Shown one piece after another: positions 1-64,000 of a stretch of 64,000 nucleotides of DNA (positions are counted from its first letter, which is position 1; each line of letters opens with the position of its first letter). Made by a program: the position numbers and the translations under genes. Origin of the DNA: Tetrahymena thermophila SB210 (Eukaryota; Ciliophora; Oligohymenophorea; Hymenostomatida; Tetrahymenidae); NCBI RefSeq assembly GCF_000189635.1, contig NW_002476426.1, positions 1,426,001 to 1,490,000 on the forward strand, in the 5' to 3' direction. The notes beneath the pieces are model-generated. The model ran no database searches, had not been told where the DNA came from, and worked only from the letters and a program-made list of their open reading frames with translations.

Positions 1-124
1 CTATTATTAATAAATAATTTTAGACATTTAAAATAATAAATAAATAATTAAATTTTTATTTGGTTTTTAAATATAATGTTTGAATAAAAATAAATTTTAT
101 TTATTATAAATTAAAATTTTTTAC

Positions 125-1573
125 TTTCAACACCACCAAGAGATTCAGCAAGAGTAGCAAGCTTGCAAGATGACAAGAACTTGAAGGCTTCAGCTTTTCC
201 TCCCTTAAGTAAGAAGGAAATCATACCACCAAAACCTCTTTGTTATTTCTTAGCAAGTTCGTGTTGAGGGTGAGATTCAAGACCAGGGAAGATGACCTTT
301 TCAATTAAAGGGTGTTATTCGAGCCATTTAGCAACAGAGTAGGCGTTTCTGCAGTGAATTTTCATTCTAGATTCGAGTGTCTTAAGACCTCTAACAGCTA
401 AATAGCAGTCAAAAGTAGAAGGACAACCACCGAATGAAATTGAAGAGTAGAAGAGCTTATCCTTCATTTCCTTTCCGTTAAAAACTAAAGCACCCATGAT
501 AACATCAGAGTGGCCACCGATGTACTTAGAAACAGAGTGAAGGGTAATATCAACACCTAAGTCCATAGGATTTTACAAGTAGGGACTGGCAAAAGTGTTA
601 TCTACCAAAACCCAAGTCTAATAAATAATTAAAAATAATTTTTTTAAATGTTTATTTAATATGTTTTTTATTAAAAAAAGTAAATCTTTATGACAAACAT
701 ACTTTGTATAATCCATTTCATATTTTAATAAAATACAAAAATATGATACTTACTTACTAGCTAATTAACTAAGATTATATCATTATTTATATTTTATTTT
801 TATTTTAAACTTTTGTTAAAAATAATTTGATTGTATAAATCATAATTATTTTAATTATTGCTATTATATTTTTATCTTTATTCAAAATTCATTTTTGTAT
901 TATCATTTTTTGGGATTTTTCTTCTTAAATATCTAATATACATGCTATTACGTCAAGTTTGTCTCTTAAATTTGAAAGTTTTTAATTTTTTTAAGAATTA
1001 ATTTTTTACATCTTTCTTCTTTTCACGGGTAATGTTGACGAGAGCTTCGATATCAACAAGCTTAATAAGGGGATTTGTGGGAGTTTCAATCCAGACTAAA
1101 GCAGTGTTTTCCTTGAAGGCATTCTTGAAGGCTTCAGTATCAGTTAAATCAACAAATTCAACATTGAAATTGAACTTTTCAACTGCAAATCTTCTCATGT
1201 ATCTGTTGGTACCACCATAAACATCATCAGAAACAATAATGTGGGATTCCTTAGGAAGAGAATGGAGGACGCAAGTCATGGCAGCGCAACCAGAAGAGAA
1301 GGCAATAGCGTATTCACCATTTTCACAAGCTGCGATGCATTCTTCAAAGGCGTGTCTAGTGGGAGTACCACCTCTAGCATATTCGTATTAGGAATAAAAA
1401 TCAGTAGGGGCCTTTTATGCGAAGGTTGTGCTCAAATGTATAGGGACATTGACAGAACCGTGAACTTAATCAGGGTCTTATCCAGCATGAATAGCCTTGG
1501 TAGCAAAACCTTTGTTCTTTTTATATAAGTAAGCAGATTCAGGGTAGTTAGTGAATTAAGAATAATCAGCCAT
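125..1573 (-). CDS. Cystathionine gamma-lyase-like PLP enzyme (3' end outside window)
   Basis: This is a Cys/Met-metabolism PLP-dependent enzyme, best matching cystathionine gamma-lyase, which cleaves cystathionine to cysteine, 2-oxobutyrate and ammonia in transsulfuration. Two exons are visible: 1573-1010 and 617-125, joined in phase 0 at ...KKKD|TWVLVDNTF. A GTAAAA donor at 124 then leads off the left edge, so the last exon is missing. Seen: the N-terminal FATKAIHAGQDPD motif, YEYARGGTPTRHAFE, the cofactor-stacking YGGTNRY, IETPTNPL, and the Schiff-base lysine in SVSKYIGGHSD (about residue 218). About 352 residues are present of roughly 400 expected. In-frame TAA is glutamine. The family also holds cystathionine beta-lyase and gamma-synthase, and the motifs do not separate them firmly. 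It is divergently arranged with the candidate gene starting at 2158. Confidence 0.9.
618..1009 (-). other. Intron 1 of the cystathionine gamma-lyase-like gene
   Basis: A 392-base AT-rich intron with a GTAAAA donor at 1009 and a TTAG acceptor at 618. It is placed by protein continuity across the join. I see no embedded gene. Confidence 0.85.
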
Positions 1574-2157
1574 GACTAAATGTTTTATTATTTTTTTATG
1601 TTTTCCTTTAATTATGAAAATTGTAAATCTATGAGTTTATAATTTATTAACTAAAATTGTTCCAGATAGTGTTAGTTTTAAATAAGATTTTTTGATAATT
1701 AAATAAGTAATTAAGAGCTCACCGTAATATTTTTTATTAAATTTGGATATCTTTTTCACATTATAAAGATATCTGGCGGTAGTAGATGTTGTTATTATTT
1801 TCAATTCATAATAATCATAGAATCATTTCATTATGCTTAAAATCTTTAAAATTGTATGAAAACTTTTCTATGTTTCTTACAGCAAGATTTAGTAGTATCA
1901 AATCATAGGATAAAATAGTTATTTCTTTTATACAAATATCAAATCAATAAATCGAAAAAATCAATTTGTCTATCTGAGAATGACAGACAATTGTTTTTAT
2001 AAATCCAGAAGGAATTAAATCTAAATTTTTAGTTTTATATTTTCTAACCTAAAAATATGGAAATTGTATTTCAATACTTAAAAAAAAAATTATTTAAAAT
2101 AATTATACAGTAGCAGGATACAGTAAGAAATAATATCATTCTATTTAAGAGTAGAAA
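1574..2157. promoter_or_regulatory. Divergent intergenic region
   Basis: About 580 bases of AT-rich DNA between the minus-strand lyase start and the plus-strand candidate gene. It presumably carries both promoters (inference from position). I recognise no specific element in it. Confidence 0.4.
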
Positions 2158-3174
2158 ATGGATGCTTAAAGTATGTAGAATTTAACTATTCCTATGCAAG
2201 AATAAATAAGCTTATTACTTTTAAATATTTTTTCTGTAAATTTTCTAGAAAGTTTATAGATTAAATTAAGAAATATGTTAAGCTTTTTCTTTTATTAAAG
2301 TATTTTTCTTTTGTTCTCATAAGATATTTATTACAGATTTTCAGTCAATTTTTAATATGGAAAACCTATTTTGCGTTTATAAAATAAATTAGTTTAAACT
2401 TTATAAATTAGATTTCATCCTTATAATACTGTTTTTATCTAAAATTTGAGTTCAATGAACTAATAAATATCTTTTAATTTTAACAAATCTTTTATGTTTT
2501 TATGGAAAAAACAAAAGATTTTGTTAAAGAATTAAATTAAGCTCAAAGTATTTTTAAGTAAAAACTATTAGCTAGCCCTAAAATCTAGGTTTTATGTAAT
2601 TTAAAAATTTATTATTTTAAACAAATAAACGATTGAGTAATCAAAAAAATTGACTTTTCTAATATTATATCGATTAATTAGATAATTGATTACAAAATAT
2701 ATGCGGGAGACATCTAACACTCTTTTCTTATTTTGTTTAAAAAACTAGAGAGAAAGCTGCTAAAGCTAATTTGTTCTTGAATATAATTTAAATAAAAATT
2801 AACACTAAAAAATGTTAATTAAAGATAAATGGATATCAATTTTTTTCATTCTCATAGCTATTGCTAATGATTTTAGTTAATTTAAAAAAAATATTCATTT
2901 GTTTGGTAATTTAGAGGATAATATCATATTTTACTAATAAATATTTTAAAATAAAAAGATTTATGATTTAAAAGACATTAAATTTATATTATTGTAATAA
3001 AAAGAAAATAAAAATAAAAAATGTTTGAATTTATTTTTAAGTAAATTGTTTTTGAATTTTTTATTTGCTTAAACATTTAAAGTCATAAAAGAAAATCCTA
3101 ATAAATATAATTAATTGAATAAAAAATTAATGAAAGAGCATAAGTAAAAAGGATAATTAACATTTGAAATATGA
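2158..3174 (+). CDS. Candidate AT-rich gene, unknown function
   Basis: With TAA/TAG read as glutamine, one uninterrupted frame runs from ATG 2158 to TGA 3172-3174, giving 338 residues. Roughly a dozen other TGA triplets in the stretch all fall out of frame, which is unlikely by chance though not impossible at this base composition. The predicted protein is rich in Leu, Phe, Lys, Asn and Gln. It begins MDAQSMQNLTIPMQ and has a hydrophobic stretch, KWISIFFILIAIAN, about two thirds along. No domain is recognised. Its stop lies 57 bases from the convergent stop of the START-domain gene, a spacing that fits the local gene density. Against it: the AT content looks like flanking DNA, and a real gene here could have introns that this simple frame ignores. 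Confidence 0.42.
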
Positions 3175-3231
3175 GCATAATAAATTAATATTTTTTTATA
3201 TAAATTAAAATAATTTAATTCATTTAACTTC

Positions 3232-6200
3232 TCATTTCTTTTTTTTAGTAATTCCTAATAAACTGTTTCTGTAATCTATACATCCTTTTTTCATGCTTTC
3301 TATCCATTTAGGAGGAGCTCTAGCAGCCATATAATTGACAACATATTTAGGGACAATACCTTTTACATCACTTTGTGTCATAATTGTTAAAGATGTGTCT
3401 TTTCCTTGAGGACGAATAACATATCCAGCTATATGTGAAAACGCACGAATATATCCTTTACGTTCTGGACAGCTTGGGTGTTAAATACTATAAAAAACTA
3501 TAGTTGTTTAGCCTTTCTGAGGGTAATCTTTTTTGAGTACTCTTGTTTAACAGAAATCTCTTTTTGTTACACCTAAACCAGGATCTACAAAGAAGTAAAT
3601 AATATCAACTCCATCTTATAATTTGTCAATAACAGTGAATCCTTGAGTAACTTTATCCCACTAACTCCTTAACTCTGCATTATATATCTAAACAAACACC
3701 TCTTCGGCATTGCAATCTTTAATCAAGCTTTCTGCACGAACAAGGACACAAGGATTTCCTGGAATCATTTTCTTATAAATAAACATAATATCATCTTTTT
3801 TGATTACGCATTCCCATGTTTTTTCAGGGTCTTCTTAAACTAATGATATTAAACGATCAAACTTTTCTTATGTTTAAGGGTCAAGTTTATTTTTTTCTTC
3901 TTTCGAAGTTGATTGAGACATTTTTTCTTCTTTTTAGATTTCAGGAATATTAACAACTACCACTTCTTCTTTAAAATTATCATCTCTTGATAAAACTATA
4001 CTCTATCTAAAATTTGGTTATCCCTTTTATTAAATTGAAGGATTATTATTGTTTTAATTATTAGCCTACTTAAAAATACTTCCCCTTTATACACTCATTT
4101 TTTATGGAAGCTCTATGACCTAATCTCCAACAATCGAATCTTTCATAGGCTGATCATGATCTCCTTATAGCTGTATTTACTTATCATACTTTGGAGACGG
4201 ATTATTCTTAGAAAATATGCTTTCATCGGAATTCATTTTTAAAAATGTTCTATTATCATTCCTAGCAAATGAACGAGATTATTCCTTATTAAAATGAATA
4301 TTGAAATTGTTTCCACTTTTTAAATTTTATTAATTTTCTTTGTAATTGCTTTAACGAGAATCTTCATTACTGTTAAGTTCAATATTATCTCTGTTTAAAG
4401 CTTGGTTATTTTACGATTCAATATCTTACATTTAATTATTAGTTTTTTTAGCAACGTTTTCATCCTGCTTGTTTGATTTTATGCTTTCTTAATCTACATC
4501 AAGCTATTTCTTAGGAAGTTAGTTAAATTAAATTTATATGTTTGATATTTTTCTTTTTATCTATGAGGTGTCTTAATTAATAGTAGAAGTGTAGCTGTTT
4601 TATTAAAGTAACTTTACATCTTAGAGCATGCTGTTTTATTTTTAATTAATAAGATCCATTTCTTAAAGCTCATCTTGCTAGTTAGAAAATCCGGTACCAG
4701 GCGAGAGAATTATATTTTCTTTTTATGCAATCTTACTGAGATGCTATTTAGAGAATGCAGGATATTAACTTGGGTTATTATTGGTATTGACTCTTTTTTT
4801 GTTTACATCATCACCAAACATCATGTTTTATTACATTCCACTTTCATCATCTCCTATGTCGTTTTCATCATCCTTCTTTTGAGATACTTAGTTTTTATTT
4901 CTTTGTTCAATTGCTTAAATATACAAATCTATGATACGTTGCTATTTCTTCTCAGTTTAATTTGAAGTTGCAGAACGCTGCTCATCTTCAGCATTTCTAT
5001 TTAAATCGTTGTTATTTTAATAATTTGAGTTTAAACTTGACTACTCCTAATATAAATCAGCATCCTTTCCTTGAGATAACTTAGGCTTTTTTTATTATGA
5101 GTTAATAACATTTTTATGTTTATTTCCACTCTCAGCAAGCTTCTAGATGTTATTATCGTTTTTACCGTGGCTTTGTTGATTATGAACACCACTTTCCCCT
5201 TTGATAATGAATTGCTTAATATGCTCAGGGTTAAATATTCTTTCAAATGCTTCAATATTAATTTCTTAATCTAATTATTAATCCAATTCTTCTATTTATT
5301 TAAATGTTTTGTTTTTATTTGAAGTAACATGATTTCCTTTTTCTATAAGACTGAGAATCACATAGTCTTTTGAAAGTTTTTCAAGTTTAAATTAAAATGT
5401 CTTCAGAATTGGTGTAAGATTTTCTTAGTTGTCACTTAAGATGTTAAGGCATGGAATTAAAACATTCATTACACAATCTACTATTTATTCCTCTTCTGCT
5501 AATGTAAATTCAGGTTAATTATTTGATTGATATTTTTTTCTTTTAATTATCTCTTTAGTCAGTTTATAGCTAAGCAATATAGCTTTAAAACAAAAGTCTT
5601 TCTTTAAGAGCTTTAAGAATTTTTCTAAAATTTTTTTAATGTCCTTGTGAAATTTCTATCTGAAGCGACGATATTGGATGGCAACTTTCATTTCTTCTAC
5701 CACCTTTTCAATGTAAAAGCGATATGTGTTTATATCTAATTTACAAGGCTTTATAAGCTCTTACCCAAATTTAATATAGCAATTAAGCTTAAGTGTGAAT
5801 AAATCAAATTAAAGAAGCTTTTTGGTACGTAGTAGTTTCTTTTTGATTTTTCTTCCAGCGTACTATCCAATAACTCCGCCTGCAACAGCACCTGCAACAA
5901 GACCTATAGGATTTAGCCCAGAAGCTACAAATCCTACAATACCAAATACAGTAATACCTAAAAGACTGCCTACTGCTCTCTTGTCTTAAACTTCGCTTCC
6001 TAAAAGCAACTCTGACATATCCTTTTCAAACTATTCTTTCCACTCTTTTGTGGGGCGATATTTATTTTCTTCTAAAAGTTTATTTAGCATTTATTCATCA
6101 GTCTCTATTTCTGGACTGCATTCAATCCCTTTCTCTATAACGGCATATTTTTTTTGTATATTTTCTGTTTTGCCTTATTTCTTGGTATTAGGACCTGAAT

Positions 6201-6741
6201 TTCTATTCTCTTAGTCATTATTTTATTATTAGTTCTCCAAAATAAAATCTTACTTGCTGCCGTTCTCTGGCTTTTAATTTTAAATATTAATTTTTTGAGT
6301 ATTCACTTAGAGAGAGTTATCAAGTGATTTCATTTGATAACCTCTATTCACATCTATCTGTATTGCTTCTAGTCCTAGACTTGCTTTCCTGGAGTTTGCC
6401 TTAATTTGATTTTCTTGGTCTTCAATCTAAACACTTTTAATCATAGATTTTTAAATTGAAGAATTAAAGTTGGACATATTATTCTGCTTATTCTGTCCTT
6501 AGCTGCGGTTTTTTAAAACCCATTTATTACTTTTTACCTTTTACTTTTTTAAAGTGCTCTCTTATTTGTTAACACTAATCTATGAAATGTTTTTAAATGG
6601 TTGAATTTAAGGTATCTATAAGTCTTGATTTTCAGATTGCTTATTTTATGCAGCATCTAATTCCTTTTAAAAAATCATTTACTCTTTTTATTAATCACCA
6701 GGCTCATCTTATTTAATAGTTATTTCCTTTTATTGTATCAT
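3232..6741 (-). CDS. START-domain lipid-transfer-like protein with glycine-zipper segment
   Basis: A single exon of 1169 residues from ATG 6741 to TGA 3232. The C-terminal region, about residues 955-1160, is a START domain (lipid/sterol-binding fold): WECVIKKDD, AEEVFVQIYNAELRSQWD, GVDIIYFF, KRDFCQTR, HIAGYVIRP and a closing LTIMTQSDVKGIVPKYVVNYMAARAPPKW. An N-terminal Gln/Asn-rich stretch precedes a hydrophobic Gly/Ala-rich segment at about residues 250-292 (LGITVFGIVGF, GLNPIGLVAGAVAGGVIG), glycine-zipper-like and probably membrane-embedded. Then comes a charged helical part followed by about 500 low-complexity residues rich in Asn, Lys, Gln and Ser. Inferred role: membrane-tethered lipid binding or transfer. 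The ligand cannot be told from sequence. The START call is firm; the rest of the protein is unassigned. Confidence 0.85.
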
Positions 6742-8180
6742 TCTATGGTAAACCTTTAAAATTTAATAAGATGAAGGGAATTAGATTAGCTTTATGCGAT
6801 ACTACTTTTAATGATTTTTTTGAAAAGTCTGTTGATAGTAGTATTTTTCAATATTTATAATAATTTTTCAGTAGTTTGATTGTTTTTTATTTAAAACTTT
6901 TTGAATCTAATTTATTTGTAGAGTAATATCAAAACTCCAAACAAACAAGTTAAATGTAAAAAAGAGTACACATGAAACCTAAGTAACTAACATCTCTTAA
7001 GCATCATATAAAAATATTTAAAGTAAAAACATAATTATTAATAATTAAATAGCCAAAACACCATCCTTTTATTTTATTTAATTTAATTAACAACTCTCAG
7101 TACAACTAGAAGAATGCGACTTAAAAAAATTTTTGACAGATTCAATAAATCACAAAGTCTTTATATTAAATTAATAATATTATATAGATCTTTCAAAATA
7201 AATATCCAATACTTCCTTTTTGTGAAAAATAATATAGAAATTTTCCTAGAATGAAATAGATATATTGAGAGAGAGATTCATAAAAATTATTTAAAATTGT
7301 GTGTTCAATTTTTTTTTCTTTTATTTTTATTTTATTAAATTATTTTATTCCATTTTTATTATAAAAAAATAAAAATATTTTAAGATTAAAAATTTAGTGT
7401 GCTTTATTTAGAAAATAGCTAGCAATTAGTTTTAATTTTTATATTTTTATTTATAAATACTCAAAATATAGTTCTATAAATGTTTATAATGTTAATGAAT
7501 AAAAAAATAGCAACCAGTGATAACTTTTTACAATTCAAATTAATTGGACAGTTAAAATTATTTTTTTGTTTCAATTATCTCTTTGCCAATTAAAAAGTAA
7601 AATTTTAAAGTTATTTTAAAAAAATAATTGCTGGTATTTTTGAAATTGTAAAAAAAAATACTTATTATTTGATTTTATTTCTTTTTAGTTGATGACGATT
7701 TATGAAAGTAAAAAGCAAGATTATTTATTGCAGTGTAATGTAATGTAATTTATTTTACAATCATAGCCATAGAATCGATATTTAAAATTAATTATTACTT
7801 TTTTAAGAAAATTTTACTACATTTGTCACACTTGAATGTACACAATTTAAAAAAAAAATCTATTATAAGAATTAAAAGAGTAGAGTTTATAAAAAGCTAT
7901 TTTAAACTAACTAGAAAAATGTATATTTAAGATATATTAAAATATATTATGAAATGTTAGATACATTTAAATTATTTTAACAAACTATGTAGAATTGATT
8001 GAGTTTATTTAGTGATTTATCAATTTATTATTAGTTTTCTTAAATCACATTTATTTTAAATTAATTAAGTGGTGGTTTTCATAGGTTGATATAATTTGTG
8101 TAGAAGTAAGATAGATATATATTAAGTCATCTTTCTCATTTACAAAATTTTAGTGTTTTTGTTTGTTTACTTGTTTCTTT
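6742..8180. other. Intergenic, AT-rich
   Basis: About 1.4 kb between two minus-strand genes. It probably holds the promoter of the START-domain gene and the 3' flank of asparagine synthetase. A short (TGTAA)3 run lies near 7735. I see no convincing coding frame or RNA gene. Confidence 0.5.
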
Positions 8181-11061
8181 TCAATTTTTAACAGTTTTAG
8201 CAGCACTTTCACCATCGTTAAAGGTGCCCTTAAGTTATTCAGATTGTTGATGGATACCGAGAACTGCACGACCTGATTCGTCAGTGTTCTTCTTGAATGA
8301 TTCACACCATTCAAGAGCCTTTTCAGTTGAGCAAGCAATACTCAAAGCATATGGGACAGTTAAGGCAGCTTCCTTAGAAGGGAAATGATGTTCAAAGCAT
8401 TATCTATACCAGAACTATTCTTTATTACGAGGAGTATTTATTTCATAAATGATTTCTCTGTCACTGAAGTCTTTATCAGAGATGACAGTTTCGCAATAAG
8501 CGGTAATAGAATCTCTCCAAAGATAACCAACACCATCTGAGAATTGTTCTTTTTGTCTCCATAAAATTTCAGAGGGTAAGTAGGGCTTGCTCTTATCATC
8601 GAAAGCAGCTCTAAGAATGTACTTTTCAATGTTTTTAGGGAAGTTACGAGGCATTTTATCGTTGGGATCGATTGACATAGCATATTCAACAAAGGATTTG
8701 TGGAGGAAAGGAGGACGAACCTCCAAACCCCAAGCCATAGTAGATTTGTTTGCACGGAGTAAATCGTATTTGTAGAGATCCTTAACTTTTCTGACACATT
8801 CTCTGTGGAATTCTTCAGCGTTTGGGGCTTTGTGGAAATATAAGTAACCACCAAAAAGTTCATCAGCACCTTCACCAGTCAAGCAATACTTAATACCCAA
8901 AGCTTTAATCTTTCTAGCGAGGATGTACATAGGAGTGGAGGCACGGATAGTTGTATTGTTGTAGGTTTCAGTGTGATAGATAACATCAGGAATAGCATCA
9001 ATACCTTCTTCAGGAGTGTAGATGAAGGCATGATGTTCAGTTCCTAAGTATTCAGCAACTTTTTGAGAAGATTCAATATCAGGTGATCCCTTTAAACCAA
9101 TGCAGAAACTGTGGACTTTATCCATACCTCTCTTCTTGATATCGATCTTGCCTTCTTAGACTAAACGGACAGTGATGGCTGCAACTATACTGCTATCAAC
9201 ACCTCCAGAAATGAATAAACCAAAAGGAGCATCACCTTATAATTATTCATAAACAGCCTAAGTTAATTATTCTCTCAACTCCTTGTAGTCGATTTAATTG
9301 TTAGGGAAATATTCTTCATCGTGCCATAAAGGTTAGTACCATTATGTAGGAGTTTTGTTCTTATCTAAGTAATGACCTTTTGATTTTTATAAATTAATTT
9401 TAATAAAAGTAAGTCTTAAAAAGTTAAAATTATTTGCTTTGTAATGTTTAAATTGTCAGGTTAAAATTTAAAATCTTTGACAGAGCTAATTAGAAATAAT
9501 CAGTATTTAAGATAATCTAAATTATGACTTCAATCACAAATTTAATAATTTCTGAGTGTTTTTCCTTAAGAAACAAAAGGAAATAAGAGTTTATTTAATT
9601 ATCTTTACTTGTATTTATATTTTGATTATTTGAGGAAATGTGTGTTTACAAAATTTATGGTAAAAAATGAGAATGATTAATTTTTATAAAATTTTAAGAT
9701 TAAATTAATTAAATAAAAAAGACAGAATTAATTAATTTATCTTGAGAGATAGAATTTATCTGCTAATCAATTTGAATTAAAAAAAATACTATGTTTAGTA
9801 TTTTTTAGTGATTAGTATTAATTGAATGATTTGATTGTTTGTTTGTTTGTTTGTTTTCTCTTTAATTAAAAACTAATTTTCTATTTTTTCAAATTTTGCT
9901 TTTTTATTCTTCTATTAATATTATTTATTTATTTATAAATAATCTCACCAATTTACTATCTATCTATTTCTTTTAATATAATACAATCATTTATTCATTC
10001 ATTCATTCATACATGCATCTCACTCTTTCATTTAGACATTAAATATATCTAAAATTTCTTTTCTACTCTTTTTATTCCTTTTAATATTAGCTTTTCTTTA
10101 TTTAAAATTTGTACAAATGACAAATTAGATTGCTAAAATCTATTTTCGAAAACTACTTTTTCTTTTGTATCAACTTGTTCTAATGATTATTTCTTATTAC
10201 TCAGTCCATATTCCAAAAAGGAATTATTTTTGGGGACAATTATAAACAAAGAATGTTAGTTCGGATTAATTACCTGGTAATAAAATGGATAATTCTACGC
10301 ATTAGTCATCAATAGCCTTCAATTCAGAAGTAACGTAGACTTCACCGTGTTTACCAACACCCCAGTAAAGAGGAATAACACCAACGTGGTCTCTTGAGGC
10401 AAAGAATTCGTTAGTGTTAGGATCGTAGATGATAACACCAAACATACCTTCAAGATGGTTCCACATTTCTTTACCACCGAATTCAGAGTAAAGAGCACCA
10501 ATAATTTCACAATCACTGGTTCCTTGGAGAGGGTACTTGTTTTCGTATTTCTTTCTGATTTCTTGATAGTTATAAATTTCACCATTGGCAGCAAAAGCAA
10601 CAGGCTTTAAGTCTTACTTTTGTAATAAGAAGGGCTATTTACCATTGTCACTCAAGTCACAAATGGAGAGACGTTCGTGGCAAATAATGTTCCAAACACC
10701 AGGTTCTACTTCCTATTTAAATTTAGAAAGTTAGTCAGTTAATTATGATATAGGTAAATAAATATTTTATTATTATAGAAGTGAAAAGTTTATTTATAAT
10801 GAATGATAGGAGAAGTTATCTTGGAAATTAATTGATTTTTATTATGCTTTGTATGTATTTTTCTTAATATTTAAGCTCAGTTAATTCACAAAACGCATAA
10901 ATTAAATGAAAGTTAAGTAGAATAAAAAAAATAATTACATAGATGTAGACACCACAGGCATCAGGACCTCTGTGTCTAAGTCTACGAGAAAGGGTAGTGG
11001 CAAGCTTTCTAACGTGTTCATATCTACCAACAATGTTGAATATACCGAGGATACCGCACAT
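8181..11061 (-). CDS. asnB: Asparagine synthetase, glutamine-hydrolysing
   Basis: Converts aspartate, glutamine and ATP to asparagine, glutamate, AMP and PPi in the cytosol. Three exons (11061-10939, 10712-10274, 9376-8181) give 585 residues, usual for the family. The start is fixed by the processed N-terminus MCGILGIF, whose Cys2 is the glutaminase nucleophile. The class II amidotransferase domain follows with RHRGPDACG, the glutamine-binding stretch FAANGEIYNY, and SDCEIIGALY. The synthetase domain has the PP-loop SGGVDSS near residue 244, then GEGADELFGGYLYFHKAP and EVRPPFLHKSFVEYA. Donors are GTAATT in both introns. The C-terminus is SAAKTVKN followed by TGA. Codon choice is that of a well-expressed gene (many GGT, GCT, AAG). 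No missing catalytic residue was noticed. Confidence 0.97.
9837..9856 (+). repeat. (GTTT)5 microsatellite
   Basis: Five tandem GTTT units lying inside the second intron of asparagine synthetase. Confidence 0.9.
9993..10010 (+). repeat. (ATTC)n microsatellite
   Basis: About four tandem ATTC units in the same intron, followed by the degenerate ATACATGCAT. Confidence 0.85.
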
Positions 11062-13592
11062 TTATCTTTTTTTGTTTATAATTATTTAGTTATTTATCTT
11101 TTTTGAACAAGGATTCTAATTAGTTAATTAATTTTAATTTTTTTAAATCTTTGTTTTCAAATTTTAGTGTTTTTAAAGCAACTCTACCTTAGTTTAGGGA
11201 AATAGTACTAAAGACGATTAATCAAATTAAATTACGCAATCATTACATATTACATATTAAGATTTCTTTTTGATTAGAGGAGCATGAATCATTGAAAAAA
11301 CAATAGAAAACTATTAAAGTTATATTTTATTCAAGTTGTTGACAAGTTTATATACCCAAAAAAGTAAATATCAAAAAATTAACATAAGATATCTGATTTA
11401 ACGTTAAAATAACTCAAACTACAGAGAGAATTGATTAATAGGTATAAGTCTTAGAAAGATAATTTTTTATACAATAGTGACGATCAGAATTTAATTTTAA
11501 CTTATAAATCTTTTATATGTGTTCACTAAAGACTTTTATTAAAATTTAATTATTTCTTTTAGCGCAGACTAATATAGAGTGCAATTATTCGCATGTTTGG
11601 CAAAGATATTTCCAATTAAAAGCTAAAATTTTTAAATTAGCTAAACAATACTTGTAACTTTGTTTTTATCCTCAATTTATGACTACATATTTATGATATT
11701 CCGATATTCAATTTTAATAAAAGTTAATTTCTTAAATGATTTATATTCAGTTAAAAAATGTTAAGCCAGACATAAAACAATTTAGTAAACCAATTTTAAT
11801 TTTAAGATAAGTAGATTTTAAATATTTTTAAATTAATAAACAAATAAATAAAAATAAAATTAAATCCTCTCTTCCTTATTGAAGAGTTACAGTTATTCCT
11901 ATGGACAATTGTAAGACTTTTAATTGAAAAAAGAGTACCTCTGAAATAAATAAATTTTTATTTCTCAATATTTTTTTGTGTTTTCATGTTTGAATATAAT
12001 TTGAATATAATGATGCATTTTACCTCACTTACTTACTGAAAATAATTAGATATATTAAAAAGATATGTAAAATTAACAAATAGATTTTTTATCTTTTTTT
12101 TAACAATTGGAGTTGCTTTTTTTAATGAATAACACTAGTTTTTTACTAAAAAAGCTTATTTTATTAAAATTTGGTTCTTGAAATCTCGTATTTAAGTTTA
12201 TTCGATGTATATATTGTAGAATTTATCTTTCATATTAAAAGCAAATAAGTCTTTTAGTGATTAATTTCAAAAAGTAACTCAAGGAGATTCTTACATCTCA
12301 AGTATTTTTGAATTTTATAAAGCAGGTAAAAAATAGTAAAAACCATTAATAGAACTGTAAGAAAATAAATAATAAGGTAATATTAAAGTATTAAATTTTA
12401 ATAAATGCTGTAGAAGATATATTTGATACTGTTCGCATATTTTTACTTCTGAATTTCTCTTTAAATTCTAGTTACTAGTTAATCACTATCAATCAATTAT
12501 TTTAGGATCAAAGAAAAACTTAGTTAATGAAATTAAATTTACTTGTCAAATCAATTAATAAATAACTAGAAGAAACAAGACAATTATTAAAAGATTAATA
12601 ATTAAACAACGTGTCTCACAAAATTAATTAAATAATTGTTTGATCTAAACATAATTATTTGATATAAATCCTATGATTGTGTACTTAATTGCTTTCTTTT
12701 AAATTTTAATATTTAAAAAGATTCAAAATTTCAAAATTTTTCATTCTCTTAACTACTACTAAATTTATTTTACTACTAATTAAAAAAGTTAATTTAAATG
12801 AAATTTTATTTAAAAATATTTTTTAATTAAAATCATTAAATAATTATTTCTTTCAATAAAACCTTCAAATAAAATTAAATCATAAAGCATCAAAACAAAA
12901 AAAATTAATGCAAAAAACTTGAAAAAAAATTATTAAACAAAAAGTAGTTGAAGCAATTTAAAATGCATAAAATAAAATATTCTCACCAAATTAACTGTTT
13001 AATATATTTTATTTAAGTGCTTTTTCCTTTATTTAAAACCTTAAAATAAAATTAAAGTTTTAAATTTTTAAAAAAACACAAAAAAATATAAAAATAATTT
13101 AAAGAAAAAAATAAAAATAAAAATTTAAAATACATAAAATAAATCATTTTTGAACAAATTAACTTTTTAATATATTTTATTTATTTAGATATTTTTTTCT
13201 TCTTTCGTTATACACTTCAAATTAAAAATAAATCCAAAGCAAAAAATTTGTAATTAGCAAGGAAAAGCTTAAATTTATATTTATAAATTTAAAGAAAAAA
13301 ATAAAAATTAAAAGATAAATATTTAAAATAAATTAGTTTAAAAAAGTTAATTTTTGAATATATTTTATTTATTCAGATAATTTAAATTTATAATAGAAAT
13401 AAATATAATAATTGAAAACATACTTTTAGACAAAATGAGCAAGATATATTTTAGAAGATTTATACCTAAAAATTTGACAATAAGAAGAGTTTTTAGAGAA
13501 AATCACCAAAAAATATATTAAATAGATTGATTCTTATATTATATATATTGGATTTTAGACAAGCAAACAAACATAAATAAATAATAGAAGAA
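11062..13592. other. Large divergent intergenic region
   Basis: About 2.5 kb of very AT-rich DNA between asparagine synthetase (-) and MCTS1 (+). TGA triplets are frequent on both strands, so no long ciliate frame survives. The stretch 12840-13380 repeats a loosely similar pattern of A-runs and TATTTTATTTA. It presumably contains both promoters; no element is recognised. Confidence 0.5.
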
Positions 13593-14153
13593 ATGTTCAA
13601 GAAAGTAGAAGAAGTTAGCAATTTAGTTCCCTTAAATAAATCAGCTTAAAAAAAGCTCAGGGAAAAAATATTAGAAAAATTCCCTAAAATTGAAGGTGTT
13701 TTAGAAGATTTTATGCCCAAAAAGGCTCAAATTAGCAGCACTAAATTCCACACTCCTGAACATAAATGGGAATTGTTTTGGGTTGATAAGTTCCCCATTT
13801 TCTTTAAGAACGATAAAGAAGATGATGAACTCTTCCCTACTTTAAGATTATTACACACTTATCCAGATATGCTTTTAAAATGTTAAACTGATTCTGGTGC
13901 TGTTAAATTTATTTTGAATGGATCTAATGTTATGGCAAAAGGTTTATAAACTCCTGGTTCTAATGTTGAGGAAGGTGTTGAGTATGGTAAGGTTGTTGCT
14001 ATATATGCCGATGGAAAAGAACATGCTATGGGTGTTGGAGTCGCTATCTTGAATGCCTAAGGAATTAAAGAAGCCGCTATGGGAGAAGCTATTGTTACAA
14101 AGCACGTAATTGGTGATGGTCTCTGGTTAATATAGGAACCTAAAAAGAAATGA
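13593..14153 (+). CDS. MCTS1: MCTS1 (MCT-1) PUA-domain translation factor
   Basis: A single exon of 186 residues, close to the roughly 181 of human MCTS1. It begins MFKKVEEVSN, like the human MFKKFDE start, and keeps MPKK, FPTLRLLHTYPDMLL, GAVKFILNGSNVMAKGLQTPG, VEYGKVVAIYADGKEHAMGVG and the closing DGLWLI. The N-terminal half is the pre-PUA domain and the C-terminal half (about residues 95-180) is the RNA-binding PUA domain. In other eukaryotes MCTS1 pairs with DENR on the 40S subunit to promote re-initiation and recycling of post-termination tRNA. The ATG is the first in frame after AT-rich leader. It ends KKK followed by TGA. In-frame TAA and TAG are glutamine. Confidence 0.96.
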
Positions 14154-15298
14154 ATAAAATTAATTGCAATAATTAACCATATTTAAAAATATAAAAAAGG
14201 AAAATACATAAATAAAGTTGTATATAATATTTTTGTTTTATTAAAATGAAATTTTATTTTGATTTGCTATACAACAATATTAAAATCATTCATAAAATAT
14301 ATTTTTTTCTAAAAATAAATTGACATTTTATAAAATTATCTGATCTTTATTTATTAGAGGTAGTCAGTCATAATTCTGAATTAAACTTTTAGAAAAAACT
14401 GCTTGTTAAAAATTTAACAATATTAAAAAATTCAATATCATTTAAATTTGTTTAAATTTATTTATCTACTGCAAATAATTTTATTTAAAATTCGTTCAAA
14501 AAATATTTTTTCTTAAACTGTTTATCAACATTTTACAAAAAATAAATAAAATTGGTAAATTTATGTTTTTTTTGTTTTTATTTAAAATTTTATAAATTTG
14601 TTGCATTCTTTTTATTCTTTTAAAATAGAAAGAGAAATTATCTTGATAAGGTAAAAATAACTACTTACTGATAATAATATTTTAGTGTAATTTTAACCAA
14701 GTAAACTAATAATTTAGTCAATTTATAAAAAACTGAATCATATTTAAATTATTTTTACACCATTTGCATTGATTTATCTTAATAAAGAATTTTTTGAATT
14801 CTTTAAAAAATTATTTTGGATGTAAAAGTAATTAATTATTTATCAAGACAAATAATGCAAGTGTTAAATGGAAATAGGTTAATTACATTAATTACACACT
14901 AATTATAATCATAAGTAGTCTGTAATTAAATAATTAAAACTAAAAATATAGACTCTCGATGTAATCTTTTTTAAACAGAGATAGGTGAGTTATCTTGAAT
15001 TTTTTTTTAGTTAAATATAAACCAAATGTATTTTATATTATAATTAATTAACTTTATATTATATATATATATATATATACAAATCAGCTGTTTGTTCTTT
15101 TGATTTGTAAAAGAAGTGAATAACTGAATCTAAAATATATCTTAAACAGATTGATAATTAATATTAAAATTTATATAATTTATAATTAGTAAGTAAGTAA
15201 GCAAGCAGACAGGCATACTTTGTCTTTCTATCTATCTAATACAACCTATAATTATACAGATCAAGATAGGCAGGATTTATAAATTCATTTTACTTTAA
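14154..15298. other. Intergenic between MCTS1 and the histidine kinase
   Basis: About 1.1 kb of AT-rich DNA with (AT)n near 15061 and short AAGT and CTAT tandem runs at 15185-15240 just upstream of the kinase start. It probably holds the kinase promoter. No gene is seen. Confidence 0.5.
15061..15079 (+). repeat. (AT)n microsatellite
   Basis: A perfect alternating AT run of 19 bases in the flank upstream of the histidine kinase gene. Confidence 0.95.
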
Positions 15299-18200
15299 AT
15301 GGCGGATGTAAGTAATAAGAAAATTAAGAAGAATTTTGAGGTAAATGAGGTAATGAATGTCTTCACTCTTAGATTCTTTGATAAAAACATTTAGAGTCAT
15401 TACTAAAAAAATTAAGAACGGTAACTAATAATAAATCGGAAAGTCCTTAAAGGTGGTCTCTTCCTTATAGGGTTAGGGTTTTTTATAGATAATATTTTAA
15501 TTGATTAGAATATAATCAAAAGTATCCAAATTAGTAGTATTCTTATCGTAGCCAGCATTTGCCTTTTTGTATTTGAAAGATTCATTTTAAGATATTTTAG
15601 TTTAATAATTACGATAATATGCATCACAATAACAATTATAGACTTATCATAAAATGATAACATAAAGGATATAGATCTTATTTATGAACATTTATGGGTA
15701 GTGTACAATAAAGGAATTATTTTAATGACACATGTAATTGTTGCTCTAAGCTGTGTTCCTGAATGGTACTATAGAACAGCAATCCTTGCTAGTTCTACTC
15801 AATTCATATTCATTGGATAATTTATTATAAATTATTATAACAACTGCATCTAAATTCAAGTAATATTTTTTATAGCAGTAGCAAGCTTTTATTTTGAGGA
15901 GAAAAGGGCTAAAAAAATGTATTATAGAAAGTAGATGAAGAAAAAAGAACTGGAAAGTTGGAAGCTTATGCTTGATTAAATTGTTCCAGTCTCTGTATTT
16001 GTTGTAAATAAAGAATCCTCTCAAATTAATTAAAATTCTAATACTACAACTCAGCCAATAAGCTAAACAAATATAATACCATAAAATATCAATTTAGATT
16101 AAGTTATAATGTAAAGTAAAATGAACATAGAGTTTATCAATAAAACTTGCTTAAAGACTTTCGATATATAATCAAAAGAAGAATTTTAACAGAAATTGAG
16201 GAAAATTTTAGTTAAAAAGCGATATACATAAAAGCATCATATAAACTTGAAGGATATCAAAATTGAAACTCCATCAAATTAAAATTAATTGATTGTGAGT
16301 CCTCTATTTAAAAGAAGTCCAAATTCATAAAATTCTTTATACCGTTAGGATATTTCCCTGAGAACATTTAATTACAGAAAAAATATTTAAGATTTAGAAA
16401 CTTACAGTAAAAACTTATTTAAGATTATAGAATAACTGAGAAATCCTAAGTAAAAGCTTTAGCTGCCAGTTTAATAAAATTCTATGAAAATAAATTTATA
16501 AGCTGATAGCATTAGCAGTAAATCAAATAACAACACTTTTTAAATACAAAATATACATCATGCAAATAATAGTAATAATTATCAACTAGATATGACCAAT
16601 ACATATGATAATCAAATAAATCAGAATCCTCATTTAAAGCAGCATTAGTATCTGAATTGCAAGTACATTACTTATATCAATTCTATTTAAAATGGAAGTA
16701 ATAAATAAAAAGAAAGAAAAATACAATACTATGATATAAGACTAATTGAAGCTGCATGGAACGGAAAGGATTCAATAATTGGAGTAATCACTGATGTCTC
16801 TGAGCAAGTCATGGCAGAAAGAAAATAAGAAATGATGTCATACAAAAACTCAGTCATGAATACAATTACTCATGATCTGAAGACTCCACTTAATGGAATT
16901 TAACTTATTTTAGGAAGTTCTCTTGAGGGTAACAAAACTTAAAAGAAAGAGCTTAAAGAGTCTATAAAAAATGCATTGGTGCAAGGTCATTTACTAGAAT
17001 CTCGAATAAATGATTTATTGGATTACTCTAAATTAGTGCATGCGGTAGAAGACTCATCAGATGTTAAAGTTAATATAGATAGCTTTGATATAAATGAGTC
17101 GATACTGTTTTGTTTATCTTTATATAAATAATCAGCTTGCAAAAAAGGAATAAATATCTTTTTTAATGATATAAATTTAATTTTATAGCCACCAGGCACA
17201 AAATTTCCTGTACTTATTAGTCATAACGATAAATAGCGATTTCAGTAAATTTTAATAAATCTAGTTGGAAATGCCCTTAAATTTACTTTTTAAGGTTATA
17301 TTAAATTATAGACTGAGGTTTAAAGCCCAAATGAGTTATAAATATCTGTAGTTGATACAGGTATCGGCATGCCTCAAAGTCTTAAGATTAATTTACAAGA
17401 CAAATCATAGAATTTTTAATTTGAAACAAGGTAGCCAGAAAAGAAAAATATGAGACATGGTAATTTTTTTAATTTTCATTGTGATTTTTTTAAATTAATA
17501 TTTTTGAAATTTTTCTTTTTTTAATATTAAATTGAATCTAATTTAATAGGAATCGGACTTGGGTTAGATGTAAGCAAAAGATTAATTAGATTGATAACTA
17601 AAGAAGATAGCTTAAGTGTTAATTCTGAGTAAAATCTAGGTACAACAATTACATTTAAAATGTTATTAAATTATGAAAATCCAGTATCTAAATAAATTTT
17701 AAACACAAATAATGAATAAAATAATTAAAGCTCAATCATTTCTTCTGTATAAATTTCAACAGAAAAATCAGCTTCCTTAAATTCAAACTATCATCTTGTA
17801 CCAATGTTTAATACTAAATTTATTGATAAAACTTAGCAAAACACTACTTTAAAGATTATGATAGTAGATGATACTAGTTTTAATATAATAGCTTTACAGA
17901 ATTACATTCAAAAAATACTTTAAGGAAAGTGTATAATTGATGTTGCCTATAACGGCCTGCAGGCTATCAATATTTATAAAAAAAGATTATAAGAGTAAAG
18001 AAAGAAACATCCCTTCTAATAAATTGTATTTTAAGAATCTGAGCTTCATAATAAATGTGATGTAAGTGAGTTTGAAAATTCTTATTTATCTGATAATATT
18101 GTAAATGATATCAATTGTTCAAGTGAAATGAACAGCTAAATTTGTGAAAGATACAAAAAAATGAGTTCATTAGGAAGAAAAGAAAATTTTAATTTAAAAA

Positions 18201-18466
18201 GCCCTTACGATACTATTTTTATGGATATAAATATGCCAATAATGGATGGATACTAAGCAATTACAACAATAAGAAACCTAGAAAAAAGCTGCGGTATGGA
18301 ATACCCATCTTTCATAGCAGTAGTAACAGCGTTTGGAGAAGAATGTGATAGATAAGATAGTATAAATATAGGTGCAAATTACCATATAACCAAGCCATTA
18401 AAGCAAGAATAATTAAAACTAATACTTGATTGCTGCAAAAATTAACAAATTCAAAACTAATTATGA
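15299..18466 (+). CDS. Membrane-bound hybrid histidine kinase with receiver domain
   Basis: Two exons (15299-17459, 17550-18466) encode 1025 residues. About five or six hydrophobic helices occupy residues 45-200. A linker of some 300 residues follows, possibly a degenerate PAS domain (LDQIVPVSVFVVNKE). HisKA carries the phospho-accepting His in TITHDLKTPLNG near residue 525. The ATPase domain has the N box LINLVGNALKF (about 653), G1 DTGIGMP (about 686) and, across the intron, G2 GIGLGLDVSKRL. A C-terminal receiver has acidic residues in IMIVDDTSFN (about 824), the phospho-acceptor Asp in FMDINMPIMDG (about 946) and the conserved Lys in KPLK (about 1001). The receiver is stretched by an insert of roughly 60 residues before the phospho-acceptor strand. 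It therefore probably autophosphorylates and passes phosphate to its own receiver. The signal is unknown. Confidence 0.93.
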
Positions 18467-19839
18467 AATTAAAAATGATATAAAAAATAAAAACTGCTAC
18501 AAAATAATTTATTTAAATTATAAAAAGCAAACTAATTAATTAACAATTCAAATAATAAAATGTGATTAAATCAATCATATTTTTATTAAATTTTATTAAG
18601 GAGTAAACATATTTAATATTTATTCAATATAATTATAATACTTATTTATCATTAATTAAATTTGTTTATATATTTATTTATTATCAAATAAAATAAGCTT
18701 AAGTTAAAAAGATATTAAAAATCTACTAAAATCAATTTATATTTGGTGTTAGATAAATACTTAATTATTTCTAAAATTTTAAAAAAATTTTATCAAAAAT
18801 ATTTGAGATACAAAATAAAGTTAGACAATGTCAATAAGAGCAATTAATTTTTAATCAAATATAAGTAAGAAAATTAATTTATAAAAAGAATCAAAAAGCT
18901 TCCTAGTTTGAAAAATTTAATTATCTAATTTCTCAACAAATAAAACTTACATTTTTTATAAATTTAAAGAATTAATTATAACTTTAACATAAACATTTAA
19001 ACATTTTTTAACTTCAAAAGTTACTTTTCCATTTAAAAATATTTTAATTATTTTATTTATTTTTATGCTTTTAAAATGAATAAATAATGAAGGGTAAAAA
19101 ATAATATAATATTTTAAGTTTAAATACTAAATAAAACATTTGAGGAGAAGAAGAAAAAAATAAATAAAACGATTTCTGAATATTTTAAGTGTTAATAAGT
19201 TCAATCAATACATATTCAAGAAATTTTAGAGAAGAGTTTTACGCTCTAAGCATAAAATCAGTACACCTGTTATAAATTAGATTTTAAATTAACAAACATA
19301 TTTTTTAAATTATTTGTTTTAATTTTGATTGAAAAAATATTTGAAATTAGTTTTAATAAGCAATTAATTATTTAATTAAAACAAATTAATTTAAAAAAAA
19401 AAAGAGTTAAATTTAAGAAAAAATAAATATTTAAATTTAAAAAATCTTCAATACAAGAAAATAAAATAATTTAATTATTTGATTTATTGCTGTTTAATTA
19501 AATTCTTTAAAATTTGCATAGCTTATTAGATTATAATTCATAAATACTTATAATATATGAGTCTTTTTTTTTAAATTATTTTTGATAACTTGAAATAAGA
19601 ATTTGAGATTATTTAATTTTTTTATATTTTTAAGATTCAAATCTTAGTTGATTGATGCTCATTACATACTAGATAGACTCTATTTGATTATTGAATATTT
19701 CTATTTACATAATAATTTACTTAATTAATTATCATCACATATGTTTTTTTGATTTCTAAAATTTACAATTTATAAAATTTGTATTAATAAGATTATAAAT
19801 TAAGTAGAAAAGAATAAAAATATCAATCAGACTCATAAA
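18467..19839. other. Intergenic, very AT-rich
   Basis: About 1.4 kb between two plus-strand genes. It presumably holds the 3' flank of the kinase and the promoter of the KATNIP-like gene. No coding frame, RNA or repeat unit of note was seen. Confidence 0.5.
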
Positions 19840-22800
19840 ATGTCTCTCCGTTCAGGATCTAACCAGAAAAGGCAAGCTGCTTAAGAATAATACAATTAGG
19901 AGAGAGGTATATTGATAAATTTAGACTGAATATTGATGAATCTAATATATTTTGTGAAATAAATGATATTTTTAATATATTAGGGTTTGAAACTTTTCTT
20001 TAAGGAGCTAATCAATAAAGGTTATAGCAAAAAAAATAAATAGAAAAAAATGACCAAAGGGCTTTAAGCAAAGACAGAAAAAAATGGCAAGATTTATAGG
20101 ATTAGGCAGCTAGTAAGCAAAATTAACAGCAACAATAGCAATAGTAGTAAATTAAGGTAGAAAAAATAATTCATGAAGAATAATTTAATAAAGTTATAAT
20201 ATGATTAATAGGGCGATGCTCAAAGATAAAAATGGAATAAAATACCTCCATCTAAAGAGGAATACATGAAAGAGGCAAAAGTAATTAAGAAACATTTTTA
20301 GCTTATGAAAAAATATGTTCATTTTGTATTATGACCTAAAATTTTGTTTTATTTGTAAATTATTGGATAGAAATTTATAATTATTTAAAAAGGTAAAGCA
20401 TTAATAGTAGTTTGATAAAAACGATGGGGAGTAAATAATGAATTATCTTTAAACAATGGATAAAGCAGAATTAGAGATGTTAAGATAAAGTTTAGTGGTG
20501 CAAAATAACAAAAATTAAAAAAAAGGAGATTAACACTCTTCACCTAATAAAGCTATGATGGTAGAAGAAGATGAAATTTTAAAGCAATATTAATATAGCT
20601 AAGATGATGAGTAAGAATATGAAGATTTAGATAAATATAAAGAAGAAGGATATGATAATATTGAAGAAGAAATTGAAGAAAATACAGGAGAAAACTAAAG
20701 CGAATTATATTAACCTAATTTTAATGAAAGATCATATCACACATAATACTAAAATAATAAAAAGTAAATAAGTCAAAAAGCTAGACCAATATCAGCAATA
20801 TAAGCAAGTAGTAATACATATAATTCTTAACCAAATCAAAATTTAAAAAATTATGAATCTCATCGTAATTTTGTTACTAGAGATTCAAGAAATCAGTCAG
20901 ATGAAAAGGCAAATTAGAGAGAAATAGTTTACAATGAAGAAACAAAATAATTAAATAGTAATCCATTTAGTATGAAATCAGATGGTAGGAGATTATCTGA
21001 AAATTTTTAAAATCAAAATAAAAAATAAACAGAAGATTTTTAAGATTAAAATGAGCCAGTCTACACAAACATAGTATATTAGCAAGTAACTTACTATTTT
21101 ATTTTATTAATAAGCAAAAAAAATGTAAAAATATTTATGTATAGTAAAGAAAAAAAGAAGCTTAGACAGTTAAAAATTAAGATAGAGATAAAGATTTAGA
21201 AGATATTGTTATGAAGCTTTCAAAAATGAACTAAGGTACAAGACAGGAGTTAGTAACTTTGATTGATAAAATAGGTAATGGTGAATTAGATGTAAGTGCA
21301 ATCAAAAGTCTGTTGTTTATGTAAAATAATAATTCTAACTAATCTATCAACACAAACAAGAGCTAATCCGTTAAGGATCAAAGTTAGCATGGCAGAGTTT
21401 AGTCTTAAAATTATTAATCATCAACTGATTAAAAGGAAAAGCCTCCTTAATAAAAACCAGTATAAAATAAATTTAAAAATTATCAAGACGATATAAGTGT
21501 TAAGAGGGATTTATTTGGTGAGGAAGAAGCTAAGCCAGAAACTATTAAATTTTCTAGAGATCAATTTAGCATTTCACTTGCCAAAGGACTCCTTCAAAAT
21601 ACATAAGAATTAGAAAAGACGCTTAATTTAGGCAATGATGATTCTAATAAATAAATTTAAAAAGTTTCATTCACAGATCAATAAAGTAATTAGCAAGTAA
21701 AGTTAAAGCCTTAGAAAGTTATTGAAAAACTTGAAGAGACTTAAAACTCAGTAAGAGCTTAAAAATAGAAAAACTAAGTATCATATTAAAATCAAGACGA
21801 TAATAGCCGTTATTAATAGAATGAATAAGATTATAGCTATAAAACAAATTAAAACGATATTGGAAAATAGCAAAAATCAGAAATCAAGATTAAAGAACCT
21901 AATTTAAGCGAAGATGAGTACTTTGATGAAGATGATTTAGATGATGTACCTATTAATTAGAATTTTTACAATAAATTAAACAAAAATAAGCTTAAAGATA
22001 CTCTCTAATTAAAGAATTAAAAGGAGTAGATAATTCAGTTAAGTGATCAAAAAAAACCTAATGAGGAATTAAATAGCGAAAGGTCATTAAAGAAATAGGA
22101 ATCAAAATAATCTTAAGATAATAAAACTTACAATTTATCTAAAAATAGGGATAAAATTTAATAAATTTAACTAAAAGATATTAAAGAATAAAAGGGAGAA
22201 GTTTTTATTATCATAAGAGTAATATCTACTTGGGGATCTGCTCATTTGGTAGGTTTAACTGAAATAAAAGTAATTTAAAAAATTTTAAATCTAAATTAAA
22301 GAAATAAAATATTTTATTAAGGTTTATGACGAAGAGGGTTGCAATATAAAGATAAAGCCAGAGGATTTAATGATAGAAGGAGGTCTTTAAACTAGTTCAA
22401 GAAATATTTATAGAATATGTGATGGCGTTTATGATACAATTGATTCTGAACATATGTGGCTGGGTACTATGCCTGACCCTCCTAAATGCATGGAAATAGG
22501 AATTAAATTCAAGAGCAGTAAAGGCATAGGTGCACTTAGAGTCTGGAATTACAATAAAAGTTTGATAGATAGTGTTAAAGGTATTAAGGAAATTGAGATT
22601 ACGAGAAATAATAATTTAATCTGGGTTGGCTAAATCAAAAAAGGAATTGGAAAAGAATCTGAAAATTATGGGGACTTGATAAAATTTAAAGAAGATATTG
22701 TTTTAGATGATGAAAAAAAAGTTTTTCGAGTAAGCTAATAGCAGGGCGTGGTTCCTACAAAACTTAGTGCTAATATACCTAAAGATATAAAAAGTAGTAA

Positions 22801-25800
22801 ATAAGAAGAAAAACCTCCTGTGACTGAATCACTTAGCAAATTACCTCAGAAGAAAACAATTACTCCTTTGTAAGACGATGCTGATGTAAGCAAACAAGGA
22901 AGACATAGAGGAAGTAATCTTAATTCACAATCCTCAAGTACAACTCCCTAAGCATCATCTAGAATCAGATCTGCTCAGCAAAAACCATAGCCCAATTCGT
23001 AATCTAAAGATAACGATGAGCTTGATTCATAGCAGTAAATTTAATAAGATAAAACCTAAAAAAAGAGTGTTGTTAAAGACACAGAAGTAGATACATTATC
23101 TAAAGCACTGCAATCTAAGAATCAGGTATAAAAATCTGGCTCTATAATTGCAAGAACAAAAAATGAAACTGCAGTAACCAGTAGCAATACAAGCCTTTCA
23201 GGATAATCTAAATTAATAGGAGCATCTAGTTTCGAAACTTCAAAGAATAAACTTAAACTTGATGATAATAAAACTCCTAAATCTTAAACAGGTTCTGGTA
23301 AGACAACTCCTTCAAATGCTTTGCTGAATTCAATTAATTAAACATCTACAGAACCTAGTGTAGACCCTGCTTCTACAAGTAAAATCACTAAAAAAGGTCC
23401 AAAGGTTTTAAATGTATTTGAGGAAAAGCAAAAAGGTTAATAAATAAGCTCCTAAAGCTCTCTAAAAGACCCTTATCACAATGAAAGCCCTATATAAAAG
23501 AGAACAAATAGAATTGAATTCAAAGAAGATAGAATTGATTTGAACGAAGAAAAAAGTGATATTTAAATTTTTAAAAAGCTTGACTAAAATTAAACAGATC
23601 ATGAATTAAAAGACCCAAAGAAAAAATCAAGCGATGAAAGCAGCAGTGGCAAAGTGGATGATTTTATGGAGAATGTGAAATTTTTTAATGCAACCCATCA
23701 AGGTAGATTTTAGCCTGCTGAGAGGGAAAGAATACTTTAAAATTAAGCACAAGATGTTTAACAAGCTGTTAAGTAGACGCTCTAGAGTTTGAATCCATTC
23801 TTTTAATAAAATTTAGGCAAAAAGGGAATCGAGGATGATATTTAATTTAAATCAGAAGATGACAGTGGAGATTATAGTAAAATCGATGTTTTCATGAAAT
23901 AGAGCTCAAAGTTATAATAATAGCTAACTGCAAGCATCTAAAGAAACAATTAAGAAAGACAATCTTAATAAAATAAATTATCTAAACCTATTTTGCAAGA
24001 TGAAGATTCTCTTTTAGATCAAATTCTGAGGGAAGAAAACCAAAGTAATTTAAAAATTTAATAATGAGAAAATAAATTTATTATTTTCAAATAGGTGATG
24101 AAAAAGATTATCAAAAATAGTAGAAAATATTTGCTCCAAAAAGCCCTCAAGTGGAAAAACCAAACATCTTTTAAGAAAATAAGTAAATTGAAGCACCTCT
24201 CTAGACTTAAAACTAAGATATTTCAGCAAATTTAGATGACACTCGTCAATTTGAAAGGGAAATGAATAAGCTTTTAGAAAGTAAAAATAGTCCTTTCATG
24301 GGAGATATATTAAAATCTGTACAAAAAGAAAACAGGTAAATTGAGTAGTAAAATTTATAAATAAACACATAGCAATTTTAAATTCCTATGTTGCCTGAGG
24401 GTAAAAGTATAAAAATTGAAATTTATACAACATGGGGTGATAATTACTATGTTGGGTTGACTGGAATAGAATTTTTCGATAGCAAAGGAAATTTAATTCA
24501 GATAAGCAATCCAAAGAAATAAGTAAAAGCAGATCCTAGTGATATTAATATTTTACCAGAATATGGAGAAGACCCACGTACATGCGATAAGCTAGTAGAT
24601 GGTGTTTACCTCACTTGCGATGATTTGCATATGTGGCTAGCCCCTTACTAGTAAGGGAAGATAAATTACTTATATATAGACTTTTTATCAGTTCAAAAAC
24701 TATCTATGATAAGAATATGGAACTATAACAAATCACGTATTCATTCATTTAGAGGAGCTAGAGATATTAAAATTTTACTTGACGATGTTCCCATATTTGC
24801 TGGATCAATATAAAGAGCATAAGGTATATAATACTATGCTCCTCAAGACTGTGAGTATATTATGTTTACTGATAATGAGTCTATCATATAGTAGATAGAA
24901 AACAATGATTGGCTTAACAGATATTAGCTTACTGAAATAGAAGAAGAATAAAATGTTATTGATAAAATGATGTAAACTTAATCTCTTCAAAGACCAACTA
25001 CAGGAAACAATTACAATACTAACTCATAAACAAGTTTATCTTCTTAACCTCGTTCTTAAACAGGCAAAGATGGGCGTCCTATAACATCAGCAAAGACTGG
25101 GATAAATTAAATTACAAATCAGTAAGTTATTTATTTATTGATTGCATTTAACCAAAATAAATTAATTATTTTTTATAATGTATGATTAAATTCAGATAAA
25201 AAGGTGATGATTTGAATAAGAAACTAAATACAAAAGCAAATTAAATTATAGAGTATCAAATGAATTAAGGGACATAGAAATCTTTAAAAAGAGGAGTAAT
25301 TAATTGAAATTTATCATAAAAGCTAATTTATTTAAATTAATAAAAAGATTAAATGCCAAAAAATAAAAATTTTCATTCATAAATCATGGGAAGATAAATT
25401 TTATGTCGGCTTGACTGGTATAGAAGTATATGGTAAATTATTACATTAAAATTAAGCAAGCAAAGATAATAATTATCATTTAAATTTCATTTTAAAGATG
25501 AATATGGCTAAAAAATACCTTTGAAGGAGAGCTAATTAAAAGCTAGACCAAAGGACTTGAATGAGATATCAGGATACCATGGTGATCAAAGGACTTTGGA
25601 TAAGTTAATTGACGGTGTAAATTTAACCACAAATGAAAAGCATATGTGGCTTGTATAACTCTTAGAGTAGCCTTAAAATTATTTATAAATTGATTTTATG
25701 GAAGAGAAAATCATTTCTGGAATAAAAATATGGAATTATAACAAATAACAAAGCTATAATGACTGCAAATCTGTAGATTAGTATAGAGGTGCAAAAATTA

Positions 25801-27001
25801 TTTCTATAGTAGCAGATGAAAATATCTAAATTACGCCTTAGCAAGGTATTCTTTTAAGAAAAGCACCAGGAAGAGATTTGTTTGATTATGGATAGATGAT
25901 TGCTTTGCCTTTTGAAAGTGGATGGACTTAAGAAGTAATATAGAGTCTACAACTACCTACCTAAGTCAACAGCTAAATCATTTAAGTAAAATTAATTTTT
26001 AAATAACAACATTAAACTTGTAAATATAAAAAGGAATACGATACTCTTTATTTACCAAGAGGTTTCTGTTTTCGTTTTAATATTCACTCTACTTGGGGAG
26101 ATGCTCACTACTGTGGCCTAAATGGAATAGAGTTTTATGATTCATTTGGTAATCCAATCATCTAAAAAAGACTTGCCGAATTTAAGCTTGGAGCTGAACC
26201 AGCATCTGTAATTTTATATTTTAATAATGAAATTTTTTATTTATTTTGTGAAAAAAATAAATAAATAAAAGTTTTTTTATCAAACATTCATTAATTCATT
26301 TTGTTATAAAATAATTTTAGGTTAATATACTTCCAGGCTGTTAAGGAGATATAAGAACAATAGATAAATTAGTAAATTGCTAAAACGATACCTTTGATGA
26401 TAGAAATATGTGGCTTGCTCCTTTTATAAACTCAAGAAGTGACAAAAATGTAATATGCCCTCATTTAAAAATGAATACGATATATTTGTTCTTTGAAAAA
26501 CCTGTAATTATTTCTGCAATTAATTTTTGGAATTATTCCAAAACACCTTCTCGTGGAGTAAGAGAAATAGAAATTTTCTTGGACGACAAGCTTTTATTTA
26601 GAGTAAATTTTATTCAAAAAAATTTTGAATTAATTTAAAATTATTAATGATACCTAGGGTTATCTGAAGAAGGCTCCCACATAAGAATAATACACTAAAG
26701 ACTCTGTACCACTTTTTAATACAGTTATTTTTAATAGAAACTAAGAAATTCTTCAAAAAATAAAACCTGTTGTATATAACGAAGATAGATAGCAATAAAA
26801 TGTTATTTTCTCAAATGAAGGAAAAGTAAATTAAAACCTTAATAAACAATTGACTTGATATTTTTAATTTAATTATTTTTAAACAAGGTTGAAGGAGGAA
26901 GCAAAACATAATTGCAAATGCAGCCTTAGACTCAGAATGATGCTTCCAACCATTTAGTAAGACCTCAAACTAAAGTTTCTGGAATGAAACTTATGCAATG
27001 A
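19840..27001 (+). CDS. KATNIP: KATNIP-like (katanin-interacting, DUF4457) ciliary-base protein
   Basis: Thirteen exons (19840-19906, 20005-20156, 20212-20280, 20393-21085, 21145-22269, 22322-24044, 24095-25121, 25278-25432, 25498-25985, 26034-26207, 26321-26602, 26658-26825, 26888-27001) sum to 6237 bases, 2078 residues. The DUF4457 module appears four times, beginning about 22220, 24420, 25370 and 26090. Each has TWG or SWE, GL(T/N)xIxxYD, a (V/I)(D/N)G-type element, an HMWLxP-like motif and xWNY(N/S)K. Long Gln/Ser/Asn-rich linkers separate the first two copies; the last three are nearly contiguous. Human KATNIP (KIAA0556) binds katanin and microtubules at the ciliary base and is mutated in Joubert syndrome. 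The homolog here is inferred to act at basal bodies or cilia. The acceptor of intron 7 is the least certain join; it was chosen because it alone restores frame. Confidence 0.9.
20127..20150 (+). repeat. Polyglutamine run with mixed codons
   Basis: Within exon 2 of the KATNIP-like gene, eight successive glutamines are encoded by CAG, CAA, TAG and TAA in mixed order, so the run is not a simple nucleotide repeat. Confidence 0.85.
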
Positions 27002-27897
27002 TGAATGTTCTTCATTGCGTTGCTTGCTAAACTTTTTAATTAAAAATTTCATTAATAATTAATTTATTTATCATTTAAAAACACAAACAATAATTAATAT
27101 TTATATTTTAACTGTTCATCAATTATATATTTTATAGTAAGGATTTATTTAATTAATTGTCTTAATTAATGGTATACAGCAGAAAAATTTCTAAAGACCA
27201 CTCTAAATTAAAAATTGATCATAACTAAAATATTTTTCTCTTAAGTTTTTGTATCTTGAAAATTATTTTAGAAAAATCTAAAATATTTTATTTTAGTTAA
27301 AAATAATAAATGTTAAATAATAAAAATAATTAAATAAATTAAATTGTTTATTTTCCATCAAAGATTTTATCTTTGTTGGCTAGAAAAATATTTAAATGTA
27401 AAAAATGGAATATTTCTTAAATTAAATATTTTAAATATAAAAACTCATACAAAATAAAATTTTATGTGACATATTTTGGAGATATAAACACTTTTGTTTA
27501 AGAAATTAATTATCAAAAATTCTTAGGATATTTCTTATTTTGAGAAGAATGCAGCAAACTATAGCTCTATTAGGAGAAAAATCTAATTAGATAAATAAAT
27601 GATAAATAAAATATAATAAATTTATGAAGATCTGAATAAAAAAGTTGGATTAATAAAAGAGTTTGATAAGTTCTTTAGAAATAGATTGGAATCCAATGAA
27701 TTGTAATTAAATTCTTTTAAAGTATTGAATTGTATTATGTTATGTTGGTTGGGTTGATTATTGAGGTCTAAAGAAAATAAAAATATTAAATAAAAAGGAA
27801 AGTAAAATAAATCATAAAAGATAAATAAAATCACAAATTATAATATAAATTACTTTATAGCAACTCTTAAAGAAAAAGCAATAAAAAATATCTAAAG
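27002..27897. other. Intergenic, AT-rich
   Basis: About 0.9 kb between the KATNIP-like gene and V-ATPase subunit G, likely including the latter's promoter. No gene is seen in it. Confidence 0.5.
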
Positions 27898-28676
27898 ATG
27901 AGCAATTCTAACGCCGTTGATGATCTCATGAGAGCTGAAAAGGATGCCAATGAAATCATTAAATAAGCCTAAACCCAAAGGTATTAAGTCATAAAAACGA
28001 TAAAATAAATAAATAAGCTCTTTGTTGGCCTTGGCCATTTGTTTTTATAAATATTTGAATTATCAGTAAAAAATAGATGGCAGAAAACTTTATCATTTAT
28101 ATCAAGCAACTTATTAAGTTTATTTTTTAAAAATAAATAGAGAAAAGAAGCTTAAGGAAGCTAGAACTGCTGCTGAATAAGAAGTTAACAAGTTCAGAGC
28201 TGAATAAGAAGCTAAATTCGAAGAAGAAAAGAAGACTGTACATTATTTATATATTCATAATTCACTAATTTGACCATTTGATGGATTATAATCCGATCAT
28301 TCTTTCTTAGCAAAATGCCATTTCTACAAATAAAAAAAATAAATAAACAAGAATAATTATTTTATGATATTTTAATATGGCAAAAATTTTAACAGTTTGG
28401 AAATTTAATAAATCTAATTAAAATATAAATTACCTTAAGCTGCGTCCTATTTCATATATCTAAACATATTTAATTTGTAAAATAAAGAAATACGGAAACG
28501 ACACTGAAACCGAAAAGCTTAGAAAAGAAACTGAATAAGAAATCAAAAAGATTGCTGACGATTATAATAGAAATAAAGATGCTGTTATTAATATGCTTAT
28601 CGACAGAATTTTAACCGTCAAGATTGAAATCCCTGAAGTCGTTAAGGGTGATTTCAGCAAAATGAAATAAAAGTGA
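27898..28676 (+). CDS. V-type ATPase subunit G
   Basis: Three exons (27898-27980, 28141-28237, 28488-28676) give 122 residues, close to the family's roughly 118. It is a peripheral-stalk subunit of the V1 sector; paired with subunit E it couples ATP hydrolysis to proton pumping in contractile vacuoles, phagosomes and acidic organelles. Seen: an N-terminal signature, DLMRAEKDANEIIKQAQTQR, followed by a long charged helix rich in Ala, Glu, Lys and Gln (LKEARTAAEQEVNKFRAEQE), a second helical part and the conserved end ILTVKIEIPEVVKG. The last exon was placed by the phase-0 join KKT|KYGNDTE. Glutamine is mostly TAA here, which shows the reassigned codon is well used even in a housekeeping gene. 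Confidence 0.93.
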
Positions 28677-30157
28677 TTTAATCAAGCAAGAGTGTAAAAG
28701 TTAGGCTTTTCTATAGCAATATCTTTTTTGAAAAATGAATGCAATGAAGGATGAGTTTAAGACAAACATACATACATAAATCAATATATTATTAAGGAAA
28801 TAAATAGCTTAATATATAATATCCTTATTTTTTATTTGTCTCAAATATAATATTTTTTTATAATGTAAATTCTTATAATTCGATTCATTTTTCATCTGAT
28901 AATTAAAAATCAAGTGTATATAAGATACAGTTTTTTATCAACTCTAACTAAATCCTACCTATCATAAAAATGAAATAAAATCAATCAAAAATGTCATCTT
29001 TAAAAATATTTTCATCAATTTAAACGTCTAAAATATAAAATTTACATGAAACATTATGTGAAATAAATAAATTCTATCAATTAAACCTTTAGCTAGCAAG
29101 CAAACAAGTAAATTTAATAAACTAAATATATTTATAATATAAATTGAATAATTAATTAATTATGAATCAGGAAAGATTTGATAGTATTATCTTTTACATT
29201 AATCAAAAATAATATTTAAAGTTTTGTGATGATTAAACTTATTAGATATCTTGATTTAAATAGCAAATTCAAAAATGAATTTAATTTTTAGCTATAATTA
29301 CATTTTTATTGTTTATTTAAGATTTAATTATTTTACTACTAATTATCTATCTTTAAATTTCAATTTAATAATTGATAAATTGTTTAATAAATCTCTCAAA
29401 TACTCACTGTGGTAAATATTTAAATTAAATCTAATTCAAATTATAAAATTTATCTAATTATACAATTTTTAAAATAAATCCTATTTTTAGTCTTTAATCT
29501 GGGGTAGGTGCTAATACTAGAGAATTTATAGTAATATAAAAAAAATATTGAAATTTTTATAAAAAAAGAAGTTAATTTATTTTTTAAAGACAGATGTTGA
29601 TTTGAGTTGATATTGTTAAAAAGTCAAAATTTTAATTTAAAATAATTTTAATTTTATTTTTTAAATGAATAAAATTATTCAAAAAATATTATTTTATATA
29701 AACTTTTTAATGTAATAATAATGTTACTAATATAGATAAGATTACTATTACAAAGACATACTTTGAAAAATAACACACCTACCTTTATCAATCAATAAAT
29801 AATAAACACATAGAAAGTAATACACACAAACAATTTTAGATATTTTTCTAGATCAATTCAAAATCATCATATCTTTATTTTTAAGCGGATTTTTATTAAA
29901 GATATGATTCTTAACATGTAAGCAAGTAAATAAAAATTCAAAGAAAATAAATGAAATTATTTATGTATTACAAATAATTATATTGTTAAGTGTATCATAG
30001 ATTGTATTTAAATTTCTATTTACTTTCCTAAGAAATTAATATATAGATTGATAACCTGATATTGTCTATATAAAATAAGAAGCGATTTTATTATATTCGT
30101 AAAGTCAGCAAAATTTATTAAGATAAGATACTATTGATTGATTGATTTAGTTTAAAA
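28677..30157. other. Intergenic, AT-rich
   Basis: About 1.5 kb between V-ATPase G and the acyl-CoA synthetase. TGA is frequent in all plus frames and no conserved protein or RNA was recognised. It is presumed to contain the synthetase promoter. Confidence 0.5.
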
Positions 30158-32703
30158 ATGGATTGTGAAAACACAAAAAACGCATATTAGGAAGCTTACG
30201 ATAGAGCAACTAATCCAGACACAAGAGAAGAGTTTTGGAAAGAGTAATTAGACCTTGTAGAGTGGTTCAAGAAACCATCTGTTATACTTGATAAATCTCA
30301 TTAGAATCCAGGTTTTTGGCGCTGGTACAAAGACGGAGAGATAAATATATGCTATAACGCTATTGATCGCCATGTTATTGAAATGCCTAAAAAGCCAGCA
30401 CTTCACTGGTACTCTGCATACTTGAAACAAGAGTTAACTTATACTTGGGCAGATCTTCATGAATAAGTTTCTAAACTTGCTGATGTTTATACTAAGTTAG
30501 GAGTAACTAAAGGTGATAGAGTTATAATTTATATGCCTATGGTTCCAGAAGCTGTATTTGGTATGCTAGCTTCTGCACGTATTGGTGCTATTCATTCTGT
30601 TGTATTTGGTGGTTTTGCAGCAAAAGAGCTTTCTGGAAGAATAACTGATGCTAAGCCAAAGTTAATATTGAGTGCCTCTTGTGGTATTGAACCTCATAAA
30701 ACAATTAATTATAAAACTATTCTGGATGAGGCTATTCATCTATCAGGACATAATGATCTAAAAGTTCTTCTTTTGCAAAGAGCTCATTAAACTACTAATC
30801 TTTTAACTATTGGCAGAGATTATGATTATCATACTGCTATGCAATTTGCTAAGCCTATAGATTGTGTTTCAGTTACTGCAGATCATCCTCTCTATATCCT
30901 TTATACATCAGGTACAACTGGACAACCTAAAGGAATAGTTAGAGACACAGGTGGTACATGTGTTGCTACTTCTTGGACTATGAAACATATCATGGATATT
31001 CACAAAGGAGATGTTTACTTTTCTGGAAGTGATATTGGTTGGGTTGTTGGTCATCATTTCATTGTCTATGGTCCGCTACTAAGAGGTAACAAAGAATTTT
31101 TTTAATAAATTATGTGGATTTATTCATAATAATTGAATATATACATGATAGAATTTTTACGTTTTAAACTTAAATTAAAAGATTACTTATATAAACTACA
31201 CTGATTAAAAAGTCTGAAAAATATCTATAAATAAATTAAAAAGAGTCTAATTCAAAATTTATTTTTTCATTTGTTGAAATTTTAATCAGAGAGGATTAAG
31301 CAAAATCACAACTGAAAAATATTTTAACATCAATTAAGTTAAATTAAGAAATTAACAAAAATTTGAAGAAAAAAAATTTTATCTAAAATAATAAAATAAA
31401 TTTTAAATTTAAATGATATATAGTTTAAATTATTTTTTTTTATAGGTGCTACTACTGTCCTTTATGAAGGAAAGCCTACTGGTACTCCTGACCCTGGATG
31501 CTTCTGGAGATTGATTGAAAAATATAAAGTCAAAGGTCTCTACACAGCTCCCACAGCACTCAGAGCTATTAGAAGGTAATTATTTGAATATTTTAACCCT
31601 AATAACTTTTAAAAAAATATATTTCTAAATATTTACGAATAATAGAGATGATTTAAACGGTGACTGGATTAGAAAATTCGATACATCATCTTTGTAGAAT
31701 GTTTCTATGGCTGGTGAAAGATGTGATGTCCCTACTTATGAGTGGATTTAAAAAAATTTAGGCGTTCTTATTAATGATAACTATTGGCAAACAGAAATAG
31801 GGTGGATCATTTCTTGCAATTATAAGGTAATTTTAACTTAAATATTTATTATAATTAACTATACAAAAAAAAATTAGAATCTATATACCTTCCCTGTAAA
31901 ACCTGGCTCAGCAGTTAAGCCTGCACCTGGTTTCAAGGTTGAAATTCTAGATTAAGACAATCATGTTATTGAAGAACCTGGAAAATTAGGTAGAATTTGT
32001 ATTAAACTACCTATGCCACCTTCATTTATGTTAACACTCTACAATAACGATGAAGCCTTTATTAAAAAATATCTTGCCGATGCTCCTGGATACTACCAAT
32101 CAGGTGATTGCGGTTACTTTGACTCTGATGGCTACTTGAATGTCATGACTCGTTTAGATGATATCATCAATACTGCTGGTCATAGATTATCTACAGCTGC
32201 TATGGAAGAATCACTCTTAGGCCATGATGATGTAGTTGAAGCTGCAGTTGTTTCAAAAGTAGATGATTTCAAAGGTGAAATTCCTATTGGATTTGTTGTG
32301 ATTAAGTAAGGCAGAAATCCAGAATAAAAGAAACTTGAAAAAGAATGCATCGAAATCATAAGAAAAGATATTGGTAAATAGTTATTTCAATTGCTCTAGG
32401 CAATAATTTTTTTTTTTTAAATAATTAGGACCAGTTGCTTCTTTCCATCATTGCATTATTGTTGAAAAGTTACCTAAAACTAGAAGTGGTAAAACACTTA
32501 GACATACTCTTAAAAAAATAGTAGATGGATAAAAAATCGATAAGATTCCCCCTACTATCGAAGATGCAAGCGTGCTTGAAAAGATTGAAGAAAGAGTAAA
32601 AGAGTATGGATTACTTAATAATGCTAACAATACTTTAGTATTTAGAGATTAGGTAGATAATGTTGTTGATGATATTGCAACACTTACCAAAGAAGAAATT
32701 TGA
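30158..32703 (+). CDS. ACSS3: Propionyl/acyl-CoA synthetase, ACSS3 type
   Basis: Five exons (30158-31085, 31446-31575, 31646-31826, 31878-32373, 32429-32703) give 669 residues. It is an ANL-superfamily ligase activating a short-chain acid, likely propionate, to acyl-AMP and then acyl-CoA. Seen: the AMP-binding loop [11 protein letters not shown] near residue 250, [78 protein letters not shown], and the hinge [15 protein letters not shown]. The catalytic/acetylatable lysine is in [16 protein letters not shown] near residue 598. These motifs fit ACSS3/PrpE more than acetyl-CoA synthetase proper. The N-terminus ([17 protein letters not shown]) is acidic with no mitochondrial leader, so cytosolic location is inferred, unlike mitochondrial mammalian ACSS3. 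Substrate preference is not provable from sequence. Confidence 0.92.
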
Positions 32704-33531
32704 TGTATTAATCTCAGTCTATTCAATATAATTATTAATTATCTCATTTAAAAAACAATAGTTTAATTTTTTTTTTATAGTATTTATATATACTTGATAT
32801 TTTATATTTCAAACATTGTAAATTAGCATTTTAAAACGATTAAATAGTTCAATCAAACTAAAAAAAATTTTATTTTAAAATTATAAAATAGTAAAGAGTA
32901 GTTTTAACCAAAATTAACGAATAATTGCTATATTAATATATTAAAAATAATAAATTTTTAATTGTATATCACAATATACAGCAATTAAACAATTTAAAAA
33001 ACTACATATTTATTATAAAATTATAAAGATTTAAATTATTTTATATATTTAATCCAACTAAATCGACGAATAGTTGTTTTAGTGAATGAATGAATAAATA
33101 AAAACACTCATCAACTTTTTAAAAATTGAAAATTTGATTTAATTTGACATAACATGTTCTATCTATCTATTTCAAACAATGAAATTTACGATCAAATTTT
33201 CTAAGTATTTTAAGTATTTTCTATTTTATTAAATAATTAATTATATGTCTATTAAATCTTATTAGCATAGATAAGCAAATATTTTTGATCATAAATTTCT
33301 ATTTTATAGAGTAAGATGAAATTTTGATTTATTATGATCAAAATATATATAATTCTTTTGAAGGTATACCAAACAAGTAGATGCTTTTAATTAGATTATA
33401 TTGTTTAAGTTAACTTGCAAATCAGAAGAATCTTTTATTATAATAAACTAAATTAAATTATCAAAAAAAAAAACAATATTTATACAATAAAAATTAAATA
33501 GCCAATATTTTAACTACTAGATTATATTTTG
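32704..33531. other. Intergenic, AT-rich
   Basis: About 0.8 kb between two plus-strand genes. It presumably contains the promoter of the tRNA ligase gene; nothing specific is recognised. Confidence 0.5.
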
Positions 33532-36500
33532 ATGGATAAAGAATAAGAAAAAGATATTGTTGTGGATAAATAATATTTAAATCCAGACTAGTTGATTTCA
33601 TACTGCTCGAAAGAAAAGTATACTATTAAAATAGTCTCGAGCGATGTACCTTTTAATAATCTACTTGTTTTGAAAGATATTTCAATCAAAACTAAGGGAG
33701 ATGATGAAGATAAGATATTTGCAGAAAGCCATTTCTTGCACAAAAATGTTAGAAGAGGTAATACTGTTTTAGAAGTTTTGAATAAGGACAAGTAAGTTGA
33801 AGAAAGATATATTGCCAGAAAGGGTCTTAAAAAGTTTTTTGACGTATACTTAGAGTATCTAGATTTAGATGAAGTAGAAAAGGTTTCAACTTGGGTCAAT
33901 AAAAACAAGCATTTTGGCAAGCTCAAAGCTTTAACAATTGATCCAGTTCAAGAAGTCTTCTCTAGAAAAGAAGCATTTGATGTGCATATTTATAAACTTG
34001 GAAAAGCAAACGGAGAAAATGCACAAGTATTTATTTCTTTGTTTTTATAATTTTTTATAAGCTATTATAATAAAACGAAAAATATTAAATTTGGAAAGAT
34101 AAGATTATTTAATTAAATTTTTATGTTAATAAATAGATTAGTTATATTAAAAAATTCGATGCTTGGGTTGTTTCCTCTAAGAATGTCAGCATGCTTATTT
34201 AGAGCAACAAAAATGTATAGATCCCTGATGAATAAAGATACGGTTTTACCAGATTGATTTCTTAGGTTTGGATTGAGTTCGTTAGAAGATTAGAGGAATA
34301 AAACCCTCAATTATTAATAGAATTAAAAGAATATTTAGATGGTAGAACTTTTGTTGGTGAATATTGTGGTAATTAAGATTATTAGCACCTCGTCAAATAT
34401 GATAAAATTGACTTACATTTTTATGCAGTGGTTGAAAATAATAGTCGTGAAACTTGTATTCCCACTGACATAGCATACCAAATTTTTGAGAAGTTTGGAC
34501 TTACAAAAGTATAGGTTTCTAAGTTAACAGCTCATTCATGGAAAGAATTTAATGATATTGTATTTAAGTTATACAAAGAAGTTGGATCTTCACCAATAGA
34601 ATAAGATGGTGAAGGTGCTGTACTTTATTTCATTAGCGAAAATAGATAGACTTAAGAATAGCAAGTTATTAGTTTGTGCAAGTTAAAGACACTAGACTAT
34701 AGAATATTTAGAAAATTAAGAGAAAAGCTCAAAAATTGCCTAGTTGATAAGAAGGGTAGTGGATCAAAGTGGTTTAAAAAGTTTGAAAAAGAAGTTCTTG
34801 AGCTTTGTGAATTCTGTGAACCAGCTCACGAATTAGACTATTATAACACTATAGCAAAAACAGCTTTTGACTTTATTGAATCTTCTTTAAGTGCTAAGCA
34901 TAGAAACATGGTTGCATCGAGATACATAACATTCTTAGATATGATTAAAAAATCTATTGATGAAAAGGTTGAAATAAATTTGAAGTTTTTGAAAGAATAC
35001 TTTGAGTCTGTTCCAATGTAGGAGGGTGAAAAGAATATCGGTAGTGTTCTAAATAACACAAGAATTATTATTGTATCACCACCTTTTTACCTAACTGAAA
35101 AGTTTTAGAAGGATATATGTGAGGCTTTACATATTACTAAAATAGGAAATTCATGGAGGGAAGGCCACTCAAATGTAGATTTAATTGCTGTAGATAATAT
35201 TCATATTCCTCCAAGAATCACAGCACAAAGATTGAATAAGTTTAATATATTTGTTTTCATTGGTTTTAATGAAAAACGTATGGTTTACCTTAAAAACTAA
35301 ATTGAAGTCCTTAAAATAAAAGCTGAAAGTTAAGAAGAGTTATCTTATACTAAAGCAAATTCATTGAAAAATATATTCTCAACAAATGCTTAAAAATTAA
35401 AGGAGATAAAATAGAACTCAAAGACCTTCCTTCCTAATAATTCTTTATTCCTTGATGATATCTATTAATATTCTGACGATAACCTAAGTATTGTTAATGA
35501 AGAAGAATCAAACCAAAAGCTTTTGTAGATTATTACATAAGCATATTAAAAGAAAGTAGATGAAATGATGAATGCCAAGCTCAAAAAGTTTGAAGTTAGC
35601 GATGATTTGCAAAAGAATGATAGCCAAGAGGAAGAAAATTAGGAAGATGAAGAAGAAAAGAAGGAAGAAAGTGACGATTAATAGAATAAAGAAAAGGATA
35701 GTTAAAAAAAGTAAAAACAAGCTAAAAAGACAACTGATACTAAATAGAATTCCACAAAAAAGAATGTTTTGATTATTGTTCCTATCACAATACCTGCTAC
35801 TGGAAAAACAACTTTCTTTAATGAAATTATATAATATTTCGAAAAAGAGAACAAAGATATAAAAATTCATTACCAATCAAGCGATATTATTAGAAAATAG
35901 ATAATGGATGAAATTTAGCAAGGAAATCCTAATCAAAACTATACTTAAGATGAATTATTTTAAAAATCATCAAAAAAAGCAACATCAAGATTTTAAAGTG
36001 CTGCAGTAGATTTAATTGATTAAATTTAGTATGAAGAAGCATAAAATCATATTGTTATATTTGATAAAAATCATCCTCCTTCTGCTATTTAAAGCACTAT
36101 CCCATTCATTCAAGAAACAATGCCTAAAAATGTTAACTATAAAATAATTGCTCTCACTCCTAAAGTTTTGCAAACTCACTCAACAGGAAATAGTGATTAC
36201 CCATTCTCAGTTACTTACTTATTGAATTGTATTGATAGAAGTGTTAATAGAGACACTCATGAAACTCTAGTAGGTGATACTTCTAAATTAGCTGGAGTTG
36301 TTTTTATGTTTTTCAATTTATACAGAAATATTAAGTTTTCAGCAGGCCAATTACAAAAAATGGGCTTTTAAAAGTAAATCTAAATAACTTTCCATTAAGA
36401 GAAAAACGATTCAGATTCAAAAATCAATAACAAGTTGCTAAAAAAAGTAGATTAAGTTCTTATGCAAATTAGACCTTAAGATGATTTCGAACAGTCACCC

Positions 36501-36623
36501 ATCATTTAAGAATTCTTAGAAGTATATTATAGTACATAACTATAATTTGAAAAAGTAGAATTTGATGAGCAAAAAACAGAATTTATAAATCAAATTGAAG
36601 AAATTTTTAAGTCTTTCAAATGA
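33532..36623 (+). CDS. Plant/fungal-type tRNA ligase (adenylyltransferase + kinase, no CPD module)
   Basis: Two exons (33532-34026, 34137-36623) encode 993 residues. Residues 1-370 form a nucleotidyltransferase-type RNA ligase. Motif I has the adenylated lysine in GKANGENAQ (about K158), followed across the intron by FDAWVVSSKNVS. Motif III is FVGEYCG (about 237), IIIa DLHFYAVVE, IV DGEGAVLYF (about 320) and V CKLKTLDYR (about 346). A helical region and a Lys/Glu-rich linker (about 640-705) lead to a P-loop kinase: VPITIPATGKTTF near 716, HYQSSDIIRKQ, IVIFDKNHPP near 807, and then YPFSV...GVVFMFFNLYRNI, recalling the kinase region of Arabidopsis RNL. It would phosphorylate 5'-OH ends and seal exons, as in tRNA splicing or HAC1-like mRNA splicing. 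The protein stops about where the 2H phosphodiesterase domain should start. Assignment rests on remembered motifs. Confidence 0.82.
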
Positions 36624-37914
36624 ATAAAAAAATACTGAGAGATAATTATATTCTTAATTGAAAATTATAAAAATAAGAAAATAAAAATAAATAATATAAA
36701 ATAAAATATTTAAATGTTTATTAAATCTTTAACCTATTTTTGTATTTATTCTGTCACTTTTAATTAAAATTTCATTTTAAAAAAAGCATATTTAACTTAA
36801 AGTATCAAATACATTTCTTTTCTTTTGTTATATAACCATCAGCTATCTTGTTTATTTAAATATTAAAAATAATGATAAAACATTCAGTAATATAGTAATA
36901 TGACTTAATTAACTTCGCTTAACCTTTATTCATTTTGAAAACATTTTTTAGAAAAAATATATTACAAACCAATCTTTTTTAGATTATTATTTTATTTTCG
37001 ACCTATTTTATTTTTAAGCAAATTCTAATAACTCAAATTTATTAAATTTTTTTTTATTAACTCTTTCTTAGTTTATTAATAATGTAATTATATATGATGC
37101 AAAATATTGTTAGTCCAAATAATAAATAGCACAACATAATTTCTTGATAAAAAGGATTCTCATTTACTTTCAAGCATTAATGAACTTGCTTACTTTATTA
37201 GTAACTATTTTCATTTGCATGTTATTTATTTTAATTTTACTCAGTGCTTGTATCTAAATATTTTATAGAGCATGAGAAACATCCTTTACTCATACAATGA
37301 TCTTATGAATATTATTAACATTCCTTTTAATTCTCAGAGCAGAGTTAAAATTAATTACAACATAACTAGTTACAATCATTTATTATTTGCATGTTTTCTT
37401 TGCTACAAATATCTTGATTTTAGAAGGCGGATCCACAAATTAACACCAGTCCAAAAAGTATTTATATGCATAGGAATCTCATTAATTAATCTTGATTAGA
37501 TTTTATGTTTAAATTTAAAAGCTGTTTTTAAAAAATTAATTTAATTATTTCAATTAAAGAAAATCTGACTCACATTATTTTTAAAAAAATAACTTTAATC
37601 TTAAAAAAATTCAAGTTTTTTTAATATCCAAGTGTAATTTATAAAATAATTTTGAATTAAAAAAAAAAAGTAAATTATAAAAAAATATAAAACAATATTT
37701 GCCTTATAAAAAAAATTGAAAGAAATAAATTCCTTTAAAAGACAGACAACACAAATTATTTTTTTTACAAAATTAATTAATTTTTATTATGCAAACAAAA
37801 TATTTTAAAAATATAATTACTAATTTTTATTTAATTTATGAGTTTAATAAACATTTTATTTAGTATTAATTAGTATTTTCTTTGATTAATTATACTTTTA
37901 TTTATTAAAGAAAA
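36624..37914. other. Convergent intergenic region with one small open frame
   Basis: About 1.3 kb between the stops of the tRNA ligase (+) and CFAP57 (-). Mostly AT-rich; the stretch 37100-37500 is somewhat less so and holds the candidate frame listed separately. Confidence 0.5.
37272..37568 (+). CDS. Candidate small ORF, unknown
   Basis: With the ciliate code the frame runs from ATG 37272 to TGA 37566-37568, 98 residues, and stays open upstream to a TGA at 37095. It reads MRNILYSYNDLMNI and includes a Cys/Phe/Leu-rich hydrophobic patch (LLFACFLCYKYL) and a basic RRRIHKL. Composition here is a little less AT-rich than the surrounding flank. No domain is recognised. It could be a small gene, one exon of a larger gene, a decayed copy, or chance. 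Confidence 0.25.
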
Positions 37915-40900
37915 TCACTTTCTTGAATATTATCTTTATTCTGCTTGATATATATTATCATCACTTGTATCAATATCTTATTGTTAAAGTGGTATAAAAC
38001 CACCCTGTTCTTAAGCTTATAAAGCCATGAGCTCCTCTTCAAAAGCAATATCATTACATGCTCTGTCTATTACATGCTTATGTATCTTTCTACGGATAGA
38101 CTTAATAAGCACTTCTTGTTGCAACAGTTTTTAAGTATTTAATTCCATTTCAGCTGTCATGTCCATCATTTTAGCCTTGTCAAATATAGCGAGTGTTTTA
38201 GTATCGAAATTCTTTCCTCTGCAAATTGTACCTTTTTATCCTATTTTCATGCTTTGAGGACGTTAATTAGATTGAACTTATCCCTATGATTGTGAGAAGA
38301 AATTGTTTCTTTGAGTCTATTATACTGAATTAACATTTTAACGTTATTCGTCATATTGCTGTTATTGCATTTATTAGGCAGGTGGCAATTACATCATATT
38401 ATTATTTTTTTTGCTACTTCCTCCAGGTCCCCCTAATTTTAACTTTTAAATCTCTGTCTTTAGATTAGCAATTTCCTTGATGTATTTATCTTCTTTCATC
38501 CTTAAGTTTAGAATCTAACTTTAGAACTCTTTATTTTATTTTCTCATGTCATTTAAGTCATAAATAAGCTCAGCATTTTCTTTAGTTTTATTAAATATAT
38601 CTTAGTAACGTCTATCAAGAAGTTTATTAGAAGATTCACTAATCTACTGTATTGTTTTATTTAAATGCTAAATTTGTCTACCCATTTCTTATACACCCTT
38701 GTTATCATATTACTTCTGTTTGTGTTCTGTCTTCAATACATATGTTTGATATAATTTTTGCATTTCTTGAGCCAGCTCTTTAGGATCCTATTTGGTTTGG
38801 AATTAGTTTAATGATGAATTAAAATAGAAATATTTTTACTTGCTTGTAGGTAACACTATCATGTATTTCCATAATTATTTTGTTCAGTATATTCTCCTTC
38901 TACTTAGTTAATTCTGTTTGAAGTTTAAGATTCTTGTTAAGATTTTCAATCTAACTTTGCATCTTTTTCATTTTATCATTTCTAGCTTCAGATACCTTAA
39001 GGAGACCTTCAAACTCGCTTTCTAGCTTGCATAACTACTCTTTTTATTTCTCAATTTATTCTTCCTTTGGTTCAAGAGACTTTCTCATTTCTGTTGTACG
39101 GAAAGATAGAACATGCTTAGATTTTTAAAGATCATTAATTTTATATTTATATTCATGTATTTTCTTCTCTTTCTTCTTCACTAAATCTTCTAAGCTTATA
39201 ATGTCTTTCTTCAAAGCTTCTATTTGATTACTGGCATCAGTAAGTCTACTTTTTTAATATTAAATTTCATTATCCTAATCTTCAATTTTTTTATCTAAAC
39301 GAGTTATATTTTCCTTAGCTTTTTTATTATCTTCATCAAATTTATTCTTCTTTTCCTCAGCCAATGCAAGGTCTTTTACAAGTTTAGTGATTTCTTTTTT
39401 ATGATTTTCATTGAGATCTCTAATTTCTTGTTCATGTTCTTCTTCTTACTGAGCTAGTCTTTCCTCATAAATTTTTCTTAAATCATCAGCGGTTTATTTA
39501 GTTGAATCATACACCTAATTAAATAAATAAAGTTGATTAAACTAGTTTTAACTTTTATTTAAAAATAAATTGAAATTACTTTTTAGGCTTTTTAAAAATT
39601 ATCATTAAATTCATATTTTAAAGAATTTATATTATCATCATGCTTTCTTTCAATTTCTTTAAGCTTCTTCTCAAATTTCATTCTTTCTTCAATAAGCTCC
39701 TATTCTTATTATAAGAATTTTTCATTTTCGAAGGCTAGTTTTTTTTCATATAAATTTTCTAATTCCTCAATAGCCTTTAAATGTGTCTTTTCCAGTTCTT
39801 TTAATAATCCTCCATGCTCTTTTTCATTTCTGTTCTTTTGGAATTTAAGATCCTCATATCTTTATTCATACGATTTAATTTCTGTTCTCATTTTTGTTTC
39901 CATTTCTTTAATTTCTCTCTCCATTTTATTTTTTTCTTCTAAAGCCTAGATTTCCATCTTGTTTTCTAAATTTTCATATTCTTCCTTAAGCTTTTTTTAT
40001 TCTCCTAAGTAAACATCTATTTCTTATCTTTCAACAAGTACAACATCTGCTAATTTCTCGTCGACAGCTATCTTCAAATCTTTATCTAATGCAGTATCAT
40101 TTTAATCTGCTTTGATTGAATGTCCTTCGGCGTTTAATTCAGAAACTTTAAAAATGAATACACTACCATCTTTTCCTCCTGTAAATAAAAATCTTCCATC
40201 TTTACTAGCCTATAAATTAATAATTAAATAAATAGTATTTTAAATCAATATATTTTTAAGGAAATAAATAATTTACTATTATATGGGAAACCTATCCGTT
40301 GTGGGTAGGAATGCTATCAAATGGCTACTAAGCAAACAAGCTAGGATAAACTCTAATTTAACCAGTAGAAGTACCTGCAATAATACCAGTTGTGTTGTAA
40401 ATGCATTTATTAAAAGTAAAACTAGATATATGATAATTTTTAATTATTTATGTATCACAGATTTCATCCCTATCATCTCTAAATCTAACTGTTTAAATAT
40501 ATCCTCCTTTATTTACATCATCAGGACCTGTTACCATGAGAATACCTTGAGGCTCATTATATAACATGCTCTAAAGCTTCACATTAGGTGTTTTTAGCTT
40601 TATATCTTTCTTTTCCCATGAATCTGTTGTATAAACATAAATTTGACCATCTTCTCCACAGCTATAAAGCTTTTTATCACCTTTCGTCCAAATTAAGTCA
40701 GTAACTGCTCCAGTGTGTCCTTTAAGGCATGTTATGTTTTCAAGGGTGTAAGCATTATAAATATTTATTACATAATTCACACTTTTCTTTCCAGTTTATA
40801 AGGCATTTGAGTTTTAAAATTGAGAATTTGTACTAGTGCCAGCTCCACCCATATTTGCACCTTTATTAAATTTAGATATAGGAGAACCAGCAGCTATATA

Positions 40901-42995
40901 TTAACCACCATTAGAAAATCTAATTATAGTACAATTTTTCACAGAAATTTCTCTATAAGTACGAAGTTTATCATTCAAGACATGATACATTCTCAGTTTG
41001 TCAAAAAAACCAGCTGCTAAATAGTAGCCAGTTGGATGAAAAGCTACAGATAAAAGTACCTACCTGTTTATTTCATCATTATTTAAGCTAACTGGGAATT
41101 TTCTTGCAAGCTCACACTTATATGATGCATAGTTCCAAATAATAATTGAATTATCTTAGCTGCAACATGTTACAAGCAAAGGACGCTGAATACAAACATC
41201 GATAGAAGAGATTGGTCCATTATGAAATCCTTTATATAAATAATCGAATTAAACATCTCTCCTGTCTCTTTAATTATGATCTCTCTTGAGGGCTTTAATA
41301 TTTTATGGAACCTACTGAATTACTTTTGTTAAATCTAAAGTAGCTATTTGATTATTTTTAAAAGCAATTACAAGCAATTCTTCATTTGAGCTTATGTCCA
41401 TTCCAGACACACCACTAGCTTTTTTATCACTCCATTCTTTGAGATAATGCAATTAATCAATAAGTTAATTTTTTTCCTTTCCTTAAGCTCCACTGTAAGG
41501 CAAGTCAGGATCTTCTGCCTTCATCCAAACAGCGAAATTACCAGCTTCACATCCAACAATTAAACCTTTTGAGAAAGGAGTAATACAGTCTATAGGAATT
41601 CTTTCATCTCTATCTTCAAGAACCCTCTATATATGTCTATTTTTTTTTTAATTTAACAAAAAAATAAATATCTATCATAAAAATAAATTAGGAGTCTTCA
41701 AAAAATTTATAAAAAATCTTAAAACATTTTGATATCATTGCAACAGTTTAAGTAATTCATTTAAACATATTCTTAAATTTTCATATTTTATTAGAATCTT
41801 AAAATCTAATGTGAGCTCTTTTAAACTTTTCAAATGAACATAATTCTTATTTGAAAAATAGATAAAGCTTTGAATAATAAATATTTACTACCAACTTTAA
41901 ATTAACTTGAATGATGATGGGTGGATTGATGCTAAAATTTATTTGAGTAATAAATAGCTATCATCTACAAAATTGATCATTTTTATTTATGATAAATGAA
42001 TTTAATTTATTGAAGCTATTATTTATTAGATAAAATCATGGCTCTACTCTAAAATAGAATTAAAAAATTTATCCAAAAATATCTTGTATTTGTCATAAAG
42101 ATGACGTTTTAATAGAAGGAAATTAGGGCATAATTATTTACTGTTTAACTTCAGAGTCTTGTATAATAAATATTTCTCCATATGATGTAGATAGAGCAAT
42201 TTTATCATTATCAAACCAAACAGCATCAGTGTATATACAGTTATCTTTTTTTTTAGGCATTCTCTTTATTTCTTAAGTTATAGGAACAAAGCTAGATTCT
42301 TGTATCCTAACAATCATAAAAATTTCAGGACCTAAAAGGGCAACTTAATGAGAATCTTTAGGAGATACTGAAATTTTATTTATTTTTAATTCATTCTCTT
42401 TTTAAGGTACATCTCTTAGCCTTTCTTCTAAAAACGCTGATGCAATTTCAATTTCTCTTTTATTTGAATTTAAATCTAAGAAAATAAGTTTATATTCTGG
42501 GTGACCAGTAAGGCAAGCAAGGTACCTGCCATCTGATGAAAAGCTCAAAGCAACAAATGAGCTCATTTGTGTATCCTTATCATATATAAAAGACCTGTTT
42601 TCAACCATTTAATTTTTTTTATCTGATAAACTATAAATTGCCAAAAATGGTCTTGGCTGACTTGAATATTTAGATTAATAATGGTATTGGTCTTATTATT
42701 GTTCAGAAGCATCTTACTAGTATTATTTTTCACAAACTGCAGCAACCATCTTTTTAGTGCATATAGCCATGCTGACAATGCTTTCAGTTTTTTCATCTAA
42801 CTTAATGAAATTCATATCCTAAAAATCAATTTATTTGACAGCCAAATACTGACCAAGTGGAAATACTACTTTTCTAAAATTTTCTTGATCTAATATGCTA
42901 ATACAATTTCTATAGCCTTTGCTGCTAAGTGAACCAAAACCATGAAGTAAATCTAGTTTAAGTCTTCCTGTTATATCTTTATTTTTATCAATCAT
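37915..42995 (-). CDS. CFAP57: CFAP57/WDR65-like axonemal protein (WD repeats + coiled coil)
   Basis: Five exons (42995-42142, 41636-40277, 40209-39580, 39514-38840, 38787-37915) give 1463 residues. The N-terminal half, about residues 1-770, is WD40 propellers: FVALSFSSDGRYLACLTGHPE, VAFHPTGYYLAAGFFDKLRMYH, IIRFSNGGQYIAAG, LKGHTGAVTDLIWTKGDKKLYSCGEDGQ and FLFTGGKDGSVFIFKV. Residues about 800-1330 are almost continuous coiled coil rich in Glu, Lys and Leu. A basic/Gln-rich tail with IKSIRRKIHKHVIDRACND follows. CFAP57 family members help assemble and place inner dynein arms, near dynein g/d, on the 96-nm axonemal repeat of motile cilia. The human homolog is about 1250 residues, so this one is longer, mainly at the C-terminus. 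The start is the first ATG of the frame. It is divergent from the EF-hand gene. Confidence 0.92.
41637..42141 (-). other. Long intron 1 of CFAP57
   Basis: A 505-base intron with a GTAAAT donor and an AAATAG acceptor. The join EVK-Q-HIQRVLED is in phase 2. It is AT-rich and no embedded RNA or gene was recognised. Confidence 0.8.
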
Positions 42996-43689
42996 TTTTA
43001 AAACAACTAATTAATTACTCTATTATACAAACTTGCTAATAAATAAATAAATCAATAACTATTTGTTTGCTTATTAATAAACTAAAAAACTTTTACTGCT
43101 TAAAAATATAGAAAAGCTTAAATTTCTTATCTATATTTTAATTAATTAATTTTTTTTTGAATCTTCGTTGGAAGAAATGTTAAATGATTTAAGATATAAA
43201 CCTATAAATCACCAATACCTAAATTATTTAATTAGTTATTAATTTTGCATTATAATAATGTATAATAGTAACAGTTTTAAATATTAATTTTGAATTTCTT
43301 TACGAAGATATAGTAAATACTTTTTATCTCCTTAAACAATATTTATCTATTTATTTATTTATTTATTTTTTTAAAAGAGTATTATTATGAAAAATAATTT
43401 TATAATTAAATTTTTCTAATTTATTTACTAACTTTACAATATTTATGATTGATAAATGATGAAATTTTTGATATTTTAAAAGACTCTTTTTAATTTCAAA
43501 GATGTTTAAAAATTTATATTCTGAAATATTTTTTCTGTTAAATAGGTATGTAGAAAGGAATTTTAATGTTACAAAGTATATTAATTAAAGATTAAATTTT
43601 TGATAACTAATTAACAGAATTAATTTATCAAATAATAAAAAGTAGTGTTTTTTATTTTTTTAAAGAAGTACAATCATTTAATATAAACA
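42996..43689. promoter_or_regulatory. Divergent intergenic region, CFAP57 / EF-hand gene
   Basis: About 690 bases between two divergent starts, likely a shared promoter region by position. A (TTTA)n run lies near 43347. No motif is identified. Confidence 0.4.
43347..43369 (+). repeat. (TTTA)n microsatellite
   Basis: About five TTTA units followed by a T-run, in the divergent promoter region. Confidence 0.85.
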
Positions 43690-44316
43690 ATGTCTCGAAG
43701 TTCAATGTTTAGCTCTCCTTTAAAGAGAGAAAGACCCTCATCAATATATCACAACAACTTTAATAATCTTGGTGTAGTAAACTAAAATGATTTATCATAT
43801 AATAGTTAACTGAGTGAAAGTTAAGCTTTCTCAAATAAAGTTTTTGATGCTAAAGATTATGCTACAGATGGTCTTACTGAATAAGAAGTTCACATATACA
43901 AATAGGTTTTTGACCTTTATGATTAAACAGGAGAAGGGTATTTAAATCCTGGTAAGATTAGAAATGCAATGAAAAAATATGGCAACTATAATGCAAGTTT
44001 GCAATTAGTTTATGAAATACAATCAAATTTTGATAATAACTTAGATGGTAAAATTGATTTCGAAGAATTTGTTAGAATGATGAGGATGAAACCTTGCTAA
44101 TAAGACTCTGCTGAAGATGTCAAACATATTTTCTAATAAATATCAAATTACTAAGATGAAGGAATAACACCAGAAGATTTAGTGGAACTGGCTTTAAGTT
44201 GCAATGATACATTATCGTATGAAGATGCTGTAAAAATTATAAAAAAATTAGAACCAAACAGTGAAAAGCTGTCTATGAAGAAGTTTATTGAATTCAATTT
44301 GAGATGCGAATTTTGA
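43690..44316 (+). CDS. EF-hand calcium-binding protein
   Basis: A single exon of 208 residues. After about 60 Ser/Asn-rich residues (MSRSSMFSSPLKRERPSS) lies a calmodulin/centrin-like region. EF-hand 1 (FDLYDQTGEGYLNPGKI) is degenerate: the loop's last position is Lys in place of Glu, so it likely does not bind calcium. EF-hand 2 (FDNNLDGKIDFEEFVRMM) has a canonical loop with Asp1, Asn3, Asp5, Gly6, Ile8 and Glu12. The second pair (FQQISNYQDEGITPEDLVELAL and the final KLEPNSEKLSMKKFIEF) is degenerate. It thus looks like a one-site calcium sensor. The neighbouring divergent CFAP57 and the protein's size make a ciliary or cortical role possible, but that is only inference. Confidence 0.85.
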
Positions 44317-45311
44317 AGCATTTTAGGATAATAACAAATATTAATTGAAAAAATAAATGGTAATAATAAATAATTAAATATGCTCTTAATTTAAAATATT
44401 TTAATATTTTAAAATAGAAAATAAAAATTTTCATTTAATATCAACTAATCATTCACTCAATTAATAAATTAAAAACTTTATATTATAATAAATTATACTT
44501 AGAAAAGTATGTATTAAAAATGTAATCAGTTTGTTTTTTCACCAATTATAGATTGATTTCTTTATTAAAAGTCTTTGAATTAATATAATTTCATTGAATA
44601 TTTATTAAAAGTACAAGCATTATACTTTTTCATAAACCTTTATTTTGATTCTTAATTATTTTATTTAAAATAAATATTATCTATTTTATTTCTTCATTTA
44701 TTTATCATTTGTTGTTAACTAAATTATTTTTAATTAACTAGCCAAATTATTGATTGATCTCTTTATCAAATTAACTTCACTTCATTTTTAAATATTTATT
44801 ATTTATTTCATCTGATATTTATTTTCATCTTAAATAAATGTAAAAGTATTTTCTTAATATTAAAAATATCGAATAACTATTTTATAATTTCTTAATTTAG
44901 CTAAAATGTAAGCTGAATCACTAACTATACTTTCAAGATAAAAAATAAGTAAATAATGTTAAGGTATTGATACTAAATTATTTTAAATTAGAAATTAATA
45001 AAGAGGTTATAAATATTACAGTAAAAAACATCAATGATGAACTTTAAATTTGAGAATTAATATAGAGTATGTAGAATTTTGTTTAATCAATTGATAAGAT
45101 TTTTTATAAATTAAAGTATTAATTTAAATCACTTTAAACATAAAAGTGTTTTAGAGCATTAAAATATTTTTACATTTAAATATTAAGAATATGACTTTTA
45201 CTTATTTTTTCATAAATTATAAGTAAAATATTTATTTAAACCCACTAAAAAATAGAATGTTTCTTATATGCTTAGAGAATATGGAAACTTTCTTGCTAAA
45301 GTATAGCAAAA
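44317..45311. other. Convergent intergenic, AT-rich
   Basis: About 1 kb between the stops of the EF-hand gene (+) and uL22m (-). Nothing recognisable. Confidence 0.5.
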
Positions 45312-46949
45312 TCAACCAGTTATTTCTTAGTTTTTCTTGAAAATAGCCATTCTCTTTTCTAAGGAAGAATCGACTTGAGAAGCTTTCTTGTCTTCGTACT
45401 TTTAAGCCCAAGCAGTAGCTTCTTTTTCTAAAATTCTTTGTTTAATAAGATTTTTATCAACTATAAAGCCCTTAGCCTATTTGTAAAAAAAAGTCATTAA
45501 ATTTTAAATTACAAGTTTTATTGCATTTATGTTTATTTTTAATATAATAATTATGGATGATGGTATGTATAAATTTTTATATTCCAAAATACTCGGATTG
45601 CTGTATAATTTATGGCTAATTTATTTTAATATTTAGAAATTTATTTAGTTAATAATTTAATTATATCCTAAGCTATTAATCATCATTAAAATTTACCCAC
45701 AATTAAAATTTTAAATTTAATGATTTTTCTAATAAATTCTTTAAATTTGGAAAAGACTGAAAAAATAAAAAAGCCACTCAAAATACTTTCTATTAATTGA
45801 ATTAAATTAATATTATCTATTTTAATATTTAATAGTTTTATAAAATATTTTCATTAAATTTATTTAAAAAATTAAGTTTTATCTAATTGCATGCAACCTT
45901 TCTAGAAAAAAATATTATTATTTTTAAACATGTTTGCTTTTGTAATGTGATAGCAGCTACTTTAGATTATTATATCTTATGAATGGATGAATTAAATAAA
46001 TTAAAAAAAATATTTTTACCTTGAATTATAAGTATTAAATTAAAACTTTTCTCTTCAACATAAGCTTTCTTTGTTGACGACCCTTGGATGTTAAAACCCA
46101 TTGATTTTCTCTAATTTCGTCATAGTCAGCATTTTCGCTTACCATTCTTTAACGCATGGCATAAGCAAGAACGGGTGCAGTCTTACCTTCAAGCATTTCT
46201 CTGTATAATTATTTAACTGGCTTCTCATAAAGGATAACTTTAATTGTTGAAGTTTATCTATGCTTGATACCAAATCTACCTCTAGCATGATAACGTAAAC
46301 CCATTCTTTTTTTCTTTCTACCAATAATAACACCATGGATAAAAAGACGATTGAGATCCATTTCTTTGAGTTTGGCAACAGAAATAGTTTTAGCAATAGC
46401 TTAAGCAATCTATTCTGAAGCTTTTGAATGGATATTAGAAAGGATTGAAAGAGCATCGTAAGCATGCTATTTACGAATGGCACGAGCAGGTAAGAATAAT
46501 CTCTTAATTGAGTTTTCAACACTTTTTGTATATGATTCGACAGTAACAAGAGGTTCACGAGGAAGAACTTTCAAAACAACTGGATCAGTATACTCCTATG
46601 GGTTTTTAAATGTATATTGAGAAATAACTTGCTGATTCTTTTCTTCGTTAGTATAAACATTAGAGTTAATTTTAACTTTTAAGAAATTGGCAGGATTCTT
46701 ATCATTTTATGAAAGATTGTTTATTTAGAGTTAAGAGATGTTTTTCTTTCTTTCTAATTCCTTAGCTTTTTTGGCTTCTTCGTAGTCTCCATATGTGTTC
46801 TTTAATTCATAGTATTCTCTGTCATTTACAGTGTTTTTGAAGACCTTTTAATTTTCTACTATAGTTTAATTATAAGAACGCATAGAATAAATAGGTCTAA
46901 AACTTAGCAGCATTGATTTATTAAATTATTTTAAACTTCTTGTAATCAT
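45312..46949 (-). CDS. Mitochondrial large-subunit ribosomal protein uL22m
   Basis: Two exons (46949-46020, 45476-45312) give 364 residues. The uL22 domain spans about residues 140-240: LPARAIRKQHAYDALSILSNI, then a long AIAKTISVAK helix, the extended loop LFIHGVIIGRKKKRMGLRYHARGRFG, and IKHRQTSTIKVILYE. In bacteria this loop lines the peptide exit tunnel. The N-terminus (MITRSLKQFNKSMLLSFRPIYSMRSYN) is basic, hydroxylated and free of acidic residues, a mitochondrial leader. The extra roughly 110 N-terminal and 120 C-terminal residues are typical of enlarged ciliate mitoribosomal proteins. The second exon is read after a phase-0 join (YLQFK|AKGFIVDK). The L22 family call is firm; the mitochondrial location is inferred from the leader and the divergence from cytosolic uL22. 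Confidence 0.88.
45477..46019 (-). other. Long intron of uL22m
   Basis: A 543-base AT-rich intron with a GTAAAA donor and an AATAG acceptor. No embedded gene is seen. Confidence 0.8.
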
Positions 46950-47819
46950 TTTTAATTTGATATATTGTAATTGTATTCCTCCTCTCTTCTACTTGACAAG
47001 CTATTCAATATTTATAAATAATAAATAAATAAAATGTTAAAGTGGGCAAGCTAGTTTATGTTGTAAAATAGAAAGCTAAAAGTTATATTTTTTTATATTT
47101 ATAATTCTAAAATGAAATCTAGTTTAAATTATAGTCTACTTTTTGCCTTCTTGAATTATTAGTTTCTCCTTTTGTTTGGCTTATTTTTTTTAATTAATTT
47201 CTTGTTATTAGCCTATTAATTAATTTTTACTATATAGATTATCTTTTCTTAGTTTATTACACTACACTAATCCTTTAATTTATATGTTAATTTCATTAAA
47301 AAATCATTAAAAAAATAAGCCAAAATATTCAAAACAAAGGCAATATTAATTATATTATGATGATTTCTTTATCTTTTGTATATTCTTATTTGATACTTAT
47401 AACAAACAACTCTAGGGTATTTTAACCAAATAAAAAATATCTTTTTAGAAAGATATTTGAAACAAATTAATTATTTTAGTAAATAAAATGTTTTTATATA
47501 TTATAAACCCAATTTAAGCTTGGATATTTTACACATATCACTTCTTTTAATTATTGTAAAGTAAATGAAGTTTTTGTTTATTCAAATAGTTGGGTTTTAT
47601 TTGAATATTTTCAAATTAAAGAATATTCTACAGATTTTTTTGTGATTGATTAATTTATAAGCTAACTTTAAATAAAAATATGTATTTAACTAAATTTAAT
47701 TAATTAATAAATCTAATTCCTTAATTTATTTTTAATTATTTAACCACTTTATTCATATTTTTTATAGATAAAATTCAAAGTAATAGAGATTTCAACAGTC
47801 GAAAATATATTATTTAGCA
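46950..47819. promoter_or_regulatory. Divergent intergenic region
   Basis: About 870 bases between the uL22m start (-) and the next plus-strand gene. AT-rich, presumably two promoters, no recognised element. Confidence 0.4.
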
Positions 47820-48608
47820 ATGAGTAGCAATGAACCAGGACCAGAAATATAAAAAATATTGAAGGTGGTAGAAAGTTAAGCAGGTTAGGTACCTCAAAAT
47901 GAAGTTTTGTAATAACCTAAGTCTCAGCAAGCTAAAAATTTATTGGAGTAATTAGAATATTTCAAATTTCAATTTACTCTTAAGTTTAGGCATATTGCAT
48001 GGATGGGTTTAGCAACTTACTTATGTTATGATAGATATAGAGCATATTAATAATATAGAGAAGAAAAGTAATAAATCTTTGGATAGAATAGGAAATTATT
48101 GCAAGAAAAATATGGTAAAATCAATCAAAAGTATACTCAATCAACAATACATCCAAGAGGAGACCCTGATTAAGGAGATTGGGTTTACTTTGAAGAATTA
48201 CCTGATGAAGATTAAAAACTCTTTTTATAGAGAAAACTATCATATTAAAATAAGGCTGCTCATTTCAATTCATTCATGCCCCTTTACATAACATCTGGCC
48301 TTTGTTTTCCTATTAGCGCTTTTTTTTTAGGAGCTGTATTTAAAAAGAAAATATTTGATGATTAATTTTCTATCAATTCAAGAAATAAAAATCAATTATA
48401 AGCAAATTAACAAGACAAAGTAACTCAATAAAATAATAACCAGCCACCAGAATAAAATAATATTTCAAATATTCCAAAATTACAGGAAAAAAAATAAAAT
48501 TTTTTAGATGTATTCATATAAACTAAGTTGCCAAATAATGTCATTTATGGTTTGGTAGGTGGCTTTTCATTAGCATCTTCAATCAAAATTTTGTAATTTT
48601 TCATGTGA
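47820..48608 (+). CDS. Orphan membrane protein with three hydrophobic segments
   Basis: A single exon of 262 residues from ATG 47820 to TGA. Not recognised. A Gln-rich soluble N-terminus (MSSNEPGPEIQKILKVV) precedes the first hydrophobic helix (HIAWMGLATYLCY, about 58-72), then a charged stretch (YEEKQQ-like, with HPRGDPDQGDWVYFEELPDEDQ). A second helix (MPLYITSGLCFPISAFFLGAVF, about 153-175) is followed by a Gln/Asn-rich hydrophilic loop. A third, Gly/Ser-containing helix (VIYGLVGGFSLASSIKIL) ends the protein with FFM. The frame is open, codons are ordinary for the window and the stop is TGA, so it is likely a real gene. The membrane it sits in is unknown; a small organellar membrane protein is one possibility. 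Confidence 0.75.
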
Positions 48609-49322
48609 ATTCAATTAGTGTCATTTTATATTAGAATATAACTTAACTTTCATTTACTTTATTTAAATTAATATTTACAATAAATTAACCAATAAATCAA
48701 TAAACTGATGGGCTAATCCTCCAACTTTATTCAATACTTTAAAGCATATTATTATAAATTAACTTCTTTAAATTTACTTTTTTTTTCTTCAATTTATACT
48801 AAAAAACTACTGAATCAAATTTCATAAAAAACCAACTAAATATTTTCACTTAAAAAATTAAAATGTTTATTGATTAAAGCACATAAATATAAAAGATGTT
48901 CGTCAAAGATATCTAAAAGTTTGATAATTTAACTCCTTGCTCAATCAATAATTTAACTTTTTAATTATTATTTTTCCTTTTTCTGCTATTTATTTAATAT
49001 GAAATAAAAAACAGACTATTCAATTTTATTCACACAATTTTTAATCAACTTTAAAAAGTTATAATTAAGGAGTTTTTCAAGAATATATTCATGTATAAAT
49101 AGTTTAGATAACATTGGATGATAAATCACCAATTAAAAATATTAAGTAATATTATATCATCGTTTGATAGAAAGTTTTAAAAAATTAAATTATTTATTTT
49201 ACCAAAGAAATAATTAAAAACCACAAAAAAGTTACCAATAAAAGGTAAAGAAACAATAAGATAGTAGATACTAAAGTAAAAAGTTAGGTAATAAGTAAGA
49301 TAAATATATAGATTGATATTAT
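48609..49322. other. Intergenic, AT-rich
   Basis: About 0.7 kb between two plus-strand genes; nothing recognised. Confidence 0.5.
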
Positions 49323-52319
49323 ATGACATCTCTTTTAGCTAAAGATTAATAGGATAGCAATAATGTATTTTCATTTTTTAAAATTTGTCTATTTATTTTT
49401 AAAAAATCTTTTCTAATTCATAAGTAGGAGTAAAATAATGAGGCATCATAGCATTTTAAATTTAAAAGTAAAAAATTAACAACAAATTCTCTAATTTATA
49501 AATGTTAAATAATATAATTTATAAGATATTCAGATAGATAGGCAATATACTGAGGATGAAGTAGTAATTAGGCACCAATCAAATTGTAGCTAAACCTAAA
49601 TACCTATTTCTTTAACTCCAATAGTTAAATAAATGAACTTTTTTAGAAAGATTTAAATAAACGAAGAAACTTTTAATGAAAGCGCTTACTTCATTAGCAC
49701 TTGCCAATAAGCTGACGCATTCAAAGTCAATAGCAAAAAAGTTTCAAAAAGTAATTCATTTCATTTTTATATTCAAAAATGTTTTATTGAAAAAGAAATA
49801 AAATTAAAATTCTTAATCTTATGCCTTAATTAATTAATTAAGTAATTAAGTAATGCTTGTTAGTTTGCAAATTAGATTACTTACTGGCTCTCAATATTAA
49901 AGTGAAAAATTAAATTATTTATTTTAATAATAATAATAATAATTTAGGATGCTTAAGTCCTCAAGAAAAACTGAAATAGGTTCTTTATGAGACATCTTCA
50001 AATAGCTAGTTTAAGGAATAATCAATTAAAAAATATACTCGTAGAAAAAGCTGTTAAGGAGGGATATTTGGCGAGCCTTCATCTTAAATTATTATAAGAG
50101 AAAAATAGTTTCCTTTGGGAATAATAGTATAGCACATAGTTACAATCATTGATGAGAATGAAAAGAGGAGATTATAAAAGGAATAGAATGCTTTAAAATA
50201 GCAAAAAAAATCAAATCCAAATATTAAAGCATCAAAAAATCCTTCCTTTAAGCAATATTCTGGAAAATCTATATTTAATTCTCAGACTAGTGGCACAAAT
50301 TTACAATTTACATCATTTTAGAATAATTAATACCATCAATAGTAAAACTTTCAAACTTTATAATAGTAAAGCAGTTTATTACCAAAATTCAGCTTTTTTG
50401 GCGCAGATCTTCATGATAGAAAAAGCATAAATTTAAACCAAATAAATGTTTTCTCTCCTAAATCGCCAAACAATTTTAATAAAGTAAACAATAGTAGTGA
50501 ATTCGTAAATTCATCATAACCCTTACAATAATAGCCACAGCCTATTTAAATGTACTAAGGCAACGAAAGTTTATAAGAAATTAATAAAATCCAATAAAAC
50601 TCTCGGTGCTAAGAAGACGTGAGTGAACCAATTTAAATTAGCAAATTAGAATTTGATACATTAAATTAGCTTAAATCAGAACCAGAAAAAATGAATAATT
50701 AAAGCCTTTGTGATGAAGATGATCAATAGTAAACTTAAAATGGCAAGACAAAAAGGTAAAATTTATAACAACAAGGAAGCGGCTAAAAATATAATGGATA
50801 GGAAAGCCTTTCGTCTCATTCTAGTGTAGATTTAGATGATAATGATGAGGGCTAACTACGTGAAAGTTAAAAGCGTGCTAACAATAACTAATAAACAAAT
50901 TACAAAAAAAATATGATTGAAAGATTTTCTTTTTCAAAAGATTCAAATAGAGAATTAAACAAAACTAATTCAATTAATGAATTTAAAAATATTGGAAATA
51001 ACTAATAATTGAATATCAATTTTGGAAGCAACTCCAAAAGATTCAGTGTTGTTAATACAATAGCTCCTACTTTACAGTAGTAAGTTTTATAAAGATAGCA
51101 TTCTAAAATGCATGGTTAAGCTTAAAATGACCAACTCTAAGCTTTTATGAGCAAATACGGTGAATGCTAAGCAAAAAAAGGTAGCTTTTTAATTACCAAT
51201 GTTAAGAAAATATAAGAAAGCAAATAATTGTAAGATGTTTTACAAGAATATTTAGAGCCAGGATCTACTGATAATCTAAACTATAGTCCTAGTAATCCTA
51301 CTAATAGAACTGAAAATTTGAAAAAAGCTCTTATTAGCGCTACAAATATGATTACCCTATAAAATAAGGTAAAAGGTAACAAATCTTTCCTTATAAACTA
51401 TTACAAATTAATTGGCAAATTAACTATTGATACTAATATATAATATTTATCATAATTTGCTGATGATATTTTAGCTACTCCAGTAGACAGGCATAAGTAG
51501 AAAACCTTAATAATTCGTGCTCCAAAAAAAAGAAAAGTTTACATTTATAACACACCGGAAGACAAAGTAAAGCTCATAAGTTAATTAGATAAGCTACATT
51601 TAAACTAAAAAGTTTAAAAGTACATACATGAGAAATAATGTAATGATTCCAATTAAAATACATCTAAAAGCACTACAACTGGGAGAGAAAGGGCTTAAAC
51701 TAGCTTTAAGTCGTATTTTTTTTAAGATAAAGATTCTGAAATTATTCATAATAAAGTGAAATATACCCCAGAATTAAAACCTAATAAACCAGAAATAAAA
51801 CACTATAGCCCTATAATAAAACCTTATAGCCCAACTAATAACTGTAAATTCTTATTGAGAGATGTATTTAGCCCAACAAACTAGCAGCATTCTTATTAGT
51901 AGGATAACACATCCAAAAATAGAAGCAAAAGTCAAAAGAGTAGCAAAATGGGAGATTGTAGTCTTAAAAAGCTATTAAATCCTGATGATTTCCATTATCA
52001 TGACTCTTCTTCAAAAAATTCTTCAGGTAAAAATTTCTTTAGTCTCAGTCAAAAAAATAGTTTGGCCTTCCTAGATAGAGTTTCTAATAATGCAAGCAGC
52101 AATTCCATGTATTTTACAAAAGCTCCCTTACACCCGTATTTAGGATCTTTAACTCCAAAATGTTAAAATAATCCTAAAGAATCATTACTTTTAACTTCTC
52201 CTAGAAATAATATAAAAAAATATTAAAATATAAACTAAAATAATTTGGAATAAAATCCAATACTAAATAGTTTAAATAAATAACATAAAAAAAACATCTA
52301 AACTCTTTAAAATAGTTGA
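49323..52319 (+). CDS. Ser/Asn/Gln-rich orphan protein
   Basis: Four exons (49323-49364, 49428-49467, 49538-49750, 49948-52319) give 888 residues starting MTSLLAKDQQDSNNEQ. The two short first exons are chosen because frame and GT/AG agree; a simpler alternative is a start at ATG 49438 reading through. A moderately conserved-looking N-terminal block (RQYTEDEVVIRHQ, LTPIVKQMNFFRKIQINEETFNESAYFISTCQQADAF, LSPQEKLKQVL, KSCQGGIFGEPSSQIIIREKQFPLGIIVQHIVTIIDE) leads into about 700 low-complexity residues. Near residues 590-650 lies a less repetitive stretch (FLINYYKLIGKLTIDTN, TLIIRAPKKRKVYIYNTPEDKVKLI). KPxxPEIKHYSPIIKPYSP repeats a SP motif, suggesting phosphorylation sites. No known domain is recognised. 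Confidence 0.7.
49926..49943 (+). repeat. (TAA)6 run at an intron 3' end
   Basis: Six tandem TAA/ATA units immediately upstream of the TTTAG acceptor of the last intron of the orphan gene. Confidence 0.85.
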
Positions 52320-52770
52320 GAATAAATTTAAAGTTATTTAAATTTTATAATAAAATTATTATATTAATTACTTTATTCTTTATTTATTTGCTTGTTTGTT
52401 TTGTATTCAAATAAATTTTTATTTAAAAAAAAAAGAAAACTTTAAAAAAAAATTTAAAATAAAAATAATTAATTAATTTTTTAAATAATTATGATAGCTT
52501 TTATTCTTTATGAAAAATTTTAGTTTAAATATTTTGTAAAGTTTAATTAATAGCTAAAAGAATCTAGCTAGAAATAGTTTTTAACTAGATTTTTTGTAGA
52601 TTGTCTGATTTGTCAATATTTATCTAAATTTGGTCTATATTTGACGGCACATATCTTTAGTAAACAATTCTAGAAATCTAAGTTAAGCAAACAAAAGCCA
52701 ATTAATTTATCAAGGAATATTTTAGTTATTTTTAATTAAAATAAATTAGTAAAATTTTACAAATAAAAAT
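52320..52770. other. Intergenic, AT-rich
   Basis: About 450 bases between two plus-strand genes; nothing recognised. Confidence 0.5.
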
Positions 52771-54165
52771 ATGAAAAGCCTCTCTAAAGTTCTCTTCTTA
52801 TCTAGCTAAATGACTAATTTCAGCTAATCTTCCAGGTTAGGTCTGAAATTCGCCAGCAAGCAAAGCGTTTTTTAATTTAGAAGCTTTCATTTCAACAGCA
52901 TTTCCAGATTTAGTAGCAATTTAGGTGAAAGGGATCTTAAGAATTTAACTTAAATTTTAAATTAACATAAGGAGAGATAAGCTGTAGAGTAATTGTATGA
53001 AATAGAAAGCAAAACCAATACAATTAGATTGAATTTACAGAATATAGATATTTCTCTAAAATAAGAGTTTCATAAAAGATTGGTTGATTACTATTTGAAG
53101 CAAAGAGATCTCTAAACTGAACAAGTTGAAAAGAACAGATGCAGTGCTCTAGCTCTATAAGAATTAACTGAGCTTTATTACACATATGAAGAATTAGAAT
53201 TCAAAAATGAAATGATGAGCACCCTTAATAATCTTGTTGAATTCTTTGATTAATTTAAGGACAATCTCCTATTTAAATCGGCTTAAACTGAATTTGATAA
53301 TTACATTATGATTTACCAAATTTTTACTTCCCACTAAAAAGATAGCCAATCATTTGAAGTATTTAAAAGACTTTAGGAGAATTGCTCATAGGAAGTAAAG
53401 CAAGCAAACTATGAAAAATACATTGATAGCCAATGCGAAAGAGTTTCATTGAGCCAGTTAGCTAGAAACCATGACTAAGTTTTTGATCATTTAGATATTC
53501 TATTTAGCGAAACTGATAAGCTCTTAATTCCTACAGAAAACTAAAAATTACTAAATAAGCTTAACTAATATTTCTTAAGGGGTATTTTACTAAGTACTTA
53601 ATTTGATAGACCTGAAAAATAATTGGAATATTAAAATACTTAGAAAAAGTTTGTTGAAAAGTACAACTATTAGCAATCTTAAATTGAAAAGATCACTCTT
53701 TAAATAAAAGATATTTCTGAGAAAAATCCTAATTATTTAAAGATAAAAGGAGAACAAGTTATTTAATTTGTAGAAACTCACAAATTAGAGTTTTCTAAAA
53801 ATATATAAGATGTTTGTCTGTATCAACTGTTCAATTAAGTAGTCTCTCTTAACTTATTTGAGTATTTCTACATGCTAGTTAAATTTGAGGCTAATTATAG
53901 AGAAGAAATAGATGAATTTCCAATTCTTCTGAATGAATCTCCTAATGATTTGGTAGATGACTTTGAAGAAGTTATTTTCATCAATATTTAAACAATATTA
54001 GAAATTCGTAAATTGATTCTTCTTTTTACTAGAGAAGTAGTTGAAATGCAGATAAATGATCCATATCCTAAGCTCGAAATATCAAGCTGGTTACCTAAAA
54101 TAAAACCTATTTACCAATAAAAAATAAAAGAATTATTTAAAAGCATGAATGAATAGTATATTTGA
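52771..54165 (+). CDS. Orphan protein with mitochondrial-type leader
   Basis: A single exon of 464 residues from ATG 52771 to TGA 54163-54165. The first roughly 50 residues (starting MKSLSKVLFLSSQMTNFSQ) contain many Ser, Phe, Arg and Lys and no acidic residue until about position 53, the signature of a mitochondrial presequence. The rest is predicted largely alpha-helical, with acidic and aromatic residues spread through it: LALQELTELYYTYEELEFKNEM, LARNHDQVFDHLDILFSETDKLL, LFNQVVSLNLFEYFYMLVKFEANYREEIDEF and EISSWLPKIKPIYQQKIKELF. No domain is recognised. The pattern of helix pairs could be a solenoid such as divergent TPR/PPR, but I see no convincing repeat register. Mitochondrial import is inferred only. 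Confidence 0.75.
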
Positions 54166-55888
54166 AACTATTTATTTCTGAATTCTAGTTTTATTTGTAT
54201 TTTTTTAATTTAAGTAATTTATATTTGTATTTTAATCTATTCTTTTAAAAATAAATAATTTCATTATTTAATTACTTTTTTTATTTTCAAGCCTATTAGC
54301 TGTATTCGCTTATTTAGAAATTCCATAGAATATAAGAAAGATAGGATTGTTAAAAGAAAATACTAACTTGAAAATAATATTTTCACAAAAAACATATTCC
54401 ATTTGAGTAATTAAAATTAAAATAAAAAAAGAAAATTAAACAAAAATAGCTTTTATTATTCTAAAAAAGGAAAATAATTTATAATTTAATGTTGATCATT
54501 CAATTAAAGTTTGAGTTTGTGATAAATTTATAAAATCAAATATAAAAAATTTCATAATTTTAAAGTCTAAAATTAATTTAAAACTAATTAATCATTTTAA
54601 TCTAAGAAACATTTTTATTTAAATTAAAAATAATAATATTATTAATTTATTATTTAATTTTCTAAATTACAAAACATTTTTTACTTCAATTTTCTGTAAT
54701 TATTAAATATTTTTAAAGAAAAAAGATATGATCTTACTTACATGATCAATAAGTAAATTAAAAAAAACTAATATACTTTTTATTCTATGAAGTATTTTAC
54801 ATCAAAACATTAAAACATTGTTAAAATTCTATTTAATTATTTTAAAATATTAAAATATTAAAATTATTTAATTTTTTTTAACTTCAAAATAAAAAGATTT
54901 TTTCTATTTTGTATAGAAATAATATACATTTAGATTAATTTAATGAAAAATCTATCAAAAATTGAATTTAGGTTTTTATTTTATCAAAAAAATCATTCTA
55001 GTATTAAAATTATTATCATTATATTTTCTATTTTTTTAGAATTTTTATTTTGATTCTGTTTGATTCTGTAAAAAAGGATTATTAAAAGAAGAAATATTCT
55101 TGAACTTTCTCTATTTAATGATTATAATATTAGTTATTCTTTTTCTTTCTAATTCTGATTTTATAATAATATAATATTGAGGAGTTAAGCAACTAATTAT
55201 ATGCTCATTTGATTTTAGCGCTGTTAGTGATATTAATTTAAATTTATGATCTAATTAGAAATAATTAGAATATTCGGCATATGTATTAGTTTTTAAATTG
55301 TTTTGTTCTTTTAAAAATATTTAAAACAAATAAAGAAAATATTTTTTTTCTAGTTTTATATAATATTTTAAGTGTCTCTTTAATTAAAATAGAAAAATAA
55401 AGTAAGAGCTAATGTTCTTTTAACATTTTTAATTTTAAATTAAATTAATTACACGTAACTATGCTAAGATTTTTGTTTTTTTATGATAGTTGTGTGAATT
55501 TATAATTTTTTTGTAATAATATAGTAGAAAATTGAATGGTGGTTAGTTAATAATTTTTTTTACATTTTAATTTTTAAGAAACATTTTCAAAATTATCATT
55601 TGATTGTAGTTAGTTAGTTATCTTGCTTATTTGATTTTAAGTAAAATAGATAGAAGAAGAAAACAATTTCTTGCAAAATAGAAGATTAAATTTTTAAGGT
55701 GTTAACTTTTCTTTACTTTTTGCTTTGATATAAAAACTTTAAATACAAAATTTACATAATTTAGTAATTTTTTTATTCAAAAAAATATTAAAAAACATAG
55801 AAAAATAATCTGAAATTAATAAATTCCCTTAAGGCATCATACTGATAAGCTAGCTAATTAGGAATTTCAGGATAGAAAAATAAAAACA
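54166..55888. other. Intergenic, very AT-rich
   Basis: About 1.7 kb between two plus-strand genes. TGA is frequent and no gene or RNA is seen; it presumably contains the kinase promoter. An in-frame TGA at 55811 lies ahead of the kinase start and supports that start. Confidence 0.5.
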
Positions 55889-58733
55889 ATGTAGCTTAAT
55901 AATGGTAGTATCGCATTTGATAATCAATAGCTGAATTCTTAAACTTAGCGAGTAGAAGAAAATTAAGGAAGTTTATTATCAAATTTATTGAGTATAATTT
56001 TTAGCGAATAAAATTTAATTGCATTGGTAATATTTTTAATTGGCTACTTTGTTGGAAGAAGAAAGAGAAATAAGCCTTTAAAAAATGATGAAGTTTAAAT
56101 TTAAAATGAAGAATTATAAAATAAAATATTTAATAGCGACTCATCATAACAAGGAGTTACATCTACAAAATAAACATTTAATATTGAGTAAAATAGATCA
56201 GATTTTACAGGTCTGAACTTTGATTAAAATTCTTTTTCATAAAGAGGCGTTATAGAATCTAGAAAATATTCAAACTAGAGTGGAGGAAATTACAATGAAG
56301 ATATTTCTTCTGCAAATTCTGATATTTCTTTTTAGAATAATGAAAATTAAGTGAAAAATACACATAAAAATAGCTATTTAGAAGATCATTTTGAAGACAA
56401 TAATTTATCTTCTTAGGGAAAAAGTGCAGTGAAAAATGAAAGTCAAGTTTCAAATGAAAATTCAAAATAGCTGATATAGTAAAGCTAGCAAATAAAGTTT
56501 GGATCAGATAATTAAAGCAGTGAAAATTAATATAAACATTATTAAGGTGAATTAGCATTAGTTCCTTTTAAATAAAATGGAAACTCAAATTACTACAATA
56601 ACAATATCCACAATATGTAAAATTAGTTAATGATTGATAATGGTAGTTGCAGTGATAACAAGAGCTCAAGTCAAGCCTAGTAACCTTTACAAAGAAAGTT
56701 GCTTAATGATATAGGAAGTGCTTTGGTCAAAAAAAAAGCTAGACATAATAAAATGTATGGTTTAAGTGAAGAAAGTGAGGAAGAATTACTTTTTGAGTAG
56801 TGTACCTTTAAGAATCCGCCATTGAGAAAGAAGGCAGATTTTAAAATTGAATTCGAGTAAGATGATGCTAAGGGAGTATATAGAAAGATAGAAACACACT
56901 AAGTTATTACTGACTATGTATAAACTAAAGAAATTCATAAAGAAATAGAAGAGATTAAGTAGACTTTCTCATCATAATTCTAAATTAAAGAGAATCAAAA
57001 TGTAAACGGCTTTAAGATGTCTCTTGTGAAATAAAATTTATAAGTTATTCCCATGTTGGAAAAAATGAAAAGCTAAAGTATTTCAGAAATAAATAACCTA
57101 AACGATAGCGCTTAGCGTGGACAATTTAATTCTTATGAGAAGGAACAGCAACTTGCTTTATATATGAAATCACCTTTTGAAGTTGAAACAAGAATTTCAC
57201 CCCTTTATGAACAAAGTCATATCAAACAATATTTAGATAATGGCAAATTCAACAAATTCTTTAGAGTAATAGATGAATTAGGAAGAGGAGGTTTCGGAAG
57301 AGTTTATAAGGTGCAAAGTATGGTTGAAGAAAAAATCTATGCAATAAAAAAAATAGCTGTTCCCTATGATGGATTTTCAAATCCAAAAGAGCATAAGTAT
57401 TTCAGAGAAGTAAAGAGTATTATGAGTCTTAATCACATCAACATTGTTAGGTAATTTGATATTTTCATTCTATATTTTAGTAAATAAAACTAACTTTGAG
57501 ACAACGATTATATAAAATATTAATTCTTTTAAATTTCTTAAATTTTTTAATAAGTTTGAAAATATTTTTTTTTAAATTAATTTTAGATATCACACAAGCT
57601 GGTGGGAAAATTGTGATGACGAAATGGTAAATTAAGTCAACGAATTCTTATAGACAAATAATAATTTATACTCTGATGACAATAGTCCTTCTGTTTCTGA
57701 AGCTTATTAAAAAAATAAAAGTGACTACAACAGATCTTATGCACTCTCAAAACAAACTAACCAGACTCAGTCTTATGTTTTAAGCTACAATAATGATAAT
57801 CTTTCTTGTATAGAATGGGAATAGTCAGAAAATGAAAATCAAAACCCTAATATTTCTAACAATGATGGGATAAAAAAGAAATTAGATGACTCTCAAACAA
57901 TAAATGAATATCGTGAATAAAATAAAAGTCATAAGACTTTTAATTTTACAAAAGAACCTTCTTAATTGCTAACCTTATACATACAAGTATTTTTATACAG
58001 TATATTTAAATTAAATTTAAAAAAAATAATTTTATTATAAAAGCTTGAATATTGCTCAGGAAAAACTTTAAGAAATTACCTTGATGAATAAACTCATGGA
58101 TTAGACAGCAAAGAAGCCTTCCAAATATTTTCTTAAATGTTAGAAGGTGTAAATTATCTTCATAAAAACTAAATTATTCATAGAGATCTTAAGTAAATAA
58201 TTTATTTATTGCTTTACTTTTAATTTAAATAATAAAAAATATAAAATAGACCTTCTAATATTCTGTTTGAAAACAAAATTGCAAAAATTGCAGATTTCGG
58301 TTTGTCGATTTAATAGGAATTAGGACTTATTAATGCTAACTAAGAATTACCATCATAAAAAAATATTGATGGACAAGATATATCAGTTGCTCACACAGGA
58401 AACGTAGGAACTCCATTTTATATGCCACCTGAATAGCAAGATAAATCAGGAAAATACAATGAAAAGATCGATGTGTATTCTCTTGGTATCATTTTGTTAG
58501 AAATAATTCATAAAATGGATACATACCATGAAAAGCTTGAAATAGTGAAAAAGTTAAAAGGTTCCTAGGAATTGCCTAAAAATTTGCAAAAAACTTAAAA
58601 GTATGCATGTGAGCTTATTATTTAAATGACAAGCTTAAAACCATAAAACAGACCATCAATAGAATAAATTTTGCAAGGAAAAACTTATATGTAATGGAAA
58701 AAAAAAGCTTTGAACTTGGATAAGGTTTATTGA
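55889..58733 (+). CDS. PEK-family (eIF2alpha kinase-like) protein kinase with N-terminal membrane anchor
   Basis: Four exons (55889-57450, 57587-57986, 58044-58192, 58250-58733) give 864 residues. A single hydrophobic segment lies close to the N-terminus (about 29-57: LLSNLLSIIF, LIALVIFLIGYFVG) and is followed by RRKRNK. About 390 low-complexity residues lead to the kinase domain: GRGGFGRVY (about 464), the VAIK-type lysine in AIKKI (about 487), then YHTSWWE, the eIF2alpha-kinase hallmark after the helix C region. A long hydrophilic insert of about 105 residues follows, typical of the family, then LYIQLEYCSGKTLRNYL, IIHRDLKPSNILF, KIADFGLS, a GTPFYMPPEQ activation segment and IDVYSLGIILLE. 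It likely phosphorylates eIF2alpha Ser51 under stress. Only about 28 residues precede the membrane segment, so there is no PERK-like luminal sensor. Confidence 0.88.
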
Positions 58734-59722
58734 TCTTCCTTCTTACTTACATGCATACATAGATACATAAATAAATAAATACATTCAACCAACCAAAAAT
58801 AAAAATAATTTAAATAAATTAAAAATACAACTTAACCAAAAAAACTAACTTCTATAATTAAAATAATAACATTCTTTATTTATCATTATTTTCAATTCAA
58901 ATTCTATATTACATACTCAGTATTTGTATTTATTTTTTATTTATTTTCAGCTTACCTTCATTAATCCAAGTTACATTTTTTATATGAGTATGTTGATAAA
59001 AAGTATTTTGTTGTATTTCTTACTTTTTAATAAATTTAAATCGTTCATTTTTACTTAAATTTTATTAATTTTAACTATTTATTTTTACTTTTTAATTTTA
59101 AAAATTTTGAAAACTTGAAAAAAATATAAATTTTTGGTTTTTAAATTGTAAAGGGTTTTTTTTATTTTTATTTATAAATGAATATTGTCTTAAATATTAA
59201 TAAATTAATCAAAGCATTTTGGTTGATTAGAAATTCTGAAAAAGTTCGAGAATTTTATGTGTTTTAATATTTTAAAACAAAATTAATAAAGAAATATTAA
59301 TATTTAAAATTTAAATAAATTTTAATTAGGAAAAAGAATTTAAAGCTTTTATACATTAATAAATATAACAATCAGATAATATTCTTATCAACTTACAAAC
59401 TTATTTAATATTTTTTAGATATACCTTATTTTTAAAAGATTTAAAATAATAAATAAATAAATATTTTTTATCAAAATGTTTAACTATTTTTCTTTTTATG
59501 AAATACTTGAATTAATTAAAAAGCTCTTTGAATTTAAATCAATAGGTAAATAAACAATTTAAAATAATTTGATTTTACTAATATAATTTAGTATTTTTAC
59601 ATATAAAGGAATAATACTGGTAGATAGATAGATATAGCAAAATTATAGAGTTACTCAAAATATTTACATTTAATTATTAATATATATTTTATACAAATTA
59701 TATTTTACTTACAACTTGATTA
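58734..59722. other. Convergent intergenic, very AT-rich
   Basis: About 1 kb between the stop of the kinase (+) and the stop of the large Gln/Asn-rich gene (-). Short TAGA tandem units lie near 59620; otherwise nothing recognised. Confidence 0.5.
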
Positions 59723-62700
59723 TCAAATCAAACTGTTTATTTGATTATTCCACTTTTAGAATTTTTCAAATCTTTGAGAAGATTACAGTTGTTATTACTG
59801 TTGTTGATGATGATAATATTGCTATTGTTATTATTATTTTAATTAAATACTCTGTTGCATACTTAATTCGTTGTTGATGTTGTTGTTATTGTTGTTGTTG
59901 TTTTACTTAGAAAATTCATTTATTTGGTTTGCTTGGATTGAAAAAGCAACCTATTTTTATGAATTTCTATTTTCTATGTTTCCAAAATTGATGTTCTCGT
60001 TATGGTTGTTTACATTAATTTGCTGAGTAGAAATCAAAATCTACTGTTGTGAAGATCCTTATAATGATTACCTCATTTCGTTTGTCGATCTCGGAGGCTT
60101 TTTAAACTTATTCTAATCTATCAAGGATGAACTTAGTTAAGGATTTTACTAATTATTTTAATCCATTTAAGTAATCTAAGAATTTAAAGAATAGGAATGC
60201 TCTCTTTTTATTTTTTATTGGATATTTTAGTTACTATTTATTTAATTGTTTTGAGTTATTGAGTGTGTACTGCCTTAACATGAGCTTTACTTATTTTTAT
60301 TGAGATTTAAATTTTAAATCAACTTATTATTTGAATTAATTTTATTATTGATTGAAGCTACGTCTATGTTATTTTACATTTATTTTCTACCATTTAATTA
60401 ATTTTAGTAAATATATTCTCCTAAAAGTTATTTATTTTCTTAAACCAGCTCATTATTAGTGTATGAAGGTACTGAGTTATATTCGTTTAGTTCGTCATGG
60501 ATAATTTAATTTCCTTTTTAATTTCTGCTTGGAGAAGTTGAAACTCTTTCACCAACTTAAAAGTTTAACTTAATTTAATTTTGATTAAAATTATTTAGCT
60601 ATTTATTATTTTATAAGTTTAACACAGTGTTTTCTTGCAATTTAGTTGAGTAGTTTTTATTTAAGTTATTTTATTATGTGTTTTCAAATTTTTGTTGCAA
60701 ATTCTCTTTATTAGAGTAATTATTATGCAATCTTGAGTTTTATGAGTAAACTTCTTTGCTTGTTTATGATGAACTGTTTCTTGCTTTTTCGTTAAAAGTG
60801 GTATATTGAGGATTTTTGCTACTGTGATCACCTGTCCTCGATCTTACATTGCTTTAAGGATCATTTTTTTCATAATAATTATTTTATTAATGTATTTGTT
60901 ACTTTTGTTGTTACTATTAATATTAGTTTTGCTAATTCTTTTAATTAACACTTATTAAACTTTTTTATGAATTATTATTGCTAGCTACTTAGCTGTTACT
61001 TGCATGAGACTCATAGTGTCTGCTATTGCATGATGTTGAAATTTAACTTCTGTTACCTAATTAGCTAATTGATTCATTACAATTAAAACCAAAAGAAGTA
61101 CTAGAATTAGTGTTATTTTCTATTTATTTTTGGCTTTTAGATTACTTAAATGAAGACTCAAGTGGATTATATTATTAATTAACTAGGATAGGATTGCTTG
61201 AATTAGTATTATTGATTGTTTCAGTGTACTTTCTATCTTCTAATGCTTAAATTTTGTATTAAGCGATAGCTGAATTTAATGTCATCGGCTAAGGTAAATT
61301 TGTAGGCTTTTACTGATTTTGTTAGTAGTTTTTATAATTATCATAGCTGTATCGAACTTGTTAATTTTTAAGCTTATCTTAATTTCCCTGCAAGCTATTT
61401 TAGAATCTATTCTAGTTTTAATCTGCTCCAATCATTTAATTTCCTTGGAAAGAAGATCTAGGATGACTAAATATTTATTAGCCCTGCATTTCTTAACTAC
61501 TTATTATGTCTTATTAAGTACTTTTTGTTAAAAATTATTGGGACTCCTCTGTTAAGTTATATGGTTATGAAGAGATCATATGATCTAAATTTAAAGCAGT
61601 TTTTTAGCCATAAAATTAGTTTTAATTACATGTGTCGTTCTATGAAAATGAACGAATTCGTTTATCATTTTAATTTGATAGGTTGGACGATTTCTAATCT
61701 TGAGAATTATTTCCAGATTAAATAAATTATTAAACATATTATGTAGAAGAGGAAGAAGAAGAGGAAGTTGTTTAATTTGGTTATAAATTACTTTCATATT
61801 TGTTATTATACTCTGAGTTAGCTACTTTGTTATTTCTAGCACAATTCTAATTGAACTAACTAGTATTACCTGTAAAGCTTTTGTTTGAAGTTTATAGGTA
61901 GCTATTTGATTAATCATAAGAGTAAAATTTTATTTATTCTTTCAACTATAAATTTTCTTAAATAAGATAATGAATTTCTTATTATTTAGCTTCAAGCTAG
62001 CTGCTTGTGTCAGAAATTTATTGCTATATTACTTAGAATTATTCATTTCTCTCATTTAAGATGCCATTTTTTTAATCAATTTGTTATTGCAACTTATGAA
62101 TTGCTTCGTTTTTTGCAGTATAATTCACTCTTTACTGCTAATATATTTCTTAATTTTTTGCTTTGATTTATTCTTTCAGTTTTTTCTTTTTCTATTTTAG
62201 CTCTTCTTTTTCTTCAAAAAGTTTATTTATTTGCATGTCTTTGTTTTCTATTTACTATTACTTTGACTTTACCTCATCTTTGTAATAAATTAACTTTTCT
62301 TCAAGTCGAAGGATATTAGCTTGTTGTTGGTCAATAATTTCTTAATACTTATAATTTTATATATCAATGTTCTTTAAATCTTTATTTAATTTGATAACTT
62401 CTCTCTTCAGATACTCTATTTCTTTTATGTAATTGATTTCTTAATTGCTGCTTTCATTAGATACTTGCGAATTCCTGTTTTACATTTATATTTAGTTTGT
62501 TTCATTTTGCTAATTTAAATGAAGCAAAGAATTTTTGCTATTTTAGTTATCTAAGCAAATTTTATTGATTTGTTGCTGTTAAGCTTTAGACAAGGCTTAG
62601 CATGGAATTTAGTTTTCATTTTAGCAATTCTTTTTTACTTTATTTAATTAAGATGTTCCATTTTATAATTATTAATTGTAGGAATTTTCATGAATGTTTA

Positions 62701-64000
62701 TAAAATGAGATTTCCTTTCTTTTTAATGAGATTTAAAACCTCTCTTTTCAGAAGATTAATTTATAAAATATAAATGACTTGTGTTACAGCTACTATAAAT
62801 AGTATCTGCTAGTAGTACTTTACTATCAAAATTGATTGAAGAATTCTATCCACCCATGTTTTCTTTGTTATTAGCAAAAAAGCTATTGTCAATCTATTCT
62901 AATCTTTCAATTTCCTTAGAATTAAATATAAAATCTTCTCCTGTTTCTTCTAAAATATAAGTTTGATTTGTGATTGGATTTATCTTCTTGTATTATTAAG
63001 TTATTTGGGGTTAAATTTAATTTTATGAATTATCTATTTCTGAATGTTACTAAGAGACGCCATGCCCATGCGAGAGTTGTAATTTCTTGATAAGATAAAA
63101 ATCACTCTCACTATTCATGTCAAGAGTTTCTTCTAACTTTTTTAAGATTACACTATATTGTCCACTCCTGAATGGCTACTGTTAACTATCTTATTCTTCT
63201 AAATTATCTTGTAAAACTTTATTTTCGTTTATTTTATTTGAATTACTAACTGAAGTGCCTTTCATGTGATTTATTGATTGAGACACTTCAATCTATGGAT
63301 TACTGTTAGTATTATAATTACTATTTTTACTTGTGTTGTGACTATTACTTAACTAAGGAAAGCTAGAGTTTCTTTTTTTGTAATTCGTTATCAAATTTTA
63401 AAAGTTCTGCTTCAATATTATAGAATCATTGTTAAGGTCATCTCTGGAGCTTTAAGATCCTTCACTGCTTTAGCATTAATCAAAGTTTAGTTTCTGAATA
63501 GGGCCATTAATCTAATTTTCTTTGATTTCATTATCTTGCTAATAGTTGTTGTAGCATTCTTCTAAAGAAGATTAATTGCATTTAGATGAATTAGGATAGA
63601 AAAGTTTGTCTGACCCTGCCTCTTTCTTATATTCTTCATCTAATTCACTTTAATTTTATTTTAAATTCTAGTTTTATGAAGTAATTTGTATCAAATCTGA
63701 GTTAAAATTATCATTCTAAATTTGATTTTCTTGCAATTACACCTCCTCAATATCTATGTTCTGCTATTATTTATAGACATCTTAGCAATCTTTTATATTA
63801 TCTTTCTTACCAGCTCCGAAAAACTCATAAATAATTTCATTATTTTACTAAAAGCTTGAAAAAGGCTTTTAATTGAAATCTTAATTTTAAAAATTAGTAT
63901 CGATATTAGTAATACACAAATGCTATTTATTAGCCTAAAAAAAGCTATTTTTCAATTACTCTTTAGATTACTAATAGCTCTACTTCGTCTGCTAATTCTA
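59723..64000 (-). CDS. Large Gln/Asn-rich coiled-coil protein (5' end outside window)
   Basis: One TGA-free frame runs from the right edge at 64000 to TGA 59723-59725, at least 1425 residues with no intron needed. The start lies beyond the window. Composition is dominated by Asn, Gln, Ser and Lys. A coiled coil occupies about 61900-62430 (IKEIEYLKREVIKLNKDL, IIDQQQANILRLEEKL, KDMQINKLFEEKEELKQKKKKLKEQIKAK, LIQENLQLKEQI). Homopolymeric stretches include poly-Ser (near 61750) and mixed Gln/Asn/His near the C-terminus (59790-59905), where the run of AAC/CAA-type triplets is almost repetitive. No catalytic domain is visible in this part; the missing N-terminus might hold one, for example a kinase. 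Short Asn-rich blocks such as NNNNNINNE suggest prion-like or condensate behaviour (inference). Confidence 0.75.

Follow-up and report, generated by a model that had tools for sequence, protein, structure and literature searches.

A ligase-kinase gene of Tetrahymena thermophila with probable Trl1/RNL ancestry and no recognisable C-terminal cyclic phosphodiesterase module

On the forward strand of a 64,000-nucleotide stretch of the Tetrahymena thermophila SB210 genome (contig NW_002476426.1; hereafter the window) we found, at 33532-36623, a reading frame that carries the motifs of an RNA ligase followed by those of a polynucleotide kinase, shows remote homology to the Trl1/RNL family over both modules and contains no recognisable cyclic phosphodiesterase (CPD). 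We consider, with moderate confidence, that it encodes the tRNA-splicing RNA ligase of T. thermophila, a protein of Trl1/RNL ancestry that consists of a ligase and a kinase module, has no C-terminal 2H-type CPD and would depend on a separate CPD acting in trans. The gene itself is presumably already annotated in the Tetrahymena genome.

Translation with NCBI table 6 (the ciliate code, in which TAA and TAG are read as Gln) yields a product of 993 residues from two joined exons:

33532..34026, + strand: exon 1, residues 1-165, with the N-terminal region and ligase motif I (K158), from the code-6 reading frame; coding-score segment 33529-34029
34027..34136, + strand: putative intron of 110 bp, GT..AG, 12% GC, phase 0, as read from the DNA
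34137..36623, + strand: exon 2, residues 166-993 and the TGA stop (36621-36623); coding-score segment 34155-36617

The coding sequence includes 51 in-frame TAA or TAG codons (33 and 18, respectively) and a single TGA, the terminal one, and its GC content is 28% as against 17% upstream and 19% downstream. The splice model is a prediction from the DNA, and the alignment to the fungal segment NGCIIFISGL continues across the putative join, at which NGENAQ is followed by ISYI. All the ligase and kinase motifs named in the original prediction are present in this translation and could be assigned positions, those of the ligase module being as follows, together with an HFYAV block at residue 259 and the segment CKLKTLDY at residue 346:

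34000..34020, + strand: ligase motif I, GKANGEN (residue 157), with K158 as the predicted adenylated lysine, opposite K148 of C. thermophilum Trl1 (CtTrl1) in the alignment
34359..34388, + strand: ligase motif III, EYCG (residue 240), and His249, by alignment the counterpart of the sulfate ligand His227 of CtTrl1 (role of His227 as given in PMC6592678)
34611..34631, + strand: ligase motif IV, EGAVLYF (residue 324), by alignment
34677..34724, + strand: ligase motif V, CKLKTLDYRIFRKLRE, in which Arg357 and Arg360 correspond by alignment to Arg334 and Arg337 of CtTrl1

The ligase module went unrecognised in sequence searches of Pfam, NCBIfam and the PDB, and PF09511 gave no match. Hence the proposed assignment to the Trl1/RNL-type ligases and kinases obtained no family match in these searches, but it was upheld by remote comparison and by conserved residues; likewise, the profile search suggested as a check matched no tRNA ligase, kinase or 2H family in Pfam, whereas remote profile comparison did support a Trl1-like ligase and kinase. 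In this comparison the window sequence alone was aligned with HHalign to small fungal profiles of two chains each, derived from PDB alignments. The fungal Trl1 structures compared were PDB 6N67, 9R3W, 9QW7, 5U32 and 6U00, of which the last four are presumably fungal, in part as judged from identity. The first, 6N67, is the C. thermophilum enzyme (PMC6592678). As positive controls a fungal ligase chain matched PF09511 at 2.9e-74 and a fungal kinase chain PF08303 at 3e-58. Against the fungal Trl1 profile the ligase module scored 28.6-28.8 (E 0.0025) over 104 columns, a score reached by none of 60 shuffles (best 22.2); the highest value among 27 other proteins of the window, each cut to its first 400 residues, was 20.9, and T4 Rnl1 gave only 13.6 against the same profile, while the HHalign probability of the match was modest (12-13%). 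Identity to the fungal ligase is 24-25%. Thus an N-terminal ATP-dependent ligase with motifs I-V, as found in Trl1 and RNL, is recovered both by its motifs and by a score above all 60 shuffles and all 27 controls. Taken together with the kinase comparison below, these results suggest that the two modules are remote homologues of those of Trl1/RNL. A single-sequence AlphaFold model of the part of the ligase encoded by exon 2 was poor (pLDDT 38.2).

In CtTrl1 a sulfate is bound near the active site by Asn150, His227, Arg334 and Arg337 and is interpreted as standing for an RNA phosphate (PMC6592678). It reportedly mimics the terminal 2'-phosphate. In our alignment all four of these contacts are kept, as N160, H249, R357 and R360, and the motif I lysine K148 corresponds to K158. 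Over the 11 active-site positions of CtTrl1 that were mapped, six are identical and E149, K169, H182, H241 and R305 differ, although the status of Lys169 depends on the alignment, this residue standing opposite Ser179 in one and opposite Lys180, and hence kept, in another. His182 corresponds to His148 of the yeast enzyme, which is described as essential (PMC6592678). The ligase would, on this pattern, still seal 2'-phosphate/3'-OH ends. Two consequences had been drawn from the missing CPD, namely that healing is done by a separate protein or that the enzyme seals different ends. The first of these is favoured over the second, given the retention of the residues that form the putative 2'-phosphate pocket. 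Under one form of the second, the ligase would have turned, after loss of the CPD, to ends with 2'-OH/3'-OH, the product of healing in the T4 pathway; this would agree with a chain devoid of CPD and with the alterations at the other active-site positions. We regard it as quite improbable, given that the equivalents of N150, H227, R334 and R337 are all retained, whereas T4 Rnl1 shows no RxxR over 24 residues counted from motif V (T4 record).

The ligase module is followed by an inter-module region (residues about 480-600, about 35079-35441), whose scanned part matched nothing in Pfam, and by an acidic, lysine-rich linker (residues about 640-706, about 35559-35759), whose weak match to DARPP-32 (E 0.02) is probably spurious. 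A degenerate 2H domain hidden between the ligase and the kinase was considered and rejected, as the HIT at residue 497 is not joined by another HxT/S ahead of the kinase and a stretch of 84 residues around it found no match in Pfam. The kinase module, which also contains an FDKNHPP element at residue 807, comprises the following features:

35760..36557, + strand: polynucleotide-kinase module, about residues 707-972, with a profile match over 710-929 and the remainder by global alignment only
35778..35810, + strand: P-loop VPITIPATGKT (residue 713), aligned with the fungal counterpart VPIATIGCGKT
36198..36263, + strand: YPFSV block (residue 853) and NRDTHE, with R870 and H873 set by global alignment against the fungal QRGDNHQ

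The first P-loop position is neither Gly nor Ala, as had been noticed, being Thr (T716); since both of the fungal chains compared carry Ala there, this is a small change. Against the fungal Trl1 profile the kinase scored 37.6 (E 6.5e-5; HHalign probability 64%) over 173 columns (residues 710-929), with 20-27% identity; none of 60 shuffles reached this score (best 18.2), and 25.6 was the most that any of the same 27 proteins, again cut to 400 residues, attained. The central P-loop polynucleotide kinase of Trl1/RNL thus has its counterpart here over these 173 columns, above 60 of 60 shuffles, though the match leans on the P-loop, as without it the E value drops to a non-significant 0.16. Beyond the P-loop, R870 and H873 preserve the Arg and His of the fungal QRGDNHQ block, and the Arg of the fungal DRNN is replaced by Lys. 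Compared with a provisional plant RNL sequence, the post-P-loop part reached a Smith-Waterman score of 71 (0/500 shuffles, best 60) and an HHalign score of 29.9 (0/100 shuffles, best 19.3). In Pfam the best kinase match was 6PF2K at 3.6e-5, below Pfam's curated cut-off, and PF08303 was not matched. A single-sequence AlphaFold model of the kinase was poor (pLDDT 51.6); a Foldseek search with it retrieved P-loop kinases, for example an archaeal phosphoseryl-tRNA kinase (3.5e-4), and no Trl1 among the best 50 of 617 matches, so that the predicted structures lend weak support to a P-loop kinase.

The kinase alone does not single out Trl1, because it scored nearly as high against T4 Pnkp (34.0), in an alignment of 21 columns in the P-loop region; T4 Pnkp itself gave 30.7 against the fungal kinase profile. 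The score of 34.0, and a two-module layout reminiscent of the T4 repair enzymes, a kinase and a ligase (two separate genes in T4), would fit a different role, in which the ligase-kinase repairs or circularises RNA and the tRNAs are spliced by RtcB or another enzyme; both RtcB and Trl1 are present in Trypanosoma brucei (PMC10598085, PMC8718801). We hold this to be rather unlikely, as the retained pocket of the 2'-phosphate type suits ends made by a CPD, and as Trl1, not RtcB, is described as the main tRNA ligase of T. brucei (PMC8718801). Relatives of the ligase-kinase were not found in the viral contigs, prokaryote genome contigs or phages searched.

Returning to the ligase-kinase as a tRNA-splicing enzyme without CPD, its chain ends at TGA 140 residues past the YPFSV block, just as originally reported. 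Global alignment, which carries no significance test, extends the kinase over its final helices as far as the fungal end YKPT/YKPD and leaves little sequence behind it, and the DNA beyond the stop has these features:

36558..36620, + strand: the final 21 residues or so, beyond the aligned fungal kinase end, where the fungal and plant enzymes enter the CPD, by global alignment, with a provisional plant sequence
36636..36638, + strand: second in-frame TGA, four codons past the first, from the DNA reading
37033..37482, - strand: convergent ORF of 149 aa, Cys-rich, hydrophobic at its N terminus and over a C-terminal stretch, without Pfam match and not among the coding segments kept

The figure of 21 residues was counted by eye, the alignment having set the last three residues of a fungal chain at the very end. 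The window chain ends near residue 200 of the provisional plant RNL fragment, in which the CPD match begins at 211, this C-terminal part matching PF08302 (CPD) at 1.9e-12. In Pfam the C-terminal 297 and 108 residues matched neither CPD nor LigT nor any further 2H family at E values up to 10; this negative is weak by itself, since Pfam misses the ligase and kinase modules too. It is for the same reason that the case for absence is built on chain length and on the downstream DNA. The C-terminal 2H CPD of Trl1/RNL with its two HxT/S motifs has no counterpart in the chain, and the claim that no such pair follows the kinase was borne out: the three HxT/S occurrences lie at 497 (between the modules) and at 846 and 873 (inside the kinase). 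The last 110 residues come out as helical in a model of low confidence.

Because the gene end was read from the DNA alone, a CPD could in principle have been missed on a distant 3' exon, after a programmed frameshift or through an assembly error at the 3' end. However, TGA recurs in frame after four codons, and no HxT/S-hydrophobic motif occurs in any forward frame from 36624 to 37915 (1.29 kb). On the opposite strand lie the ORF at 37033-37482 and, from 37918 to 43007, coding segments which probably form one gene, and among the non-overlapping coding segments kept by a simple codon score none lies on the forward strand between 36617 and 43711. With a second TGA, no motif and only opposite-strand coding segments, it is unlikely that a CPD is reached by a 3' exon, read-through or frameshift, and we give a missed CPD, taken over all its forms, very little credence. 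Both the CPD module and a downstream 3' exon thus appear to be lacking, as had been predicted, and the 2H CPD module is, on the evidence of the DNA, absent from the ligase-kinase gene. Nor was any 2H family matched, at E values up to 0.001, by the 32 other coding segments of the window or by the small ORF.

As to these neighbours, the 149-aa ORF is possibly a small secreted or membrane protein. Within the opposite-strand series, the segment 40289-41629 is CFAP57-like with WD repeats; its best chain is 8glv_Cp (3e-37), and because the chains of 8tid score below this (8e-27 and 3.6e-24) it may be a divergent paralogue. Further segments encode a hybrid histidine kinase with HisKA, HATPase and response-regulator domains (15656-18409, + strand), DUF4457 matches in three coding segments (22319-26210, + strand; presumably KATNIP-like) and an L22-type ribosomal protein (46044-46859, - strand), which matches chain Aw of PDB 6Z1P without a single difference (272 of 272 residues); we take 6Z1P to be the T. 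thermophila mitoribosome, and the use of the ciliate code is in keeping with this source.

Intron-containing tRNAs are reported to exist in T. thermophila, which therefore needs a tRNA ligase, and in yeast the modules of Trl1 can be separated without loss. We propose that the splicing endonuclease would leave 2',3'-cyclic-phosphate and 5'-OH ends, of which the former would be opened to 2'-phosphate/3'-OH by a separate cyclic phosphodiesterase and the latter phosphorylated by the kinase module of the ligase-kinase. The ligase module would then adenylate itself on K158, move the AMP to the 5'-phosphate and seal the ends, recognising the 2'-phosphate via N160, H249, R357 and R360, and this phosphate would be taken off by a 2'-phosphotransferase of the Tpt1 type. 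The activities of both modules, the need for a 2'-phosphate, the CPD partner and the tRNA substrate are thus predicted from the conserved residues and the layout of the gene. More tentatively, ciliates of the Tetrahymena type might possess a third eukaryotic architecture for 5'-phosphate tRNA ligation, in which ligase and kinase are fused and the cyclic phosphate is opened by a different, possibly non-2H enzyme, maybe shared with other RNA-processing pathways. Among the open-access matches listed, none dealt, by its title or the start of its abstract, with a ciliate tRNA ligase of the ligase-kinase type.

The likeness to fungal Trl1 extends to the order of ligase and kinase, the KxNG of motif I, the EYC/ELC of motif III, the EGxV and KxK..Y..RxxRE motifs, the four sulfate contacts and a kinase that can be aligned to its end; unlike fungal Trl1, the window protein has no CPD and a long acidic linker, and its counterparts of His182 and of the Arg in the kinase DRNN are changed. 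With the provisional sequence of Arabidopsis RNL it shares an alignable DKN(A/H)P element, the NPYS/YPFS block and the AG.V..MF..LY block, but the plant chain runs on into a part matched by the CPD family of Pfam. Ligase, PNK and CPDase occupy one chain in yeast, Arabidopsis and T. brucei, and the lancelet has a ligase plus a PNK/CPDase (PMC10598085), the yeast, plant and lancelet layouts being given in agreement by PMC3400036. Accordingly T. brucei Trl1, although like the window protein a protist tRNA ligase of the Trl1 family, differs in its ligase-PNK-CPDase chain (PMC10598085). Pnkp and Rnl1 of phage T4 likewise combine a kinase with a ligase and have no 2H domain (its absence in T4 according to PMC3400036), but T4 uses two genes and its Rnl1 shows no RxxR over the 24 residues after the start of motif V. 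A parallel in the distribution of healing and sealing over more than one polypeptide is offered by BfRNL and BfKinase/CPD of Branchiostoma floridae (PMC3400036, PMC10598085). In the lancelet, however, the cut falls between the ligase and the kinase-CPD, with the ligase alone and the kinase-CPD on a second chain, whereas Tetrahymena keeps ligase and kinase fused in one chain and it is the CPD that is missing. If our reading is correct, a ligase-kinase without CPD would show that the CPD boundary is an evolutionary break point too, and a genetically tractable ciliate would allow a direct test of which protein opens the 2',3'-cyclic phosphates in Tetrahymena tRNA splicing.
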